Virus record (IMG/VR): IMGVR_UViG_3300024518_004211
Location: 1 to 60,317 of that record
Direction: 5' to 3' (one strand)
From: a virus
DNA length: 60,317 nucleotides
The notes under the pieces were generated by a model. That model saw nothing but the letters and a program-made list of their open reading frames with translations, did no database searches and was not told the DNA's origin. A program made the translations under genes and the position numbers. Shown piece by piece: positions 1-60,317 of the stretch; position 1 is the stretch's first letter; each line of letters opens with the position of its first letter.

Positions 1-11
1 AACACACACAC
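1..11. repeat. terminal direct repeat, left copy
   Basis: The first 11 bases (aacacacacac) are the same as the last 11 bases of the window (60307-60317). The string is low in complexity, so it may be a chance or assembly overlap. Joining the ends through it lets the gene that runs off the left end close after a few more codons, so a circular or terminally redundant genome is likely. Confidence 0.55.
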
Positions 12-313
12 CCCGGGTGATCAGCCATCGGTACATGCCCCCATAGTAGGCGTTGCGCTTGGCTTATGCCGAGATGAAAGCGCAGCGGATCAGGGCCTTT
101 TTGAGCACCCGATCGGCTCTTGTCGACCCCTTCTGCGCGCCGGTTTGCCCTCCTCATCTTCGCCTCGCATCGAGCCATAGCCGCCCTCATCCGCGTCGCT
201 GCCATCTTCGCGTCGGCCTCGCTCATGTTCGCGATCGATGCCAGCGCCCGCCTGAACCCCTCGATGCTGAGCCCCTCGCCGTATCGGCTGCCGTGCTCGT
301 CGACGATGATCAT
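1..313 (-). CDS. hypothetical protein, runs off the left end
   Basis: The frame is open from an ATG at 313 to the edge of the window, at least 104 codons. The ATG overlaps the stop of the preceding gene as ATGA. An in-frame ATG at 325 is a less likely start. The product starts MIIVDEHGSRYGEG and has a basic, Ala/Met/Arg-rich helical middle (about residues 25-70). I do not recognise a family. If the window ends are joined through the shared 11 bases, the frame stops at a TGA near 60288 after residues S-G-V-A-R-A-L. Confidence 0.6.
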   Translation of the reverse strand, partial: MIIVDEHGSRYGEGLSIEGFRRALASIANMSEADAKMAATRMRAAMARCEAKMRRANRRAEGVDKSRSGAQKGPDPLRFHLGISQAQRLLWGHVPMADHPGCVC

Positions 314-591
314 GACGGACTCCATTCATGTAGCGTCTTGCCGATGCGCCTCAACAACTCCTCAACCGTCCGCAGCGCCGCACCTGGGCCGCGTTCGTTT
401 ATGTGCATCGACGTGACCATCCGTCGGCCTGACGTCGCCACGGCGAGCACATGCACCACCCAGCAGTCTTCCCGCACGTCACGCCTGAACTCGATTGAGT
501 CCGCGTCAACGGCCCACCCTGCCCCGATGAGCGGCGCAAGGATGATGCTCCTGTAGTCGGTGATCAACTTCATTCGCTCCAGGTGCTCCAT
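310..591 (-). CDS. hypothetical protein, 93 aa
   Basis: Unrecognised small soluble protein. The ATG at 591 shares its A with the TGA of the preceding gene (TGATG), a re-initiation arrangement used throughout this operon, so I prefer it to the upstream in-frame ATG at 615. The product is a mixed alpha/beta sequence with an acidic and aromatic middle (REDCWVVHVLAV) and an Arg/Leu-rich helical end. It lies at the distal end of the leftward replication arm and overlaps the next gene by four bases. Confidence 0.6.
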   Translation of the reverse strand: MEHLERMKLITDYRSIILAPLIGAGWAVDADSIEFRRDVREDCWVVHVLAVATSGRRMVTSMHINERGPGAALRTVEELLRRIGKTLHEWSPS

Positions 592-1025
592 CACCACGCC
601 CTCAAGACATCGCACTCGACAACGAGATCGCTTCCGACGCCAGCGAGCGACACGCTGGCCACCCTGATCAGCGCCATGTCCATCCGCTGAGAGAACTCAT
701 TCCATATGCCAACAGTGACCTCGTCACCGCAGTTCGCTACCGATAGTTCCGAGGCGCTATCGTTGTCGCTGCTGATTCGAATGGTGATCGGTTGCGCCTC
801 TCCAGGGAGTGGCGATACCCCATTTCCTGAGAACGGATCAAGCGCCGCAATCTCCTTGTTCACCTGCTCGACCAACAACAACAACGCAGACGCCTTCACC
901 GCGTCGCAGTCATCGCTGCTCACTATCTCCCTTGCCTTCCCCACCATGGCTCTCGGGATGTCTGGGCCGGCGTTGAGGATGGCGACCCTTGCCGCGACTG
1001 CGTCGTAGATGTCACTGGCGCTCAT
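591..1025 (-). CDS. hypothetical protein, 144 aa
   Basis: Unrecognised. The start at 1025 forms an ATGA overlap with the stop of the 312-aa gene upstream; a longer frame to 1190 has no such support. The first 70 residues look helical (ASDIYDAVAARVAIL), followed by a beta-rich half. It is translationally coupled on both sides and belongs to the leftward arm. Confidence 0.65.
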   Translation of the reverse strand: MSASDIYDAVAARVAILNAGPDIPRAMVGKAREIVSSDDCDAVKASALLLLVEQVNKEIAALDPFSGNGVSPLPGEAQPITIRISSDNDSASELSVANCGDEVTVGIWNEFSQRMDMALIRVASVSLAGVGSDLVVECDVLRAW

Positions 1026-1960
1026 GCCGGCCCCCTCGGAATCCCAATCCGCGGATCCCACATGAGGAGGCTGTAGGCGCTCTTGACCCATTCCGGCAAT
1101 GGTGATCCGTCGGACACGTGAATCCGCACACCTCTGCCATCGGCCAGCCGATCGGCCAGCGACTCGCAATGCCACACCTGCCCAGCACATGGGCTCGCTC
1201 CGTTCGCCACATACGCCGCCTCCAACGCCGCATCGAACTCATAGTCAGGCACCCGGCGCCCGTCTGCGGTCCAGAGGGTTCGGGGTTGGTGGGCGGTGGC
1301 GGTGGAGTAGTCGGTGGGCGGTGGCGTAGGTGTCGGGTCGAACGGAACGGTGAACACGAACCTGATGGTGTCCCCGTCGATCACCGCGTTGTCCGGCATG
1401 ATCGGCTTCAGCCTCCCGGTCTTGAGCGGCCACCTTCTCAGCATCTCTATGATGTCGGATTCGGTGTGCGCCTTGATGTAGTCAGGCGTCGAGAACCGTG
1501 ACTCGCTCCGGGCGTATTCGGCGGGCTCGTCGCACCACGACATGTGCACGCCTCTGCTGCGCCAATGGGTGCTGGGTTTCGGCTTGTCGAGTTTGTCCAG
1601 GATGGTCGCGACCACGGCTGCTGCTTTCGTGGCCCCCATGATAGTGCCCCCGTCTGCGCCGCAGAGATACACGCGGCCGTCCGAAGCGGACCACTCTGGT
1701 GCGTACAGTCCTGGCTCGTTCCACACAACGTGGCCCCACAGCATCCGCGCGTAGTCCTCCGCCCACAGCATCGTCACCGTGTCGCGGAGGTCGAGCCACC
1801 AAGCCTGCGTCCCGACGGTCGCACCTTGTGACCTAATGGGCCTGTCGTCGAGCACATTGCGGTAGAGGATGCCCGGCGGCAACTCTGTGCCCATCGGGAT
1901 GCCGGTCCACAGGTTGCGCCCGATCTCGCGGTAGTGGGCCAGTTCTTCGGCGGGCGTCAT
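1022..1960 (-). CDS. hypothetical protein, 312 aa
   Basis: Largest unassigned gene at the end of the leftward arm. It starts with ATG at 1960 in an ATGA overlap with the preceding gene. It is Trp- and Tyr-rich (for example NLWTGIPMGTELPPG near residue 17 and MLWGHVVWNEPGLYAPEW near 88) with a Pro/Thr linker around residues 210-220 (TPTPPPT), suggesting two domains. No catalytic motif was recognised. No membrane segment or signal peptide is visible. Confidence 0.65.
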   Translation of the reverse strand: MTPAEELAHYREIGRNLWTGIPMGTELPPGILYRNVLDDRPIRSQGATVGTQAWWLDLRDTVTMLWAEDYARMLWGHVVWNEPGLYAPEWSASDGRVYLCGADGGTIMGATKAAAVVATILDKLDKPKPSTHWRSRGVHMSWCDEPAEYARSESRFSTPDYIKAHTESDIIEMLRRWPLKTGRLKPIMPDNAVIDGDTIRFVFTVPFDPTPTPPPTDYSTATAHQPRTLWTADGRRVPDYEFDAALEAAYVANGASPCAGQVWHCESLADRLADGRGVRIHVSDGSPLPEWVKSAYSLLMWDPRIGIPRGPA

Positions 1961-2520
1961 GAGTCACCCCCGGCCATCGCTTCGGCCTTGTGCGCCGCCG
2001 CAGCCTTGAACACGTCGGCGTAGTCCTCTTTGGTGCTGTCGCGGAAGTCGAGCGTGTCCGCAATCTCGCTCCCGGACGTGGTAGCGGTCAGGTTGTCGAT
2101 GATGTCGTTCTGGCGCTCGATGACCTGCAGCGCTCTGTCGTTCGCGCTCCCTTGCGCCACGACGCACGACAGCACAGCCATCACCGGATCTTCGTGGCGC
2201 CCCATGCTGAACCTCGGCGCACCGATCTTCGCCTCCCACTCCGGGCCGAACCCCAAGCCGTTGTCGACAGCCTGGAGCGTGCACCGTCCATCCTCAGGGT
2301 ACCATTCCTGCATCACGGCGAGCGCTTCGGCCGCCCTCTGCGTGTCCGTGTTGATTAGCGCGGCTGCGCTAATGCCTGGCCTGTCGGCGATAATGCGGAG
2401 TTCGGTAGCGATATTGGCAGGGAGGATCAGTCTGGTCCCCCCGATCTTGTGCGCCGCCATGATCATGATGTCTGCGTCCCGGTCGCTGATCGCAACCAGC
2501 CTCACGTTCTCGTGTTTCAT
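1957..2520 (-). CDS. hypothetical protein, 187 aa
   Basis: Unrecognised. It starts with ATG at 2520 behind CACCGAGGAGCACCTG, one of several near-identical ribosome-binding leaders in this genome (also at 46047, 53737, 55697 and 59569). The N-terminal 60 residues alternate Ile/Ala-rich strands and helices; the C-terminal part is acidic and helical (TKEDYADVFKAAAAHKAEAM). The stop overlaps the next gene by four bases. Confidence 0.6.
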   Translation of the reverse strand: MKHENVRLVAISDRDADIMIMAAHKIGGTRLILPANIATELRIIADRPGISAAALINTDTQRAAEALAVMQEWYPEDGRCTLQAVDNGLGFGPEWEAKIGAPRFSMGRHEDPVMAVLSCVVAQGSANDRALQVIERQNDIIDNLTATTSGSEIADTLDFRDSTKEDYADVFKAAAAHKAEAMAGGDS

Positions 2521-2547
2521 CAGGTGCTCCTCGGTGTGTTGAATCTC

Positions 2548-2745
2548 TCAGGTCCACAGCTTCTGGACCTCGTCTGCCGCCGCTTCCTCAGCGATCCTCG
2601 CCTTCTCGATCTTCTTACCCCACTTCTCAGCGGCCTTCATTCGCTTGTCGTCGCCCTTGACGATCTCGGCCCTCACCAGTGCTTTGTAGTCGCCTGACGC
2701 GTCCCATTCGGCGTCGGTGGATGGGTTGATTCCGTTGTGCGGCAT
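2548..2745 (-). CDS. hypothetical protein, 65 aa
   Basis: Small, highly charged helical protein with many Lys, Glu and Asp (VKGDDKRMKAAEKWGKKIEK). No family recognised. Short gaps (27 and 29 bases) separate it from its neighbours, so unlike most genes in this arm it is not overlapped. Confidence 0.5.
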   Translation of the reverse strand: MPHNGINPSTDAEWDASGDYKALVRAEIVKGDDKRMKAAEKWGKKIEKARIAEEAAADEVQKLWT

Positions 2746-2774
2746 GATCGGCTCCGGTTGAGTGTGGGGACATT

Positions 2775-3116
2775 CTAACCCTGCGGGGTGTTCGCCTGCT
2801 GCCGTTGGTGCAGTGCTTCAATCAGCGCTTCGATCGCCTTGTCCGGATCGGACATCGCTGCGAGCGCTCGACTCTGGAAGGTGCGCACCTGGCCGTCACC
2901 CGTCACGATCTGCCACCCGAGCGGACCGCCTGATCCGATGATTCCTGGCTCTGGTTTGCTCCGAAGGCGGACGAGGGCAACCCCTGTGGTGGCGTCCATG
3001 GTGAGCATGACGGCAGCTACTGCGAGCTTCGCCATGCGGTCGCGCCACTCGCGGACCTGCCTGTCTACGAGCGTTTCGATGTCTGCGGGCGGGGTGTTGG
3101 TGTCGGGGTTCGGCAT
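2775..3116 (-). CDS. hypothetical protein, 113 aa
   Basis: Start chosen at 3116 because CGAGGAG lies just upstream; the frame is open to 3173 but that start has no binding site. The product begins with a Pro/Asn/Thr-rich tail, then a helical region (VDRQVREWRDRMAKLAVAAV) and a beta segment (GPLGWQIVTGDGQVRTF), ending in a helix with Gln repeats. No family recognised. Confidence 0.6.
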   Translation of the reverse strand: MPNPDTNTPPADIETLVDRQVREWRDRMAKLAVAAVMLTMDATTGVALVRLRSKPEPGIIGSGGPLGWQIVTGDGQVRTFQSRALAAMSDPDKAIEALIEALHQRQQANTPQG

Positions 3117-3160
3117 GGTTGGCTCCTCGGGGGCGTGTTGTGATTCTGCTCCACGGCGGT

Positions 3161-3361
3161 TCATCTGGACCAAAGCGGCATCCCTCGGTCGAGCATGTCC
3201 TGCCGTTGGCGGTCGGACCTGTCCATCAGCATCGCCAATCGCGGATCGCTCTCCACCGTCGACGCCTTCTTCAAAAGCCGGCCGATCTCGATGTTGACGC
3301 GATCCTCAGGCGATATCTCGTTGATCACGTCTACTATTGATTTCTCCAGGTCGAACGTCAT
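3161..3361 (-). CDS. hypothetical protein, 66 aa
   Basis: Small acidic and helical protein (DLEKSIVDVINEISPEDRVN). ATG start at 3361, two bases after the stop of the preceding gene. No motif recognised. It could be a small phage regulatory or adaptor protein, but nothing in the sequence decides this. Confidence 0.5.
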   Translation of the reverse strand: MTFDLEKSIVDVINEISPEDRVNIEIGRLLKKASTVESDPRLAMLMDRSDRQRQDMLDRGMPLWSR

Positions 3362-3364
3362 CGG

Positions 3365-3601
3365 TCACCCCTCCAGCCTGTCGCACAGTTCGCCCCACCG
3401 CTCCAGAAACGGGCACCCCTTCACGATCGCGGTGATGGCCCTGCTCGTCTCCATCAGCCATTCGAGATCGTCGGCCGGCGCTCCTGCCTGTTTCGCCAGC
3501 GTGATCGACATCAGCAGTTTCCCCTCGGCCTCGACGAGTGCACTCATGGCCTGATTCTGCGGGTTGAGCAGTTCTCGCCTGACCTCCACGTTGACTCTCA
3601 C
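3365..3601 (-). CDS. hypothetical protein, 78 aa
   Basis: Predicted mostly helical. The start is a GTG at 3601 whose GTGA overlaps the stop of the preceding gene by four bases, which fixes the start without a strong ribosome-binding site. The sequence has a central Leu/Met-rich helix and two Cys residues near the end (KGCPFLERWGELCDRLEG). No family recognised. Confidence 0.55.
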   Translation of the reverse strand: MRVNVEVRRELLNPQNQAMSALVEAEGKLLMSITLAKQAGAPADDLEWLMETSRAITAIVKGCPFLERWGELCDRLEG

Positions 3602-3786
3602 CCCTCACCCCCGAGCACATCCGCCACCGTAGGCAGCACTGGTGCAGGAGTTCGCCGTGTCCATGTGCTCCCGTTGTCGACGCTCACGAGTTCGAACGCC
3701 ACAGGCCCACCCGGTGTTGACCGGACCTCGGCAATGATGCGGCTTCCTGTGACTCTCAGCCTGAAGTGCATGTCTGCGCTCGCCAT
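3598..3786 (-). CDS. hypothetical protein, 62 aa
   Basis: Beta-rich small protein (MHFRLRVTGSRIIAEVRS) that looks like a compact beta-sandwich or SH3-like fold, by eye only. Start at 3786 shares a base with the upstream stop (TGATG). The longer frame to 3840 would overlap the upstream gene with no binding site. Confidence 0.5.
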   Translation of the reverse strand: MASADMHFRLRVTGSRIIAEVRSTPGGPVAFELVSVDNGSTWTRRTPAPVLPTVADVLGGEG

Positions 3787-3980
3787 CAGACCTCCCCCCA
3801 ATACCACTTCCCCGCCGGATACCCGCCAGCCTTCACCCACGGCGGAACCAGGTTCGGCCCCATCCCGTTCTCACTGACGCCGCTCTTGACCAGCGACGCG
3901 AGCCACGCCGGGCCCTGTGGGTGCTTCATGACGCGCTGACGCCACCGGATGCGCATGGTCTGCATGGATTCGCCGAACAT
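3786..3980 (-). CDS. hypothetical protein, 64 aa
   Basis: Small basic protein with several Met, Trp and Arg residues (MRIRWRQRVMKHPQGPAWL). The ATG at 3980 follows the upstream stop by one base and has GGTGAG directly before it. No family recognised. Possibly nucleic-acid binding because it is basic at the N-terminus; this is inference. Confidence 0.5.
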   Translation of the reverse strand: MFGESMQTMRIRWRQRVMKHPQGPAWLASLVKSGVSENGMGPNLVPPWVKAGGYPAGKWYWGEV

Positions 3981-3981
3981 C

Positions 3982-4341
3982 TCACCACCCTCCCATCGGC
4001 ACAAACCCCTCAACCGCCGCACACACCTCCACCCCCACATCCTGGCACATGGGGTAGCCGGGTCGCTCGTCGAGCCAGGCGCAGGTGGTGTTCCCCGCCA
4101 CCAGCCGTGACAGGTGCCTGAATGCGTCTATCTCGAACGAGCAGAAGCCGAGGTGTCCGCGTTCGTGCGTGCACCGGGTGAACCCGTCCGTCACAACGCA
4201 CCTGAACCGCAGCGAGTGCCCCTGTGCCGCCTCGCCCTCCTCACCCGCCCCCTGAGCCGCAAATCCGCCGTCGAGCGATTCTGGGGCGGTTTCTGTCGGT
4301 TCTGTGGGCTTGTCGGGGGTGGTTGGTTCGGCGGGGGTCAT
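3982..4341 (-). CDS. hypothetical Cys-rich protein, 119 aa
   Basis: The first 40 residues are a Pro/Thr/Glu-rich disordered tail. The rest is a small globular domain with six Cys and three His (RCVVTDGFTRCTHERGHLG; then CAW, MCQDV and CAAV), so zinc binding is plausible. The start at 4341 overlaps the stop of the preceding gene as ATGA. No named family recognised. Confidence 0.55.
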   Translation of the reverse strand: MTPAEPTTPDKPTEPTETAPESLDGGFAAQGAGEEGEAAQGHSLRFRCVVTDGFTRCTHERGHLGFCSFEIDAFRHLSRLVAGNTTCAWLDERPGYPMCQDVGVEVCAAVEGFVPMGGW

Positions 4342-4646
4342 GCCTGCCTCCTCAGATACGCAGCGTCCTTCGCGCCATCAAGCGACACCGTCAGCCCGAC
4401 GTAGAAGCCGAACAGCCCCACGCACAGATCCGGTCCGTGGTTCGTCCTCACGATCGCCATTGCCGGCCACGGACGAAGCGGGATGTCCTCGTCGTGGCCC
4501 CAACCGAACCGGGCGCACAGCAGGCCGCCCGACGGTGGCGCGATCAGGAGCGCGACGACGAACAGGGAATCCCCGTCCTCGTTTCCGGTCGAGGCGAACC
4601 ACGAATACCCGAACGCCTTCCGGATCCTCGTCCTGTATGCCTTCAT
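4338..4646 (-). CDS. hypothetical protein, 102 aa
   Basis: Contains a hydrophobic stretch (SLFVVALLIAPPSGG, about residues 27-41) and a second near the end (LCVGLFGFYVGLTV), so a two-segment membrane protein is possible. The ATG at 4646 overlaps the stop of the small upstream gene (ATGA). Function unknown. Confidence 0.55.
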   Translation of the reverse strand: MKAYRTRIRKAFGYSWFASTGNEDGDSLFVVALLIAPPSGGLLCARFGWGHDEDIPLRPWPAMAIVRTNHGPDLCVGLFGFYVGLTVSLDGAKDAAYLRRQA

Positions 4647-4813
4647 CGCTCCCTCCCACTCACCGTCGCCCTCGCCGCACCCGTCAGCCGCACCACGCGA
4701 CCCGAGCCCCAGATCCTGACCACGGCCAATGTCGGCGCCTCGAAGATCAGCGTGCCGATCATCTTGACGCTGAGTGTGGGTCTACAGGTAACCGTCATCG
4801 TTTCCGTCTCCAT
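4643..4813 (-). CDS. small hypothetical protein, 56 aa
   Basis: Short beta-rich protein (TVTCRPTLSVKMIGTLIF) that overlaps the 3' end of the helicase gene by about 30 bases. The start may be ATG 4813 or ATG 4798. The stop overlaps the next start by four bases, which supports it as a real gene. Function unknown. Confidence 0.4.
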   Translation of the reverse strand: METETMTVTCRPTLSVKMIGTLIFEAPTLAVVRIWGSGRVVRLTGAARATVSGRER

Positions 4814-6326
4814 CGTCCCACCCCTTCGGATCGGTGTAGTCCCGCCAGCGTCCGGTGTTCGGACCCGGCCCCGTGTTCGTCCCGCGCGCCGGAACATGCC
4901 CAACGCGCTCCGTCCTGGCGCCGACCCACTTCGACGGCACATCAAACACGAGTTCCAGTGTCGTCTTCGCCCCGCTCCGTCGCTTCCTGCTGATCACCTC
5001 GATCACACCGGGATTACCGGCGTTCGGTGTGTGCTCGTAGAAGTCCTGCGGGTTCGGGTGCATCTCGGCGTAGAAGTCCGCCCGGTACAGCGCGAAGACC
5101 TCCTCGGAGTCCTGATGCGCCTTGCTCGACCACTGCACGTCCCACATCTCGGGCCGCCTGTCACCGACCGCCTTCTTGTTCCCGATGCCGCCGCCCTTCT
5201 CGCCTGAGACCTGGGCGCCGGCCACAACCGGGACGTCGAGATGCGCGGATAGATCCTTGAGCGTCTGCGAGGCGTGGCCGACCTGCACCACCTTGTCGCC
5301 ACGGACACCGGGCGAGAACACGAAGTCTTGTAGGAAGTCCACGATCAGCGCACCGAGGCGACCCTGTCCGTGCATGGCTCGTGCTCGAGCGGCTACCTGC
5401 TCAACCGTCGCGCCCGACCCGGAGATCCTCAGCGGCAGCCGGCTGATTTTGTCGAGGGCTTGGAAGATGTTGTCCCACGCCCTGTGCAACCACTCACCGT
5501 CCTGGTCTCGGCACGCCTGAATCCACTGGCGGCGCCCGACGTTCGCCAGTGCAAAGGCGATATCGATGGTCCGCCGTTGCGCCGTGGTCTCGGTCCCGTG
5601 GAGCAGGATCGGCGTTCCCCTCGCCGCCATCCCGTAGGCCAGTCGGTTGATCACCGAGGTCTTACCCATGCCGGACGCACCGAGAATCAGCGTCAGCCCT
5701 TCCGTCGAGATGCCCAGGAAGTGTTCATCACCGTCCCACTCGGGGATTCCTGACGGGATGATGGGAGCGATCGACCCGTCACGCTCGCCCTCCAGTCGGC
5801 TGAGCACGCTCATCGAGAGATCCTCGATCGCCTCGATCTCGTGGCTCACGGTCGACAGGTTCGCGGCCCTGTCCGTGATGTCGGCCGCCACGTCTTCGGG
5901 CGCCTCACCGTTCGCGATGCGCTCCCGGGACTCCGACATCAGGCCATCAAGGCGTTTCGCGCGTGCTCGTGCTCGCATCTCCCGGAGCAGCGCTGGCATG
6001 GCCTCGGGCCAGTAGCCGGTGATTGTGCCCATCAGCGCCGCACTCGAAAACTCGGTGGACCGCAACCACCTGGGCATCCTCTCACGGTCCTGTGGTCGCA
6101 TCTCGAAGACGGCGCGGATGATGCTCGCGGGGTCGATGTTGTACCGGCGTTCGTGGCGGTCCAGGAGCAGGATCATCAACTCGCGGTGTTCGGCGTAGAG
6201 CAGATCATCGGCGGTCAACTGGAGCGCGTTGATGACCTCGGGGTAGTGCATGACGCAGCCGAGGTAGAGGCGCTCCTGCTGGAGGGTGGGATCGGTGATT
6301 CCGGGGATCTGGAGGACGGTGCTCAC
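4782..6326 (-). CDS. replicative DNA helicase, DnaB-like
   Basis: Hexameric 5'-3' replicative helicase that unwinds the phage fork. Residues 1-130 match the DnaB N-terminal helical domain (QQERLYLGCVMHYPEVI). The RecA-like motor has a Walker A GASGMGKT at 216-223 and a Walker B strand ending in VDFLQD at about 328-333. After that, PVVAGAQVSGE and DSEEVFALYRAD resemble later DnaB motifs. Length 514 aa is normal, with an extra Gly/Asp-rich tail. The ATGA overlap with the upstream initiator gene is the initiator-plus-helicase arrangement of many phages, and no primase was recognised. It ends with TAG. Confidence 0.9.
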   Translation of the reverse strand: MSTVLQIPGITDPTLQQERLYLGCVMHYPEVINALQLTADDLLYAEHRELMILLLDRHERRYNIDPASIIRAVFEMRPQDRERMPRWLRSTEFSSAALMGTITGYWPEAMPALLREMRARARAKRLDGLMSESRERIANGEAPEDVAADITDRAANLSTVSHEIEAIEDLSMSVLSRLEGERDGSIAPIIPSGIPEWDGDEHFLGISTEGLTLILGASGMGKTSVINRLAYGMAARGTPILLHGTETTAQRRTIDIAFALANVGRRQWIQACRDQDGEWLHRAWDNIFQALDKISRLPLRISGSGATVEQVAARARAMHGQGRLGALIVDFLQDFVFSPGVRGDKVVQVGHASQTLKDLSAHLDVPVVAGAQVSGEKGGGIGNKKAVGDRRPEMWDVQWSSKAHQDSEEVFALYRADFYAEMHPNPQDFYEHTPNAGNPGVIEVISRKRRSGAKTTLELVFDVPSKWVGARTERVGHVPARGTNTGPGPNTGRWRDYTDPKGWDDGDGNDDGYL

Positions 6327-7420
6327 GACGCACTCCGCTGCTCGAATTTCTCCATGAACGGGTAGTAGACGTTCGCCGGCTGGTCGACCATGGCGGCGAC
6401 CTCCGACCAGAACGCCGTGCCCGCCTTCAACTTCCCGACGCCGTCAACGTGGCGCGTCCATGAGGCGGCCAGCGTCGGCCAGTTCTGCTCGACCCAGATC
6501 GCGCCGGCTTCTGGGTTCGGGACCTTCGCCTTGCCGTTGTGCATGCGCTCGTCGGGGGTCTTGGTGGTTCCGTTGTCGCCGTCGGTGGTCGGCGCTCGTC
6601 CCGGCCACACCGGCGCCCCGCTCTCGTCGATGTACCCGCCCTCAGTCGCGAACCCGACGTATTCGCGGAGGTTGTCGGGCCTCAACACCGTCTTCCAACC
6701 ATAGCCGTTGTCGCGCAGGTACTGGGCCCGGTCGCTCGTCGAGTGCCACCACCAGCGGACCGTGCCGATGAGTTGACCCTCGCCGTGTTCGCCGACGCGG
6801 ATCCTCAGCGTGTTCCGTCTGCCTCCGAGTTTCGTCCTGCTGGCTTTTGTGCCGGTGGCCTTTGCAGCGTCGACTCGGATCGTTTCCAGTTCGTGCCAGA
6901 TGCGGTCGAGGTGGTCTGGCTCCGGTGGCGTAGCCGGCGGGGCAGCGTCGCCAGACGCACCAAAGATGGGGAGGGTTCCTTCGGAGGGTTTACTGGGGAG
7001 GGTTCCTTCGGAGGGTTCGCCCTCGGAATCTGAGGGGGTCCCCTCCGGAATCTGAGGGGGTACCCCTGCGGAATCTGAGGGGGTCCCCTCCGGAATCTGA
7101 GGGGGTGCGGAATCCGAGGGGGTCAGAATCCGAGGGGGTCGGGCCACGAGCGCGTCGAGATCCAGCCGGCACTTCATCGGGCGCCCGTTGACCGCGTCGA
7201 CCACGACGAGCGAGCCGGATGCTATCGCCCGGGTGCGAGCCGCCCTCGTCGCCGTTTCCTTCAGAGACGCGTAGCTGGCGAGCGTGGCAATCCCGGGCCA
7301 TGCGACCCCGGACACGCCGGACGCCGATGGGATGTGGGACAGGTAGCCGAGCAGGATCAGCTTCTCGGGACCGGTGAGGGTGCTCCGGAGGATCTTGTCT
7401 GCTGCCTGGCCTCGGTTCAT
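6323..7420 (-). CDS. replication initiator-like protein with origin repeats inside the gene
   Basis: 365 aa, directly upstream of and coupled to the DnaB-like helicase. Residues 1-90 look like a winged-helix DNA-binding domain of the phage replication-initiator type (LTGPEKLILLGYLSHI, then TLASYASLKETATRAARTRA). Residues about 94-150 are a Pro/Ser/Glu-rich linker built from repeats, and the DNA of this linker holds six iterons. Residues 170-365 form a second globular part rich in Trp (VRWWWHST). The plan, initiator gene with internal iterons followed by helicase, parallels lambda O and P. Function is inferred from context and layout. It starts at 7420 in an ATGA overlap. Confidence 0.65.
   Translation of the reverse strand: MNRGQAADKILRSTLTGPEKLILLGYLSHIPSASGVSGVAWPGIATLASYASLKETATRAARTRAIASGSLVVVDAVNGRPMKCRLDLDALVARPPRILTPSDSAPPQIPEGTPSDSAGVPPQIPEGTPSDSEGEPSEGTLPSKPSEGTLPIFGASGDAAPPATPPEPDHLDRIWHELETIRVDAAKATGTKASRTKLGGRRNTLRIRVGEHGEGQLIGTVRWWWHSTSDRAQYLRDNGYGWKTVLRPDNLREYVGFATEGGYIDESGAPVWPGRAPTTDGDNGTTKTPDERMHNGKAKVPNPEAGAIWVEQNWPTLAASWTRHVDGVGKLKAGTAFWSEVAAMVDQPANVYYPFMEKFEQRSAS
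6967..7017. repeat. 24-base direct repeat, two copies
   Basis: Two perfect 24-base copies at 6967-6990 and 6994-7017, each beginning tggggagggttccttcgg, three bases apart. They lie next to the iteron array inside the initiator gene and encode repeated P-S-E-G-T-L-P. They may be part of the origin or only a coding repeat in a flexible linker. Confidence 0.75.
7024..7139. repeat. six iterons, candidate replication origin
   Basis: Six 16-base direct repeats of cggaatctgagggggt start at 7024, 7046, 7069, 7091, 7108 and 7124. The first four are identical; copy five has one change (tct to tcc) and copy six has that change plus one more at position 2. Start-to-start spacing is 22, 23, 22, 17 and 16 bases, close to two then one and a half helical turns. 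They lie within the replication initiator-like gene, as lambda's origin lies in gene O. The regular spacing and near-identity suggest binding sites for the encoded initiator. A pure coding repeat is the alternative. Confidence 0.65.
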
Positions 7421-7542
7421 GTCGCGATCCCGGGGCCGCCTCGCCGCCCATGGCCTTCACTCCATGGGGGCGGGCGGCTGGGGGTGGGCCCGTTTGCGGC
7501 CCAGATTCCTAATAGCCGGTGAAGGTCGGCTGTCGTGATCAT
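7417..7542 (-). CDS. small hypothetical protein, 41 aa
   Basis: Starts MITTADLHRLLGIWAANG and ends in a Pro/Gly/Arg-rich tail. The ATG lies one base after the TAG of the upstream gene and its TGA overlaps the initiator start as ATGA. It may serve mainly to couple translation into the initiator gene. No family recognised. Confidence 0.4.
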   Translation of the reverse strand: MITTADLHRLLGIWAANGPTPSRPPPWSEGHGRRGGPGIAT

Positions 7543-7543
7543 C

Positions 7544-7900
7544 CTACCGACTCCCGGGCGCGGGCGCAACAGCACCAGCCCCAAACGTCCGCCACCGCCC
7601 CGCCCCACACACCCTGTACTCGGCCACGTCCACCGGCTCGAACCACGCCGCCCCGACGCCCAGGATGTGGTGGTCAGGAAGAAGCTGGGGGCGCGTGACG
7701 GTCAGCGCCAGGATGATGGTCCGGCCCTGCTTGTCGGCCGCCCACTCCCGAGCAGCCTCCGGGCAGTCGAACCCGCGGACGGGGGCGAGGATGCAGCCGG
7801 TGTGCTTGTAGCGCTCGAACTTGCGGGGCGTGGTCGCGTGGTAGATGACGGCTGGGGGCTCGCGGGTGGCGGCCCAGCGGAGGGGGAGGCGGTTGCTCAT
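7544..7900 (-). CDS. hypothetical protein, possibly ADP-ribosyltransferase-like fold
   Basis: 118 aa. The segment AVIYHATTPRKFERYKHTG (near residues 17-35), followed by CILAPVRGF and a Thr/Ile strand (RTIILALTV), has the Y-H-A-T-x-x-x-x-x-x-x-x-x-G look of small phage proteins with ADP-ribosyltransferase or RNA 2'-phosphotransferase-like beginnings. A catalytic Glu is not obvious, so the assignment is weak. It ends in TAG; the ATG at 7900 overlaps the methyltransferase stop. Confidence 0.6.
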   Translation of the reverse strand: MSNRLPLRWAATREPPAVIYHATTPRKFERYKHTGCILAPVRGFDCPEAAREWAADKQGRTIILALTVTRPQLLPDHHILGVGAAWFEPVDVAEYRVCGAGRWRTFGAGAVAPAPGSR

Positions 7901-8964
7901 GGGGCGCTCCCGAAGAGCCCAACCTGCCCAGCAATGCCAGCAGCCTCGAGGTCGGCAGCGGATGGGGGCGTGTCCCGGGCGATGCGCTCGCGGGCCATCT
8001 GTGCGTAGTCCTCGTTCAGCTCGACGCCGAGGAAGCGCCGGCCGAGTCGACGAGCGACAATGCCGGTAGTCCCTGAGCCAGTGAACGGGTCGAGCACGAC
8101 ATCATCCGCGGCAGACCCGGCCCGGATGCAGCGCTCCGGCAGTTCCGGCGGGAACGTCGCGAAGTGCGCTTCTGGCACCTTGCCTGGCTGCATCTTCCAG
8201 ACCGTCCGGACGTTTCGGGTGTCGACGAGACCGCGGACAGCCGAACAGAAAGACTCGTTCGCCCTGACCCCAGATCCCTCACTGGCTGCCTTCGGATGGA
8301 CACCTGAGCCGCGAGCGTGGGCCGTCCCGGATGAGCGCTCCCTGACTGCGTCCTGGTCGAAGTAGTAGCGCGGACCATTCGTCAGGAGGAAGATTTGCTC
8401 ATGCACCTTCGTCGGCCTGTCCCTCACGTTCTCAGGGAGTCCGTTGGGCTTGTGCCAGATGATCTCGCTTCGCAGCGTCCACCCGTCAGCCTGGAGCGCC
8501 AGGGCGAGGCGCCAGGGCATCCCGACCATGTCCTTGTGCTTCAGGTGGCCGAGGTCGCGCCGCCTGTTCGGGCGGGATCGTCGCGTCCGACCCGGCCCAC
8601 CTTTCGGGCACACCGATGTCGCGTCAGGTGCGCCGTGGGGTCGGTTCGCGTAGCTGTCGCCCATGTTGAGCCAAAGAGTCCCGTCGTCAGCGAGTACGCG
8701 CCGGACCTCCCGGAACACCAGCACCATGTGGCCCACGAAGGCCCACGGGTCGCGCTCCAGCCCGAGGCTTGCGGTCTCGGCTGGGATCGTGAGCTCAGGG
8801 AGCCCGGGTGCCGGCGCGAAGTCGATCCTGGGCCAGAGGACTGGCTCGGTGCCGTAGTCGCGGAGTCCCCAGTAGGGAGGCGAGGTGACACACGTCTGGG
8901 CGGTGCCGTCACCGAAACTGGCGAGCACCTCCAAAACGTGTCCAGTTCGGATATCGACGCTCAC
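7897..8964 (-). CDS. DNA methyltransferase, beta-type (N4-cytosine or N6-adenine)
   Basis: Transfers a methyl group from S-adenosylmethionine to an exocyclic amino group of DNA. The catalytic motif TSPPYW is at residues 27-32 and the AdoMet-binding motif DPFTGSGTTG at 292-301. Catalytic motif before AdoMet motif is the beta order, and S-P-P-Y-W favours N4-cytosine. A likely target-recognition insert occupies about residues 105-260. The start is GTG 8964 in a GTGA overlap. No restriction endonuclease is adjacent, so it is an orphan enzyme probably protecting phage DNA from host restriction. A second, unrelated methyltransferase lies at 30639. Confidence 0.9.
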   Translation of the reverse strand: MSVDIRTGHVLEVLASFGDGTAQTCVTSPPYWGLRDYGTEPVLWPRIDFAPAPGLPELTIPAETASLGLERDPWAFVGHMVLVFREVRRVLADDGTLWLNMGDSYANRPHGAPDATSVCPKGGPGRTRRSRPNRRRDLGHLKHKDMVGMPWRLALALQADGWTLRSEIIWHKPNGLPENVRDRPTKVHEQIFLLTNGPRYYFDQDAVRERSSGTAHARGSGVHPKAASEGSGVRANESFCSAVRGLVDTRNVRTVWKMQPGKVPEAHFATFPPELPERCIRAGSAADDVVLDPFTGSGTTGIVARRLGRRFLGVELNEDYAQMARERIARDTPPSAADLEAAGIAGQVGLFGSAP

Positions 8965-9197
8965 TGTAGCCCCCTCCCCCACTCCCGCACCACCTCCTCA
9001 ACGTGCTCCACCGTCACGCCGTGGAACCGCGCCAGCTCCGCCATCGACTTGCCGCCGAAGAACTCGGCGACCATGGCGGGGACGTAGCGGCCTCCGTGTG
9101 CGGGGCAGCGGTCGCGGTCGTGGATCTTGATGACTGGGCGCTTGCAGGGGCGGCCGGAGTCGGAGACGGTGGGGGCAAGGCATGGGGTGGCCTTCAC
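8961..9197 (-). CDS. small zinc-site and helix-turn-helix-like protein, 78 aa
   Basis: The N-terminal half has spaced metal ligands (PCLAP, then GRPCKRP, then RCPAHGG), a Cys/His pattern common in small phage proteins. The C-terminal half reads as a helix-turn-helix (SMAELARFHGVTVEHVEEVV). This suggests a small DNA-binding protein, perhaps a regulator. The stop overlaps the methyltransferase start. Confidence 0.6.
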   Translation of the reverse strand: MKATPCLAPTVSDSGRPCKRPVIKIHDRDRCPAHGGRYVPAMVAEFFGGKSMAELARFHGVTVEHVEEVVREWGRGLQ

Positions 9198-9511
9198 TGG
9201 ACAGACTCGTCAGCGCTTGCGGAATCAGCCTTGTAGCTGACGACCGCCAGTCGCAGCTTTCGGATCCTGTCTTCGCCGAACGCCTCCGAGCACCACACAG
9301 CCTCCTCCGCTGCAGATAGCACTCGGGCAATCAGTTCATACCCCTCACAGACGTGCCGCACGCCATCCACGAGCGCCCGCGCCCCTTCAGTGGTCACCTC
9401 CAGCGAGACCACCATCGAGTCGCCGTATTCCGGGCCTTCATCAGCCTGTTCGGCCGCCTGTTTTTCGAGCTTCACAACCGCAGCGAGTAGCCCATCGATC
9501 GTGTGTTTCAC
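9194..9511 (-). CDS. hypothetical protein, 105 aa
   Basis: Acidic, mostly helical protein (LLAAVVKLEKQAAEQADEG). The ATG at 9511 overlaps the stop of the 203-aa gene by four bases. No motif or family recognised; a dimeric coiled-coil protein is possible from the N-terminal heptads. Confidence 0.55.
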   Translation of the reverse strand: MKHTIDGLLAAVVKLEKQAAEQADEGPEYGDSMVVSLEVTTEGARALVDGVRHVCEGYELIARVLSAAEEAVWCSEAFGEDRIRKLRLAVVSYKADSASADESVQ

Positions 9512-10119
9512 GCCGTCCTCCTCGTCTCAGCATCCTCGACGAGCGCCACGCCCGCCGGAGTCGGCCACCGCAGAGACGGCGCCTCGATGACACCCTCCTC
9601 GCAGAGCCAGCGGTAGGCCCTGCGCAGTGCTCCAGGCGCCCTGCGCCCGACCACTTCTCGAGCGGTCATGTCGGTGATTCCCGCCTCGTGCGCCGCCAGT
9701 AGCGACCGCACCAATGCCACCGCGTTCGCGTCCGCGTCTGGCTCCACGATGGCGCCGATGCCGTCGTCACCGTCCGTCGCGTAGTCGCCAGGCCAGTCGA
9801 GACCGCCGCACATCACCGGCCGAAGCGAACGCACGAACGCGGTTACCCCGGGCAGCATCTCCACCTTCACCCTGGCCCACTCCGCGAGACGTGGCCCGCG
9901 CTGCTTTTCCAGTAGCCCAGCCTCGACAAGGCGTCCAAGGATGCGCCCGATCTTGACCGTGTGCGCCTTCCTGGCGTTCACCCAGCCGCGGTAGTCGCTC
10001 GCGTCGAAGCGCGGGGCGTCGGTGGCTGCTGCGAGGGTGGCGGTGGTCCAGCAGCCGGGGCTGAGGACGATGGCGGCGAGGAGGCGGCGGGCGAGGGTGT
10101 TTGGGGCGGTGGATATCAT
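9508..10119 (-). CDS. putative winged-helix DNA-binding protein, 203 aa
   Basis: Two winged-helix-like segments can be read: residues about 35-75 (RKAHTVKIGRILGRLVEAGL) and about 145-185 (TAREVVGRRAPGALRRAYRW, then EEGVIEAPSL). The alternation of a basic recognition helix with a beta wing ending in a hydrophobic strand suggests a DNA-binding regulator or replication accessory protein. It starts at 10119 in an ATGA overlap. Confidence 0.5.
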   Translation of the reverse strand: MISTAPNTLARRLLAAIVLSPGCWTTATLAAATDAPRFDASDYRGWVNARKAHTVKIGRILGRLVEAGLLEKQRGPRLAEWARVKVEMLPGVTAFVRSLRPVMCGGLDWPGDYATDGDDGIGAIVEPDADANAVALVRSLLAAHEAGITDMTAREVVGRRAPGALRRAYRWLCEEGVIEAPSLRWPTPAGVALVEDAETRRTA

Positions 10120-10418
10120 CGCATCACCTCCGCACCCTCAACGTAGAGTCCGAGCCACGCGACACCGACCGTCGATGTCCGCAGCCTGACGTCGTGCTCC
10201 ACCTCGTATTCGTAGTCGTTCAGGCGCCACGACAGGGGCACCCGGCCGCACCAACCCCAGCCGAACACGAGCAGCGCTTCGGTAGTGCCGAAAGCCACGC
10301 TCGGCCCCCAGGAGCGATCCTCGCCCCAGCCGAATGAGCAGCCGATGCCGAACGCGGCGCCGAGGATGACGATCATGATGGACGTGCGACGGCCGAGGCT
10401 GGGGCGGATGGAGATCAC
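10116..10418 (-). CDS. small membrane protein, 100 aa
   Basis: Begins with GTG at 10418 in a GTGA overlap with the upstream stop. One hydrophobic segment (SIMIVILGAAFGIGCSFGWG, about residues 13-32) predicts membrane insertion, followed by a beta-rich tail. Function unknown. Confidence 0.5.
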   Translation of the reverse strand: MISIRPSLGRRTSIMIVILGAAFGIGCSFGWGEDRSWGPSVAFGTTEALLVFGWGWCGRVPLSWRLNDYEYEVEHDVRLRTSTVGVAWLGLYVEGAEVMR

Positions 10419-10837
10419 GCCCACCCCGCTTCGAGCGCACACCACATCGGCACGTACATCTCACCGACGTCGCCGACATGCACACTGCACGGATTCCGGT
10501 CCGCGTCCTGGATGAAGTCTCGGGGCGCCCACCCTTCGTTGGTGCCGTCAGTCAGGAGCGCTCCCCGTTCGGTCGTGCGGACCACCTCCAGGACCAAGTT
10601 CACCGGCGTCCAGTCCTTCCCGCCCACCCAGTTGACCTCCGACACCGCCTTCGGCATCACCGCCGGTTTCGCTGCGCCGCTGGGCAGGTCAGGGCAGCCG
10701 GCGCGGACCCAGGCGTCGACAGCACGGCCGCGGGCGCGGAAGCGCTTGGCGATGCCCTTGCGGTCAGTGGCGTGGGTCTGGCCGTAGGTGTGGAGGTCGG
10801 CCTCGGCGTGGAGGAGCGATGTCGTCGTCAGGTCCAT
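10415..10837 (-). CDS. hypothetical protein, 140 aa
   Basis: Start ATG 10837 shares a base with the TGA of the upstream gene. The N-terminal helix is rich in Leu/His; a basic helical segment follows (DRKGIAKRFRARGRAVDAW), then a beta-rich C-terminal half. No catalytic motif recognised. Confidence 0.55.
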   Translation of the reverse strand: MDLTTTSLLHAEADLHTYGQTHATDRKGIAKRFRARGRAVDAWVRAGCPDLPSGAAKPAVMPKAVSEVNWVGGKDWTPVNLVLEVVRTTERGALLTDGTNEGWAPRDFIQDADRNPCSVHVGDVGEMYVPMWCALEAGWA

Positions 10838-11070
10838 CAGAACCCCTCCACAACCAACCAGCGGTGGCATGCCTTGCAGCCAGTGCTCTTGTCGTACCTT
10901 CGGCTTGGGCGCTCACCCTTCGACGGGCGGATGATGATCCCGCAAGCGAGTGTGAGTTCCACGATTCGACCCTCAGACGAAGGCCACGTATTCACCCGGT
11001 GGTTGCTTTTGACGATGTGAACCACGCCCTTGTATCGGACTGGCGTTCCTGAGTCGGCTCCACGAATCAT
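10837..11070 (-). CDS. hypothetical protein, 77 aa
   Basis: Beta-rich start (VRYKGVVHIVKSNHRVNTW) with a C-terminal CKACH motif and an upstream Cys, so a small metal site is possible. The ATG at 11070 overlaps the stop of the resolvase gene, so it is co-translated with it. Confidence 0.55.
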   Translation of the reverse strand: MIRGADSGTPVRYKGVVHIVKSNHRVNTWPSSEGRIVELTLACGIIIRPSKGERPSRRYDKSTGCKACHRWLVVEGF

Positions 11071-11597
11071 GTTGATCTCCCTGTCTCGAAAACGTCGACA
11101 CTCCACGGCACCCCGCTCGCCTCCGCCTGCTCCACCCCCAGCGTCGCCCACCCCTTCTCAGCCGCGCCCGCGGACCACGCCGCCCACCTCGGCCCGAGCC
11201 AGCCCCAGTCGAGCCACAGCGTCCGCTGGAGCCCCCGGGCCGGCACGACGTAGCGCAAGGCCACCCCGGCGACGCAACGGGCCTCAGGCCGATGCCAGCG
11301 GGTCAGGCGCGCGGCCTGGGCGGGCTGCACCTCGGACAGCTTCCAGCGTTCGGCGCTGCTGTGCTTCGCTTCGAAGCGGAAGCTGGCGGCGGGGGTGAGC
11401 GCCTCGAAGTCGGGGACGCCGATGGTGCCGGTGGCGACGAGCCCGGAGCGGGTCATCTTCGCCTGGATGCCGTAGCGGGTGAAGTCCAGGACGCGGCCCT
11501 GGGAGCGCCAGGCGGTGAGGTGTTGCTCGATGATGTCCTCCCAGGCGGTGCCGAGGGAGAGGGCGCGGGAGCCGGATTGGTGGCGGTTGCGGGGCAT
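11067..11597 (-). CDS. RecU-like Holliday junction resolvase
   Basis: 176 aa; cuts four-way DNA junctions during replication and recombination so that concatemers can be packaged. The PD-(D/E)xK pattern of RecU is visible: Glu20 in the first helix (GTAWEDII), Asp63 (VPDFEA), Glu76 and Lys78 (FRFEAKHS), and Gln94 (QPAQAARL), followed by the RecU-like GVALRYVV strand. I chose ATG 11597, which overlaps the upstream TGA by one base. RecU is best known from Firmicutes and their phages, so this copy may have been transferred. Family call confident; activity inferred. Confidence 0.75.
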   Translation of the reverse strand: MPRNRHQSGSRALSLGTAWEDIIEQHLTAWRSQGRVLDFTRYGIQAKMTRSGLVATGTIGVPDFEALTPAASFRFEAKHSSAERWKLSEVQPAQAARLTRWHRPEARCVAGVALRYVVPARGLQRTLWLDWGWLGPRWAAWSAGAAEKGWATLGVEQAEASGVPWSVDVFETGRST

Positions 11598-11983
11598 CAG
11601 GGCTCCACCGGTCCGTGCGGCTTCCACAGGTGCCCGTCCGGGTGGCCGAAGTTGCGCGGGTCTCCGTCGCCGAGCCATGCCGAGCCACACTCGACCGGGG
11701 CCGGCTCCTGTTTCTGGCAGAACCACTCGACGATCTCGAGACTGGTCAGGTTGCATTCCTCGAACCCAGCGCGATTGCCGGTCACTTCGCTGACGCCGTA
11801 GCGCGCGGGCTCGTGCATCCACGTTGTCCCGTTGTCTGCGCACCTGTCGACACGGTCTTTGCCCCACGCTTCGCAGGCGTCCTCGTAGCGGAGCCCGTAG
11901 GTTGCCGGGGCGTCCACAACTGTGGACCACTCCAGGAACCACGCGCCGTCGCTGTCGTCGAGTCGGATCAGGCACCTACCCAT
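11597..11983 (-). CDS. hypothetical protein, 128 aa
   Basis: Rich in Trp, Cys and acidic residues (RLDDSDGAWFLEWSTVVDAP). A GAGGAG ribosome-binding site lies seven bases before ATG 11983. Four Cys in the second half could bind metal or form disulfides. No family recognised. Confidence 0.55.
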   Translation of the reverse strand: MGRCLIRLDDSDGAWFLEWSTVVDAPATYGLRYEDACEAWGKDRVDRCADNGTTWMHEPARYGVSEVTGNRAGFEECNLTSLEIVEWFCQKQEPAPVECGSAWLGDGDPRNFGHPDGHLWKPHGPVEP

Positions 11984-12224
11984 GCTGGTCTCCTCTCACG
12001 TCTGCCAACCAACCGTCGAACGCTGCCACAGCCTTCCGCAGCGCCGCCTCGATGTTGTACCCGCTCTCCTCGATCTCCCCGCTCTTGTGCGTCCGCTGGT
12101 CCCAGGCGTGGAAGTGGGCGTAGACGAGCACGTCGGTCACCTCGATGCGCACGGGGATGAGGTTGCAGCCGCAGACGTCGACGACGTGGGCGGTGAGGCG
12201 GGCGAGTAGGCGATCGGTGGTCAT
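11976..12224 (-). CDS. hypothetical protein, 82 aa
   Basis: Starts MTTDRLLARLTAHVVD in an ATGA overlap with the radical SAM gene stop. Mixed alpha/beta with a short CGC motif and a C-terminal helix (NIEAALRKAVAAFDGWLADV). No family recognised. It overlaps the next gene by eight bases. Confidence 0.55.
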   Translation of the reverse strand: MTTDRLLARLTAHVVDVCGCNLIPVRIEVTDVLVYAHFHAWDQRTHKSGEIEESGYNIEAALRKAVAAFDGWLADVRGDQHG

Positions 12225-13033
12225 GCCGCACCCGTCCATGCTTCATCAGATCCCGCCGTCGCATCGATCCCGACGACATCCTTGATCGACTCCTTCCACC
12301 GGACCAACGGGTGATTCCTGAGCCGCTCGAACAGGCTCCGGATCCGCTCGTCGCTCTGGCTGTCTTCGATGATGTGGACGGTCTTGGCTGCCTTCTCACT
12401 CCAGTGCCCGTTGTTCCGGATCCGGCGCTCTGCCTTGTTCAGCTTGCCGATCCAGATGGACTCGTTGACAAGTGGAGCCAGCACCTCAACCAGCTGCACC
12501 ACCTGTCCCTCATCGGGCTCCAGTAGCGGCTCCATCGACACACTGGTCAGGAAGCCTGCACGGGACGCGTGACCGAGGGCCTGGTATCGCTCCTCGAACG
12601 GCGGCGCCCCAGGCTCCAGGAAGTCGAGCGTGCGCTGCCGTCCCGTCCCGATGCTGAACCGGAAGAGCATCCTGTCCCGGTGTTCGGTGAGGTCGCGGCA
12701 CAGTTCCTGGATGACGTCGAGATGCGGCTTGCTCACGATGAGCACGCTGTTACCGGCCTCCAGGAGTCCGGTGAGCGCCCGCTTCGTGGTCGGCAGGTTC
12801 GCGGGCGTGATGTCATGGGTGGTCGGGAACATGACGACGCCATTGACTTTGCGAGGCTCCCTGCCGAGCGCGTTTCCACCTGGGACCTCGTCCTGCCAGC
12901 CGCCAGGTCCGACCCGGCCGTAGCGGGCGGCGGTCGAATTCGCGTAGCAGTAGAGGCAGCCGTTTCCGCACCCGCTGATGACGTTGGCGCTCTTGCTGGA
13001 CCATTCCTTGGTGCCGGTGGCGCGCTTGCTCAT
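12221..13033 (-). CDS. radical SAM protein, SplB/photolyase-like group
   Basis: 270 aa. The [4Fe-4S]-binding motif C-x3-C-x2-C is at Cys22, Cys26 and Cys29 (SGCGNGCLYCYA), typical of radical SAM enzymes that cleave S-adenosylmethionine to start radical chemistry. The text after it (LPTTKRALTGLLEAGNSVLI, then FSIGTGRQRTLDFLEP) resembles the SplB group, which includes spore photoproduct lyase, and the phage Gp37/Gp68-type radical SAM proteins. The substrate is unknown: DNA photoproduct repair or base modification are both possible. It starts at 13033 in an ATGA overlap. Confidence 0.75.
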   Translation of the reverse strand: MSKRATGTKEWSSKSANVISGCGNGCLYCYANSTAARYGRVGPGGWQDEVPGGNALGREPRKVNGVVMFPTTHDITPANLPTTKRALTGLLEAGNSVLIVSKPHLDVIQELCRDLTEHRDRMLFRFSIGTGRQRTLDFLEPGAPPFEERYQALGHASRAGFLTSVSMEPLLEPDEGQVVQLVEVLAPLVNESIWIGKLNKAERRIRNNGHWSEKAAKTVHIIEDSQSDERIRSLFERLRNHPLVRWKESIKDVVGIDATAGSDEAWTGAA

Positions 13034-13677
13034 CTCGTCACCGTCCCTGGTCGCAGCCACACCACCACAGGCCCATTGCGGCGCTCCCCAGTGATGCACC
13101 CGGGCAGCGTGTAGATGGTCTCCGGGTAGAGGTTCCGCCACTTCGACGAGCCGACGAAGGTGTCGCCGTCCATCGCGATCGCAGTCGGGCAACCAACACA
13201 GCCCGCGCCTGTCTTCATCCCGCGCTCACGGAGCCACCGCTCCGCGCTCCGAATCGCCTCGAAGTCGCCCTCCTGGCTGAACACCTCCGCGACTTCACAC
13301 TCGGACAGGAGGCGCTCACCGGCGCGCTTATTGTCCGGGCTCATCGCTGTTCCGTTGAGCATCAGCTTGGCAATCGGCATGCTGCCAGCGTCCACCTCCC
13401 GCCACCCGTCGCCGTCGCGCTCCAGCCAGGCGGTGACCTCGAACTCGTCCGGCTTGAGGCCCAGATCCGCCTTTCCGTCGACGGCGCGGCAGACAGCGCC
13501 GTGGCTGTTGGTCCACGCCGGGTACTCGACGCCGCGCTGGGCGGGTTCGATGTTGGGGGCGAGGAAGCAGAAGTCCGGGCCGACTGTGCGGAGCATGCGG
13601 ACGCGGAGGGGCACGCGGCCCTTGAAGCGGTCCGGGTAGCTGTCGCTCTGGTGGTGTAGTGCTGGGCAGTCGATCAT
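13030..13677 (-). CDS. hypothetical protein, 215 aa, translated just before the radical SAM protein
   Basis: Two parts can be seen. The first ~90 residues (RVPLRVRMLRTVGPDFCFLA, then NSHGAVCRAV and LGLKPDEFEVTAW) resemble small phage proteins of unknown function. The last ~90 contain a helical stretch and C-x2-C (GAGCVGCPTAIAMDGDTF). A GGAG site lies five bases before ATG 13677. It is the first gene after the structured gap, so it is the likely head of the 13.7-kb leftward chain. Confidence 0.6.
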   Translation of the reverse strand: MIDCPALHHQSDSYPDRFKGRVPLRVRMLRTVGPDFCFLAPNIEPAQRGVEYPAWTNSHGAVCRAVDGKADLGLKPDEFEVTAWLERDGDGWREVDAGSMPIAKLMLNGTAMSPDNKRAGERLLSECEVAEVFSQEGDFEAIRSAERWLRERGMKTGAGCVGCPTAIAMDGDTFVGSSKWRNLYPETIYTLPGCITGERRNGPVVVWLRPGTVTR

Positions 13678-14062
13678 CTCATCTCCAGATGCCCGAAGCC
13701 CCAGACCCACGCACACCCCGCGGGCACGGGGCCTCCCGGTGTAAATGGGCGCGCGGGCCTGGACTCGGGGAAGGGGTGCCAGCCGGCTTGATGTGTGGTC
13801 CCGGTGCGCGAGTCTGCGCTCCCAAGGAGCCGGCTGGCAGTCTCGAGAGGGTGGCGCCCGGGATTACTCGCCAAAGTGCCGGGCGCCGGAGGGTCTCCCA
13901 CTCGATATGACCGGCGCCCAAAACGGGAGCGCCGACCTGTTGAATGCCGCGCCGCGGGATGCGGGTTGGCAACGTCGTCCGCGGGCCACCCGGCCGCTGC
14001 ATCCACCACCGGCGCCTTGTTCAGGTCGCCACGATGAGGGTTCGGGTGGGCCCGCGGGAAAG
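13678..14062 (-). promoter_or_regulatory. 385-base gene-free region with overlapping strong hairpins
   Basis: No convincing coding frame. Three perfect inverted repeats: 13777-13788 with 13828-13839 (12 bp, tgccagccggct), 13853-13861 with 13879-13887 (9 bp, ggcgcccgg), and 13881-13889 with 13911-13919 (9 bp, gggcgccgg). The last two share bases 13881-13887, so only one can form at a time, like a riboswitch or attenuator. The palindrome core ccgcggg occurs four times (near 13719, 13953, 13979 and 14052). It lies between two leftward genes, so it could be a 5' leader, a small RNA gene or an origin-like site. No U-run follows the hairpins. Confidence 0.5.
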
Positions 14063-14272
14063 TCATTCGGCACCGTCGAGAAGCGCGATGCATTCGGGGC
14101 AGTTGACCTCTTCGCGCTTGCTCGTGCCCCACCCGCTGCCCTCGCAGAGCATGACGGGCAGGATGCGATCTGTGAAGTCGGCCGTGACCGCGTGCTTGAT
14201 GACGCGTCCCTCGCCGAAGATGCCCTCGATGAAGTCGTCTACCTGATCGATGGTTTCGACTGTGTCGTACAT
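14063..14272 (-). CDS. hypothetical protein, 69 aa
   Basis: AAGGAG precedes ATG 14272. Acidic first half (MYDTVETIDQVDDFIEGIFG); the second half holds two Cys close to the end (VNCPECIALL) plus one earlier (MLCEGSG), so a small metal site is possible. Function unknown. Confidence 0.6.
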   Translation of the reverse strand: MYDTVETIDQVDDFIEGIFGEGRVIKHAVTADFTDRILPVMLCEGSGWGTSKREEVNCPECIALLDGAE

Positions 14273-14289
14273 GGCGGACTCCTTAGTTG

Positions 14290-14547
14290 TCATTTTGCCG
14301 ACAGCCTGAGCCGGTTCGCGAACCACAAGGCCAGCCCAGCGGTCCTGCCAGCGCTCAGGCGGCAGTGGACGCGGATGGCGTCGAGGTGGACGACGGTGGG
14401 GTAGCTGGTCGCGATGTGGCAGTCTGCGATGCTCGCCCAGGTATCGATCGTGTGTGGGCCGACGCCGATGGCTGCGGCGAGGGCGGGCCTGGACGTCTTG
14501 CCGACCCTGATCGCGTCGTCGAGCGTGAAGGGGTGGACGGCGGGCAT
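14290..14547 (-). CDS. small helix-turn-helix-like protein, 85 aa
   Basis: Residues about 20-42 (RPALAAAIGVGPHTIDTWAS) read as a helix-turn-helix, and the rest is helical and basic. The ATG at 14547 shares a base with the stop of the HNH gene. Together with the Xre-type gene two positions upstream it forms a regulatory cluster beside the divergent control region. A DNA-binding regulator is the likely role (inference). Confidence 0.55.
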   Translation of the reverse strand: MPAVHPFTLDDAIRVGKTSRPALAAAIGVGPHTIDTWASIADCHIATSYPTVVHLDAIRVHCRLSAGRTAGLALWFANRLRLSAK

Positions 14548-14897
14548 CAGCGTTCGCCGGCCGCTGGGTCGTTGTGAAGTGGCGAGTTCGTTCTGTTCTT
14601 GCCGACCGTGATGTAGCGACATCGCTCACCCGTGGCTGGGTCAGGAATTGTCCCAGCATGGACCCGTGAATGACACTTCGGGCACAGGCCGACGACATCA
14701 AGCGGCTTTGAATAATCGTGGTGATGCATCGCGACCAGCAGCGCTCCGTTCTTCTTTTCGCCCTGCGGGAGCCCACACGCAGCACATTCGGTGGGAGGAG
14801 GTACGCGTGCCCGCCGAAGCGCATACCCTGCCCTTGATTTTTCCAGCGCTCTTGCGTGGTAGGCATCTCTCGGCTGTATTGTCTTTTTCCCAGCCAT
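14547..14897 (-). CDS. HNH-family zinc-finger nuclease-like protein
   Basis: 116 aa. A C-x2-C pair (ECAACG) is followed by the characteristic HHHDYSKPLDVVGLCPKCHS, the beta-beta-alpha-metal pattern of small phage HNH proteins with two Cys pairs binding zinc and His residues for catalysis. The basic N-terminus (MAGKKTIQPRDAYHARALEK) may bind DNA. It could be a nicking or homing endonuclease or a packaging HNH. Its location by the regulator genes, away from terminase, favours a free-standing element. It starts at 14897, sharing a base with the Xre stop. Confidence 0.7.
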   Translation of the reverse strand: MAGKKTIQPRDAYHARALEKSRAGYALRRARVPPPTECAACGLPQGEKKNGALLVAMHHHDYSKPLDVVGLCPKCHSRVHAGTIPDPATGERCRYITVGKNRTNSPLHNDPAAGER

Positions 14898-15112
14898 CAC
14901 GCCACCCCGTCCAGTTCGCACGACGCCAACACGCCCGGCTCCACTTTGAGCGCCACAGCCAACCGCTTGAGCACGTCGAGGCCCATCGCTCGGACGCGTC
15001 CGTTCTCGATCCGCGAGATGTGCGGGACGGCCAGGTCGGCGGCGGTCGCGAGTTGCTGCTGGGTCAGCCCCGCCGACAGTCGGTAGGTCTTCACGGCTAC
15101 GGAGAGTTTCAT
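14897..15112 (-). CDS. Xre/Cro-type transcriptional regulator, 71 aa
   Basis: Small helix-turn-helix regulator. Residues 17-38 (TQQQLATAADLAVPHISRIE) are a textbook Xre HTH; the C-terminal half (LDVLKRLAVALKVEPGVL) completes the five-helix fold. I chose ATG 15112 with GAGGTGA upstream over an ATG at 15157 without a binding site. It faces away from the divergent region it probably controls, where the palindrome gcatgtctacatgc (15209-15222) is a candidate operator. No integrase was found, so calling it a lysogeny repressor is not justified. Confidence 0.75.
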   Translation of the reverse strand: MKLSVAVKTYRLSAGLTQQQLATAADLAVPHISRIENGRVRAMGLDVLKRLAVALKVEPGVLASCELDGVA

Positions 15113-15302
15113 CTTCACCTCGCCACTGAGCGTACTCGGCTCGGTTAACATGTGCAAGCCCAGCGCCGATATATTTTCTGCCGTCGATGAGAACGTCGCG
15201 GATTTCCTGCATGTCTACATGCTCACTAATCTTTTTCGCTCAAGTAGCTTGCGGTTAGTCCCGATACGTGGCATATCATTGAGCGTAACAAGGAGCGACC
15301 CG
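15113..15302. promoter_or_regulatory. divergent promoter and operator region
   Basis: The only divergent gap in the genome. On the plus strand, TTGCGG at 15249-15254 and CATATC at 15272-15277 are 17 bases apart (weak sigma70-like), with AAGGAG before ATG 15303. Candidate operators: the palindrome gcatgtctacatgc at 15209-15222, and the repeat tgagcgta at both ends (15127-15134 and 15280-15287). AT-rich patches at 15168-15177 and 15225-15236 stand out from the GC-rich surroundings. Confidence 0.55.
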
Positions 15303-15695
15303 ATGGCAACCACCGAAACCTGGCTGGACATCATGCCGGCGATTCCGATCACCGCGCGATGCGTCCCCTGCATCTACGAGGGAATGCCCGCCATCGCGCT
15401 CGGGCCTGAGAACGCCTGCGGGAACATCAAGGTGCTGACGTGCATCGGGACCGAGCACTGGCACGTGAAGAGCGCCGACGTCAAGGTCGACGTCGCAGAG
15501 GGCGTGGGGTTCGGCTTCGCTCTGCGGTACGCGATGCAGCGTGTCATCGAGTGGGTCGCCAGCGGCAGGAACGTGCACGGCGCGATGTCCGTAACCGTCG
15601 CACTCGATGAGATCGTCGCGGCGCATATACGCGGCGAGACCACCGACGATGACCGCTTCATCCTCGCCAGCGCCCTTGCTCAGGTGACACCGTGA
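15303..15695 (+). CDS. hypothetical protein, 130 aa, first gene of the rightward arm
   Basis: AAGGAG lies seven bases before ATG 15303. Mixed alpha/beta sequence with two Cys near residues 20-40 (TARCVPCIYEGM) and a helical C-terminus. Unrecognised; as the first gene expressed from the divergent region it may act early. Confidence 0.65.
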   Translation: MATTETWLDIMPAIPITARCVPCIYEGMPAIALGPENACGNIKVLTCIGTEHWHVKSADVKVDVAEGVGFGFALRYAMQRVIEWVASGRNVHGAMSVTVALDEIVAAHIRGETTDDDRFILASALAQVTP

Positions 15696-15850
15696 GCAGA
15701 CTCATCGCGTTCCTCCTGGTCATCATCTCGCTCCACCTGTCGCTGATCGGCATCATCCTCGCTAAGCGGCTCGGCAGAATCGCGAGCGCGATCGAGATGC
15801 AGAATGACATCGACAGGTTCCCGACGCCGTGCATCGAGACGACGAAATGA
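15692..15850 (+). CDS. small membrane protein, 52 aa
   Basis: Starts with GTG 15692 in a GTGA overlap and ends in an ATGA overlap with the next gene. Residues 4-24 (LIAFLLVIISLHLSLIGIIL) form one strong membrane helix, followed by a basic cytoplasmic-type segment and a short polar tail. Function unknown; early membrane peptides in phages often exclude other phages or alter host physiology. Confidence 0.6.
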   Translation: MSRLIAFLLVIISLHLSLIGIILAKRLGRIASAIEMQNDIDRFPTPCIETTK

Positions 15851-16068
15851 CCCCGCCCCGCCCCCGCCACATCCTCGACGTCGTCACCGCCGACCTCGGC
15901 CCCGAGCGAGTCCCCCCGCCCAGTCACGACCGCCAGGTCGGGCGCCTCGCCTACCTCGCCGCCGTCGCTGGGGCGATGGGGCTCCTGGCTATCATCGTCG
16001 TCCTCACCGCCATCCACCGGGCCGAGCCTGTGCCGTGGGCTGGTGAGAATGTGGGGGTGTCGCCGTGA
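15847..16068 (+). CDS. small single-pass membrane protein, 73 aa
   Basis: A Pro/Arg-rich N-terminus of about 35 residues is followed by one membrane helix (YLAAVAGAMGLLAIIVVLTA) and a short tail. ATG 15847 overlaps the previous stop by four bases. Function unknown. Confidence 0.6.
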   Translation: MTPPRPRHILDVVTADLGPERVPPPSHDRQVGRLAYLAAVAGAMGLLAIIVVLTAIHRAEPVPWAGENVGVSP

Positions 16069-16316
16069 CTGACGCAGAGATCAGCGACAGGATCGATGCC
16101 ATCGTGCGCGACGATCACGACGTGTGCGGCGAACTTCGCGACTGGTGTGCGCTAATCTTCGGTGACGGGCTCACCATTGGTGGGCATCTTAGCTTTCGGC
16201 GCCGCGTGCGCAGACAAATCCGAAGGCGTGTCGCCAAGCGAGACTTCATCAGAGACGAACTTGGTTACTGGCCCCGACTCGCACACTGTGAAGCGCTCTC
16301 CAAGGCATCCCCATGA
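16065..16316 (+). CDS. hypothetical protein, 83 aa
   Basis: GTG start at 16065 in a GTGA overlap. Acidic N-terminal helix (TDAEISDRIDAIVRDDHDV), then a strongly basic segment (FRRRVRRQIRRRVAKRDF) that suggests nucleic-acid binding. Unrecognised family. Confidence 0.55.
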   Translation: MTDAEISDRIDAIVRDDHDVCGELRDWCALIFGDGLTIGGHLSFRRRVRRQIRRRVAKRDFIRDELGYWPRLAHCEALSKASP

Positions 16317-16537
16317 CCCCAGAGCCCTGCTGGAACTGCGACGGCGCCGGCTGGCTCCACGCCGAGACCGGCGACGGCGAGCTGCGCTACCGCTTCGACC
16401 GCCGCACCGGCCAGTTCGTGCCGCGCCGCATCGAGTGCGAGGACTGCGAGGGCTCGGGCAAGACCTGCAGCGACTGCGGGGCGCCCTGGAGCAAGAACAA
16501 CAACTGCACGAGCTGCGAGGCCTCCCATGCCGCTTAG
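16313..16537 (+). CDS. DnaJ-type zinc-finger protein, 74 aa
   Basis: Cys motifs of the DnaJ central-domain kind: CWNCDGAGW at residues 6-14, CEDCEGSGKTC around 42-52, then CSDCGAPW and CTSCEA. Two zinc sites are likely. No J domain is present. Such short C-x2-C-x-G-x-G proteins are common in phages with unknown roles. ATGA overlap at the start. Confidence 0.6.
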   Translation: MTPEPCWNCDGAGWLHAETGDGELRYRFDRRTGQFVPRRIECEDCEGSGKTCSDCGAPWSKNNNCTSCEASHAA

Positions 16538-16706
16538 CCCACACCCGACCTTCCTGAACCAGTGGCCCTCCGCCGCCTTCATCATCTTCCTCGCTGCCGC
16601 TCTGGCTGCGGGGATGCACCTGTCCTCGGACCCCGCTGGGGCGAGTCCTGCCCATGGTTGGCGGGGCTCCGAGGATTCCACAACCGAAAAGGACACAACG
16701 CCATGA
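16527..16706 (+). CDS. small membrane or secreted protein, 59 aa
   Basis: ATG 16527 lies inside the end of the previous gene, and its TGA overlaps the ATG of the next gene (ATGA at 16703-16706), which supports a real gene. Hydrophobic segment SAAFIIFLAAALAAGM (residues 15-30) with a polar Ser/Gly/Thr tail outside. Function unknown. Confidence 0.55.
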   Translation: MPLSPHPTFLNQWPSAAFIIFLAAALAAGMHLSSDPAGASPAHGWRGSEDSTTEKDTTP

Positions 16707-18076
16707 CAACTCACGCCCTCGACCTGCACCGAGACAACGGTCTCCGAGTGCTCAGCAAGAACCACGTCGCCGTCCGGACGGACGATGCTGGCTTCATGAT
16801 CGCCGTGCCCACGACCGTTCGCCTGCACTTCGGGACCGACCTCTACTGCGCCTGCGACCCGCGAGCGATCAAGAACGACACGAAGGTCCAGCCCTTCCAG
16901 CCCGGCTACATGAAGCTGGTGGAGGCCATTGGCGGGACGCTGACCTGCCCCCCGACGATCCGCGACCTCGACCAGGTCGACCCGGTCACCGGCGTCGCCC
17001 CGCTCGTCGCCAATCCGCGCGTCGAATACTACCCCGGCACCTCGCTCATCCGGCACGTCAAGGCCACGGCCGTCTGCATCACGCGCAACCCCGAGTCGAG
17101 CACGCTCACCGCCAGCGTCCAGACCATCACCCAGGACGCCGAGCACATCCTGCGGCAGGCGCTGCTCGGTGACAAGGACCTCGACGAGCGCACCGACGTG
17201 ATGCAGATCCTCAGCGACGACGACGTCGACGCCGACAAGAAGGATGGCAAGCTGCGAGGCTGGGCGGTCATCCCACTGACGCCGCCCTACGCCAACATCT
17301 GCGCCAACATGGGGAGCCCTGCTGTCCGGGAGTGCTTCTCGACCTTCCAGAACCAGAGCGCGACCATCCGCCAGCGGGCATGCAGTAAGGCCGAACGGCT
17401 CGCTGCCGACCACAACCCGGTCACGCGCAAGACCTGGGTGTACGGAGACCTGCTCCAGGACGTGTTCATCCAGGGCGAAGGAAAGGTCGAGGGCGTCAAG
17501 ATCGCCGAGCGCGACGAGGTCGTCGGCGACAAGAAATGGAAGGTGGTGAGCCCCGCCTACATCGACATCGCCACCGTCACCTGGGTGGAGCGTCGGGGCC
17601 AGGCTGAGCTCGAGGAGATGGTCGAGATGCTGGCGAGCGCTTCCGAGGTGGACGGCGTCGACCAGATCATCCGCGGCGACGTGGTCGACATCACGCGCGA
17701 GGTCGACTTCGAAGAGGCCGCGCCCGAGTCCCGCCAGCTCACCGAAGACCTGGAAGAGGACCTGCCCAACGGCGCACCCGACGAGCAGAAGCCCGAACCC
17801 GTCCCCGTCGAGACCACCGCCGCCGAGGCCCCCAAGAAGGCAGCTAAGAAGCCGGAGCCGGCCCCCGAGCCGAAGCCCGAACCCACCAACGACGAGGATC
17901 CCCACGCCGACCTCCGCGAAGAGTGTGTGCAGATGGAGGGCCGACTGCTCGACGAGCACGGACCCGTCGCCATCGACGCGTGCCTGGACTCCGCCGGCCT
18001 GAGCGGCATCTCGATCGACCAGATGGACGAGACCCAGTTGGGCGCGTACCTCGCTGAGATGCGGGATGCGTCATGA
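16703..18076 (+). CDS. possible recombination (single-strand annealing type) protein, 457 aa
   Basis: Residues 1-310 form a globular domain; around 215-245 the text SPAVRECFSTFQNQSATIRQ then RACSKAERLAADH resembles the Q/T/K-A-E-R region of phage annealing proteins of the RecT/Erf kind, but the match is weak. Residues 310-400 are an acidic, Pro/Glu-rich linker, followed by a short helical C-terminal domain. It overlaps the Rad50-like gene by four bases and is two genes before a UvrD-like helicase, which supports a recombination or repair role. Confidence 0.6.
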   Translation: MTTHALDLHRDNGLRVLSKNHVAVRTDDAGFMIAVPTTVRLHFGTDLYCACDPRAIKNDTKVQPFQPGYMKLVEAIGGTLTCPPTIRDLDQVDPVTGVAPLVANPRVEYYPGTSLIRHVKATAVCITRNPESSTLTASVQTITQDAEHILRQALLGDKDLDERTDVMQILSDDDVDADKKDGKLRGWAVIPLTPPYANICANMGSPAVRECFSTFQNQSATIRQRACSKAERLAADHNPVTRKTWVYGDLLQDVFIQGEGKVEGVKIAERDEVVGDKKWKVVSPAYIDIATVTWVERRGQAELEEMVEMLASASEVDGVDQIIRGDVVDITREVDFEEAAPESRQLTEDLEEDLPNGAPDEQKPEPVPVETTAAEAPKKAAKKPEPAPEPKPEPTNDEDPHADLREECVQMEGRLLDEHGPVAIDACLDSAGLSGISIDQMDETQLGAYLAEMRDAS

Positions 18077-20259
18077 ACCGGCTCGTGAGCGCAGAGGCGC
18101 GCGGCCGAGAGGGGCTCAAGGGTTGGACAGGCAAGGTGGAATTCGGAGGCTGTGACGTCTTCGGGGCGCCGAGCGGAAGCGGTAAGAGCATCATCCTGCT
18201 GATGGTCAGCGCCGGGCTGCGCGGACTCGCCAGTACCGACACCGACACCGAGCGCGACTTCATCGGGCCCCGCCCCGACGTGACCGTACAGCTCAACTGG
18301 TCGGAGACCACGCCCCTGTCGCGCCGGCTCAAGGACGGCCCGCGCCAGAAGAAGAGCTGGGATGCCGCGAACGAACGCGCCGCCGCCATCGTCGGTGAGC
18401 ACACCGTGCGCTGGGACCTGAGCGACTTCACGCGTAGCGGAGACTCGGCGCGTAAGAAGCTCTTCGATCAGGTGCTGCAGGTCGCCGGCGCCACAGACGA
18501 GTGGACGACTGACCGTGTGCTCAGCGGACTCTGCACGAGGCTGGACCTGTCGAAGTCGGATGTCCTCGTCGACATGGAAAACGTCTTCGTCGCGAAGAAC
18601 CCGCCGCCCATGAACGCGCTGCGTGAGCTTGTGGAGTTGCAGCCGCTCGAGGGAGCGGACGTGGGCACATGGCTCCTGGAAGCCACCGGCATCGTCCCCA
18701 GCTCCGGGAGCAAGGACAGTTGGCAGAAGAAGGCCAACGACACGAGGAAGGAAGTAGAGGCGGCCGTGAAGCGGGTCCAGGGAGCCATGGGTGAGACCCC
18801 GCCCACCGGCACCCTCGACGCCGCGCGCTCCAAGGTCGCGACGCTCGAGACCGACCTCACCGACGTCGAGAAGAAGCTGGCCACCATCACTCAGGCCGCC
18901 AGCGCCCAGGAGTCCAGCCAGGCCACTACCGATCAGCTTGTCACGGCTGTCGGCGTTGCCCAGGCCGAGACGGATGAGGCGGAGCGGGAACTAAAGACCA
19001 TCACCCAGGGCCACACGGCAATCAAGGCGCAGATGCCGGGCCGGGCGGCCACCGTCGAGACCACCAAGACGGAGCTCGATGCCCAAGCCGAAGCGCTGAC
19101 GAAGAAGGAAGCGACCGTGCAGGCGGCGCACTCGAAGAAGACTGCAGCCGCCACGGCGCTCGGCAAGGCCGAGGGGCAGACCGCCGCGCTCGACTCGCTC
19201 ATCGACGGCGAGGGTGACAGCACCTGCTTGAACTGCGGGGCGGCGGACCCGTTGGGGCTGGAGAGCCGCCTGAAGTTCGCGCACGTGCGCCTCGATGAGG
19301 CAACCGCTGACATGACGCGGGCCACGTCCTATCTCTCGACGATGGAGCGCATGCGCGACAAAACGAAGGAGCGTCACGCCGCAGCCAACAAGACCCATAA
19401 CGACGCGCTCGAGGCCGTGCGCACCCTGGAGGCCCGCACCAACGCGGCCGAGCGCAGCCAGAGCAACGCCACCAGGCGCCAGGAGAACGCCAGTGTGGCG
19501 CTGGTGACCGCCGAGCAGAACCTGCAGGGGCACCAGCAGCGAGAGGCGGAGCGCTCCAGTGCGGCAACCGGCTTCACCGGCGACCACGAGACGCTGCAGG
19601 CCACCCGTGACGCCCTGGTCGCCCAGCTCGGCGACTCGAAGGACCCGGGCGAAGACACGGCCCACTGGATCGTCGCCCAGCACATCACCCACCTGGAGCG
19701 CGAGCGCAACCTGCAGCAGCTCACCGTCGACCGCGAGGCCGCGGTAGCGCGCTTCGAGCAGGTCAAGGCGCTGGGCAGGGCGCTCAAGGAGCTGCAGAGC
19801 GAGGTCGCACGGGCTGCCTATGTCCCAGTCTGCGCCGCCGCCCAGGAGCTGCTCGACGAGTGCGGCGCTGGTCTGCGGGTGGAGATCCGGGGAGAGGGAG
19901 ACTTCGGCGCCTACGTCGATCCTGCGGTGTGGCCGGCTCGGCATCTCACCAAGGAGAAGTACGTCATCTGGTGGTCGCTGAGCGGGGCGCAGCGGGCGCT
20001 CGTCGGCGTGGCCCTGGCGGTGGCGTTCGCGCGACTCAGCGGTAGCCCCTGGCCGGCCGTGGTGCTCGATGACTTCCAGATCATCGGGGCGAGCCATCGG
20101 GTGCGCACACTCGCTGGGCTGTCGAAGATGGTCCAGGAGGATCGGTTGGCGAATGTGCTGATCGGGTGGGAGATGGAGGAGCTGCGGGAGATGGGTGAGG
20201 GGGTGACTCTGCACTGGCTCGGGGCCGAGTCTGCGGAATCCGCGAAGAGCGCGGCCTGA
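18073..20259 (+). CDS. Rad50/SbcC-like ATPase with zinc-hook motif
   Basis: 728 aa. Walker A GAPSGSGKS at residues 31-39; long coiled coils at about 220-380 and 400-600; a zinc-hook-type C-x2-C at Cys385 and Cys388 in the middle; an ABC signature (SLSGAQRAL, about 636) and a Walker B strand ending in LDD near 664-667. This is the Rad50/SbcC plan: the two half-ATPases meet and the hook dimerises. No Mre11/SbcD-like nuclease was recognised nearby; the upstream 457-aa protein or the downstream helicase may be the partner. Likely DNA-end processing or recombination. ATGA overlap at the start. Confidence 0.8.
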   Translation: MNRLVSAEARGREGLKGWTGKVEFGGCDVFGAPSGSGKSIILLMVSAGLRGLASTDTDTERDFIGPRPDVTVQLNWSETTPLSRRLKDGPRQKKSWDAANERAAAIVGEHTVRWDLSDFTRSGDSARKKLFDQVLQVAGATDEWTTDRVLSGLCTRLDLSKSDVLVDMENVFVAKNPPPMNALRELVELQPLEGADVGTWLLEATGIVPSSGSKDSWQKKANDTRKEVEAAVKRVQGAMGETPPTGTLDAARSKVATLETDLTDVEKKLATITQAASAQESSQATTDQLVTAVGVAQAETDEAERELKTITQGHTAIKAQMPGRAATVETTKTELDAQAEALTKKEATVQAAHSKKTAAATALGKAEGQTAALDSLIDGEGDSTCLNCGAADPLGLESRLKFAHVRLDEATADMTRATSYLSTMERMRDKTKERHAAANKTHNDALEAVRTLEARTNAAERSQSNATRRQENASVALVTAEQNLQGHQQREAERSSAATGFTGDHETLQATRDALVAQLGDSKDPGEDTAHWIVAQHITHLERERNLQQLTVDREAAVARFEQVKALGRALKELQSEVARAAYVPVCAAAQELLDECGAGLRVEIRGEGDFGAYVDPAVWPARHLTKEKYVIWWSLSGAQRALVGVALAVAFARLSGSPWPAVVLDDFQIIGASHRVRTLAGLSKMVQEDRLANVLIGWEMEELREMGEGVTLHWLGAESAESAKSAA

Positions 20260-20358
20260 GGCTTGCTGAATATGTCGACACGTGTCAAGATGAACAAAGC
20301 CCCGGGCCTGTTGGAGCAGGTCCCGGGGCAGCACCCCGAATCTGTAGAAGAGGTCAGG
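20260..20358 (+). promoter_or_regulatory. palindrome and hairpin before the helicase gene
   Basis: A perfect 10-base palindrome GACACGTGTC at 20277-20286 could be an operator. A strong hairpin spans 20299-20329: GCCCCGGG-CCTG, loop ttggag, CAGG-t-CCCGGGGC, 12 pairs with one bulge. It has no T-run after it, so it is more likely an mRNA structure than a terminator. The frame of the helicase is also open here (ATG 20272). Confidence 0.45.
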
Positions 20359-22290
20359 ATGCCCCAACAGCCTACCGCGGCGGCTGCCGTGCGTGAAGTG
20401 CGTCTGCACTCCACGCAACTTCTCGCCATCGCCACACGCGGCCCCCGCGTCGCCGTCCTCGCCGCCCCCGGCTCCGGAAAGACCGCGGTCCTCACCCAGC
20501 GCGCCGAGCGCCTCCTGGTCAACCACCACCCGAAAGAATTGTTGTTGGTCACCTTCACGAACGCCGCCGCCGCCGAGATGCGGGACCGCGTCGCCGACCT
20601 GCTCCCCCAGCGCCAGCAGTGGAAGGCGCGGAAGATGCAGATCAGCACCATCCACAGCGTCGCGGTGCGGCTCATGCGCCAGTACCACGACGTGCTCGGC
20701 ATGCACGAGTGCTTCAGCATCTACGACGAGCGCGACGAAGACGACCTCTACCTGTACGCCGGCCGGGAGATGGGCGTGGTGCCGGCCCCCGGAGCGAAGA
20801 AGAAGCGGGGGCAGGTCACGACGGCGCGGTCGCTCAGGAAGAAGCAGGACGTCATCGACCGGGTGCAGAAGATGCTGCGGGAGGCTCAGGCGGTCACTTA
20901 CGACGGGATGGAGCAGGCCTTCCTCGGGCTGCTCAGCCGGCCCAAGATCGCGGCGCAACTGCGGGCACGCTGGCGGCACGTGCTGGTTGATGAGAGCCAG
21001 GACCTGAGCGACGACCAGCACAAGATCTTTGCGACGCTGGCGCCGCCCAACCTCTACATGGTGAGCGACCCGAGCCAGCGGATCTACACGTTCAGAGGCG
21101 CCACCGGCCAGTCGGTCGAGCTGTCGAACCGCCCCGACTGGGAGCGCATCGTCATGCCGGTGAACTGGCGCTCACGCCCGCCCATCGTCGCAGCTGCCAC
21201 CCGAGTCGGCCGGGAGATGGCGGTGCCGGGGCTGGAGCAGGAGGCGGGCCGGCCACCTGACGACGCCGACCGCCACGCCATCGCCGAGATCTACGGGCGG
21301 GAGCGCGGCGAGACGCTGGCATTCATCGCCTCCGACATCCAGGCGGCCCACGGCTACCCGAACGAGTGGCGCGACATGGCCGCCCTCGCCCCCACCTGGC
21401 GCCAGCTCGAGCAGCTCGCCGAGACCCTGGAGGCCCGGGGCATCCCCTACCGCGTCGCCAAGCGCACGCCGGACGTGTGGGCGAGCGATGCCGCGCGCTG
21501 GGCGGTCAACTGCTTGCGCGTCGTCGTCAACCCGCACGACCACATCGCGCTGTGGCTGAGCCTCAATGCCTTCTCGCCGCGGGTGAGCACGGGGGAGATG
21601 AGCCGGATCAAGCTGGCTGCGATGAAGGGTGGGACGGTGCTGGACTGCGCGGTGGACATCGTCGGCGGGGCGGGCAGAAAGCTGCTCGCGGAGTTGGTAG
21701 CCGCCCGCGACATGGTGACGAACTGCGACGACGAGGTCGCCGCCGACGAGATCTGCAACGCGCTCGGGCACATCCTCGAGGCCGACCTGCACCTGATCAA
21801 CAAGGCGCGCGACGTGGCGCGCTTCGGCGATGCCGTCGACGAGTGGGATGCTGGGAGGATCACTGAGCCCGGCGCCGGCCTCTTCACGGTCAAGATGTTC
21901 CTCGACGCCTTCTCCGCCCGCGAACTCGGCCCCCGGGAGCCCGTCGACGAAGAGGCGCCCGACGAGGTGACCCTGGCGACTGTGCACGGCGCCAAGGGCC
22001 TCCAGTGGCCCTGCGTGTGGGTGCTCGGCTGCGAGACCAGCGGGCGCCGCCCCTGGCCCGGCGAGAAGGCCGCAGCGGAGAAGGGGCCCGGGTACGAGGA
22101 GGCGCTCCGCCTGTTCTATGTGGCGATGACGCGGGCGCAGGACCGGCTGCGGCTGTGCTGGGCGGAGTCGCGGGAGCGGAGCGTGTTCGTGGGGTTCGCG
22201 CTGGGCGAGGCCGCTGAGCGCGTTGAGGAACCGGCAGCCATGACGGCTGGGCAGGTGGTGCAACTGGTCGACAGCGACGTTCCATTCTGA
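20359..22290 (+). CDS. UvrD/PcrA-type superfamily 1 DNA helicase
   Basis: 643 aa. Complete SF1A motif set: Walker A AAPGSGKT at 35-42, Ia VTFTNAAAAEMRDR, Ib STIHSVAVRLM, II DESQD at 211-215, III DPSQRIYTFRGA, IV NWRSRPPI, V TVHGAKGLQWPCVW, VI LFYVAMTRAQDRL. Translocates 3'-5' on single-stranded DNA; likely for phage recombination, repair or replication restart together with the Rad50-like protein. I prefer ATG 20359, with GAGG five bases before it, to the in-frame ATG 20272, which would place the upstream palindrome and hairpin inside the gene. Slightly shorter than UvrD. Confidence 0.88.
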   Translation: MPQQPTAAAAVREVRLHSTQLLAIATRGPRVAVLAAPGSGKTAVLTQRAERLLVNHHPKELLLVTFTNAAAAEMRDRVADLLPQRQQWKARKMQISTIHSVAVRLMRQYHDVLGMHECFSIYDERDEDDLYLYAGREMGVVPAPGAKKKRGQVTTARSLRKKQDVIDRVQKMLREAQAVTYDGMEQAFLGLLSRPKIAAQLRARWRHVLVDESQDLSDDQHKIFATLAPPNLYMVSDPSQRIYTFRGATGQSVELSNRPDWERIVMPVNWRSRPPIVAAATRVGREMAVPGLEQEAGRPPDDADRHAIAEIYGRERGETLAFIASDIQAAHGYPNEWRDMAALAPTWRQLEQLAETLEARGIPYRVAKRTPDVWASDAARWAVNCLRVVVNPHDHIALWLSLNAFSPRVSTGEMSRIKLAAMKGGTVLDCAVDIVGGAGRKLLAELVAARDMVTNCDDEVAADEICNALGHILEADLHLINKARDVARFGDAVDEWDAGRITEPGAGLFTVKMFLDAFSARELGPREPVDEEAPDEVTLATVHGAKGLQWPCVWVLGCETSGRRPWPGEKAAAEKGPGYEEALRLFYVAMTRAQDRLRLCWAESRERSVFVGFALGEAAERVEEPAAMTAGQVVQLVDSDVPF

Positions 22291-22299
22291 GGAGGCACT

Positions 22300-22674
22300 G
22301 TGTCCTACAACATAGACAACATCGAGCACCTCACAACCGGCCGGCTACTTATCGCGGCGGGTGTTCGTTCCGCGCTTGCCGTGAAGCACGCAGACGACAC
22401 TCCGGAAGACACCTTCCTGACCGACGATTCCGCTGTTCGCGAGTCCAGGGATCTGCCCGGATACTTCGTGATCGAGAGGATTGGATGGTACGGAGAGGGG
22501 AGTGGGCGCTCTGACGGTGTGCTCGTCGAAGTCCTCAGCGAGACGCTTGGTGCTGCCGACCTCATGCTCACCTGGGAAGGTGGTGACCACCACTCCGGCT
22601 ACCGCGTCATCAACGGCAAGGTCACCGAGATGGGAGTCGGTTTCACGCTGATCGAGAAGAAGCGATCCTCCTGA
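22300..22674 (+). CDS. hypothetical protein, 124 aa
   Basis: GTG start at 22300 with GAGGAGG six bases upstream, the best binding site in this arm. The product reads MSYNIDNIEHLTTGRL and has a beta-rich middle (GYFVIERIGWYGEGSGRSDG). No family recognised. Confidence 0.65.
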   Translation: MSYNIDNIEHLTTGRLLIAAGVRSALAVKHADDTPEDTFLTDDSAVRESRDLPGYFVIERIGWYGEGSGRSDGVLVEVLSETLGAADLMLTWEGGDHHSGYRVINGKVTEMGVGFTLIEKKRSS

Positions 22675-22946
22675 TGCCCACCCCCATCTACGACCGCTTC
22701 CCCGCCAACCTCCGCACCATCCTCGAGATCACCGACGACAACCCGACAGCCCTGGCCCGACGGCTGCAGATCGCCGGCGTGGACATCTCGGGGCGGCAGT
22801 GCCGGCGCCTGGCGAGCGGCCGGACGCTGGCGCACCTGCACCACATCGACATCTTCGCGACCCACTACGACATCGACCCTGGCTGGCTTGCGTTTGGTGA
22901 GCCGGTCGCATTTGCCGCGTATCTGCGGCGTGAGGAGGCAGCTTGA
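22674..22946 (+). CDS. Cro/C1-like helix-turn-helix protein, 90 aa
   Basis: Residues about 22-50 (NPTALARRLQIAGVDISGRQ, then CRRLASG) resemble a lambda-repressor-like HTH, with a C-terminal part that ends DPGWLAFG, common in small phage regulators. Probably binds DNA. Its ATG shares a base with the preceding stop. Confidence 0.6.
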   Translation: MPTPIYDRFPANLRTILEITDDNPTALARRLQIAGVDISGRQCRRLASGRTLAHLHHIDIFATHYDIDPGWLAFGEPVAFAAYLRREEAA

Positions 22947-24448
22947 CTACCACCAAGACCACGACACTGCAGGAACGGCTGCGCAACAGAACCGGCGAGA
23001 TCACCGACCTCCAGGACACGGCGCTCATGGACGCTGCGGCCAAGAGAATCGACGGGCTCGCATACTTCCGCCGCCGAGTCATCGAGACCATCGCCACCTA
23101 CGACGCCGAGGACATCGCAGTCGCGACCGCCACGGACGACGACGAGATCATCGAGCACATCGCGATGCTACGGAACTCGGTGGAGAGCGAAGAGGGCGCG
23201 AAGCAGCACCTGGAGCGTGCGCGGGCCGCGCTGCTCACCGACCCAACCACCATCGCCCTGCACGTCAACGCGAGCACGCCGGACGTGGCGGCGGCGATGA
23301 TGCGACTCCGGCACATGGCTGGGCTGGATGAGCCGAGATCGCCATCCGAAGAGAGCGACTGCGCCGGCTGTCACGCCGAGGGGCCGGGGTGCGACGGGGA
23401 GCCGTGCACGGACAACGCCAACTGCTGGACCTGTGGAAACAACACCAACTCCCATCCGTTCTCGTGCGCCCTTGTGGTCAACTTCCCGGACGAAGTAGCC
23501 GTATGGTGCCGAAAGAACCGGGACTTCAACACCGGGATGCCCGCCATTGACGCACCGTCATGTCCTGGATGGATCTACCGATCGCCCGCCGACGGGGTCT
23601 CCGCCATCAAGGCAGAAGCGGCGGCGCTCGGTGTCCAGGTTGGCGACGAGGAGCCCGACCGCGACAAGGGCGAGGGCTACGACGTCGATGACCAGTGTGA
23701 GGAGTGCGAGAAGTGGGAGTGCGGGGCTGGCGAGTCACTCGAGCCACACCCTCACCAGGTCTGCAAGGAGTGTGAGCACTGCGGGGAGTGCGGGCACGAT
23801 GAGGACTGCAGCCTGGCCCGCCCGCACACCGGCATCGAGATGCTCACCGTGCTCCGGGATCTCGACCTCGACGAAGACGAGCCGCTGGTGAACTGCTACC
23901 AGATGACCCAGGATGCCCGCGACGACGGCAGCGCGATGGAGGGGGCGCTCTGGGCATGGCGAGCTGCCGGCCACCCGATGCCAGGCGCCACGGTGGACGA
24001 GATGGAGGTGCTCCGCCTCCGCGCCCGCATCACCGAGCTCGAGATCGCCGCCGAGTCCAGGGCCGAGGGTGAGGCCTGTCTCGCCCAGGCCGTCTGCGAG
24101 CTCTTCGAGACCGACTCCCACCGAGACGCCCAGCTGGCCCTGCACAGCCTGGCGGGCATGCTCGACCGAGCAGCCTGGGCGCTGGGTGTCAGCAAGTGGC
24201 CGGAAAGACCGCACGCGCTGGCCACCCGGCTGATCACAGCCATCAAGATGGCGCACGCCACCAAGACCCCGGGCGGCTGCATCGACCGGGCGCTGCACCT
24301 GCTCCAGGTCGAACGGGGTGAACTTCGGCCGGCGCTGAGGGCTGCGTGTGCGGAGGTGACTGTGGGGCTGGATGGCTCGCGGCGACTGCTGGCTGACATG
24401 CGGAGCGTCGAGCGGGAACTTGCGGCGCTGCGGGAGGTGTCGAAGTGA
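22943..24448 (+). CDS. Cys-rich multi-domain protein of unknown function, 501 aa
   Basis: Begins with TTG 22943 (TTGA overlap, GAGGAGG upstream). Residues 1-140 are helical. About 140-300 hold at least 20 Cys in C-x2-C and C-x4-C groups (CAGCHAEG, CWTCGNN, CEECEKWEC, CKECEHCGECG), indicating several zinc sites. The last 180 residues are helical, including a coiled coil. It may be a scaffold or nucleic-acid-binding protein. Nothing identifies a specific reaction. Confidence 0.6.
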   Translation: MTTTKTTTLQERLRNRTGEITDLQDTALMDAAAKRIDGLAYFRRRVIETIATYDAEDIAVATATDDDEIIEHIAMLRNSVESEEGAKQHLERARAALLTDPTTIALHVNASTPDVAAAMMRLRHMAGLDEPRSPSEESDCAGCHAEGPGCDGEPCTDNANCWTCGNNTNSHPFSCALVVNFPDEVAVWCRKNRDFNTGMPAIDAPSCPGWIYRSPADGVSAIKAEAAALGVQVGDEEPDRDKGEGYDVDDQCEECEKWECGAGESLEPHPHQVCKECEHCGECGHDEDCSLARPHTGIEMLTVLRDLDLDEDEPLVNCYQMTQDARDDGSAMEGALWAWRAAGHPMPGATVDEMEVLRLRARITELEIAAESRAEGEACLAQAVCELFETDSHRDAQLALHSLAGMLDRAAWALGVSKWPERPHALATRLITAIKMAHATKTPGGCIDRALHLLQVERGELRPALRAACAEVTVGLDGSRRLLADMRSVERELAALREVSK

Positions 24449-25485
24449 CGGCCGCGAACATGAGCGCGATTGACCTACTGAGTCAGGCCCGAGACCTGCT
24501 CGAAGACGTCAGCAACCTCAACACGAACCAACCGGACGAGTGGGCCGGGTGGGAGCGGGCGCGGGATGAGGTTGTGGCGGCGGCTGATGTGCTGCTGGCT
24601 GTGCCGGAGTCGAACGCGGACGGGTTGCTGCCGTGCCCGTGGTGCGACGACAAGCGCCCGAACTACATCAACAACACTGAGCCGGTCGTGTGTGTCCGGT
24701 GTCACGCGAGGGGGCCGCACACATCGAGCACGCGCCACCATTGGAACCAGCGCCACACCCCCGCCGCAGACGGTGGGCTGCACGCGGCGGCGAGGGCGCT
24801 ACAGGCTGCAGTGGATGCCCGCAGAGCGATTGGTCGGCTCGCTGACGAGGCGCGAGAGGATGACGCCAGTGACCGCCCTGTGCACTGGAGGGAGTTGTGT
24901 GGTTGCATGGAAGACGAGTTTGAATCGTTCGACGAAATGTGTCCGCAGCGAACCCTCGCCGACCTCGCCCCCGCGCCCGTGGAGCAGGCCAAGCCCGCCG
25001 ACCCCGCACCCGAAGCCGCGCCGGCAGAGGACTGCGTGGATGCAAAGCGCCTCCCGTTCGTCGACGAGGCATATGAGCGCCCGCGCTCGCCAGCCGAGTC
25101 TGAGGCGGACGAGATCAAGAGAGCGCTCGACAGCGCCAACGCGCCCACACTGGTCGACGCTGGCAGCATGTTCGCGGCCCACGGATCACAGGTCCAGAGA
25201 CTGACGACGGCTGGCCGAATCATGGCGCTGGGCGACATCGCGAAACAACACGCGGTCCTCGTCCGCGCCGTCAAGGAACTGGCGCTGTCGTCGTTCGATG
25301 CCGCCTCCGCTCTGCGGGAAGAGGCTCATTCCGGCCGGTGCGTGAGGCAGTCCGCTGAGTCGAAACTCGCGCGGGCGCAGGTGCTGAGTTCGCACGCTCG
25401 GAGGTTGAAGAAGATGATCAGCGGTGAGGGCGTACCTCCCGAGACGCTTCCCCCCGTCGACGCGGCCGAGGTGAAAGATGACTAA
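24445..25485 (+). CDS. protein with Lar-type zinc ribbon, 346 aa
   Basis: GTG start 24445 in a GTGA overlap. Residues about 62-105 carry LLPCPWCDDKRPNYI, then VVCVRCHARGP and HHWNQR, the pattern of the Lar (restriction alleviation) family, in which C-x2-C pairs are followed by W-N-x-R. The remaining ~240 residues are helical, with a Pro/Ala/Glu-rich linker. Lar relieves type I restriction in E. coli; here only the zinc ribbon is shared, so the role is uncertain. Confidence 0.55.
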   Translation: MTAANMSAIDLLSQARDLLEDVSNLNTNQPDEWAGWERARDEVVAAADVLLAVPESNADGLLPCPWCDDKRPNYINNTEPVVCVRCHARGPHTSSTRHHWNQRHTPAADGGLHAAARALQAAVDARRAIGRLADEAREDDASDRPVHWRELCGCMEDEFESFDEMCPQRTLADLAPAPVEQAKPADPAPEAAPAEDCVDAKRLPFVDEAYERPRSPAESEADEIKRALDSANAPTLVDAGSMFAAHGSQVQRLTTAGRIMALGDIAKQHAVLVRAVKELALSSFDAASALREEAHSGRCVRQSAESKLARAQVLSSHARRLKKMISGEGVPPETLPPVDAAEVKDD

Positions 25486-26416
25486 GCCAACGACCCATCG
25501 GATCCTCGCGCGCAACATCAGGCCGTACCACTGGGCGGTGTGGAGTTCGACCGGCGGCGAGCCGTTCGCCAACACCGTCTGCCTCGTGAAGTGGGCCGAA
25601 GACGGAATGCGTCTTGTGTTCATGCTCGACAGTCACAACTTCATATTCATCTCGCCCGATGACTACATCGACGTGGTGACGTCTGGTGAGTCCGAGCACA
25701 TGCTGGAGAAGTACAAAGACTGGGTGTTGCCGGCGCAACCGGGACCACCGCAGCCGACAGATCGTGAGCAACTCGACCAGATCCGCGCCCTGCTCGCGGC
25801 CCAGGATATCGGCGGGGATTCTGCGGTGGCCGGGGTGCAGGAGTTGATCGATGACCGCGACTACTGGAAGGGCAAGTGCGAGGAGCACGACCGGGCCATC
25901 GCCATCGGGCACAAGGTGTTCGACAGGGTGGGGATCCCTTCTGCGGCGGGCCAGTCGTGCAGGCACCGTGACTGCCCGTCACACACCACGCACAGGCTGT
26001 ACCAGATGGAAGAGTGCCTCCTCGCCACCGACAGGAAGTGGGGCCGTCTCGCGTTCACAACCGAACCCAACGAAGCAGACCGCGGCGGCCGGCGAGGAGC
26101 GTGGGTGATGATTGCCCTTCGACCTGGACGACTCCCAGACACCGCAGCAGACAGCGAGGCGGGCGAGACGTGGCGGTGGCTCGCTGACGTGGACACGCCC
26201 GGGGATTCACCGCTCAGCCGGCGCACCGTGGCGTTCATGTACCGCCACGACGGGCAGGCTGTCATCCGTATCAGGTGGCGGGCCGACTGCCGCATTACCG
26301 GATGCAGCCTGATCTTCAAGCCGATGAAGCAGAGATCGGCGATGGAAGAACGGGTGGACATGCACCTGAGGGCGCATGGGTTCGACGTGGTGAGCGATCC
26401 CGGGCGCACCAAATGA
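25478..26416 (+). CDS. hypothetical protein, 312 aa
   Basis: ATG 25478 overlaps the previous gene by eight bases. The N-terminal ~75 residues look like a small beta domain (YHWAVWSSTGGEPFANTVCL); a helical linker follows (about 95-140, with DYWKGKCEEHDRAI); the C-terminal third is beta-rich and basic. A short Cys/His cluster (CRHRDCPSHTTH) may bind metal. No family recognised. Confidence 0.55.
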   Translation: MTKPTTHRILARNIRPYHWAVWSSTGGEPFANTVCLVKWAEDGMRLVFMLDSHNFIFISPDDYIDVVTSGESEHMLEKYKDWVLPAQPGPPQPTDREQLDQIRALLAAQDIGGDSAVAGVQELIDDRDYWKGKCEEHDRAIAIGHKVFDRVGIPSAAGQSCRHRDCPSHTTHRLYQMEECLLATDRKWGRLAFTTEPNEADRGGRRGAWVMIALRPGRLPDTAADSEAGETWRWLADVDTPGDSPLSRRTVAFMYRHDGQAVIRIRWRADCRITGCSLIFKPMKQRSAMEERVDMHLRAHGFDVVSDPGRTK

Positions 26417-26532
26417 CCCGCCGCATCCGCCGAGCCACAGACAGGCTCGTGATGGGCGCGTGGAGGCGATGCCTGGCTGCGGTGGTCGCGGTCGAGGGCG
26501 TGTTTTTTCGAGAGCGGAGGGCGGAGAGATGA
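26413..26532 (+). CDS. small basic peptide, 39 aa
   Basis: Overlaps its neighbours at both ends (ATGA at 26413 and at 26529). It is Arg-rich with a hydrophobic centre (RRCLAAVVAVEGVFF). It may be a real micro-protein or only a coupling frame. Confidence 0.4.
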   Translation: MTRRIRRATDRLVMGAWRRCLAAVVAVEGVFFRERRAER

Positions 26533-27011
26533 TCGACCTGAACGAAGCGCTACACGAGGAACCGTGGGGCAACTACGACCTGCCGCTGAGGGTGTTCCGC
26601 GACAAGATCGTGACCTTCCGCAAGGTGCACAAGTGCCATTCGTGCCAGCAGGAGATCAAGGCCGGCACACGCGGCCGATCCCGAACCGAGAAGTCGAGCG
26701 AGTTCGACGACCTGGAGGCATTCCGCTGGTGCACGGTCTGCACCGCAGCGCAGGCAATCGCGCAGAATGACGAGGGCGACGTAATGGAGCGCCGGCACAT
26801 CATCGCTGCCGGCGTCACGCCCGGAGTCAGTGGCGCTGAATCGGCATGGACACCGGCGTGGTTCTGGGCGTGGTTCGATCGCCACTTCAAGGAGGTCGAG
26901 AATGATCGAGACGAGGATGCTGCGGAAGGAGAAGACACCGAATTCCTTGACGACACGATCGGGCTCTACATGAAGTTCACGAAACTGCGAGATCACGAGG
27001 CTGCACAATGA
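26529..27011 (+). CDS. hypothetical zinc-finger protein, 160 aa
   Basis: GGAGAG precedes ATG 26529. Two C-x2-C pairs (KCHSCQQEI near residue 35 and RWCTVCTAA near 68) form a likely zinc ribbon. The rest includes a Trp-rich segment (WTPAWFWAWFDRHFKEVEND) and an acidic tail. Unrecognised family. Confidence 0.6.
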   Translation: MIDLNEALHEEPWGNYDLPLRVFRDKIVTFRKVHKCHSCQQEIKAGTRGRSRTEKSSEFDDLEAFRWCTVCTAAQAIAQNDEGDVMERRHIIAAGVTPGVSGAESAWTPAWFWAWFDRHFKEVENDRDEDAAEGEDTEFLDDTIGLYMKFTKLRDHEAAQ

Positions 27012-27166
27012 CCCGCTTCATCGCAGAACTCGCCATAAACACCGCCCCCATCTGGGTCAAGTCCACCATCCTGGTCGGATTCGCCGCCGGGACCATCGCG
27101 ACGGCTCCGGTGTGGGTGCCGGTGCTGGCGGTGGTGGTGATCAACTCGAGTGGGAGGGAATCGTGA
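27008..27166 (+). CDS. small membrane protein, 52 aa
   Basis: ATGA overlap at its start and GTGA overlap at its end place it in the coupled chain. Two hydrophobic stretches (STILVGFAAGTIATAP and WVPVLAVVVI) suggest one or two membrane helices. Function unknown. Confidence 0.55.
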   Translation: MTRFIAELAINTAPIWVKSTILVGFAAGTIATAPVWVPVLAVVVINSSGRES

Positions 27167-27381
27167 GACGAATACACTACGACGACTGTGACTGTGACAT
27201 CGGGTACACAGAGTGCTTCTGTTGTTACGGCACCGACGATGATGAGTGCGCGGAATGCGAGGGGAGCGGAGAGGTCGAGTGCCCAGACTGCGACGGATAC
27301 CCGAAGGACCGGCTGTGCCCAGAGAAAGGGGAAGACGGTCGACGGGAACGGGGAGACGACGGCTACAGGAGCGACACATGA
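27163..27381 (+). CDS. DnaJ-type zinc-finger protein, 72 aa
   Basis: GTG start 27163. Very acidic, with ten Cys: CDCDIG, CFCCYG, CAECEGSGEVECPDCDGY. The C-x2-C-x-G-x-G-x-V-x-C-x2-C-x-G pattern matches one DnaJ zinc module. No J domain. A second such protein is at 16313. Confidence 0.6.
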   Translation: MRRIHYDDCDCDIGYTECFCCYGTDDDECAECEGSGEVECPDCDGYPKDRLCPEKGEDGRRERGDDGYRSDT

Positions 27382-27530
27382 TCTACTTCTGGCGCGGCCA
27401 CCGAGTCCGCTACCTCGGCCGAGGCGCACACCGGGCCATCTACGAGCACGTCGAGACCGGCGCTGTGGGTCGGGTGGCGTGGGGGACGTGGGAGCGTGAG
27501 GCGAGCCCGTACAATCTGGAGGAGTCATGA
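27378..27530 (+). CDS. hypothetical protein, 50 aa
   Basis: Compact beta-rich sequence (IYFWRGHRVRYLGRGAHRAI), ATGA overlaps at both ends. No family recognised; it may be a small SH3-like fold. Confidence 0.5.
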   Translation: MIYFWRGHRVRYLGRGAHRAIYEHVETGAVGRVAWGTWEREASPYNLEES

Positions 27531-27781
27531 AGATCCGGAGCATCGACGACTTCGAGCGCCACTACCTGCCAGCTACACACGAGCGACGCCGACAACGGCT
27601 GCTCACCCAGTTGCGGGAGACGGATAGCGAGGCGTTCGCCGTACTGACCGTGGACGAGTTGGTGCACGGCGAGAAGGTCTCGGCAGAGATGGTCCGGGAG
27701 GCGTTGACGGCTGCTCGACGGCGACGGTGGGTGTCCGTGTTGTGGGACGGGATCACGCTGAGAAACGGAGGAAACCTATGA
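27527..27781 (+). CDS. hypothetical protein, 84 aa
   Basis: Helical and basic (DDFERHYLPATHERRRQRLL), with a later helix-loop-helix (GEKVSAEMVREALTAARRRR). It could be nucleic-acid-binding. ATGA overlaps at both ends. Confidence 0.55.
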   Translation: MKIRSIDDFERHYLPATHERRRQRLLTQLRETDSEAFAVLTVDELVHGEKVSAEMVREALTAARRRRWVSVLWDGITLRNGGNL

Positions 27782-28209
27782 CGACCCTACTCCTGGTTCC
27801 GCATCCCGACCACGCCAGCCTGCTCGACGGCGGGCCTTGTGGGTTCGTCCCGCCGGTGCACACGATTATCGGACCGAAGCCAGAGTGCCGAGAGTGCGAC
27901 GCCGGCACACGATGGTCGTCAGCGCCGACGGGGCAAACGAGTAGCCGCTACGTGTGTAGGGCGGACTACAGACACGTCGTGCAGCGGCACACGCGAACGA
28001 GGACCCTCCCCATCTGGCTCAACGACGCCCCCGTCCTCCCCGGCCTCTGGCTGCTGCTGGCCCGCATCCAAGAGGTCACCGGCTACATGATCAAAAAGAA
28101 CCACCGGATGCACGCCGGCCCCTACACCGAACAAGACGCCCGCGACATCCTCGCCCTGGCCGTGTCGCTGGGGATTGGCGAGGGCGTCGAGACGAAGGAG
28201 AAGCCATGA
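27778..28209 (+). CDS. hypothetical protein, 143 aa
   Basis: Starts MTTLLLVPHPDHASLLDGG. Cys near PCGF, PECRECDAG and YVCRAD suggest a metal site. The C-terminal half is helical. I chose ATG 27778 because of the ATGA overlap. Unrecognised family. Confidence 0.55.
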   Translation: MTTLLLVPHPDHASLLDGGPCGFVPPVHTIIGPKPECRECDAGTRWSSAPTGQTSSRYVCRADYRHVVQRHTRTRTLPIWLNDAPVLPGLWLLLARIQEVTGYMIKKNHRMHAGPYTEQDARDILALAVSLGIGEGVETKEKP

Positions 28210-28787
28210 CCATGCCGAAAATCTACACGGGCGCGGAAGCGCGGGCGCTGCGGGATGCAGCAACCCCCGGCGAGTACGACGTCCAGCGCATCGACGAGTC
28301 CGACGGCGGCTTCCGCTGGGAGTTGTCTGTCGTCGACGCGTCCAAGCTGTTCAAGCAGCGCACCATCGTCATCGCCGGTTCGACCCAGAGCGACCTCGAC
28401 TCCAAGCGTGCCCGGTATGACGCGGCACTGTGGGCCGCTGCCCCCGACCTCGCCCGCTCCGTCGTCCACTGGCACGAGCGCGCGACCACGGCCGAGGCCG
28501 AGCGTGCCCAGGCCGTCGACAGCCAGGCTCGGCTCGCGCGCATGACTGACGAGGCGATGAACGAGCGGGACACCCTCCGCGCCGAGGTCGCCGGACTGCG
28601 GGCGGCTCTGGATTTCTACGCCAACGCGGATAACTACCACGCCATCACCATATTCGGTGCCCCCCCGTGTGGTGCGTTCATCGACGACATGAGCGATGAC
28701 CACGAGAGCCCGAACCACTATCAAAAGATGCCGGGCAGACAGGCTCGTGCCGCCCTCGCCGAACACGGAGGCAAGGCCGATGGGTGA
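28206..28787 (+). CDS. coiled-coil hypothetical protein, 193 aa
   Basis: Residues about 60-135 form a long helix with heptads (HERATTAEAERAQAVDSQAR, then DEAMNERDTLRAEVAGLRAA). The short N-terminal domain (residues 1-50) is mixed alpha/beta. Similar coiled-coil proteins occur in phage accessory regions; role unknown. Confidence 0.6.
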   Translation: MTMPKIYTGAEARALRDAATPGEYDVQRIDESDGGFRWELSVVDASKLFKQRTIVIAGSTQSDLDSKRARYDAALWAAAPDLARSVVHWHERATTAEAERAQAVDSQARLARMTDEAMNERDTLRAEVAGLRAALDFYANADNYHAITIFGAPPCGAFIDDMSDDHESPNHYQKMPGRQARAALAEHGGKADG

Positions 28788-29007
28788 CCGACGACTGACA
28801 CGCGAGCAGGTCGACGCCTTCGTCGGTGTCGGATTCGCTGAGGATGTGTGCCTCGACTGGCTCGACCTGTACCGGGAGAACGCCGAACTGCGCACCGAGA
28901 TCGCCCTCCTCCGCGTTGGCGACGCTCTGGGTGAAGCGCTGGCGGACCTCCGCACGAAGCCGGTGAAGACGTACCTCGAGGTGCCGACGGGGCCGGACGA
29001 AGGATGA
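28780..29007 (+). CDS. hypothetical protein, 75 aa
   Basis: ATG 28780 overlaps the previous gene by eight bases. Two helices (LTREQVDAFVGVGFAEDV and YRENAELRTEIALLRV) with a short coiled-coil look. No family recognised. Confidence 0.55.
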   Translation: MGDRRLTREQVDAFVGVGFAEDVCLDWLDLYRENAELRTEIALLRVGDALGEALADLRTKPVKTYLEVPTGPDEG

Positions 29008-29219
29008 CATGTCACTGGTGTAACGGCGAAACCACGGTCAAGGACACGCGCGACCACCGGTCCAAGGGCTGGATTCCCTCAGTGATCAAGCGCCTGTGCG
29101 ACGTGCTGGCTCCCGACGGGTGGATTTGGCGGCATCGTGTGTGCCTGGCCTGTGGTCGGAGGGCGTCTACGGTGGAGGTTGATGTGGGGGTTTTGCAGCG
29201 GTTGGCGGGCGTGCTCTGA
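29004..29219 (+). CDS. orphan NrdR-type zinc ribbon, 71 aa
   Basis: Cys3, Cys6, Cys47 and Cys50 with V-K-D-T-R between and RHRVCLACGRRASTVE at the end reproduce the NrdR N-terminal zinc ribbon (C-x2-C, V-x-D-x-R, R-R-x-C-x2-C-x-R-x-x-T-x-E). NrdR represses ribonucleotide reductase genes and normally has an ATP-cone after this ribbon; here it is absent. The protein may bind NrdR boxes without sensing nucleotides, which would change host dNTP supply. Role inferred from the zinc ribbon only. Confidence 0.5.
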   Translation: MTCHWCNGETTVKDTRDHRSKGWIPSVIKRLCDVLAPDGWIWRHRVCLACGRRASTVEVDVGVLQRLAGVL

Positions 29220-29300
29220 TCTATTTTCGCCCTGATTGAATAAATGTGTGGCGCTTTAATGTGGGGCACCTTAAAGTGAAGTCACAAGAAGGGAGAAGCC
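29220..29300 (+). promoter_or_regulatory. AT-rich intergenic region with inverted repeat
   Basis: Unusually AT-rich for this genome. The inverted repeat CTTTAA (29254-29259) and TTAAAG (29271-29276) may be an operator. A TTGAAT (29237-29242) is a possible -35, but no well-spaced -10 is clear. GGGAG precedes the next start at 29301. Confidence 0.4.
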
Positions 29301-29456
29301 ATGTCGAACGAACCGAGAATCGAGCACCGCGCGAACCGCTACGGCAGAACCGTGATCGTCGTGGTCGACGTCGACGGGGCAGTCTTCGCCGCCGAGGATG
29401 AGCAAGAGGCGGAGACCGTGCTCGCCCTCGTCGTCGCCAATAGTGGGCGCCTCTGA
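29301..29456 (+). CDS. small hypothetical protein, 51 aa
   Basis: GGGAG lies six bases before ATG 29301. Beta-alpha sequence (YGRTVIVVVDVDGAVFAAED) with an acidic C-terminal helix. No family recognised. It is the first gene after the AT-rich gap. Confidence 0.55.
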   Translation: MSNEPRIEHRANRYGRTVIVVVDVDGAVFAAEDEQEAETVLALVVANSGRL

Positions 29457-29463
29457 CGGCAAC

Positions 29464-29504
29464 GGGGCGGCCACAACGCCCCGGCACAGGCATTCAGCCT
29501 GCCC
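29464..29504 (+). terminator. two tandem hairpins after the 51-aa gene
   Basis: GGGGCG (29464-29469) pairs with CGCCCC (29477-29482), and a second stem follows (CAGGC with GCCTG, about 29490-29504). No T-run follows, so this is at most a weak or factor-assisted terminator. The rest of the gap to 29557 shows only the GAGGAG site of the next gene. Confidence 0.3.
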
Positions 29505-29557
29505 GCCCGCTGCGATGATGCGGGGTGCTCCTGAGGATGGGGCGAGGAGATGAGACG

Positions 29558-29920
29558 ATGGCGGAACCGGATCGAGGTATGCATTGGAAGGACGGGAACA
29601 CGCTCGTACAGGTCACTGCAATCACTGGTGAGACCGCCTCGTTCACCGTGATCGACCCCGGCGATTCAGATAGCTCCGCCGTGTGGATGCACATGGAGGA
29701 TGAGTGCCACGTGTCGGAGTTGACCCCGCTGGCACGGGCCACCACCACCAAACTCGGGCGCCCCACAGGCACCCCCCGCCCCAAGGCCCAGAACCGGCGC
29801 GATGGCGTCGCGATCAGGGTGAGCGAGGACGAGTGGGCCGAGCTGTGGGAGCCGCACCGGAGGGAGGGGGAGTCTCGGGCGGATGTGGTGGTGCGGTTGA
29901 GGCGGGGGGAGGGACCGTGA
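29558..29920 (+). CDS. hypothetical protein with AT-hook-like motif, 120 aa
   Basis: GAGGAG precedes ATG 29558. The N-terminal half is a small beta domain (MHWKDGNTLVQVTAITGETA). Around residues 75-90 the text LGRPTGTPRPKAQNRRDG resembles an AT-hook (G-R-P flanked by basic residues), followed by a helical end. DNA binding is plausible. Confidence 0.55.
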   Translation: MAEPDRGMHWKDGNTLVQVTAITGETASFTVIDPGDSDSSAVWMHMEDECHVSELTPLARATTTKLGRPTGTPRPKAQNRRDGVAIRVSEDEWAELWEPHRREGESRADVVVRLRRGEGP

Positions 29921-30180
29921 CTCCGCTGGCCTTCAGCATAGGGTGCCTGGCCTGCTTCGCTGCTGGCGTGTTCGCCCGGGCCGCGTGGGATCGCCTGACC
30001 GTGGATGTGCAGGAGATCGTGCCCGGGCAGAAGTGGGAACTCTATGACGGCTCGTCAGTGTATGTCTCGATCCGGTCCAGCACCGGATACGCCCACTACC
30101 TGAGGATCAACGGGCATTCGGGTGAGCGCTACACCAACCGCTGGTTGCGTCGGCACGGGCGCCTACTGGGTGCCCCATGA
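29917..30180 (+). CDS. hypothetical protein with N-terminal membrane segment, 87 aa
   Basis: GTG start 29917 in a GTGA overlap. Residues 2-19 (TPLAFSIGCLACFAAGVF) look like a membrane anchor, followed by a beta-rich domain (WELYDGSSVYVSIRSSTGYA). Function unknown. Confidence 0.55.
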   Translation: MTPLAFSIGCLACFAAGVFARAAWDRLTVDVQEIVPGQKWELYDGSSVYVSIRSSTGYAHYLRINGHSGERYTNRWLRRHGRLLGAP

Positions 30181-30457
30181 CCTCACCGGCGCCGAGGCGG
30201 CATACCGGGCCGAGGTTCGTGCACGCGGGCGCTCGGAAGCTCGATGCAGGGTCGTGCTGGTCTGCGGCGACGGGTGCGGACCGTGCGCTATGATGGAACA
30301 GAGATTGCATCTGAAGGGGGCATGGAACTTGTCAACGAAAACCCGCTTTCGACCGTTCTCACCGATCGCCTCAGCGAAATCGCGCACCGAAAAAGTGACG
30401 AGAGGACATCACGCCGCCTCCAACAAGCCTCATTCGTCGCCGCCCTGTGCAGGCTGA
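30170..30457 (+). CDS. doubtful frame with thioredoxin-like CGPC motif
   Basis: A frame from GTG 30170 reads AEVRARGRSEARCRVVLVCG, then DGCGPCAMMEQRL, a thioredoxin-like strand plus C-G-P-C. After about 30300 codon use deteriorates and the frame overlaps the well-supported gene at 30322. It may be a decayed or truncated thioredoxin-like gene, or chance. Confidence 0.2.
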   Translation: MPHDLTGAEAAYRAEVRARGRSEARCRVVLVCGDGCGPCAMMEQRLHLKGAWNLSTKTRFRPFSPIASAKSRTEKVTRGHHAASNKPHSSPPCAG

Positions 30458-30642
30458 GAATGCAGATCCGCGACATCGCCGAGGACCTCGCCGCGAGCGA
30501 TGACGAGGACCGCACTGCACGCGCGCTGTTGGCCCTGAGGCTGATCGATCTGCTGCTGCTGATCGAGACCCGGTTTGATGGGCGGTGGACGCTCAGGCGG
30601 GCGATACGGGCGGGGATGTGGCTGGGGAGGCTGACGGAGTGA
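30322..30642 (+). CDS. hypothetical helical protein, 106 aa
   Basis: AAGGGGG precedes ATG 30322. Almost entirely helical (LQQASFVAALCRLRMQIRDI, then ALLALRLIDLLLLIE). GTGA overlap with the methyltransferase. A TATGAT about 30 bases upstream is a possible -10 box. Function unknown. Confidence 0.6.
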   Translation: MELVNENPLSTVLTDRLSEIAHRKSDERTSRRLQQASFVAALCRLRMQIRDIAEDLAASDDEDRTARALLALRLIDLLLLIETRFDGRWTLRRAIRAGMWLGRLTE

Positions 30643-31319
30643 CTCAACTCGGACTCCTCGAACGACCGAAGCCCCCATCCGTCGACGGCATCGATCTGCG
30701 GTGTTGCGATGTGGCCGAGGTGCTCGCCGAGGTGAGGGGGGCGCGGTTGGTTCATGCGGATCCTCCATGGACTTACGTCAACGCCGGCCTGCATGGGAAC
30801 GCGCAGGATCAGTACGCCCTCATCACCGAGGCCGACATTGTAAACCACATCGACGCCTCCCACGACTGCGCCGCGCCAGACGCCCGCCTCGTGTGTTGGT
30901 ACACATGGCCGAAGTCGGCAGAGTGGCGCGCAGCGGGAATGGCTGGCCCACGCTGGGGCCCAGAGACGACCGGGGGCGCGTGGCTGAAGACCGGCACAGT
31001 CGGTGTCGGCTACCACTGGAGGGGACAGACGGAACCGGTGGCCCTGTTCACGAAGGGCAGCACGGGAAGGCCGAACGAAGCGATCATCAACGGCCACGCG
31101 AGCAGGCCGGGGGCGCACAGCGAGAAGCCGATCGCGTGGCTCCGGGCCATGGTTCGCGCCTGGACCGACCCCGGCGATCTCGTCCTCGACCTCTACGCCG
31201 GACTCGCCCCCATGGCCCGCGCGTGCGTTCTGGAAGGTCGGCGGTACATCGGCGCAGAGATCGACCCGGAGCGGCACAGGATGGCGCTGGACCGGCTTGC
31301 GATGAGGGGAAGGCGGTAG
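30639..31319 (+). CDS. DNA adenine methyltransferase, MT-A70/phage type
   Basis: 226 aa, GTG start in a GTGA overlap. DPPW at residues 41-44 is the N6-adenine catalytic motif, and LDLYAGLAPMARAC (about 182-195) with IGAEIDPERH after it is the AdoMet-binding motif of phage adenine methyltransferases. Catalytic-before-AdoMet order is beta-type or MT-A70-like. Likely protects phage DNA from restriction. It is the last gene of the rightward arm and meets the leftward late operon almost end to end. Confidence 0.85.
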   Translation: MTQLGLLERPKPPSVDGIDLRCCDVAEVLAEVRGARLVHADPPWTYVNAGLHGNAQDQYALITEADIVNHIDASHDCAAPDARLVCWYTWPKSAEWRAAGMAGPRWGPETTGGAWLKTGTVGVGYHWRGQTEPVALFTKGSTGRPNEAIINGHASRPGAHSEKPIAWLRAMVRAWTDPGDLVLDLYAGLAPMARACVLEGRRYIGAEIDPERHRMALDRLAMRGRR

Positions 31320-31320
31320 G

Positions 31321-31590
31321 CTACTTGCCCGCCATCGCCTTGAACGCGTCATACCGCTGCGACCGCTCCCCCACCGGCAGCGCATCCCACCAGTTCTTCA
31401 CGGCCGTGGGCATCTGGTCGCGGAAGTCGGCGATGGTGGAGCAGTTGTCCAGCATGTCGTCTTGGACGGACTGAGCGAACCACGGGCTGCTGCTGTCGAT
31501 GGCCGGCGTCCCCCGGTGGCGCTCGAAGCGGTACTCGTTGACGCCGGAGTCGATCTCGAAATGCTGCTTGAAGTACACGTTGATCTTCAC
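31321..31590 (-). CDS. hypothetical protein, 89 aa, end of the late operon
   Basis: GTG start at 31590. Starts MKINVYFKQHFEIDSG, rich in Ser/Asp/Trp. Its TAG lies one base from the stop of the adenine methyltransferase on the other strand, with no obvious terminator in between. It is the last leftward gene, separated from the rest of the late operon by the HNH gene. Function unknown. Confidence 0.55.
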   Translation of the reverse strand: MKINVYFKQHFEIDSGVNEYRFERHRGTPAIDSSSPWFAQSVQDDMLDNCSTIADFRDQMPTAVKNWWDALPVGERSQRYDAFKAMAGK

Positions 31591-31681
31591 GTCGCCGATG
31601 GGACACCTCGTATGGTACTATTTTGGCGTCCGGACCGGGGTGTGACCCGATCCGAACAGCACCCCGAAGTTGAGGTTCGCG
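31591..31681. promoter_or_regulatory. divergent gap between the HNH gene and the 89-aa gene
   Basis: AT-rich core around 31610-31625 (tatggtactatttt) gives possible -10 boxes on both strands. No clear -35. It may drive the HNH gene rightward and the 89-aa gene leftward. Confidence 0.3.
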
Positions 31682-32185
31682 ATGCCAAGAAAGAGTAGCA
31701 CACCCAGGCGGTGGAAGCATTTCAAGTCGGTCAGTGAGCGCTTCTGGGCGAAGGTCGACAAGCGCGGCCCAGACGAGTGCTGGCCGTGGCTCGCGTACAG
31801 GCAGACCGGCGACTACGGCCGGTTCTGGAACGGTGTCACCAAGGTCGGCGCCCACCAGTTCTCGTTCATCGAGGCCAACGGCCCGATCACGCCGGGCATG
31901 TTCGTCCTGCACAAGTGCGGCAACGGGTGGTGCGTGAACCCCGCACATCTCTACGAAGGCACCCAGAAGCAGAACATCGCCGACAAACTCCTGCACGGCA
32001 CCGACAACAGGGGCGTCAAGCATCCGCTGGCCCGGCTGACCGAGGACGACGTGCGGGAGATCCGGCGACTGATTGCTGAGGGCAGGATGAAGCAGGTGCG
32101 GATCGCTGAGCGCTTCGGGGTCCGCCCCGTCACCATCACGAACATCAAGCAGCGCAAGACGTGGCGCCACCTCGACCCGGTGTAG
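31682..32185 (+). CDS. HNH homing endonuclease with C-terminal HTH
   Basis: 167 aa. HNH core: H58, H77, and N86-P-A-H89 (AHQFSF, then VLHKCG, then CVNPAHLYEGTQKQNIAD), as in free-standing phage HNH_3 endonucleases. The C-terminal 50 residues (LTEDDVREIRRLIAEGRM, then IAERFGVRPVTITNIKQRKT) are a helix-turn-helix that chooses the target. It runs opposite to the late operon and is inserted between lysis genes and the 89-aa gene, typical of a mobile homing gene. ATG 31682 preferred over TTG 31670. Confidence 0.85.
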   Translation: MPRKSSTPRRWKHFKSVSERFWAKVDKRGPDECWPWLAYRQTGDYGRFWNGVTKVGAHQFSFIEANGPITPGMFVLHKCGNGWCVNPAHLYEGTQKQNIADKLLHGTDNRGVKHPLARLTEDDVREIRRLIAEGRMKQVRIAERFGVRPVTITNIKQRKTWRHLDPV

Positions 32186-32188
32186 CTG

Positions 32189-32371
32189 TCACATCTCCGC
32201 TGTCGGTTGTTCTTCCACCTGAGCAGCCACCGGCGGACCAGCCTGCCCGTTCGGTTCAGCCTGCGGGTGCTCGTCCACGCCCGCGTAGTGCTTCGCGCTC
32301 TGGCACAACTCGCCGACCGCTATCAGGATTTCGTCCATGGTCTCGGCCTCGCGCTCTGGGAAGTCCATCAT
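32189..32371 (-). CDS. hypothetical protein, 60 aa
   Basis: Acidic, mostly helical first half (AETMDEILIAVGELCQSAKH) and a Pro/Gln/Glu-rich tail. The start may be 32371 or the ATG next to it; no strong ribosome-binding site. It lies after the holin-associated gene in the lysis region. Confidence 0.45.
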   Translation of the reverse strand: MMDFPEREAETMDEILIAVGELCQSAKHYAGVDEHPQAEPNGQAGPPVAAQVEEQPTAEM

Positions 32372-32377
32372 ATCCGG

Positions 32378-32671
32378 TCACCCACCGCCGAATAGCAATT
32401 TCACGATAGCACCGATCACTGCGACTCCGATCACGCCCTGGATCCCCGCGATGAGCAGGAGTCGGCCCATCGCCACGTCGGTCTTGCCCTTCGACTTCTT
32501 GAGCGCGTCGATGTCCTTCCTTCCGCTGGCGATGTCGGTTCGCATGTGCGGGAGGGCGGCCTCGATGTGTGTCGTGCGGTCAGCGATGGAGTCGACGCGT
32601 GCGTGCCCCTTCTCGATGGCTACTTTGGCCTCGGCTACTCGGTCCAGGATGAGTTCGGCGCGGTCGGACAT
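32378..32671 (-). CDS. XhlA-like tail-anchored membrane protein, possible second holin
   Basis: 97 aa. An N-terminal coiled-coil of ~70 residues (LILDRVAEAKVAIEKGHARV) is followed by a C-terminal membrane helix (RLLLIAGIQGVIGVAVIGAI) and ends GGG. This matches the XhlA or holin-associated layout, in which a tail-anchored protein helps permeabilise the membrane. CAGGAG precedes ATG 32671. It sits in the lysis cluster. Confidence 0.6.
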   Translation of the reverse strand: MSDRAELILDRVAEAKVAIEKGHARVDSIADRTTHIEAALPHMRTDIASGRKDIDALKKSKGKTDVAMGRLLLIAGIQGVIGVAVIGAIVKLLFGGG

Positions 32672-32673
32672 CT

Positions 32674-33228
32674 CTACTCCTGTTCCAGCCTCGTCAGGCA
32701 CTCGTCGCGCAGACCCTCACCCTCGGACGCATAGCAGATGTCCAATTTGGACAAATGGCTGGTCACGATGGCCTCAAAGGCGGCACTGGATGCAGCGTCG
32801 GAACGCTTGGAGAGGCCATTGACCGCGTTGTCGAGTGACGTCCCCCTCGTAGGGCACCCGAACGCCCCCGCGCCCTCCTGCTTGCCCTGAGCGCCCGCGA
32901 TGCACGCTGCGTACCCGTAGGCGGCGGCGGTCGTGGCCGGGTCCTCGAGGTCGACCACGGCTTGGGCGAGCACGGACTGTGGGGACTGCTCAACGACGGC
33001 CGCCCGGGTCTCGGCGTCGGTCACGTCTTCGGCGACGACTGAGTCGACCACGCCGCCGACTGCTTCGACGGTCTCTGGGGCGTCGGTGGTGATCGTCACG
33101 TCAGTGACCTGCTCGGACTTGCCTCCCATGGCCTGAACCCCGAGCGTGCCACCGATCCCGAGACCGGTGCAGACGACTCCGACGATGAGGGCGAGCGTGA
33201 TCGGGTCCATCTTGATCTCCGGGGTCAT
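32674..33228 (-). CDS. membrane-anchored protein, 184 aa, possible spanin-like role
   Basis: One N-terminal membrane helix (residues 9-31, TLALIVGVVCTGLGIGGTLG), then a long Ala/Val/Thr/Asp-rich periplasmic-type domain with four Cys in the second half. The position in the lysis cluster and the topology would suit an inner-membrane spanin, but no outer-membrane partner was found, so this is only a suggestion. It ends with TAG; ATGA overlap at the start. Confidence 0.5.
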   Translation of the reverse strand: MTPEIKMDPITLALIVGVVCTGLGIGGTLGVQAMGGKSEQVTDVTITTDAPETVEAVGGVVDSVVAEDVTDAETRAAVVEQSPQSVLAQAVVDLEDPATTAAAYGYAACIAGAQGKQEGAGAFGCPTRGTSLDNAVNGLSKRSDAASSAAFEAIVTSHLSKLDICYASEGEGLRDECLTRLEQE

Positions 33229-33392
33229 GTCATCACCGATATCTCAAGGCCGAGCACGCGGAAGTAGCGCCACCGGTCCTCGGTCCACCGGTCCGTGCCG
33301 ATCCATGGGGTCGTGCACGTGTCGATCATCACCCAGTCGTGGGGCCAGAGCCACGTTGCGAGGATCTGGATCCAGCCGAGGTTGAAGTTCAT
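33225..33392 (-). CDS. small Trp-rich protein, 55 aa
   Basis: Eight Trp in 55 residues (NLGWIQILATWLWPHDWVM). ATGA overlaps at both ends support a real gene. It may associate with the membrane interface; function unknown. Confidence 0.5.
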   Translation of the reverse strand: MNFNLGWIQILATWLWPHDWVMIDTCTTPWIGTDRWTEDRWRYFRVLGLEISVMT

Positions 33393-33616
33393 GGTTCGTC
33401 TCCATGGTGATCGTCTTCGCCAGCGAGGCCGTCCAACCACTGGACGCCCTCTGCGAACACGTCGCCATAGCGAGGCTCGCGGAACTTGCGCGGCGCCGTC
33501 TTCGCCGCCCGTCCTCGCCCCTCAACCGGTCGGCCAGCGTCACCCTCTGGGCACGCGAGCACCTCAGGCGGGAGCGGTCTGCGGGCGTCCTGGGCGGCTT
33601 TGGATAGCGGCTTCAT
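33389..33616 (-). CDS. hypothetical protein, 75 aa
   Basis: Polar, Pro/Arg/Glu/Gly-rich sequence without clear secondary structure. ATGA overlaps with the holin-like gene upstream and the Trp-rich gene downstream place it in the coupled lysis chain. Function unknown. Confidence 0.45.
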   Translation of the reverse strand: MKPLSKAAQDARRPLPPEVLACPEGDAGRPVEGRGRAAKTAPRKFREPRYGDVFAEGVQWLDGLAGEDDHHGDEP

Positions 33617-33942
33617 GGCTCATCCCCCAGAACAGGCGCGGCAACAGCACCGGCCTCCATCGCGGCCAGAATAGCCCCGCCGTTCCCACTCGTCAGTCCG
33701 CCCGATTTGCCGTCCCTGTACGCGATGCCGCCGACCTCAGCGCCGACGACGATCCCGAAAGCCGCGAACCACGTCGACCACAGGCCCAGGACCACGCCCA
33801 CATTGCCGGCCTGAGCGGGCGTCAGGAGCACGTAGGCGGACGCTGTGAGCAGGAAGGCGCCGAGGACTACCAGCACGGTCTTTCCGTAGGTGGCGCCTTG
33901 GACGAGGGTTGAGGGTGGGCGGGGGAGTGGTGGAAGACTCAT
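33613..33942 (-). CDS. holin-like membrane protein, 109 aa
   Basis: Two membrane helices (residues about 22-40, VLVVLGAFLLTASAYVLLT, and about 48-70, VVLGLWSTWFAAFGIVVGAE) joined by a short loop, with a charged C-terminal tail: the class II/III holin look. It would open the membrane to release the amidase. Its ATG overlaps the stop of the frameshifted release-factor frame (ATGA), so ribosomes must read that frame to re-initiate here. No independent strong ribosome-binding site is seen. Confidence 0.6.
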   Translation of the reverse strand: MSLPPLPRPPSTLVQGATYGKTVLVVLGAFLLTASAYVLLTPAQAGNVGVVLGLWSTWFAAFGIVVGAEVGGIAYRDGKSGGLTSGNGGAILAAMEAGAVAAPVLGDEP

Positions 33943-34617
33943 TGCAGGCCCTCAATGTGGCCGCGCAGGTAGTCCTTCACCCGGACGCGCTTTCCGGTGA
34001 CATGGTCAACCACCTGCCCGCGCTGGATGGCGATGGTGCGCCGCTTGTCGCCACGCATCCCGGAACCGACTTGCTTGCGCCTCTTTCCGTCGCGAGCGGA
34101 TGACGCCCTCTGCTGCTTCGCCTCCATCAACCGGGCGCGGAGGATGCTGTAGGCGGTCTCCGTGTTCTGCGTCTGTGAGCGCTCCGACTCCACCCTGACG
34201 GTGATGCCTGTCGGGCGGTGGGTCAACTGGACGGCGGAGTCGGTGACGTTCTTGTGCTGCCCGCCCGCACCGGATCCTCGGCACGTCTTGCGGTCCACGT
34301 CCCGCTTGTTGATAGTCACCTCTGACCGCGTAGGCTCACGGAGTACGGCTACCGTCACGGTCGATGTGTGAACCCTGCCGCTTCGTTCGGTCGGCGGAAC
34401 GCGCTGCCACCTGTGGCCGCCAGCCTCGTTTGCGAACGCCTTTTCCGCACCCTTTCCGGTGGCGCGGAACACGATGATCCCGGGCCGCTGTTCTGCAATC
34501 TCGACGCTAAAGCCGCCTCCTGGCCGCCATCTTCGCGTAGATCGCGAACTGGTCGCCCACAAGGAGCTTCGCGTCTGCGCCGCCCTCTGCTGCCCTGATC
34601 TCGATGATGATCGACAT
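33939..34617 (-). CDS. truncated RF1-type peptide chain release factor with programmed +1 frameshift
   Basis: Predicted to read stop codons and release peptides. ATG 34617 (AGGAGG upstream) opens 36 codons ending ..AKMAARRRL, then TAG at 34509-34507. A +1 shift after CTT continues with SVEIAEQRPG to the TGA at 33939: 225 aa in total. The joined protein matches RF1/RF2 across the junction: EIRAAEGGADAKLLVGDQFA, then GGHRWQRVPPTERSGRVHTS, then GSGAGGQHKNVTDSAV. The recognition tripeptide P-P-T (74-76) is RF1-like (PxT, UAA/UAG) and not RF2-like (SPF). GGQ is at 118-120. Domain 1 (~100 residues) is missing. It lies between endolysin and holin. A disabling indel or assembly error is the alternative, but the frameshift signal argues against it. 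Confidence 0.8.
34506..34521 (-). promoter_or_regulatory. prfB-like +1 frameshift signal at a UAG codon
   Basis: Reading leftward: AGGAGG (34521-34516), CGG, CTT (34512-34510), TAG (34509-34507), C (34506). E. coli prfB has AGGGGG, three bases, CTT, TGA, C. The element matches in order, spacing and the weak stop context (stop followed by C); only the stop codon differs, UAG for UGA. The Shine-Dalgarno-like hexamer would pair with 16S rRNA and push the ribosome forward from CUU to UUU when release at UAG is slow. Confidence 0.8.
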
Positions 34618-34660
34618 GGTGCCTCCTGCTGGGAGGATAACACCGATTCGACCAAACAGA

Positions 34661-35308
34661 TCACGTCCATGCCCCCTCAATCCGCAACAGCCCCATGGTC
34701 GTAGCCGTCACCGAATGCGCCACCCACTGGTCCAGCATGTGATCGCCCATCCCGGTCAAAGCCGAGACCACGAACACCTCCAACAGCAGGCCGAACGACT
34801 TCCCCGGGAATCCGTAGGCCGGAGCGACCACTGCGGCACAGTTCCTCTGCCACCGCTGATCCGAGTTCTGGTCGCACGCCAGCAACCGTGTCCGCTTCCC
34901 ACCGCGCATCTGGGCAGGTAGGTACTGGTCCCACGCATTGGCGAGCAGGACACCGTAGCGGCCCCCGTACATGCTTCTGGGGTCGCGGTTGATGAGGGCG
35001 TGACGGACGTTGATGTCGGCGGACGCGTCGGTGTGCAGGTAGCAGACCACATGCCGATCGTCGGGGTGGGCCGAGATGACCGCTTTGATCTGCTTGTTCC
35101 GGCTCGAGTAGCCGCCATCCGGGTAGATGTGGACGACCCAGCCGAGGCCAGTCATTGCGGTGTCAAGGTCCGCGCAGATGCGTCGGGCGATCATGGCCTC
35201 GGACTCGTCGGCGCTGATCTTTCCGTCGCCGTCGATGTCCGCGCCTGAGCCGGGGTCGTATCGGTTGCCCTTGTTTCCGTGCCCACAGACGGCATGCAGT
35301 CGCATCAT
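34661..35308 (-). CDS. endolysin, N-acetylmuramoyl-L-alanine amidase (Amidase_3 type) with EF-hand loop
   Basis: 215 aa. Cuts the amide bond between muramic acid and the stem peptide. Zinc ligands of the Amidase_3 fold: His10 (CGHGNKG), a Glu at 35 or 37, and His92 (YLHTDAS). Inserted between the first two is residues 24-35, DIDGDGKISADE, a perfect EF-hand calcium loop (D-x-D-x-D-G-x-I-x-x-x-E). Calcium may therefore shape the active site. No signal peptide is seen, so a holin is needed. It is the first gene of the lysis cluster, 43 bases before the release-factor gene. Confidence 0.8.
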   Translation of the reverse strand: MMRLHAVCGHGNKGNRYDPGSGADIDGDGKISADESEAMIARRICADLDTAMTGLGWVVHIYPDGGYSSRNKQIKAVISAHPDDRHVVCYLHTDASADINVRHALINRDPRSMYGGRYGVLLANAWDQYLPAQMRGGKRTRLLACDQNSDQRWQRNCAAVVAPAYGFPGKSFGLLLEVFVVSALTGMGDHMLDQWVAHSVTATTMGLLRIEGAWT

Positions 35309-35313
35309 TGCCC

Positions 35314-36705
35314 CTACTCGTACCAGCCTTCGAAGCCGGCGCTAACTGCTGCGTTTACCCCGTCCCCAATAGCCCGCATCTCGACGTCTGTTTTTTGCGG
35401 AATCGACAACGGGGTTGCGTAGTCGTGCCCGTCGCCGCCCTGCTTTACAGCCATTGCCAGGCCGATCGGCCGGAACACGCCGCCCCGGGGTCGCTGAAAT
35501 ACGCTCACCTCGGCCCGAACGTTGTTGGACTCTCCCGCGTGTGTGGCGGTGAGGAAGAGTGTCTTACTCGCCGGCACAGTCCAGATCGCCATTTCGGTCT
35601 GATTCCGGGTGGCTCGGATCTCGGCTTGGGTCACCGCCGCCGCATTGTCCTGCACCAGGATCGCGGCGACATTCCCGCCGGTGTTGCCGGCGATCACGAC
35701 GTAGGCCCGGAAGACTCTCAGAAAGCTCTGAGAAGTCGCTACCGGCGCTGCCCCGTTGGTTGCGACTACCTCGCTAATCTCGAGGTAGTCGTCATCGAGG
35801 CCGAGGACCCGGACCGCCGCTGCCCCCGTGCCGGACGCGTTGAGCACGCGGTACGCGTCGGCGGCGCTAAAGCCGGTCGACATGGCGGTATAGACGGTGA
35901 GCTTTGTCGCTTCGACAAGGCAGATGATCCCGTACTCGCTCTGAGTGTCGTTGATCACCACATCGCCGACCGCGACCGTCGCCGCGACGAAGTCGGCGCC
36001 GGTGTCCTCGATCGTCGTCGTCGATCCCCCCGTTGCATTCCCGGAGTCCCGGAGCGTGCTCACATCGTTGGCGCCGCCCGAGACCTTGAGCTGCTCGCCG
36101 GCGCTCAGGTAGGGATAGTTGCCGCCGGATGTCCAGATCGGCTCGAGCACCGCGTCGATATCGCCGTTGTATCCGAACTTGTGGACGGCGCTGTGGCCCG
36201 ACAGATCGCCCTCGGCGATGGCGTATCCGTAGGGCATGCTCAGTACGTGGGCCATGCCCTCGGAAACCTTGATCCCCTGCAGGACGCCGGAGTCGTCAAC
36301 GATGTGAGCGCCGACCAGGAGGGCCGCTTTTGTCGCGTCCACCGCGGCCTGAGTCGTCCCGTCGCTCAGTGCGCCGGGTAGCGGGTTGGCGTTGGTGAAC
36401 GGCGCCCCTGCCTCGTCGTTGAGCCAGACTACCGACTTCACAACCTCGGTCACGCTGGTGACAGTGCCGACGTCCCAGGTGCCCGACTGTGACACCGCCC
36501 ACGGTGATCCCCCTTGGTTCGCGGTCACGGTGCCATCGACTGTGACGGTGTTCGTGATGCCGGTGAGGGTCGTCAGGGTCGCTATGTCCCACGTTCCAGA
36601 CTGTGAGACGGACCACGGGGCGCCGCCCTGCCCAACGGTCCACGCGCCCGACTGCGTGACGCCGATGTCCTGCAGAATCTCCTCTACTGTGACGGTCTGA
36701 GCCAC
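35314..36705 (-). CDS. tail fibre or tail-associated protein, 463 aa
   Basis: The N-terminal 85 residues contain three copies of the Q-S-G-x-W motif with G-G-x-P-W between (VTQSGAWTVGQGGAPWSVSQ, then SGTWDIATL, later NQGGSPWAVSQSGTWDVG), a beta-repeat common in phage tail appendages. The C-terminal region is beta-rich (FRAYVVIAGNTGGNVAAILV). Probably a host-facing fibre. It ends with TAG directly before the endolysin. Confidence 0.65.
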   Translation of the reverse strand: MAQTVTVEEILQDIGVTQSGAWTVGQGGAPWSVSQSGTWDIATLTTLTGITNTVTVDGTVTANQGGSPWAVSQSGTWDVGTVTSVTEVVKSVVWLNDEAGAPFTNANPLPGALSDGTTQAAVDATKAALLVGAHIVDDSGVLQGIKVSEGMAHVLSMPYGYAIAEGDLSGHSAVHKFGYNGDIDAVLEPIWTSGGNYPYLSAGEQLKVSGGANDVSTLRDSGNATGGSTTTIEDTGADFVAATVAVGDVVINDTQSEYGIICLVEATKLTVYTAMSTGFSAADAYRVLNASGTGAAAVRVLGLDDDYLEISEVVATNGAAPVATSQSFLRVFRAYVVIAGNTGGNVAAILVQDNAAAVTQAEIRATRNQTEMAIWTVPASKTLFLTATHAGESNNVRAEVSVFQRPRGGVFRPIGLAMAVKQGGDGHDYATPLSIPQKTDVEMRAIGDGVNAAVSAGFEGWYE

Positions 36706-36708
36706 AGG

Positions 36709-37143
36709 TCACCCCCAGCCGGGCTTAACGAGGAACTGGGTCGTCACGACGTGGTCCACTGTCGCGTTGTTCGGCACGCTTCGCCCGAACAACTGCCCGC
36801 CGATCGCGTAGTATGCGAACCCGTCGGCCTCGGACAGGTCGATCGGCTGCGCGGCCGTCCCGTTGTTGATGGCGATCCGTGCGAGGTTCGCCGTTGCGCC
36901 CGGGTCGGTGATGGGTCCGACGACCGGATCGAGCGTTGTCCCTGTTCCGGACACGAGCGTCGCCTGATACCGCATGATCCTGCCCTTCACAGGCAGCAGA
37001 TCGCTGCCGACAAGAGTGACGGTAGTGCCGTCCCCCTTCGTGTCCCATTCAGCCCCGGCGGCATTGCTGCAGTCGGTCTCGGCGACGGTGACGATGAGGT
37101 CGTTCAGGCGCCTGACGATGGTGACGGTTGCTGCGTATGCCAT
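36709..37143 (-). CDS. virion-associated protein, 144 aa
   Basis: Beta-rich throughout (YAATVTIVRRLNDLIVTVAE) with Gly/Asn turns; it ends FLVKPGWG three bases before the start of the fibre gene. Location between tail tip and fibre suggests a tail appendage part or fibre chaperone. No family recognised. Confidence 0.5.
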   Translation of the reverse strand: MAYAATVTIVRRLNDLIVTVAETDCSNAAGAEWDTKGDGTTVTLVGSDLLPVKGRIMRYQATLVSGTGTTLDPVVGPITDPGATANLARIAINNGTAAQPIDLSEADGFAYYAIGGQLFGRSVPNNATVDHVVTTQFLVKPGWG

Positions 37144-37172
37144 GGGGTTACCTCGTGGTCATTGTGGCACGC

Positions 37173-37201
37173 TTGACGGCGGGCCGTGTGCGGGCGAATC
37201 T
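37173..37201 (+). promoter_or_regulatory. candidate promoter of the lipoprotein gene
   Basis: TTGACG at 37173-37178 and GAATCT at 37196-37201, 17 bases apart. The -35 matches the sigma70 consensus in five of six bases, the -10 is weak. The same TTGACG with a 17-base spacer appears before the capsid gene (54942-54970). It would let this inserted gene be transcribed independently of the late operon. Confidence 0.45.
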
Positions 37202-37219
37202 GTGGGAAAGGAGCACCTG

Positions 37220-37531
37220 ATGAAACGACTTCTCTTCGCGACGGCCGTAGCGCTGATGGCGTGCCAGGAAACCAGTGCCGATACCGACGGGGGATCGGGA
37301 GGATCGTGCGGCATGGTTCCTCACGAGGTCTACCCTGGCGACGTGTTCACCGCTGACGTTGGCGCCCACTTCCAGGTGCTGCACTGTGAACCGTGCGCGG
37401 ACGGAACGTGTGCGTCCGACTGTCACGACGTCACTGACTACTACAACATCGTCGACGGCGCGCTCACGATCGATTGGGCGGGCGCCGATCCTGAGGCCGC
37501 CACGTGGTTGACGGTCACATGGTTCGAGTAG
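37220..37531 (+). CDS. phage lipoprotein, 103 aa, moron-like cargo gene
   Basis: Signal peptide MKRLLFATAVALMAC with a lipobox L-M-A-C at residues 12-15; Cys15 would be lipidated. Gln follows Cys, compatible with outer-membrane sorting in Gram-negatives. A linker with D-T-D-G-G-S-G-G-S leads to a small domain with six further Cys, probably disulfide-bonded. AAAGGAG precedes ATG 37220. It runs opposite to the surrounding late genes and has its own promoter candidate, the usual moron pattern. By analogy with the phage T5 lipoprotein Llp it may block superinfection. Confidence 0.7.
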   Translation: MKRLLFATAVALMACQETSADTDGGSGGSCGMVPHEVYPGDVFTADVGAHFQVLHCEPCADGTCASDCHDVTDYYNIVDGALTIDWAGADPEAATWLTVTWFE

Positions 37532-37545
37532 GCTGAGGCGCGCCA

Positions 37546-39177
37546 TCAGAACTCCCCGGTGTGGAGCGTGTGAGACGGCTGCTCGAGGAGCCTGACGGAC
37601 AGGCGAAATGCCCCGCTCTCCATGTGCACTACGTTCTCGACAAGCCCGACGTAGTCTTCCAGGTACAGTTCTGGGTGGGTGACGCTGACGACCATGCCTC
37701 GATCGAGCCAGGACCGCTCATTGCCAACGATGTAGTGGACGAGGCGCGAAGGGAGCGCTCTTGCTCTGGCCCACCAGTCGAGGATCATCCCGGCAGTGCC
37801 TGTGTCGTATACGATCGTGGACTCGTCATCATCGCTGCGAACGCCGTAGCGGAGGATGCTCCGCTCTGATGCCAGCGACCCAGATGGGGTACCGTCCTCA
37901 CTCCGCCCCAGTGTTAGAATTGATCGCGTCTCGCCGCTGAAGATGGAAACCCCGTACCGCAGCGTGAACGTGTTGACGATATTGCTGATAGCGCCGTCAT
38001 ACTCGACGGGCCCATCCAGTTCTATTGACGGGTCTATGGACAGGTCGATCCGCTCGACAACGTCGTTCCGCCCAGCCCAATACCGCCACACGACCGGGTA
38101 CACGCCGAGCGGGCCCATCACGAGTGACATCGGGAGGAGCGGTGACAGGTTCGCCGATATCCAGTCGATCGGGCTCACCGGCTCCTCAATGGTCCCTGCG
38201 AATCGGAAGCGGTTGAGCAGGTCCTTCGCCGCCGAGACCTTGCCCCAGTCCACCTGGACCGTGGCGAGGCTCAACATGTGCTCGAGCAGGTCGCCACCGC
38301 CTCCCAGGATGCCCCCGTCCCTCGCCGGGTGGCCGCTGCCACTGTCGGTCCACCTGACCGTGAAGTCGTCCCCTGGGTCGTACACCAGCGCCCCCAGGCC
38401 CACGCCCACGCCACCGACGATGCTCACGTACTGGCCCAGCGCGTCAAGAGCACCAGACACGGGGAGTGACACCTGCACCGTGGACGCCCCGGGCTTGATG
38501 AACACGGCCGATGCCAACACGGGGTGACCAGCGATCAGGATCGTCTCGTCTCCCGGATCGTTGTTGACGAGGTACCCGCGGGACAGGACGAAGTTCCCAG
38601 CATCGTTCACGGGATGGTCGCCGAACACGAACGGGTAGTAGAAGCCCACCGCGCTACTCACGGCCGTGGGCCAAGTGATGAGCGTGACCACCTGCCCCAC
38701 TGGCGGCACAAGGGCGGCGTCCTCGAATGACTCGCTCTGCAGGCTCGCCGTGATCGGGTCGCCTTCGAAGCCGTACTCGGGATCAGTCAGCCGTCCTTGG
38801 ATGAGGATGCGGCGATCCTCGTAGTTGGTGCCCTCAATCCAAAGGGACAGCTCCCCGGTCGCGGCGGCGAGGTCGTGCCCCCGTGAGACGAGTTGCGGGA
38901 CGTTGGCTGGCAACACGACTGAGAACGGGAATGAGTTCGACTCGGCCGTATCGCTGAACAGCTCCAGCGCCTCCTCCCATTCGATCTCGTCCTCGAGGAT
39001 CCCTTCGAACTGGAGATCCTCACCGGTCGCGGTTGATGGAACGACCAGCGTGCTCCTGGAAAGTCGGAACGTCTGCCCAGCCCACGTGAGATCGAACAGG
39101 TAGTGGACCACCACGCCGCGCAGCATCGCAGCGTCGAAACGCTTGATGGTTGCGCGGGGGCCGGCGGTCGTGCCCAT
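37546..39177 (-). CDS. tail tip or baseplate hub-like protein, 543 aa
   Basis: Lies right after the fibre-like tail protein and before the appendage genes. Beta-rich N-terminal half (TWAGQTFRLSRSTLVVPSTA; EDDEIEW-like acidic turns) and a C-terminal third reminiscent of tail hub proteins that bind the tube end (ISNIVNTFTLRYGVSIFSGE). Probably part of the tail tip that attaches to the host. Family not identified with certainty. Confidence 0.6.
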   Translation of the reverse strand: MGTTAGPRATIKRFDAAMLRGVVVHYLFDLTWAGQTFRLSRSTLVVPSTATGEDLQFEGILEDEIEWEEALELFSDTAESNSFPFSVVLPANVPQLVSRGHDLAAATGELSLWIEGTNYEDRRILIQGRLTDPEYGFEGDPITASLQSESFEDAALVPPVGQVVTLITWPTAVSSAVGFYYPFVFGDHPVNDAGNFVLSRGYLVNNDPGDETILIAGHPVLASAVFIKPGASTVQVSLPVSGALDALGQYVSIVGGVGVGLGALVYDPGDDFTVRWTDSGSGHPARDGGILGGGGDLLEHMLSLATVQVDWGKVSAAKDLLNRFRFAGTIEEPVSPIDWISANLSPLLPMSLVMGPLGVYPVVWRYWAGRNDVVERIDLSIDPSIELDGPVEYDGAISNIVNTFTLRYGVSIFSGETRSILTLGRSEDGTPSGSLASERSILRYGVRSDDDESTIVYDTGTAGMILDWWARARALPSRLVHYIVGNERSWLDRGMVVSVTHPELYLEDYVGLVENVVHMESGAFRLSVRLLEQPSHTLHTGEF

Positions 39178-39179
39178 CG

Positions 39180-42100
39180 TCAGATCTCCTCTTCGACGAG
39201 GACGTTGCTCATCTGCATCAGTTCACCATTGCGGGTGGCCCACTCGCTCCCGAGAATGGCCTTCGTCTGCGCGTCGCTCATCACCCTGCCGAGCATGAAG
39301 GTGTTGCGGTTGACCAGCGTGGTGTCGATGTTCTCGTTCGTCTCCATGATGACCTTCGGCAGGTAGACGATCGGCTCGACGGCGCCACGGAGGTACTCCA
39401 TCAGCCCGGCCATCTTCAGATCAGTGTCAGCGGGCGACGCGACCGGATCCGTACTACCGACAGCCGGGAGGATGTAATCAACATCTGGACCGGCCGGGAC
39501 CGTAGCCAACTGCGAGTGGTTGATCTCCGCCCCGCTGGGCCAACCGAACTCGACTCCACGCCTGGCCGGGCCGAGCGCCTGGGCGCGACGGGCTCCGGAT
39601 CGTGCGGTGGTCAGGTTGTAGTTCGGACTCAGCGACAAGGCGCGGCCCCTGGCGTACTGCTTGCCGAAATAGGCGACGTGGCCGACGAGGAGATCGCCGA
39701 TCTCGAAGTATCCGGTAGCCGTCCTGCCGAGCGGGATCGTAAATTGCAATTCGAACACGTCGGGGCAGTCGCGGATGATGAGCACGCCGTCCTTCATCCA
39801 GATCGCGCCGGCCGCCCCAGACGCCCCTTCCGTGCCGATGATGTCGGAGCAGTAGAGGCGCGGCGTGATCGCTGTTGTATCCAGCCACACGCCCTCGCTA
39901 TTCGTCGTGATATTCCGAACCTCAGTCGCCGATACCTTGAAACTTGAATCGGCGAGAATGTTGTAGCTGTAGTGCTCAGCGGATGACGTCGCTCCACCAG
40001 CAGTGTCCGGCCGAATATATCGGCCATCTCGAATCCAGTTGAGTCCGGTCATTCCGGAATCGAAGCTCAGTGTGCCGAGCGGTGTCCAACCTGCACCGAC
40101 GTTGTCGCGCCTCGCCACGTTGAGCGTGGGGAAGTTGCAGTTAAACCCGGCGATGAAGATGACCCGCCCGAGCCACGGAGCGGGGTCTGTGTCGATGCCG
40201 ACGCGTACCCGGAACACCTGGGCGGGGATGTCTCCAGCGGCCGACTCTGACCGCCATGTGCGGCGAGGACTGGGGGCCACGTTCGGGAAGATGTTCTCAA
40301 GCCCGAATTCGTGCCGCTGCGTGATTGTCCAGATGTCACCGTCCCATGATGGACCGTCCACTGACGCGACCCTCACGCCGTCCCCAGCGTGAATGTGGAC
40401 TGGGTAGGGCGACCACGACCGGCCGTAGATCGTCGCGACAAAGCCCTGCGTTGCTGCGGTCACACCCCTGAACCCAGCGCGGCCATACAACCCAGAGCCC
40501 CAGTTCGTTGACCAGAAGTCGACCGTGGAACTCGCTGGAAGGTCGACGCCAATACGCGACGCTGCGGCTGACGCTGCCGTAGCCACCGTGGCGAATGAGA
40601 CGATCTCCTTCCATGCCCTCGCTTCGGTGTCACTGGCCGACGCCCGTGCCCAGATGGACATCCGCTTTCCGCCCCAGTCGATCACGAAGTAGAACTGATT
40701 GAACTCGGTGGGATCGATGTCGGCCTGCTGGTACAGCGTTGCCGGCGCCTGCAGATCCTTGATGACGATGTTTGTGGTGTCCTGCTCGATGTAGACGTTC
40801 AGCGCGTTCACGCCGTCGCCGATGAAGATGTCGAGGCGCCCGGTCCCTACGCGTGTCCTGAACCCGACCAGTCCGTGGATGACCAACTCGCCGCCAGCGA
40901 TGGCCTGGATTGTCGCGTTCGTGCTCGTGATTGTCTGGCCGCCGCCGGTCGTGAACGTGGTGTACCCGGCGTTGTTGAGCACCTCTGTACCAGCACCTGC
41001 CGATGTCCAGCCTGTCGTGTCCGCCATCCGCTGAGCAGCGAGCCAGTTCACATCCCACTGCCCCTGCAGGCTGTCAGATTCGATCTCTGGGCGGTGCGCC
41101 CTGGTGGCTGTCGAGTATCCGCCGAGGTCGATCTCCCACACCTTCGTATCGTCCAGCGCTGGGTTGTCGTCGACGTTGACCACGAACTGCGGGAAGATCA
41201 GGAGCCGCCCGCACTGGAACGTCGAGCAGAAGTTGGCCGGGTAGAAGTCGATGGCGCCACTGTCCCACCACGGATCGGAGGTGTTCGTGGTCAGGGATAC
41301 GAACGACCCGGACGAGTCTATCCAGGTCGCGCCGTGGTCGAACGACAGATCAACGAATGCCTGGGCGCGGTATTGTGCCGTCGAGGTCGGATCACAGACA
41401 AACGTGCACGCCAACACACCGTTGTCATCTACCGCGATGGATGTATTCGTCCCCGTGATCAACCGGCTGGCGAGGACGCCGATCGATGTGACGCCGAACA
41501 CTGTGTCCGGCGTGACGTTGAGCCAGTTGGTCCACGCCGTACCCAGCCTCTTGACGAGCACGTTCCCGAGCGTTCCCGCCGCCGTGCTGACCCTGTTGTA
41601 GGAGACCACGAAGCCCGATCCGTCCGCGGCTGCTGCGATGTCATGGAACGCCGCAATGTGCTCACTTCCGGTCCCTGTGGTCAGCAACGCGCCGTCGGCG
41701 TTCCCTACTCCTGCATCCGCGATGTCGAGGCGGTTGAACGAGTTTCCGAGATCCGAAGACGCGTACTGCCATGCCGCGTTTCGGATGGTCGCGTACACTG
41801 TCGAATTGTGGACTTCGCCGGTGATGAACAACAGCACCTGATCGTTGCTGAACGCGGCGCGTACGCGGTGCACGCTGTACCCCGCGTTTCCCGCGCCCGC
41901 CGTGCTGCGCATGTCGATCGCGTTGTCCAGAATATGCTTCTGGCCTGTCGACCACGTCGCCCCGTCGTCGTCCGACCAGATGTGGCCGAGTTGGCCTATC
42001 GGCGACGTGGGGACGGTCGAGTCCTTGTACATGTAGTAGAAGTGAAGGCGCCCCTCCGGGAGTTGAATCAGGCAAGTCGACCCGCCGATCAGCGTGTGGC

Positions 42101-42644
42101 TACCTGGAATAATGAAGACGGCCGCGCCCTGCGCCCACGGCTTCCAGATCACTGCACCGGTGGCGGCGTACCCGAGGCCGTCGAACTCCTTTCGGAACAT
42201 GTACGCGGAACCACCGATCACCATCGGCAGCAGCACGGTGTTCGCCTGCGTACGGAAGGTTCCGCCGAGGGTCACCGCGCTCCCGTCGTAAATGACTTCA
42301 CTTCTGGAGATCGCTGTCGGCGCGTCCCACCCGAACTCGACCTCGTGCGAGGCTGGGCCAGGTAGGTTCGTCTGCCACGTGTGCCGGCCGTACTTCGCTC
42401 CGGGGTTGCCGCCCCTATTCGTGGTAAGGGTGAGGCTGGGGCGGAGGGTAGCAACCGCCTTCATGTTGCCACTGGTCTCGATGACCATCCCGGACTTTGC
42501 CAGCGCTGACGCTACCCCTGGACGCGGGTTCGCTTCGGTGAACGACGGAGTCAGGTCGCGGATGATGCTCGAGTCCCGCCACTGCGGAGACTGGATGCCG
42601 ATCGCCCGGTAGTCCTGCCCTGCTGCCTTGGATACGTCGGACAT
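39180..42644 (-). CDS. large tail protein with Asp-box (sialidase-like) repeats, 1154 aa
   Basis: Follows the tape measure directly, where distal tail and receptor-binding proteins lie. Two clear Asp-box motifs (S-x-D-x-G-x-T-W type): SDDDGATW at 224-231 and SFDHGATW at 434-441, and a degenerate one, SSDLGNSF, at 296-303. Such motifs mark beta-propellers of sialidases and other glycosidases. The catalytic Arg triad was not identified, so it may bind and not cut glycans. The C-terminal 400 residues are a beta-rich fibre-like region. Confidence 0.65.
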   Translation of the reverse strand: MSDVSKAAGQDYRAIGIQSPQWRDSSIIRDLTPSFTEANPRPGVASALAKSGMVIETSGNMKAVATLRPSLTLTTNRGGNPGAKYGRHTWQTNLPGPASHEVEFGWDAPTAISRSEVIYDGSAVTLGGTFRTQANTVLLPMVIGGSAYMFRKEFDGLGYAATGAVIWKPWAQGAAVFIIPGSHTLIGGSTCLIQLPEGRLHFYYMYKDSTVPTSPIGQLGHIWSDDDGATWSTGQKHILDNAIDMRSTAGAGNAGYSVHRVRAAFSNDQVLLFITGEVHNSTVYATIRNAAWQYASSDLGNSFNRLDIADAGVGNADGALLTTGTGSEHIAAFHDIAAAADGSGFVVSYNRVSTAAGTLGNVLVKRLGTAWTNWLNVTPDTVFGVTSIGVLASRLITGTNTSIAVDDNGVLACTFVCDPTSTAQYRAQAFVDLSFDHGATWIDSSGSFVSLTTNTSDPWWDSGAIDFYPANFCSTFQCGRLLIFPQFVVNVDDNPALDDTKVWEIDLGGYSTATRAHRPEIESDSLQGQWDVNWLAAQRMADTTGWTSAGAGTEVLNNAGYTTFTTGGGQTITSTNATIQAIAGGELVIHGLVGFRTRVGTGRLDIFIGDGVNALNVYIEQDTTNIVIKDLQAPATLYQQADIDPTEFNQFYFVIDWGGKRMSIWARASASDTEARAWKEIVSFATVATAASAAASRIGVDLPASSTVDFWSTNWGSGLYGRAGFRGVTAATQGFVATIYGRSWSPYPVHIHAGDGVRVASVDGPSWDGDIWTITQRHEFGLENIFPNVAPSPRRTWRSESAAGDIPAQVFRVRVGIDTDPAPWLGRVIFIAGFNCNFPTLNVARRDNVGAGWTPLGTLSFDSGMTGLNWIRDGRYIRPDTAGGATSSAEHYSYNILADSSFKVSATEVRNITTNSEGVWLDTTAITPRLYCSDIIGTEGASGAAGAIWMKDGVLIIRDCPDVFELQFTIPLGRTATGYFEIGDLLVGHVAYFGKQYARGRALSLSPNYNLTTARSGARRAQALGPARRGVEFGWPSGAEINHSQLATVPAGPDVDYILPAVGSTDPVASPADTDLKMAGLMEYLRGAVEPIVYLPKVIMETNENIDTTLVNRNTFMLGRVMSDAQTKAILGSEWATRNGELMQMSNVLVEEEI

Positions 42645-44848
42645 CAGGCCCCCTTACGCTGGCGGTGCCCGACCCTGGACCCGCTGCGGATCGTCCGGGT
42701 GAGGAAGCTGTTCTGTCGCAGATGGTCCTGCATGAAGTAGTCGAAAACCTTGTGCTTGTAGACCATCATCGTGGAGCGTCCACCGCCGCCACCGCCGAGG
42801 GCTGCAGCCTGATCCGCGACTCCCTCCTTCGTCTTCGCTGCCACAACGAAGTCGCCGGGCTCGAACTTCGCCGTCAGGCCACTCGTGCCGGCGAGGATGG
42901 CTCCAGGGGTGTCGCCGAACTGCGGAGGCGCTGTAGACGCCACCACGGCCAGCGCTGCAGCGTTCGCGATGCCCACCGCCACACCGAGGGCGATACTCGC
43001 CGGTGGCGGGAACGCTGCCGCCATCGAGATGCCCTCTGCGGTCTGCAATCCGATCTTGCTGATTGCCGCCGTCTTCGCGAGTCCGTACAGGAGCATGGCT
43101 CCGCGGCCGGTGGCGTCCGTCTGCGCCTGTGCCGCAGTCATCGACGCGTCAGCGACGGCGGAGGCAAGCGACGAGAATGCGCTGATGCTCGCGTCACGGA
43201 TCTCGCGCTGTTTGTCGATGGCGACGTCAGCCGACTCCTCTTCCGCGTCTGCCCGCCGCTTCGCGAACTCCTCGACAAGCGCTGTCCTCTGCTCCTCAGC
43301 CTCAGCCAGGATCTCGGCGCGAACGGCCTGATCCTCGACGAACATGTCCATCCGCTGCGCGGTGATCGCAGCATGGCTCTCGAGCGCTTCCTGCTCGGCT
43401 ACGTTGATCTCCTCGATCGCGGACCTTCGGTCGTCGGTCTCCCTTGCGAGAATGTTTGCGGACTTGGCAGCGAGGCTTTCGACCTGGGCGGCCCTGGCCT
43501 CATCCAGTGCGAGCAGACCCGCCTGCGACTCCTCGTAGACAGCGACCCGCGCAGCCTGGGCCGCAGCCTCGTCGTCGGCAGCCTTCGCAGTCTCGTCGAT
43601 CAACTCGAGGCGCTTGAACAGCGTCACCCGGATCTTGTCTTCGTCCGACAGTTGCGATTGCGTGGCCTGCTCGGTGATGGTCTGGAGCGACTTGAGGGCG
43701 TCGGCCTGCTCTTTGACGCCATCGCTCGCCTCCTTTCGCCCCCTTGTCACCTTCTTTGTGGCAGCGTCAACCCTGACGACCTCATCGCCGGTCTTCCGCA
43801 TCTCCCGCCTGAGATCGAAAAACGACTTGGCTGCGTCTACCGCGGCGATCCCAGCCTTCGTGGTCCCGCCAGCTATGCCGTCGATGCCCAAGGCGAGGGC
43901 CTTTGCCTCGTCAAGGTCACCAGAGAAAAGCGCGGAAAGCGCATTCTTGCCGGCTGTGAAGTCGTCGATCATCCCGCTGATCATTGACGTCGTGAGTTCT
44001 CCGACGAAGACCATCCCGAGAGTAAACGCTGACAGCAGTTCATCGACGTTGAACGTGTCGATCAGTTTCGCTTTGGACGCGTCAAGAGTGGTGTTTAGCT
44101 CCGCCTGTGAACGCTGCCACTCGCTCGCGCTGTCTGCGGCGTCCTGCCCCACATCGACGCCGAACTCCTTGGCGAACTTGACGTAGGTTTCAAGCTCGGT
44201 CCCGCTGAGGGCCTGGAGCATCTTCGATCCGGACTTGCCGAAGATCTCCGTAGCAATAGCAGCCTGCCTCGCGGGGTCCTCAACGCCCTTGAGGCGGATG
44301 AGGATCTCCTTCATCGCCGCGTCAGTGTCCGCGATGAGCATTCCCGCATCGTCAGCCGTGAACCCGAGCGCCTCAAGCCCGTTCTCCGCCTCGCCGGTTC
44401 CGCGCTCGAAGTCCGTCAACCGCTTCGGGAACTGGGCCAACCCGCTGATGAGGCTGGTGAACTCCTGCCCCGAACCCTCTGCGGCGAGCCTCAACCCCTG
44501 CAGGGTGTCCGTCGCGATGCCGGTGCGGGTGCTCGTGTCGGTGAGCTCGTTGCGGAGGTCGGCGACGTCCTGGGCGAGGTCGATCGCCGCGGTGCCCATG
44601 CGCTTGATGTCGGCCGGCGTGATGGCGAGCGTGACACCTGAGAACGCGCCCGACCACGCCTTCGCGCTCTTGTCTGCCGCCTTCTTCGCGTCCTTCGCGG
44701 CCTGGGCCTGTGCCCGCTGCATCTGGTTGACCATCTTGAGGGCAGCCGCGGCAGCCTTCTTGTCGGTGAACCCCTCGATCTTCGCGAATTCCTTTTGGTA
44801 CCGCGAGATGTCGGCGACGATATTTAGGGCATATGAGCGATCAGGCAT
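42644..44848 (-). CDS. tail tape measure protein, 734 aa
   Basis: Sets tail length. Long helical protein with Ala/Lys/Glu/Gln coiled coils (residues 30-70, 360-560), a hydrophobic stretch near 615-650 (PPPASIALGVAVGIANAAAL), and typical position two genes after the tail chaperone. Using about 0.15 nm per residue, 734 residues give a tail near 110 nm. It overlaps the upstream neck-type gene by eight bases. Confidence 0.85.
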   Translation of the reverse strand: MPDRSYALNIVADISRYQKEFAKIEGFTDKKAAAAALKMVNQMQRAQAQAAKDAKKAADKSAKAWSGAFSGVTLAITPADIKRMGTAAIDLAQDVADLRNELTDTSTRTGIATDTLQGLRLAAEGSGQEFTSLISGLAQFPKRLTDFERGTGEAENGLEALGFTADDAGMLIADTDAAMKEILIRLKGVEDPARQAAIATEIFGKSGSKMLQALSGTELETYVKFAKEFGVDVGQDAADSASEWQRSQAELNTTLDASKAKLIDTFNVDELLSAFTLGMVFVGELTTSMISGMIDDFTAGKNALSALFSGDLDEAKALALGIDGIAGGTTKAGIAAVDAAKSFFDLRREMRKTGDEVVRVDAATKKVTRGRKEASDGVKEQADALKSLQTITEQATQSQLSDEDKIRVTLFKRLELIDETAKAADDEAAAQAARVAVYEESQAGLLALDEARAAQVESLAAKSANILARETDDRRSAIEEINVAEQEALESHAAITAQRMDMFVEDQAVRAEILAEAEEQRTALVEEFAKRRADAEEESADVAIDKQREIRDASISAFSSLASAVADASMTAAQAQTDATGRGAMLLYGLAKTAAISKIGLQTAEGISMAAAFPPPASIALGVAVGIANAAALAVVASTAPPQFGDTPGAILAGTSGLTAKFEPGDFVVAAKTKEGVADQAAALGGGGGGRSTMMVYKHKVFDYFMQDHLRQNSFLTRTIRSGSRVGHRQRKGA

Positions 44849-45386
44849 GGCGCACGATGTCCTTGATCGCGTCCTTGGCGATCTGGTCGACGACGAGGCG
44901 TGACGGCTTGTCGATCAGGATGCGGTGCGGCTGGCCCTTGAACTTGGACCACGGCTTGGTTCCGATGAAGAACGTGTAGGGGGCGCGACTTCGGACCGAA
45001 CCGACGAACCGATCGCCACCTGCCTCGAGGGCGTACTCCAGGGCGAGGAGTGATTTCGACAACCCGGTGTATACCGGCCACCGCCGCCATGCGCTGAACG
45101 CGAGTTTCCCGAGGTGCTTATCGTAGGCATCGGACAGGGCCGGCGCGATTCGCTCGATTGGGGCGATGAGTCGCTCCTGTAGCGCAGTGTCGACTCGGAT
45201 CAGAGCGTTCTTCGGTGACCTGTGCTTCCCGAGGTACTTGCTGCCCTTCGTGCGCCAGACTGTCTCCTTTGCTCGCGCGCCCTTGACGTTCACGCCTTCG
45301 CCGCGCGCCTTCGCCTGTGCGGCCACGTGCGACGAGAACCACGCCTCAGACGCCCGCCAGAACCGCCTGGAGACACCGAAGCCCAT
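44841..45386 (-). CDS. HK97 gp10-like tail or neck completion protein, 181 aa
   Basis: The segment FSAWRRWPVYTGLSKSLLAL followed by DRFVGSVRSRAPYTFFIG resembles the P-V-x-T-G-x-x...Y-x-x-F-x-x-G region of HK97 gp10-like neck or tail completion proteins. ATG 45386 shares a base with the TGA of the frameshifted chaperone. Its place after the chaperone is unusual for this family, which mostly lies before the tube gene. Confidence 0.5.
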   Translation of the reverse strand: MGFGVSRRFWRASEAWFSSHVAAQAKARGEGVNVKGARAKETVWRTKGSKYLGKHRSPKNALIRVDTALQERLIAPIERIAPALSDAYDKHLGKLAFSAWRRWPVYTGLSKSLLALEYALEAGGDRFVGSVRSRAPYTFFIGTKPWSKFKGQPHRILIDKPSRLVVDQIAKDAIKDIVRHA

Positions 45387-46047
45387 CAGTCCACCCTGAA
45401 GCGCTGGGCGCGCTCGTAGCCCTCGCCTGCCGCTGGTTCGTGCGGAGTCGCGACATCAATGTCGCCATAGTCGAGGCCGTCGTCACGACCGCCTGACAGG
45501 CCCCTCGCCCTCCGATCGTAAGACACCAACCACACTTGCTCCTCCTCGGTCAGACGGAGCCACTTGAGGGGGTCTCCGCATCGTCGCTCACAGAGTTGGA
45601 ATCCGGCAAAGGTCCATCGCCCGACGCCGTATCGGAAAAATCCTCGGCCTCTTCAACGGCCTCCTTCGATGGGCCGCGCGGGATCGACGCGTAGTAGAGA
45701 TCGATGAGCGCACTTCCGGCCTTGTAGAAGTCGGCTGGACTGTGGCCCGCGGCGAGCATCTCACCCATGACCGCGTTGCCATATTCGAACATGGTCTCGT
45801 GTTCGTGGAGCGGCGCTACCTCGGTGGGGATGTTGAGCGCCAGCCCGAGCGCGGCAGACGTCACCATCGCCAGCGCGTCCTCGTCCGGCTTTCCGAACGT
45901 GGGGTTTCCGTCGTCGTCGATCTTCGCGGACTCGTCGTCGTTGAACTGCATCCCGACTGCGACTTGATGGGCGGCAACGACGCGCATCATTCGCGGGATC
46001 CAGGGCAACTTGCCCGGGTATTCGGTCTCGCCGATCTTGATGTTCAT
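45386..46047 (-). CDS. tail assembly chaperone, long form by -1 frameshift
   Basis: The 165-codon short frame (46047-45550) continues in the -1 frame as LKWLRLTEEEQVWLVSYDRR and on to a TGA at 45388-45386. The run ACCCCCTC (45573-45566) lets the Pro tRNA slip back one base on CCC. This is the classic gpG/gpGT arrangement of long-tailed phages, in which a minor fusion product joins tape measure to tube subunits. The extension of ~60 residues has good codon use and ends exactly at the next gene. Confidence 0.75.
45550..46047 (-). CDS. tail assembly chaperone, short form (gpG-like), 165 aa
   Basis: Starts MNIKIGETEYPGKLPWIPRM behind ACACCGAGGAGCACCAC. Acidic, Ser/Asp-rich C-terminus (ASGDGPLPDSNSVSDDAETP). 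It lies between the tail tube and tape measure genes, as tail chaperones do. It binds the tape measure during tail assembly. The upstream frame extension to 46371 is not used because the ribosome-binding leader fixes the start at 46047. Confidence 0.8.
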   Translation of the reverse strand: MNIKIGETEYPGKLPWIPRMMRVVAAHQVAVGMQFNDDESAKIDDDGNPTFGKPDEDALAMVTSAALGLALNIPTEVAPLHEHETMFEYGNAVMGEMLAAGHSPADFYKAGSALIDLYYASIPRGPSKEAVEEAEDFSDTASGDGPLPDSNSVSDDAETPSSGSV

Positions 46048-46076
46048 GTGGTGCTCCTCGGTGTTGGTGGTCAGGC

Positions 46077-46562
46077 TCAGGTGTAGGTGGGCGCCAAGTA
46101 GTTGCTGCCGCTGATGCTGATGGTGTGGCCGTCCTTGCCCTCGGCCACGGAGATCAGCCCGGTCGCCTTGGGGAGCGTGACCGTGCTCGTGGTCGTGCCG
46201 TCGTTCATCGTGAAAATCAGGATGAAGGCCCAGCGGGTGGCGTCGACGGACACGGCCGCCCCACCGTCCAAGGTGGGCGTCCAGAACCCGGTGCCGGCGA
46301 TGGCGTCCTTGATGCGGTCGATCGTCGCGTGAGTGATCGCCTCGTTCCGTAGCCTGATGGTGATCGACCAAGCCTGGATGAAGTCGTCACCCTCGACGAG
46401 GCCATCGTGCACCCCGCGATCGGTGACGTTGAGGGTCTCGCTGTTGTCGTAGCCGACGTTGTCGACGGAGAAGTCACCCTCACCAGGGCCGACGAGCATC
46501 GACAGCCCGGCCCCCGAGTCGGTGATCGTGAGTGTCGAATTCTTGCTGGTGTAGCGTGCCAT
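46077..46562 (-). CDS. major tail tube protein, 161 aa
   Basis: Beta-rich protein (MARYTSKNSTLTITDSGAGL; WAFILIFTMNDGTTTSTVTL) with the size and position of siphovirus tail tube subunits, directly before the tail chaperone. Phage lambda-type tubes are hexamer stacks of such proteins. Family not confirmed by a motif, but context and fold type agree. Confidence 0.75.
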   Translation of the reverse strand: MARYTSKNSTLTITDSGAGLSMLVGPGEGDFSVDNVGYDNSETLNVTDRGVHDGLVEGDDFIQAWSITIRLRNEAITHATIDRIKDAIAGTGFWTPTLDGGAAVSVDATRWAFILIFTMNDGTTTSTVTLPKATGLISVAEGKDGHTISISGSNYLAPTYT

Positions 46563-46574
46563 GATGATCTCCGA

Positions 46575-47075
46575 TCAGGCGTTGCGGCCGATGAGCGTGA
46601 TTTTGTAGGTGGCCGCCGTGCCGAGGTTGTTGACGTTGATCGACTTGTTGGCAGCGCCGACGAGGTAGGCTGCCGCCTCCCAACATTCGAGCGTCAGCGC
46701 GGTGCCGGGTTCGAGGATGACGATGTCGGACACGTCCTTGAAAAAGGATGTCCAGCCGTTCGCTGCGCTCTGCTTGATCTCGGCGTTCCCGGCGTTGGTG
46801 CTGTCCCACTCGATACGGAGGAAGCAGATCTCGACCAGCGCGGCAATTGCGGTCTCGAACGGGTCGAGCAGCGCAAGAAAGTCGATGTCTTCGGCGGTGG
46901 TGCCCGCGAGCGCGTTGTCCGCGTCGTGGTGCATCAGGTTGGCCTGGTTCTTCCCGGTGCCCGTGCTGACGCGCACGCTGGTGTCGATCTCGGCGTATGC
47001 CTGCCCCTGATAGTCAGAGCCGGGCTTCTGCGCGAACTTGAAAGACTGTTTGTAGTCGCCCGTAACGGTGCTCAT
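46575..47075 (-). CDS. tail protein, 166 aa
   Basis: Beta-rich structural protein before the tube gene. Its ATG overlaps the TAA of the upstream gene by one base (TAATG), and AGGAGG lies upstream. The text LEPGTALTLECWEAAAYLVG is typical of tail-tube-like folds, so this may be a second tube or tail terminator protein. Confidence 0.55.
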   Translation of the reverse strand: MSTVTGDYKQSFKFAQKPGSDYQGQAYAEIDTSVRVSTGTGKNQANLMHHDADNALAGTTAEDIDFLALLDPFETAIAALVEICFLRIEWDSTNAGNAEIKQSAANGWTSFFKDVSDIVILEPGTALTLECWEAAAYLVGAANKSINVNNLGTAATYKITLIGRNA

Positions 47076-47572
47076 TAGAGAGCCTCCTCATGCTGAATCA
47101 GGAATGAAGTGACGACGATGATCCAGGACTCGTCCGGAATCACCCTGGGTTCGAAGCGGGTCTCTACACGGACGTTGACATTGGCCGTGCCCCAGTTCGC
47201 CTCGTCTGCAATCGCGCGGCAGACGTCCATTGCGGCGGCCGAGGCGTCGCGCATGTCAGCGACCTGGGATGTGTGCCGGAGCCAGTAGGCGAATTGGACC
47301 TCGACGCGGGAGGTCAACTCGATGAGCATCGCGTGCCCATCGCGGGTGAAGTTGGTGGCGGTCGAGACGATCGGGAGCACGACGTACTCGAGGTGCGCGA
47401 CTGAGTCGGCCGACTCCTCGACGCTGAACGGGTAGGCGGCCTCTGACCAAATGTCGGTGTAGTCGGTGGCGCGCTGGTATGCGGACGCGTCAAGGGCAGC
47501 AAAGCCCAGGTCGTCGCTGCCACCGATGACTCCGCTCATGCGCTCGAGCACCTCGTGGAGGGGCATGCTCAT
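47075..47572 (-). CDS. tail completion or terminator-like protein, 165 aa
   Basis: Alpha-beta sequence of the type seen for tail terminators (MPLHEVLERMSGVIGGSDDL; VLPIVSTATNFTRDGHAMLI; RVEVQFAYWLRHTSQVADMR; WIIVVTSFLIQHEEAL). ATG 47572 shares its A with the connector stop (TGATG); the longer frame to 47932 is not supported. It lies between connector and tail genes as expected. Confidence 0.6.
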   Translation of the reverse strand: MSMPLHEVLERMSGVIGGSDDLGFAALDASAYQRATDYTDIWSEAAYPFSVEESADSVAHLEYVVLPIVSTATNFTRDGHAMLIELTSRVEVQFAYWLRHTSQVADMRDASAAAMDVCRAIADEANWGTANVNVRVETRFEPRVIPDESWIIVVTSFLIQHEEAL

Positions 47573-48357
47573 CACCACCTCCGTCGGCCGGAGCGTCGGC
47601 CCCTGTACTCGGGTGGAACGTTGAAGTTCAGCACCGTCCCACGGTGGCTGCGCTTCTCTGGGTCGTCGACGAGTCCGTCGTGGTCGTGGTCGGCCGTGAC
47701 GTTGACGCGCGCCCACGCCCGCTCGTAGGCCCTCAGGTGGTTGTCCGACAGTTCGAGGAAGTTCCCGCGCCCTGCCTGAGCCTTGGACATCCACCGGAAG
47801 ATGAGGCCCAACGACAGCTCGATGTGGGCCTCGCGGAACGCATACGCGCTCTTGACGAGGTAGGTGATCCCGCCCTCGGCAAGCCACCGCAGGTGAATGC
47901 GCTTCCACGCCTCGTCGATGAAGCCCTGCCACGTCGTGATCGTCGACCCGCGGATCGCTGACAGGTCCGGGTAGGACGCCTGCAGATCGACGTCGGAGAT
48001 CGACGGGTAGATCGGGCGTCTGGCGAGCGCTGCCTCACGGTCGAAGACGCGCGTTGCTGTCGCGAGAACGAGCGTCCAGACTTCCTGCCACCCTTCGCCC
48101 AGCGTGACGCCCGCGTCGTCCGGGTCGAGCGACGCCGCTGGGATCGCGTAGGTGGCAATACTCGCCGTGACCGTCACCGCAGCACCGTCCACAACCGCCG
48201 TACCGTCGGGGGACAGGAGCGAGATCGTGCCGGACGATGGGGCCACGAGCGCCCCGTCCCTGTAGATCTCCATCGCAACCGTGTTGATGCGGTTGATCCC
48301 GAGCACGTCCGGGTAGGGGGTGCGCGCGGTGTAGAGGGTCTCGCCGGATGCGCTCAT
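47572..48357 (-). CDS. head-tail connector or neck protein, 261 aa
   Basis: The first ~100 residues are a beta domain (INRINTVAMEIYRDGALVAP), the next ~130 helical (TITTWQGFIDEAWKRIHLRW, and later AYAFREAHIELSLGLIFRWM), resembling phage proteins that fill the connector between portal and tail. The basic C-terminus (PPEYRGRRSGRRRW) may touch DNA. Assignment from position and fold type. Confidence 0.5.
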   Translation of the reverse strand: MSASGETLYTARTPYPDVLGINRINTVAMEIYRDGALVAPSSGTISLLSPDGTAVVDGAAVTVTASIATYAIPAASLDPDDAGVTLGEGWQEVWTLVLATATRVFDREAALARRPIYPSISDVDLQASYPDLSAIRGSTITTWQGFIDEAWKRIHLRWLAEGGITYLVKSAYAFREAHIELSLGLIFRWMSKAQAGRGNFLELSDNHLRAYERAWARVNVTADHDHDGLVDDPEKRSHRGTVLNFNVPPEYRGRRSGRRRW

Positions 48358-49097
48358 GCGGCCATCCGTCGGTTGACGATCGTGACGGGCTCGTACGCCT
48401 TCTCGAATGGACCGCGTCCCATCATGGTAGCGAGTCCGCCGTCAGCCTGCTCGACCCAGTCAAGCATCTCCTCGTCATACCACTGGGTCACGTTCGCCGG
48501 CATCCAGTCGAGGGCCGGCGTGACGTTGTGGCGCGGGAACCTCTCGGGGGCGAAGTCGTCGCCGATGATCTCCGCAGCGGCCTCGTGCAGGTTCGCGGTG
48601 TCCAGGAGCGCGTGAACGCCCCACCGCTGAGGCGCTGTGGCTGGCTCCCGCCATCGTCCCGCCTCGCCATAGGTGTAGACGTGCAAGAACGTGCTGAGGC
48701 CCGCCCCTGAGGCCAGAAGCGCTGCCCTTGCGTCGTTGTGCAGTTCGACGATCAGCCCTGGTCGTCCTGGCATGCGCTCATGCCGTGGGCGGGTCCAGCC
48801 GTCGAGCACGTCGCGGAACGCCAGCGACCCGCCGCCGTAGACCCTGAGGCGCTCCATCCACATGGGGTGGTTCGTCATGGCCTTGCGGTAGATCGTGGCG
48901 TAGTGCTCATGTGCGCCGCGGGCGGTTCCGATGATGACGCGGTCGGCCCTCACATCGTCTGGCGCCTCCCAGATCGGAGCGTGATGCGAGCACCCGCGAA
49001 CACCGACGCCATCACGCATCACGGCCAGCACACCGGACAGCCAGGAGCCGCCGGTGTGTGGGAGGTGCGTTTGGAGGATGGTGTCGGTGATCAGCAA
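48354..49097 (-). CDS. sulfotransferase-like P-loop protein, 247 aa
   Basis: Residues 12-19, LPHTGGSW, match the PAPS 5'-phosphosulfate loop (P-K-T-G-G-T-W) of sulfotransferases; the Lys position is His. Residues 54-70 (VIIGTARGAHEHYATIY) resemble the 3'-phosphate site (R-N-P..S-x-Y). The C-terminal part (YDEEMLDWVEQADGGLATMM) matches the helix common at the end of these enzymes. It lies between the head fibre and the connector, so it may modify virion sugars or proteins, or host targets. First codon appears to be TTG at 49097; no ATG fits before the loop. Confidence 0.55.
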   Translation of the reverse strand: MLITDTILQTHLPHTGGSWLSGVLAVMRDGVGVRGCSHHAPIWEAPDDVRADRVIIGTARGAHEHYATIYRKAMTNHPMWMERLRVYGGGSLAFRDVLDGWTRPRHERMPGRPGLIVELHNDARAALLASGAGLSTFLHVYTYGEAGRWREPATAPQRWGVHALLDTANLHEAAAEIIGDDFAPERFPRHNVTPALDWMPANVTQWYDEEMLDWVEQADGGLATMMGRGPFEKAYEPVTIVNRRMAA

Positions 49098-49109
49098 GTG
49101 CGGCGCCCA

Positions 49110-52100
49110 TCAGGTAAGGGTGACTTCCAGCTCGAACAGGACGTTGTCAGGCTCTGCGCCGCCGCCATCGTCCTGGGTGCAGATTACGCCCAGTCGATCG
49201 CCAGCGGAAACCGCCAGCGACAGGCCCGTGAACCGTTCGTTTCTGAGAGCCTGTGCGAACGTGAGTTCGGTGGTGCTCAGGCCCGTCGTGAAGTTGACGA
49301 GGATGAACAGCACATCGCGCGTGGTGTGCAGCGCCGCGGCCCCGTCGGCCAGCCGGAGACCGGTCACCGTACCGTTTGCCGGGCAGTAGAACCCGTGCGT
49401 CGGGGTGATGAGGCTGTGCTCCTCTGCGTTGGTGACGCCGAGGTTCGCGCCGATATTCGCCACTGTCGTCACCCGGCAGCGGAGCCAGTAGCCGAGCTGT
49501 CCGTCGACCGTGTCCGTCGCCCAGTCCGCAGGCGGGACGTGCGTGATCGCGCCGTCAGCCTCGAATGACCGGGACCCGTCCACCGCCGCGCCCGTGCCCG
49601 TGCCATCGACGCGAATGGTTGCGGCCGCCCACGCTGCGGCGCCCTGGGAGTATTCCCAGGTGAACACCGCTCCGCCGGACGCCTGGACGACGCCGCCCAT
49701 GTCAAGGCCGAGTTCTGGGAACGGAACGGCGCCACCGAAATAGACGGCATCTTCGTCGGTCGGGACATCCGGGAAAATCTGCCAGTTCGACGTGTACGGC
49801 GCGATCCCTCCGGACACCGCGAGATTCGCGAACGTCGAGGTCCCGTTGTCGTAGACCTTTGCGAGCGCTGCAGCCTGGTTGGTCAGCGTTGGCGTCGCTC
49901 CCACCATGCCGCCGCCGTTGGTCTCGACTCCGTCGCCGTCGTCGTACCACAGGCCCATTACGCCCATCGTCCATGTCGTACTCAGCGTCGGATAGTGCGC
50001 GGCCAACATGTTGAACGCGATGACGATCCACTGGGTGCCGTCGTAGCGCATCACGGCATAGTCCGTGTCCGCGGTCAGCACGATGTTCCGAGCGTGCGGG
50101 CAGGCGATGCCGTCGGCGCCGATGCTGTGGGCGATTGTCAGGACGTCGGCCGTCACTGCTCCGTAGATCGTGAGCACCTGGCCGAGGATGCCGGCCGTGA
50201 TGGTGTCGATCTGGTCGGCTGCTGGAGTGCCCTGTGCGGTCACGGCGTGGAGCGCTGCCGTCACTGCGAACGTGCCGCCAACGATGGCGACCCCGATGGC
50301 CTCCTCTGTGAGCGCGTTCGAAGCCAGGACCGTCCACTGCGTTCCGTCGTAGCGGAGTTTCGCGTAGTCCGTCGTGTCCGCGAGTACGATGCTCTGGCCG
50401 AGCGGCGTCTGGATCAGGTCGGCGCCGATGCCGTGGGCGATGACGACCGATCGCGCAGCGTTGTTCGGGTAGATCGTCAGTTCTGCCCCGAGTTGCCCGC
50501 CCGTGATGGTCGTCAGGTCATCCGTCGCGGCGTCCGCTTCGGTGTCGATGCTGTGGATCTTGGCGACGGCCGCGACGACACCAACGGCGATCGTCAGTTC
50601 GGTCGAGACATCGGCCAGCACGTTCGCGGCGATGACAACCCACTGCGTGCCATCGTAGCGGAGGACGGCATAGTCGGTGTCGGCGGACAGGGTGATCTGC
50701 TGGCCGTAGGGGCACTGGATGCCGTCAGCACCGATGGAGTGCGCGAGCGTCAGGGCCTCTGCCGTGACTGCGCCGTAGATGGTGAGGACCGCCCCAGCCT
50801 GGGCGCCCGTGATCGTGTCGATCTGGTCGTCGGCGGGGGTGCCTTCTGCGGTGACCGCGTGGACCCGAGCGGTAGCGGCGAGCACGCCCACAGCGATGAC
50901 CGCCGGGACCGCCGTGTCACTGAGGACGTTCGAGCCGATCACAATCCACTGCGTGCCGTCGTTGCGGATCTTGATGTAGTCGGTGGTCTCTGCGAGGACG
51001 ATCGACTGCCCGTGTGGGCACTGGATGAGGTTTGCGCCGACCCCGTGACGAACTACGACCGTGCGGGCCGCGTTGTTCGGGTAGAGGGTCAGCTCGGCGC
51101 CGAGCAGTCCGCCGGTGATTGTGGTCAGATCGTCGGTCGCTGCATCGGCCTCGGTGTCGACGTTGTGGATGATCCTGGTTGCGGCGATCACGCCGACCGC
51201 GATCGTCAGTTCCGAGACCTCATCGGTGAGCGTGTTGCTCGAGATGAGGATCCACTGGGTTCCGTCGTAGCGGAGCACAGCGTAGTCGGTGGTGTCCGAC
51301 AGGACGACGTTCTGGCCCTTTGGGCACTGGATACCGTCGGCCCCGATGGTGTGGGTGAGGACGACCGATCGCGCGGCGTTCTCTGCGTACAGGACCACTT
51401 CCTGCCCAACCTGCCCGCCGGTGATCGTGGCTACGTCGTCGGTGGCGGCATCAGCCTCGGTGTCGACGGAGTGCACGCGACGGTTGACCGCCAGCACACC
51501 GGCGGCGATGGTGGCCTCGACCGGGGTATCGGTCAGGGTCGAGTAGGCGAGGACCGTGCTCTGCGTGCCGTTGTTGAACAGCAGGGCCCAGTCGGTCGCG
51601 TCGGCCATTGGGATGCTCTGGCCGAGCGGGGTGGCGATCAAGTTCGCGCCGATGCCGTGACGGATCACGACTGTCCGCGCGCCGTTCTCCGGCGTGATGA
51701 ACAGCAACTTTCCAGAAGCGAGGCCCGTGATCGTGGTGAGATCATCGCTGGCGACGTCGCCCTCGGTATCGATCGAGTGGTGGCTTCCGGTCGCGACGAC
51801 AGCGCCGGTAGCGATCGTGAGTTCGCCAGCGTCCGAGATCGTCAGGTCGGTGATGACCACTTCGCCGGCGGGACTCAGGACGACGAACCACGAGGACCCG
51901 TCACAGGCGACGATCGCCGACTCATCCCGGTTGATCGTGACGATCGTAGCGCCTGCATCGTCCTTGACGACGAGGTTCTCGCCGTCCACATCCGCGCTGT
52001 TGTAGATGCATATGAACAGACCCTCTGCCAGATCCTCCGCGAGCATCGTCAGATCGCGCGAGGTGCCGCCCGGATCGTAGGCGACGAAGTTCGGCGACTT

Positions 52101-52202
52101 CTTCGTGAGCGTGAGGTCGCCGGTGAGTGTCGTCGCTTCCGTCCCGCCCTTCAGCCGAAGCTGAGCGGTGAGGTTCTTGAGCGCTTCTTGCAGATAGGCC
52201 AT
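49110..52202 (-). CDS. repetitive head or tail fibre protein, 1030 aa
   Basis: Residues 1-126 are an attachment domain closely related to the separate 123-aa protein encoded just before it (shared DPGGT-S/H-RD and ENLV-V/I-KDDAGATI). Residues 127-736 are six tandem ~102-residue repeats. Residues 737-1030 are a distinct C-terminal domain with Trp/Tyr-rich and beta parts. The position between capsid and connector genes suggests a head fibre. Repeats likely form an extended trimeric shaft, the last domain probably contacts the host or surface glycans. The start is ATG 52202, the stop is at 49110. Confidence 0.7.
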   Translation of the reverse strand: MAYLQEALKNLTAQLRLKGGTEATTLTGDLTLTKKSPNFVAYDPGGTSRDLTMLAEDLAEGLFICIYNSADVDGENLVVKDDAGATIVTINRDESAIVACDGSSWFVVLSPAGEVVITDLTISDAGELTIATGAVVATGSHHSIDTEGDVASDDLTTITGLASGKLLFITPENGARTVVIRHGIGANLIATPLGQSIPMADATDWALLFNNGTQSTVLAYSTLTDTPVEATIAAGVLAVNRRVHSVDTEADAATDDVATITGGQVGQEVVLYAENAARSVVLTHTIGADGIQCPKGQNVVLSDTTDYAVLRYDGTQWILISSNTLTDEVSELTIAVGVIAATRIIHNVDTEADAATDDLTTITGGLLGAELTLYPNNAARTVVVRHGVGANLIQCPHGQSIVLAETTDYIKIRNDGTQWIVIGSNVLSDTAVPAVIAVGVLAATARVHAVTAEGTPADDQIDTITGAQAGAVLTIYGAVTAEALTLAHSIGADGIQCPYGQQITLSADTDYAVLRYDGTQWVVIAANVLADVSTELTIAVGVVAAVAKIHSIDTEADAATDDLTTITGGQLGAELTIYPNNAARSVVIAHGIGADLIQTPLGQSIVLADTTDYAKLRYDGTQWTVLASNALTEEAIGVAIVGGTFAVTAALHAVTAQGTPAADQIDTITAGILGQVLTIYGAVTADVLTIAHSIGADGIACPHARNIVLTADTDYAVMRYDGTQWIVIAFNMLAAHYPTLSTTWTMGVMGLWYDDGDGVETNGGGMVGATPTLTNQAAALAKVYDNGTSTFANLAVSGGIAPYTSNWQIFPDVPTDEDAVYFGGAVPFPELGLDMGGVVQASGGAVFTWEYSQGAAAWAAATIRVDGTGTGAAVDGSRSFEADGAITHVPPADWATDTVDGQLGYWLRCRVTTVANIGANLGVTNAEEHSLITPTHGFYCPANGTVTGLRLADGAAALHTTRDVLFILVNFTTGLSTTELTFAQALRNERFTGLSLAVSAGDRLGVICTQDDGGGAEPDNVLFELEVTLT
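49995..51824 (-). repeat. six tandem ~306-base coding repeats in the fibre gene
   Basis: Each ~102-residue unit ends with a D-x-T-D-Y-A-x-L-R-Y-D-G-T-Q-W-like block, followed by a short Leu/Thr linker. Units 1, 2, 3 and 5 are type A (x-V/I-D-T-E-x-D-A-A-T-D-D at the front); units 4 and 6 are type B (V-T-A-x-G-T-P-A at the front, Y-G-A-V-T-A in the middle). The order A-A-A-B-A-B suggests duplication and recombination between copies. Confidence 0.85.
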
Positions 52203-52236
52203 GGGTCACTCCGAGGCTGGGTCAGCCGGGTCGGTA

Positions 52237-52608
52237 TCAGGCGAGGGGCGCGGTGAAGAGGATGACCAGCGACCACGCGGTCCCGTTGCAGTGCACGAGC
52301 GCGGCTTCGTCCTGGTTGGCGGTCGCGATCGTGGCTCCGGCGTCGTCCTTGATGACGAGGTTCTCCGCAGCGTTGGCCTTGTTGACGATGAGGCGCAGCA
52401 TTCCGTCAGCGGTCGCCTCGGCGTCGAGGGTCACGTCGCGGTGGGTGCCGCCGGGGTCGAGACCGAGCATCGACGGGTAGGTATCGTCGACGGTCAGGTC
52501 GCCAGTGAGGGTCGCGGCGTAGTAGGCGCTCTTGACCGCTGCGAGGGCGAACAGGTCATTCATGATGCCGTGGGCGCCAGTGGTTTCGCGAGAGAGGGGA
52601 CCGGCCAT
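52237..52608 (-). CDS. paralogue of the fibre attachment domain, 123 aa, probable head decoration
   Basis: Shares DPGGTHRD, ENLVIKDDAGATIATANQDE and the following hydrophobic strand with the first 120 residues of the large fibre protein. It lies between the capsid block and the fibre. It could be a head decoration protein or capsid-binding fibre base, with the fibre having arisen by fusing this domain to repeats. Confidence 0.65.
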   Translation of the reverse strand: MAGPLSRETTGAHGIMNDLFALAAVKSAYYAATLTGDLTVDDTYPSMLGLDPGGTHRDVTLDAEATADGMLRLIVNKANAAENLVIKDDAGATIATANQDEAALVHCNGTAWSLVILFTAPLA

Positions 52609-52619
52609 GATGGCTCCTG

Positions 52620-52793
52620 CTATCTGTTGTTGTTGTCTCGTTTCTGGTCGCCGCTGGTCACGGCCCTTCGCACGCGAGCCTCGGCATCAGTCTGGGTCAT
52701 CTGGTGGCCGTTCTTGGCTGCGGCTTCACGGAAGGTCTTCGCGGTCTTGCCGATGGCGTCGCGGCGGCGTTCTTCGTTGACGGTGTCGCTCAT
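52620..52793 (-). CDS. small hypothetical protein, 57 aa
   Basis: ATG 52793 overlaps the stop of the 315-aa gene (ATGA). Charged helical peptide (SDTVNEERRRDAIGKTAKTF) ending in KRDNNNR; ends with TAG. It lies in the head gene block and may be a minor head or assembly protein. Confidence 0.55.
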   Translation of the reverse strand: MSDTVNEERRRDAIGKTAKTFREAAAKNGHQMTQTDAEARVRRAVTSGDQKRDNNNR

Positions 52794-53737
52794 GTGGTCG
52801 CCTCGGCGGCCTTCGCTGCGACCTTGGCTGCCCTCGCTGCTTTGTTTCGCGCCCGGGTTGCGTCGGCCTTTTCACGGGACGCCTTCTTCTGCGCTTCGGT
52901 GCGGCCCTTGGGCTTCGCTACCACTGCGGGGGGATCGGCGGGCGGGTCGTCGACCTTGTCGGCGGGAGGGTTCTTCACCGGGGGCGGGTCGGGTCGCGGC
53001 GGTTCGTCTGTGGCGAGCGCCGGGACCTTCGCGTTCTTCGCGGACTTCAGCGTGGCCGATGTCGCGTTGACCTTGTCGACCCGGATGTGCGGGTCAGGGT
53101 GGACGGTCGCGCGCTGAACGCGCTGGGCCACACGCGCCAGGTTCTCGTCGATGATGTGGGCGAGGGGCGGCTTGATGATGCCGGTCTGGACGAGCCACAG
53201 CCGCCAACGGTTGAAGTTCGCGCGGTCGTAGGCGAAGCGCGTGGCCTTGCCCCTGACTGCCGGCTGGGGGATGTCCCACAACTCGACCCAGCGGAAGCCT
53301 GTGCGGCCACGGCGGGGGTCGGTGCAGGGGTAGCGCACCGCGTAGCCTGGAGCGGCTGACAGGTGCTGGCGGTACTCGGCCGGGATCGTCGGGTGGAACT
53401 CGGGAGGGACGGGGATCTTCGCGTCGAGGTACACGATGCCCTTGACCTCGCGGGCGTGCTTCGCGTCCTCGTAGGCCCGCGCATGGCTGCCCTGGTCGGC
53501 CTCTGCCTTCGTCAGCGAGCGGATTCCGGCCGAACCTGGGCGGATGATGTGGGGCGCGAAGACGGGCAGCCAGGTCTTCTCGTCGAGGCCGTGGGAGCCG
53601 ATCGACCAGTCGCCCGGGTCGTGGCAGAGGAAGAACGCATTCCGCGGGCGTGCGCGGATGCCTTCGCTCGATCCGTAGGGATCGCTGCCGTAGGGATCGC
53701 CCGCTTGGACGGCTGCTGGCTGGCTGGGGATTGGCAT
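52790..53737 (-). CDS. hypothetical virion-block protein, 315 aa
   Basis: ATG 53737 has ACACGAGGAGCACAC before it; the frame is open to 54061 but overlaps the capsid gene. The first 200 residues are globular (FFLCHDPGDWSIGSHGLDEK); the last 110 are a low-complexity Pro/Ala/Lys tail (PPRPDPPPVKNPPADKVDDP; KADATRARNKAARAAKVAAK) that could bind DNA or act as a disordered tether. Head-associated by position; function unknown. Confidence 0.6.
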   Translation of the reverse strand: MPIPSQPAAVQAGDPYGSDPYGSSEGIRARPRNAFFLCHDPGDWSIGSHGLDEKTWLPVFAPHIIRPGSAGIRSLTKAEADQGSHARAYEDAKHAREVKGIVYLDAKIPVPPEFHPTIPAEYRQHLSAAPGYAVRYPCTDPRRGRTGFRWVELWDIPQPAVRGKATRFAYDRANFNRWRLWLVQTGIIKPPLAHIIDENLARVAQRVQRATVHPDPHIRVDKVNATSATLKSAKNAKVPALATDEPPRPDPPPVKNPPADKVDDPPADPPAVVAKPKGRTEAQKKASREKADATRARNKAARAAKVAAKAAEATT

Positions 53738-53764
53738 GTGTGCTCCTCGTGTGGATGGACCCGA

Positions 53765-53805
53765 CCCCGGGGAAGCCCCGAGGAGCACCAAGCGGCACCC
53801 CGGGG
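53765..53805 (-). terminator. hairpin after the capsid gene
   Basis: Two copies of the 8-base palindrome CCCCGGGG at 53765-53772 and 53798-53805 can pair with each other around a 25-base loop. It begins 15 bases past the capsid stop (53820). No T-run follows, so it may stabilise or process the abundant capsid mRNA and not end transcription. Confidence 0.45.
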
Positions 53806-53819
53806 CAGGCCCACAGAGA

Positions 53820-54791
53820 TCAGGTGGTGCTGAGAATCCGTCGCTGGAAGAAAACGCTCGAGTCGCCGAGGCCGACACCGAAGAACGAGCGGGCGAGGGC
53901 CTTGCGGATGCCCTGCTCGGCGTCCGTGCCCACCTGCTCGACGATGAGGCCGAACTGGTCCACGTACACGCTCGGGTTCGTCGACTGGATGGGGGACACG
54001 CGAGAGACCGCGTAGCCGATGCCGCCCTGCTGGATGCCGAAGCCGACGTATCCGCCGCCACTGGTCGTGACGTCCGATGTCATGTTGGCTGCGAAGCCGA
54101 GACCCAGGACGTTATCGACGCGCCGGCTGGCGTTGACGCCGAGCACGCTGGCGAAGTCGCTGACGGCGTTCTGGAACGCGGGCTCACTGCGGGCGCTGTC
54201 GCCGAGCTGGCTCCACTGCACGGGGTGCCACGTGACGATCGGCGGGGTCTCCACACCGTCTTCCTCGTTGTACGCATTCACGAAGTCGATCATGTCGTCG
54301 ACGGACAGGTTCGTGCCGGCCGCGCCGATGGCGGTACCGATGGTGGCGCCGGTGGTGACGACGGACAGCCGGAAGGTCGCCAGCCACGTGTCGGGCATCA
54401 TGGCGGTCACGGCTTCGACCGAGAGGGCCGATGCGACGTCGGGTCGGGCGAGGATGCGCTCTCCGTAGGTCTCGGAGTGCTGCGCGCCGTACCAACCACC
54501 GGTGACCGTGCTGTACCCGACGACCGGGACGAGTTCGGGCGGGGTGTCGGTCTCGGAGGCGAGAGCCGTCAGGTCAGCGGCCCAGCCGAGGCCGTCGACG
54601 TGGGTGATACGGATCGTGTCCGAGCCGGAGCCAGCGAGGTCGCCGACGAGGCGGACAACGCCGGTGCCCATCATGTTCATCTTGTCGACAAGCACTTGGC
54701 GCATTTCTTCGGCGGCGAAGATGTAGGAGAATCCGACGGGTCCCTGCGTCTGAGCGAAGGATACCGGAAGGGTCAGAGTGGTGTCAGGCAT
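53820..54791 (-). CDS. major capsid protein, 323 aa
   Basis: Beta-rich with an N-terminal ordered arm (TTLTLPVSFAQTQGPVGFSY), an acidic helix-rich domain and the text NRIDNVLGL-like VDNVLGLGFAANMTSDVTTS. It follows portal and scaffold, as HK97-fold capsid proteins do. The start at 54791 (MPDTTLTLP) has GAGGG upstream; an in-frame ATG at 54806 does not. It has its own promoter candidate and is bordered by hairpins, as for the most abundant virion protein. Motif-level proof of the HK97 fold is not available by eye. Confidence 0.75.
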   Translation of the reverse strand: MPDTTLTLPVSFAQTQGPVGFSYIFAAEEMRQVLVDKMNMMGTGVVRLVGDLAGSGSDTIRITHVDGLGWAADLTALASETDTPPELVPVVGYSTVTGGWYGAQHSETYGERILARPDVASALSVEAVTAMMPDTWLATFRLSVVTTGATIGTAIGAAGTNLSVDDMIDFVNAYNEEDGVETPPIVTWHPVQWSQLGDSARSEPAFQNAVSDFASVLGVNASRRVDNVLGLGFAANMTSDVTTSGGGYVGFGIQQGGIGYAVSRVSPIQSTNPSVYVDQFGLIVEQVGTDAEQGIRKALARSFFGVGLGDSSVFFQRRILSTT

Positions 54792-54941
54792 AGTAGCGGC
54801 CCTCATTCTTGATGGGTTCGCCGCTACTGCCCGTTACGTGGGAGACCGTGCGGAAGTTCGGGATGTCAAGCTCGGGAGGGCCGGGTGTCTACCGCCGGAT
54901 TTTGGCCGGGGACCTGTGACAGGCGTGTCCGAGATGTATGC

Positions 54942-54970
54942 AGGTTAGCGAATGACGCCGACAGCGTCAA
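54942..54970 (-). promoter_or_regulatory. candidate promoter before the capsid gene
   Basis: Leftward TTGACG (54970-54965), 17 bases, TAACCT (54947-54942). It lies in the 189-base gap between scaffold and capsid, the largest gap in the late operon. A TTGACA also lies nearer the gene but lacks a spaced -10. It would raise capsid over neighbouring genes. Confidence 0.45.
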
Positions 54971-54980
54971 GGGTTGGGCG

Positions 54981-55697
54981 TTAGCCCGGCATGAGTGTGG
55001 ACTTGAGTTCCTTGACCTTTGCTGCCTGATCTTCTGGCGACATCGCGAGGTAGGTGGGCGACGTGAAAACCGCCTGCAGTTGGTCCGGTGTCATCTTGCC
55101 CTGTTGGCCTGGCGCTTTCGGATCGGCAGCCTTGTTCGGATCGGGGATCACCACCTTGGGCGCCACTTGTGTGGGCTTCGCGGGATCGGCCGTGGCCGCG
55201 CCCTTGACCCAGTGTCCGACGTTCGGATGGGCAGCGGCGCCCTCCTTGTCGGTGAGCCACGTGCGGAAGTGGGCGACGAGATCCTCCGGCCGCTTGTCCT
55301 CGTCCATCGCGTCGATCGTCTTCTGGTGGGCGAAGCGGAGCATGTCGGCCTTTCCGGTGTCGACCTCGTTCCTGCTGTTGACGATGCCGGCGGTGCGAAG
55401 CGATTCGTTGTCGTCGCGCAAGGCGATCTCGCCCTTGAGGCGGGCCAGTTCGGTGGCGGTGGCCTCGGCGTCCTTCGACGTGCCTTGCGCCTCGAGCAAT
55501 CCCGTCTTCGCCGTGTCGAGTTCGGTCTTGACGGTGGCGAGTTTGTCGTCCTTCGCCTTGAGCCGCTTCAGGTGATCGTCCTTGGGCACGTACTCCGCGC
55601 GGACGGTCTCCTTCGGCACATAGTGGGCCTCAACCCACGCCACAGTCAGTGCATCTTCGTGCGTGGTCCCGTCGATGACGGGATGCTGGTTTGCCAT
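54981..55697 (-). CDS. capsid scaffold-like protein, 238 aa
   Basis: Between portal and capsid. Central coiled coil (LKRLKAKDDKLATVKTELDT; LARLKGEIALRDDNES) and a Pro/Lys/Ala-rich linker (about residues 175-205) before a short C-terminal helical domain (TPDQLQAVFTSPTYLAMSPE), the plan of scaffolding proteins that organise prohead assembly. ACACACCGAGGAGCACCC leads the ATG at 55697. It ends with TAA. Confidence 0.75.
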   Translation of the reverse strand: MANQHPVIDGTTHEDALTVAWVEAHYVPKETVRAEYVPKDDHLKRLKAKDDKLATVKTELDTAKTGLLEAQGTSKDAEATATELARLKGEIALRDDNESLRTAGIVNSRNEVDTGKADMLRFAHQKTIDAMDEDKRPEDLVAHFRTWLTDKEGAAAHPNVGHWVKGAATADPAKPTQVAPKVVIPDPNKAADPKAPGQQGKMTPDQLQAVFTSPTYLAMSPEDQAAKVKELKSTLMPG

Positions 55698-55714
55698 GGG
55701 TGCTCCTCGGTGTG

Positions 55715-57283
55715 TCAGTCGGTATCGTCGTCGGCGGACTCATCGACCACCGGCTCTGGTTCAGGTTCAGGGTCTGGCGCGAGCCCGGCCGCTTCGACCG
55801 CCCGCTTTGTCATCTCATCGATCTTGATGGTCTCGACGCGGGCCTTGACGATCGCCGCCACTGCGTCGTCGTGCGACGTGCCCGGGTGCGTCTGCCGGTA
55901 CAGGTCGATCGGCGAGAGCAGCCCCTGATCTGACTCCCACGTCAACTGCTCGCGTTCTTCCTTCTGCTCTTGCGGGCTGTCGGGGATCGGGATGTACTCG
56001 ACGGTATAGCCGGTGGTCGGCATTGGAACGCCGCGCGCTTGGTACATGACGGCGACGACGCGAAGTGTCTGAGCGTCCGACCGCCTGAACAGCGGCTCTA
56101 CCTGCCGGCTGTAGTCGCGCCGCCCCCTGTCGCTGACCATGAGCGATGAAGCTGACGCGGGATTGGCCGACTGCCTCGACACGTCCGAGGGCGAGAGGCC
56201 GAACCGGGTCATGATGCGGGCGGAGTAGTTGCGGGCGTACTCGGCCAGTTCCTGGAGCTTCGCGCCTGGGCCCACCTCCTTGACCCCCGGCTGCGACTGC
56301 CCGTCGGTCTCGTGGTAGAGGACGCCGCCGGCCTTGAGGACGACCGTTTTTACCTGGTCCTTCTGGCCCGCGTTCTGGACGTTGCCTCCAATGGGGACCA
56401 GCCCCCACGCGATAACAGCCGTACCTGACGCGTCTCGGGCTGCCTGGTTCGCGTAGGTGCCCAGCAGTCCAGAGTTCAAAGTACCCCTGTAGGCCCCGTG
56501 GCGTGCCCGGAAGTTCCACGTCCTCGCCGCGTCGACGCTCCGGTAGACCGAGTACGGGATGATATTCTCATCCGCGTCGTCGTCGTGCCAGGGGTACGCG
56601 TCGCCAGTCCAGTCGCCGGACGGGTTCTCTTCCGTCGACAGGAAGACGTTCGACACGTCTGCGCCGGCCTTGATGCGACCGCCGGACGCGTCACCGGCCA
56701 GCACCACCTTGTAGGCTTCGTGGCCCTTCCGAATGTCGTACCAGTCCCACGCATACACCCACTCCTCGATGGCCTCCCACCACCTGAGGCGAAGCTCGCG
56801 GAGTTGGACCGCGCGCTCTGGGTAGTCCTGGTGTGCGAGCACGAACGTGTTGTGAGGGCTGACGAGGCGTGCGCTGAGGTTCAACTTCTCGTCAAGGTGC
56901 GGGCGAACGAGGTAGTCACCGAGACCCAGTGCCATGTACTGGACGTGCTGCAACTTCGACGTGATGCCGGCCTGATCCCACTGCCCACCCTGACCGATCA
57001 CCATCTCCGTAATCGGGTCCTCGTGGCGGTAGACGGGTCGGCGCCCGTACAGGCCCGGGGTCGCGAGCTGGCGGCTGAGATCGCCCAGGTCGTTGATCGA
57101 TGTGTCGACGTGGCCCCATGTGGCAAAGCGCTCTTCGCCGATCTCGTACTCGGTCCACTTTTCGAGGATCTCGTCCCAGTCGTCATCGAGGACCGCGTGC
57201 ATGTCCGCGGTCAACTGCGAACGCGCCTCGTCTGCCTCTGTGGGCATGGGTGGGCGCATGAGCAGCGAGAGATCCTGCGGCAT
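55715..57283 (-). CDS. portal protein, 522 aa
   Basis: Forms the ring through which DNA enters and leaves the capsid. Long alpha-rich protein with clustered Trp/Tyr (EEWVYAWDWYDIRKGHEAYK), a DPG-free acidic C-terminus (EPEPVVDESADDDTD), and the text IMTRFGLSPSDVSRQSANPA, which resembles the R-x-G-x-P... region where portals position the clip and stem. Its position right after the large terminase subunit supports the call. Confidence 0.85.
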   Translation of the reverse strand: MPQDLSLLMRPPMPTEADEARSQLTADMHAVLDDDWDEILEKWTEYEIGEERFATWGHVDTSINDLGDLSRQLATPGLYGRRPVYRHEDPITEMVIGQGGQWDQAGITSKLQHVQYMALGLGDYLVRPHLDEKLNLSARLVSPHNTFVLAHQDYPERAVQLRELRLRWWEAIEEWVYAWDWYDIRKGHEAYKVVLAGDASGGRIKAGADVSNVFLSTEENPSGDWTGDAYPWHDDDADENIIPYSVYRSVDAARTWNFRARHGAYRGTLNSGLLGTYANQAARDASGTAVIAWGLVPIGGNVQNAGQKDQVKTVVLKAGGVLYHETDGQSQPGVKEVGPGAKLQELAEYARNYSARIMTRFGLSPSDVSRQSANPASASSLMVSDRGRRDYSRQVEPLFRRSDAQTLRVVAVMYQARGVPMPTTGYTVEYIPIPDSPQEQKEEREQLTWESDQGLLSPIDLYRQTHPGTSHDDAVAAIVKARVETIKIDEMTKRAVEAAGLAPDPEPEPEPVVDESADDDTD

Positions 57284-57303
57284 GTCTGAATCCTATGCGT
57301 TGT

Positions 57304-57320
57304 TGTTGCAGATCGCAACA
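57304..57320 (-). terminator. small hairpin between terminase and portal genes
   Basis: TGTTGC (57304-57309) and GCAACA (57315-57320) are a perfect inverted repeat with a five-base loop. It lies a few bases past the terminase TAG-TGA. No T-run follows; it may be an mRNA structure before the portal ribosome-binding site. Confidence 0.3.
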
Positions 57321-57324
57321 GTCA

Positions 57325-58806
57325 CTACCCGTAGATCGCCCTCGCCTTGAACCACCCGCCCAGCTTCACGTGTCTCTCAATCGGGTACCGACCGGCGTCG
57401 AGCACGTCCTTCACCGGGTCCCGCTTGTCGCCCCGGTACGTCCTGCACGCCTCCCGGAACGCCTTCGCCCGCGGGCTGACGAGGAAGTGGCTGCGCTCCG
57501 TCTCCTCGTCCACACGGCCCATGATCGCATTCATGATCCTGAGCCCGTAGTCCTCGGAGCCGGTGAATTTCTTCGGCGTGTGGATGAACTTGAGACGCGA
57601 ATATGGGCGCTTGATCTCGGCGGCGAGGTAGACGCGCAGATCCTTGTTGCTCTTCCTGACGGCCCACTTGTTCCAACCTGTGGACCTGTCGCCGATCCAC
57701 TCGTCGACGTTGTCGTAGTTCAACCCGTTGCGCGCCAGCATGTTCAGGATTGCTGCCGCGTCCATCTCCGGCGTCGTGGCCGATTCGTTGACGACCTCGT
57801 CCATCACCCACACCCGGGGCGCGAGCGTGGCGTGGTGGGTCATCGCTACGAGGATCGCTGCCTGCTTTCCGAGGTCGGTCCCGTGGTCGACTCCGACCAT
57901 GACGAACGCCCCGTCAGGAGGCTTGCACCACCGCTCACACGCGTCCGACCAGTTGCTCAGTAGCCGCTCCGTGACGATCTGGTCCCACGACCCCTCCATC
58001 CGCATCGCCCGCTCTCGGTCGAGCAGGTCGGCGGCGTAGGCTTCGATCTCAGCCTCGGTCATCCATGGGACTTCGATCAGCCGCCCCCGAGGTGTGCACG
58101 CGTCCGCCGTCAGCGTGGTCTGGACTTCGACAATGCCGCCAGCGCATCCTCCCTCAGGCTCGCCCGCCTCCTGCCACACTTTCACGCGCTTGCGGAGGTA
58201 TTCGAGGTCTGGGCTGTTCGGCGTCGGCGTGAAGCCGATCCTCAGGTAGCCTTTGTGGTGCTTCAGGCGCGGGATGATCTCGCCGTACACCTGCTCTGGG
58301 GGCGGTTCGTCGAGCACGGCCAGGTGCACTGACGGGCCCGCGATTCGCTTCGTGCCCTGTTGGTAGGTGGCGAACCGGATGACCGATCCCGCACCGTCGC
58401 CCTTCACGAACGGGATGACGGGGATCTTGAAGCCCCTGAACCCGTTGCCCTTCTGGTAGCGGACCTCGGGAGCGATCTCGTCCTTCGGTAGCAGGTTCCA
58501 GATCTTCTCGCAGAGCGGATCCATTTGCTCCCACGAGTAGGACACCACCAGCACCTCGACGGGCGGGCGGTGCTTCTGCCACGGGAGCTCGCCCCGACAG
58601 AACCGGACGATCAGGCGTGCGAGGCTGTGGGACTTGCCGATCTGGTTGCCGGCCCGCCACAGGACGTACCGCGCCCACTTGCCCTCGAAGTTGCGCTGGG
58701 GGTTCGTCGCGCACTCGTCCCGGAGCGGTTGGCGACGGTGGCGCATCCGTGCCGTGTTCAGGATCTCGTTGAGGTCTACGCGGTATCCCGGTTCGTCTTC
58801 CGTCAT
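57325..58806 (-). CDS. terminase large subunit, 493 aa
   Basis: Packages DNA into proheads by ATP-driven translocation and cuts it. Walker A GNQIGKSH at 53-60; Walker B LAVLDEPP at 162-169 (Asp-Glu last acidic pair); nuclease domain (RNase H-like) from ~300 with Asp307 in VGVDHGT and later acidic residues (DEWIGDRS-type turns). Length is normal. It starts at 58806 in an ATGA-type overlap with the Lar-type gene and ends with TAG followed immediately by TGA in frame, a double stop that guards against read-through. Confidence 0.9.
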   Translation of the reverse strand: MTEDEPGYRVDLNEILNTARMRHRRQPLRDECATNPQRNFEGKWARYVLWRAGNQIGKSHSLARLIVRFCRGELPWQKHRPPVEVLVVSYSWEQMDPLCEKIWNLLPKDEIAPEVRYQKGNGFRGFKIPVIPFVKGDGAGSVIRFATYQQGTKRIAGPSVHLAVLDEPPPEQVYGEIIPRLKHHKGYLRIGFTPTPNSPDLEYLRKRVKVWQEAGEPEGGCAGGIVEVQTTLTADACTPRGRLIEVPWMTEAEIEAYAADLLDRERAMRMEGSWDQIVTERLLSNWSDACERWCKPPDGAFVMVGVDHGTDLGKQAAILVAMTHHATLAPRVWVMDEVVNESATTPEMDAAAILNMLARNGLNYDNVDEWIGDRSTGWNKWAVRKSNKDLRVYLAAEIKRPYSRLKFIHTPKKFTGSEDYGLRIMNAIMGRVDEETERSHFLVSPRAKAFREACRTYRGDKRDPVKDVLDAGRYPIERHVKLGGWFKARAIYG

Positions 58807-59219
58807 TCGTCGGATGCTGCCGCTTCGGCCGCGCGCCCGATGGCTCGATCAAGATCGGGCATCCTGTAGGGGTTCTCGGCGCAAATGGCTTCGACATGCT
58901 GAGCGACAACAACGGGGTCGTGATGGTTCTCAACCCAATCGGATGACGCAGCCGGCCCCAACGTTGGAGGGATGGCTGCGCGGATACGCTCCATCGCCCT
59001 CGCCGCCGGATGCAGCCCACCAACGGCGGGGGCGTGGCGGCGGTTCCATGCCTTCTTCGCCTTGACCGGGTCGGCTGAGAACATGCTCGTCGCGGCACAT
59101 CCTGGGCAATTGGCGAAGAACAGGTTGCTCTCCCTCATCATGTAGCCCTTGGTGTTGCCGCAGAACGGACACGGAAGCATCCCGCCCGCGTTCGGTTTCG
59201 CCATGTCGTTGGCCCTCAT
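58803..59219 (-). CDS. Lar-type zinc ribbon protein, 138 aa
   Basis: CPFCGNTKGYM (about residues 17-27), then NCPGCAATSMF and KAWNRRHAP reproduce the Lar family pattern C-x2-C...C-x2-C...W-N-x-R. The E. coli Rac-prophage Lar reduces type I restriction. The rest is helical. Position directly before the terminase is unusual for a Lar protein and may indicate a role in packaging or antirestriction. A second Lar-type ribbon lies at 24445. Confidence 0.65.
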   Translation of the reverse strand: MRANDMAKPNAGGMLPCPFCGNTKGYMMRESNLFFANCPGCAATSMFSADPVKAKKAWNRRHAPAVGGLHPAARAMERIRAAIPPTLGPAASSDWVENHHDPVVVAQHVEAICAENPYRMPDLDRAIGRAAEAAASDE

Positions 59220-59569
59220 GGCTTCACCGCCGCCGTCGCTTCACGCTCCCTCTCCCACCGCCTGCTGTCCATCTCCCTTCCGATTCCATCAACCCCCAAC
59301 TTCTGGCACAGACCATCAATCATCGGGCCGGTCGTCCACGGGTTCGGCCGCCCGTTGTCGATGATGACGGTGTCGATGAGGTGGTCACGCAGGCGCTTTG
59401 CGTCGTAGTGTGCGAAGCTCGCAGATCTCGCCACCACGCGCTCCTCCATGATTGTGGCGCCGTGACTCTCGTACATCTCGTGCAGTTGGCGGTTCACCTG
59501 TTCGATAATCATCTCTGCGCCGCCGAACTCGACCGTGATCGTGATCGTGAATTTCTCTGGAATTTCCAT
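59216..59569 (-). CDS. hypothetical protein, 117 aa
   Basis: Starts MEIPEKFTITITVEFGGAEM behind GAGGAGCACAGC. The first 20 residues form a beta strand pair and the rest is mixed alpha/beta (LRDHLIDTVIIDNGRPNPW). No family recognised. It lies between the two terminase genes. Confidence 0.55.
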   Translation of the reverse strand: MEIPEKFTITITVEFGGAEMIIEQVNRQLHEMYESHGATIMEERVVARSASFAHYDAKRLRDHLIDTVIIDNGRPNPWTTGPMIDGLCQKLGVDGIGREMDSRRWEREREATAAVKP

Positions 59570-59586
59570 GCTGTGCTCCTCGGGGT

Positions 59587-60219
59587 TTATGCATCCTCAT
59601 CCGGGACGAGGCGAAGGTGTGTCAGCGCCGTGTAGCGCTCCACGAATGGCTCCAGGTCGCCGATCGCCATCTTCTGGGCCTGCTCAGCGAGGTGAACCTC
59701 CCATGTGTGGTCGTCCATGTCGTCGAGGTCTGCGCCCGTGGCTTTGCGCTCCTCGGTGCGGAGGGCGGAGAGTTCGGCGTGGCGTTGGCTGAGTTCGCGG
59801 GCGACCTGGACCGCGGCGACGGAGCCGGCCTTGGCTGTGGCCTGCTGGACCGTGAGGGTGCCCACCTGCCACTCCAGGTACTGGATCCTGGACATGGCTG
59901 CGGTGTCGGCCAGCTTCTCCGGCGGGATGAGCAGCGGCGGTGGTTCCGGTTCGCGGTTGAACCCGATTGGCGTCGGGAGCGTTCTGATCTCCCGCTGTGG
60001 GTCGAGCAGCGCCTCAGCGTCCGCACCGGGCTTCGCCGCCTTCTTTTTCATCGCGTTGTGTGCGTAGTTGATCCGGTTGATGAGCTTCCGGCGTTGGGGC
60101 CTTTCGGCGCCCGGGGCCATGGCGTCGGCGACCGGCGCTGCGCCCGCCCACTGGGTGCGCGACAGGAACGACTTGATCTCGCTTTGGGTGATCAGGCTCG
60201 TGTCAATCGGCGCAGTCAT
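59587..60219 (-). CDS. probable terminase small subunit, 210 aa
   Basis: The first gene of the late operon, two genes before the large terminase. The N-terminal half is basic and helical (RPQRRKLINRINYAHNAMKK), suited to DNA recognition; the middle is a coiled coil (LEWQVGTLTVQQATAKAGSV), and the end is acidic. Small subunits recognise the pac or cos site. No HTH is certain, so the call rests on place and composition. No Shine-Dalgarno site is seen; the ATG lies just after a TATAGT box, suggesting leaderless mRNA. Confidence 0.55.
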   Translation of the reverse strand: MTAPIDTSLITQSEIKSFLSRTQWAGAAPVADAMAPGAERPQRRKLINRINYAHNAMKKKAAKPGADAEALLDPQREIRTLPTPIGFNREPEPPPLLIPPEKLADTAAMSRIQYLEWQVGTLTVQQATAKAGSVAAVQVARELSQRHAELSALRTEERKATGADLDDMDDHTWEVHLAEQAQKMAIGDLEPFVERYTALTHLRLVPDEDA

Positions 60220-60306
60220 CGTGGGTACTATAGCGCGCCGCCCCTATAGCCTGTAGCGATCCATATACAGGGCTGTTTCAAAATCAGAGCGCGCGCGCAA
60301 CCCCAG
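60220..60306 (-). promoter_or_regulatory. late promoter region before the packaging genes
   Basis: An AT-rich island of ~60 bases in GC-rich DNA. Leftward it reads TTTTGAAACAG, then TGTATATGG, then GCTATAGG and GCTATAGTAC, the last just seven bases before ATG 60219. TATAGT is a good -10; no spaced -35 is certain. If it is the -10, transcription begins at or near the start codon. The region also holds the GC run gcgcgcgcgc. Confidence 0.45.
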
Positions 60307-60317
60307 AACACACACAC
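60307..60317. repeat. terminal direct repeat, right copy
   Basis: The last 11 bases, aacacacacac, are identical to bases 1-11. See the left copy. The unit would be collapsed to one if the molecule is circular. Confidence 0.55.

Follow-up and report, generated by a model that had tools for sequence, protein, structure and literature searches.

A virus gene carries a stop codon embedded in a +1 frameshift signal and encodes, as judged from sequence, a class-I release factor descended from RF1 and consisting of domains 2-4. The gene lies in a 60-kb virus record, referred to in its whole length as the window, which has a G+C content of 65% and contains terminase, tape-measure and helicase genes. 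In a sample of 125 non-identical family members, 117 carry a stop gate, either of this +1 form or as in-frame stops, and eight are uninterrupted. The gate is best read as a conserved feature of a backup factor, and as a means by which failing termination would induce it. Specifically, the mRNA-borne stop gate would probably sense slow termination and yield an RF1-type factor without domain 1. The RF2 frameshift gate is a textbook case of autoregulation, and it is a standing question why RF1 lacks a counterpart.

The gate string in the window, AGG AGG CGG CTT TAG C, follows 36 codons. The start codon, the codon count and the string are all present on the minus strand, as the original prediction had them (Table 1). 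Dropping one base at CTT-T joins the 36 codons to 189 codons in the +1 frame, giving a protein of 225 aa. Frame-by-frame inspection revealed that the protein of the zero-frame segment is conserved in the same frame in relatives. An internal start producing a separate +1 protein was rejected: the 243-aa +1 ORF from position 34670 has a non-homologous N-terminus, and the conserved N-terminus is in frame 0. Recoding of the window phage was ruled out by TGA being its commonest stop, ending 57 of the 73 called ORFs (TAG, 13; TAA, 3). A search of the window for tRNA genes found none. The release factor gene sits downstream of the tail genes, between minus-strand genes at 34661-35308 and 33613-33942. 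Pfam and PHROGs searches named neither of these flanking genes; by eye, the larger bears some resemblance to a cell-wall amidase.

Table 1. Positions of gene and gate features in the window, and of the member region in one huge phage.
Feature	Record	Positions	Strand	Remark
Start Shine-Dalgarno (SD) AGGAGG	window	34622..34627	-	read directly; 4 bases before ATG 34617
Zero-frame segment, 36 codons from ATG 34617, MSIIIEIRAAEGGADAKLLVGDQFAIYAKMAARRRL	window	34510..34617	-	PCRF beginning
Internal SD-like hexamer AGGAGG	window	34516..34521	-	3 nt before CTT; read directly
Slippery Leu codon CTT	window	34510..34512	-	CUU-U with T34509
Gate stop TAG, then C34506	window	34507..34509	-	read directly
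+1-frame segment, 189 codons	window	33942..34508	-	remaining codon-recognition domain and GGQ domain
PPT, RF1-type PxT recognition tripeptide	window	34389..34397	-	read directly; family alignment
GGQ, peptidyl-tRNA hydrolysis motif	window	34257..34265	-	read directly
Terminal TGA ending the joined frame	window	33939..33941	-	read directly
Member region L204 of the 735-kb phage	LR756501.1	357468-360094		two in-frame UGA

The joined protein was analyzed using profile searches. It matched both of the domain models against which the original prediction had proposed searching it: Pfam RF-1 over the whole domain (95.9 bits) and Pfam PCRF over profile positions 101-194 only (67.9 bits). Against the NCBIfam models, it scored 206-209 bits for prfA, in a match beginning at position 105 of 347, versus 128 bits for prfB. 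The score for the RF-H model, TIGR03072, was 80 bits, below the cut-off of 166.65. The starting points of the PCRF and prfA matches bear out the predicted absence of domain 1, the N-terminal helical domain. Because this domain is missing, the joined protein is not a canonical prfA. Residues 4-220 align to E. coli RF1 chains in the Protein Data Bank. At the RF1 recognition positions, the window protein has Gln, PPT, His and Thr, with Asp replacing the canonical Glu. The motifs and the much higher prfA score agree with the RF1-type core, containing P-P-T and GGQ, that had been predicted.

The fold was modelled on natural family members, including the ungated member L011, in place of the joined window protein. 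The model of L011 had a mean pLDDT of 91 and a TM score of 0.90 to ribosome-bound RF1. In this model, the gate position falls between a helix (14-33) and a strand (37-44), a placement from which it is predicted that the 36-aa fragment could not hold release activity.

Relatives were collected by scanning viral contigs and one genome per bacterial species, followed by frame-by-frame inspection. The viral scan retained the best 80 of 223 relatives, and the family counts are thus those of a sample. Ninety-two non-identical loci, window included, are joined in the +1 frame across CTT, a stop and one base: 56 in viral contigs, again counting the window, and 36 in genome contigs. The gate stop is TGA in 70 of these, TAG in 19 and TAA in three. 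As had been claimed for the window alone, the junction lies at the recoding signal; it does so in all 92, which is far beyond chance. In 25 of the 125 members, the +1 gate is replaced by one or two in-frame stops. Nineteen of these have a single UGA, and six have two stops approximately eight codons apart (UGA and UGA in four, UGA and UAG in two). The position of the gate also varies: +1 gates occur at codon ~36 or 46, and in-frame gates at about codon 35, 40 or 46-49. The CTT-TGA gate lies at codon 46 in Achromobacter, Novimethylophilus, a Hydrogenophilales and a further proteobacterial MAG, and the relatives in Variovorax, Jiella and Rhodovibrio carry in-frame UGA. GGQ is present in all 125 members. 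A further eleven scan hits proved to be ordinary RF1 genes of full length, and their frames were open.

Some individual loci depart from these patterns. In L084 (six-frame region 4001-4672) and L089 (3197-3862), codon 41 is UGA and codon 49 is UAG, and their full translation would need bypass of one RF2-only and one RF1-only stop. Extra frame breaks occur near the gate in L144 and L104, as a missing T or a second downstream shift; these are possibly sequencing errors.

The nucleotides of the +1 element are more constrained than its protein requires. CTT precedes the gate stop in 92/92 +1 members, whereas it accounts for 11% of the Leu codons at other sites of these genes. Where Arg is encoded at the SD-like position, the codon is AGG in 46 of 48 cases, compared with 202/2351 (9%) elsewhere (Fisher p = 8e-45), and for CGG just before it the figures are 70/81 and 446/2351 (p = 2e-37); the rows compared are related, and these p values overstate their independence. 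The base following the stop is C in 76% of the +1 members, and 13 of the 92 gates have no recognisable SD-like stretch. Given the bias in synonymous codons at the SD-like and slippery codons, protein-level selection cannot account for the element. This extreme codon choice is evidently nucleotide-level selection for slippage. The element that the original prediction described, AGGAGG followed by CTT, TAG and C, is confirmed as conserved among the relatives, with variation in the stop codon.

A one-base frame difference in a single contig would look the same if it were a sequencing or assembly indel, or if the gene were a pseudogene. This explanation is hardly credible and is refuted for the family: the junction recurs in 92 non-identical loci, which stem from different assemblies, from genomes of cultured bacteria and from one curated phage genome; conservation of the protein extends over both frames; and nucleotide-level selection is apparent at the junction itself. 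Relatives with an uninterrupted frame, which would likewise have spoken against a genuine gate, are confined to the eight of 125 noted above.

Family members are also found in the curated genomes of huge phages. The record LR745208 (485 kb) contains a member with a +1 gate, and LR756511 (595 kb) contains an uninterrupted relative. Members with two in-frame UGA codons occur in LR745206 (634 kb) and LR756501 (735 kb), and members with one in LR756504 and LR756502; overall, the records of 634-642 kb hold members with one or two. We considered whether UGA is read as sense in such genomes. Across stretches of 20 kb from four huge phages, TGA occurred 2-6 times inside ORFs, compared with 49-69 occurrences of TGG, and served as a stop, which argues against UGA-sense recoding in these phages. 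Among the in-frame-UGA loci as a whole, ORF coverage and stop usage, which are heuristic measures, mostly fit the standard code, and recoding was rejected as the cause of the in-frame UGA. The in-frame UGA in the family is most simply taken as programmed readthrough.

Maximum-likelihood analysis placed a branch with an SH-aLRT of 97 between the family and canonical RF1 and RF2; the uninterrupted L091 falls on the RF1 side of this branch. About 16 exchanges between TAG and TGA gates map onto the tree, and eight of these lie on well-supported branches. No covariation of the gate stop with His/Gln or with PPT was detected on the tree, where informative pairs are few. Recognition positions were numbered as Glu119 and His193 of Thermus RF1, an assignment that follows from alignment and from the RF1 structures. 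At the Glu119-aligned position, 123 of 125 members have Asp, whereas 11/11 canonical RF1 compared have Glu; at the His193-aligned position, 39 of 125 members have Gln. PPT is the most common recognition tripeptide. Five members (L015, L036, L038, L087 and L094) have a shortened recognition loop and have lost PPT but retain GGQ and the gate, which in L038 is an in-frame UGA. Codon reading may be changed in these five.

Both phages and bacterial genomes contribute family loci, and the bacteria are mostly Myxococcota. Six related loci around Nannocystis have ordinary chromosomal flanks encoding a prolyl oligopeptidase, a FemAB-like protein and a Clp ATPase. A search of 29 genomes of the Nannocystis family revealed the gated factor in about ten, beside full-length RF1/RF2-like proteins. 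The bacterial hosts sampled also encode full-length proteins with an RF-1 domain and the usual size of RF1 or RF2, and the gated factor is therefore an extra copy. In Nannocystis exedens (G002, C1:626663-627295), the RF2-like gene appears uninterrupted, reading open for 357 aa without a stop in the matched region, while the extra RF1-type gene of Nannocystis is gated by UGA.

No neighbouring gene is shared generally across the family loci; NADAR-like, HNH and GIY-YIG genes recur in a few. RtcB was present in only five of 44 records with relatives, usually far from the gated factor, and no match was seen in the neighbourhood of the window's own gene. A partnership with RtcB, as with RF-H, is thus not general. 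In Novimethylophilus (L173:3720-5933), a gene combining AAA_33, a calcineurin-like phosphoesterase and a T4-type RNA ligase ends shortly upstream of the gated factor. This arrangement suggests RNA repair beside the factor in Novimethylophilus, and it is not general in the family.

We propose the following course of events at the window gate. Prompt termination at codon 37 would leave only the 36-aa fragment. Were host release factors scarce, trapped or blocked, termination at the gate would be slow, and tRNA-Leu could slip from CUU to UUU, aided by base-pairing between 16S rRNA and the AGGAGG upstream. The ribosome would then go on in the +1 frame and complete the 225-aa backup release factor. 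We infer slippage at the gate, its rise on failing termination, and peptide release by the product. The spread of gates in the family, mostly UGA, with some UAA and some double in-frame stops, points to a general sensor of termination stress. Counting against a sensor are the 13 gates without an SD-like stretch and the eight uninterrupted relatives; moreover, steady low expression through the gate would leave the same sequences.

A stricter scheme is autoregulation of the RF1 type, in which the product, by reading UAG, re-establishes termination at that codon and closes its own gate. The window combines UAG with the Gln, PxT, His and Thr recognition residues, and UAG gates occur in 19 members. 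However, UGA, which RF1 does not read, is the stop in 70 of the 92 +1-joined relatives, most of which have the same recognition motif; strict self-codon feedback is therefore not the general rule. The 16 stop swaps, with no covariation detected among the few informative pairs, also speak against this scheme, which we consider doubtful. An RF1-type factor induced by slow UGA decoding would not alone relieve UGA, and the UGA-gated members would have either relaxed codon reading, through the Asp and Gln changes, or a circuit without feedback. The original prediction of a prfB-like loop for UAG consequently stands in part: the gate, the RF1-type factor and the UAG are all found in the window, where a self-limiting RF1/UAG loop is possible, the gate stop being the codon that the factor should read, but the loop does not hold as a rule. 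Similarly, the proposed sensing of UAG-termination capacity fails as a generality in view of the UAG/UGA swaps, the lack of detected covariation and the 25 members with in-frame stops. A serious rival to a termination sensor, although on balance unlikely, is an RF-H-like role in which the factor rescues ribosomes jammed or damaged in conflicts, stalled termination, as a mark of attack, opening the gate, and acts on abnormal or several codons. Domain 1 is missing here as in RF-H, tip residues are altered, the recognition loop is shortened in five members, phage genomes are a conflict setting, and an RNA kinase-phosphatase-ligase gene lies directly upstream in one case, that of Novimethylophilus. 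The scarcity and distance of RtcB in the searched virus records argue otherwise, as do the RF-H score far below its cut-off and the RF1 recognition residues kept in most members. Finally, the gate might sense nothing and simply keep expression low and constant, an extra release factor being harmful. Indeed, over-expressed RF1 and, more strongly, RF2 lower fitness in B. subtilis (PMC12421855). We regard this account as improbable: a weak start would be a simpler route, yet the window start has a strong SD, and the repeated stop-based gates, some of them double and with stops freely exchanged, argue for termination as the input.

The preferred reading remains the gate as a sensor of slow termination. 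A broader version is evenly balanced in our judgement: that accessory factors without domain 1, in phages of up to 735 kb and in bacteria, are expressed only through a gate that evolved several times, in forms comprising +1 shifts at UGA, UAG or UAA, two codon positions, in-frame UGA and two serial stops. If true, the factors would serve as a reserve that is induced when termination fails, perhaps with relaxed codon reading, and a double gate of UGA plus UAG would require termination by RF1 and by RF2 alike to fail. Both sorts of gate, +1 and in-frame, occur in RF1-type genes here, among many phages and culturable bacteria such as Nannocystis and Achromobacter. If these gates respond to failing termination, the family represents a reserve release factor turned on by the fault that it repairs.

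The closest known element is that of prfB, for which pairing of the SD-like stretch, slippage at CUU and competition with the release factor are known (PMC12421855). The gated family shares with prfB the SD-like hexamer, the 3-nt spacer, CTT, the stop and usually a following C, as well as the location early in a release factor gene with the functional protein in the +1 frame. It differs in that the factor is RF1-type and without domain 1, the stop is UGA, UAG or UAA, and the gate lies inside the codon-recognition domain, at another codon in some relatives. The cognate UGA stop of prfB is not found in the window, where the stop is UAG, formally the cognate of an RF1-type factor. According to a 2025 survey, UAG is absent from the prfB motif and frameshifting from prfA (PMC12421855), and a 2016 review of recoding described both in-frame-UGA RF2 genes and a UAG/RF1 counterpart as unknown (PMC5009743). 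A 2019 survey of release factors mentions neither phages nor frameshifting. In the openly accessible journal literature, we found no earlier report of a gated RF1-type factor, in keeping with the original prediction, which knew of none.

With canonical RF1, the family shares the fold, GGQ, the PxT motif and the best sequence scores; it differs in lacking domain 1, in forming a separate clade (SH-aLRT 97), in having Asp at the E119 position and in being gated. RF-H (prfH) is likewise a GGQ-containing extra copy of approximately 200-230 aa without domain 1 (PMC1586002, PMC6514570). Unlike RF-H, the gated factors have an RF1-type recognition loop, no regular RtcB partner and scores well below the RF-H cut-off, and no frameshift has been reported for RF-H. 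The nearest viral parallel is the class-I release factor of Mimivirus and Megavirus, a viral gene needing recoding at internal stops, which in Mimivirus is expressed by frameshift plus readthrough (PMC3521657). That factor is eukaryotic/archaeal class-I, with an unrelated fold and host, and the resemblance is convergent. Several GenBank records from the huge-phage study of Al-Shayeb 2020 contain members of the gated family; that study lists release factors (RF1/RF2 genes), with no frameshift mentioned in its text (PMC7162821). Overall, we rate the frameshift device as known, and the class of factor and the several forms of gate as new.
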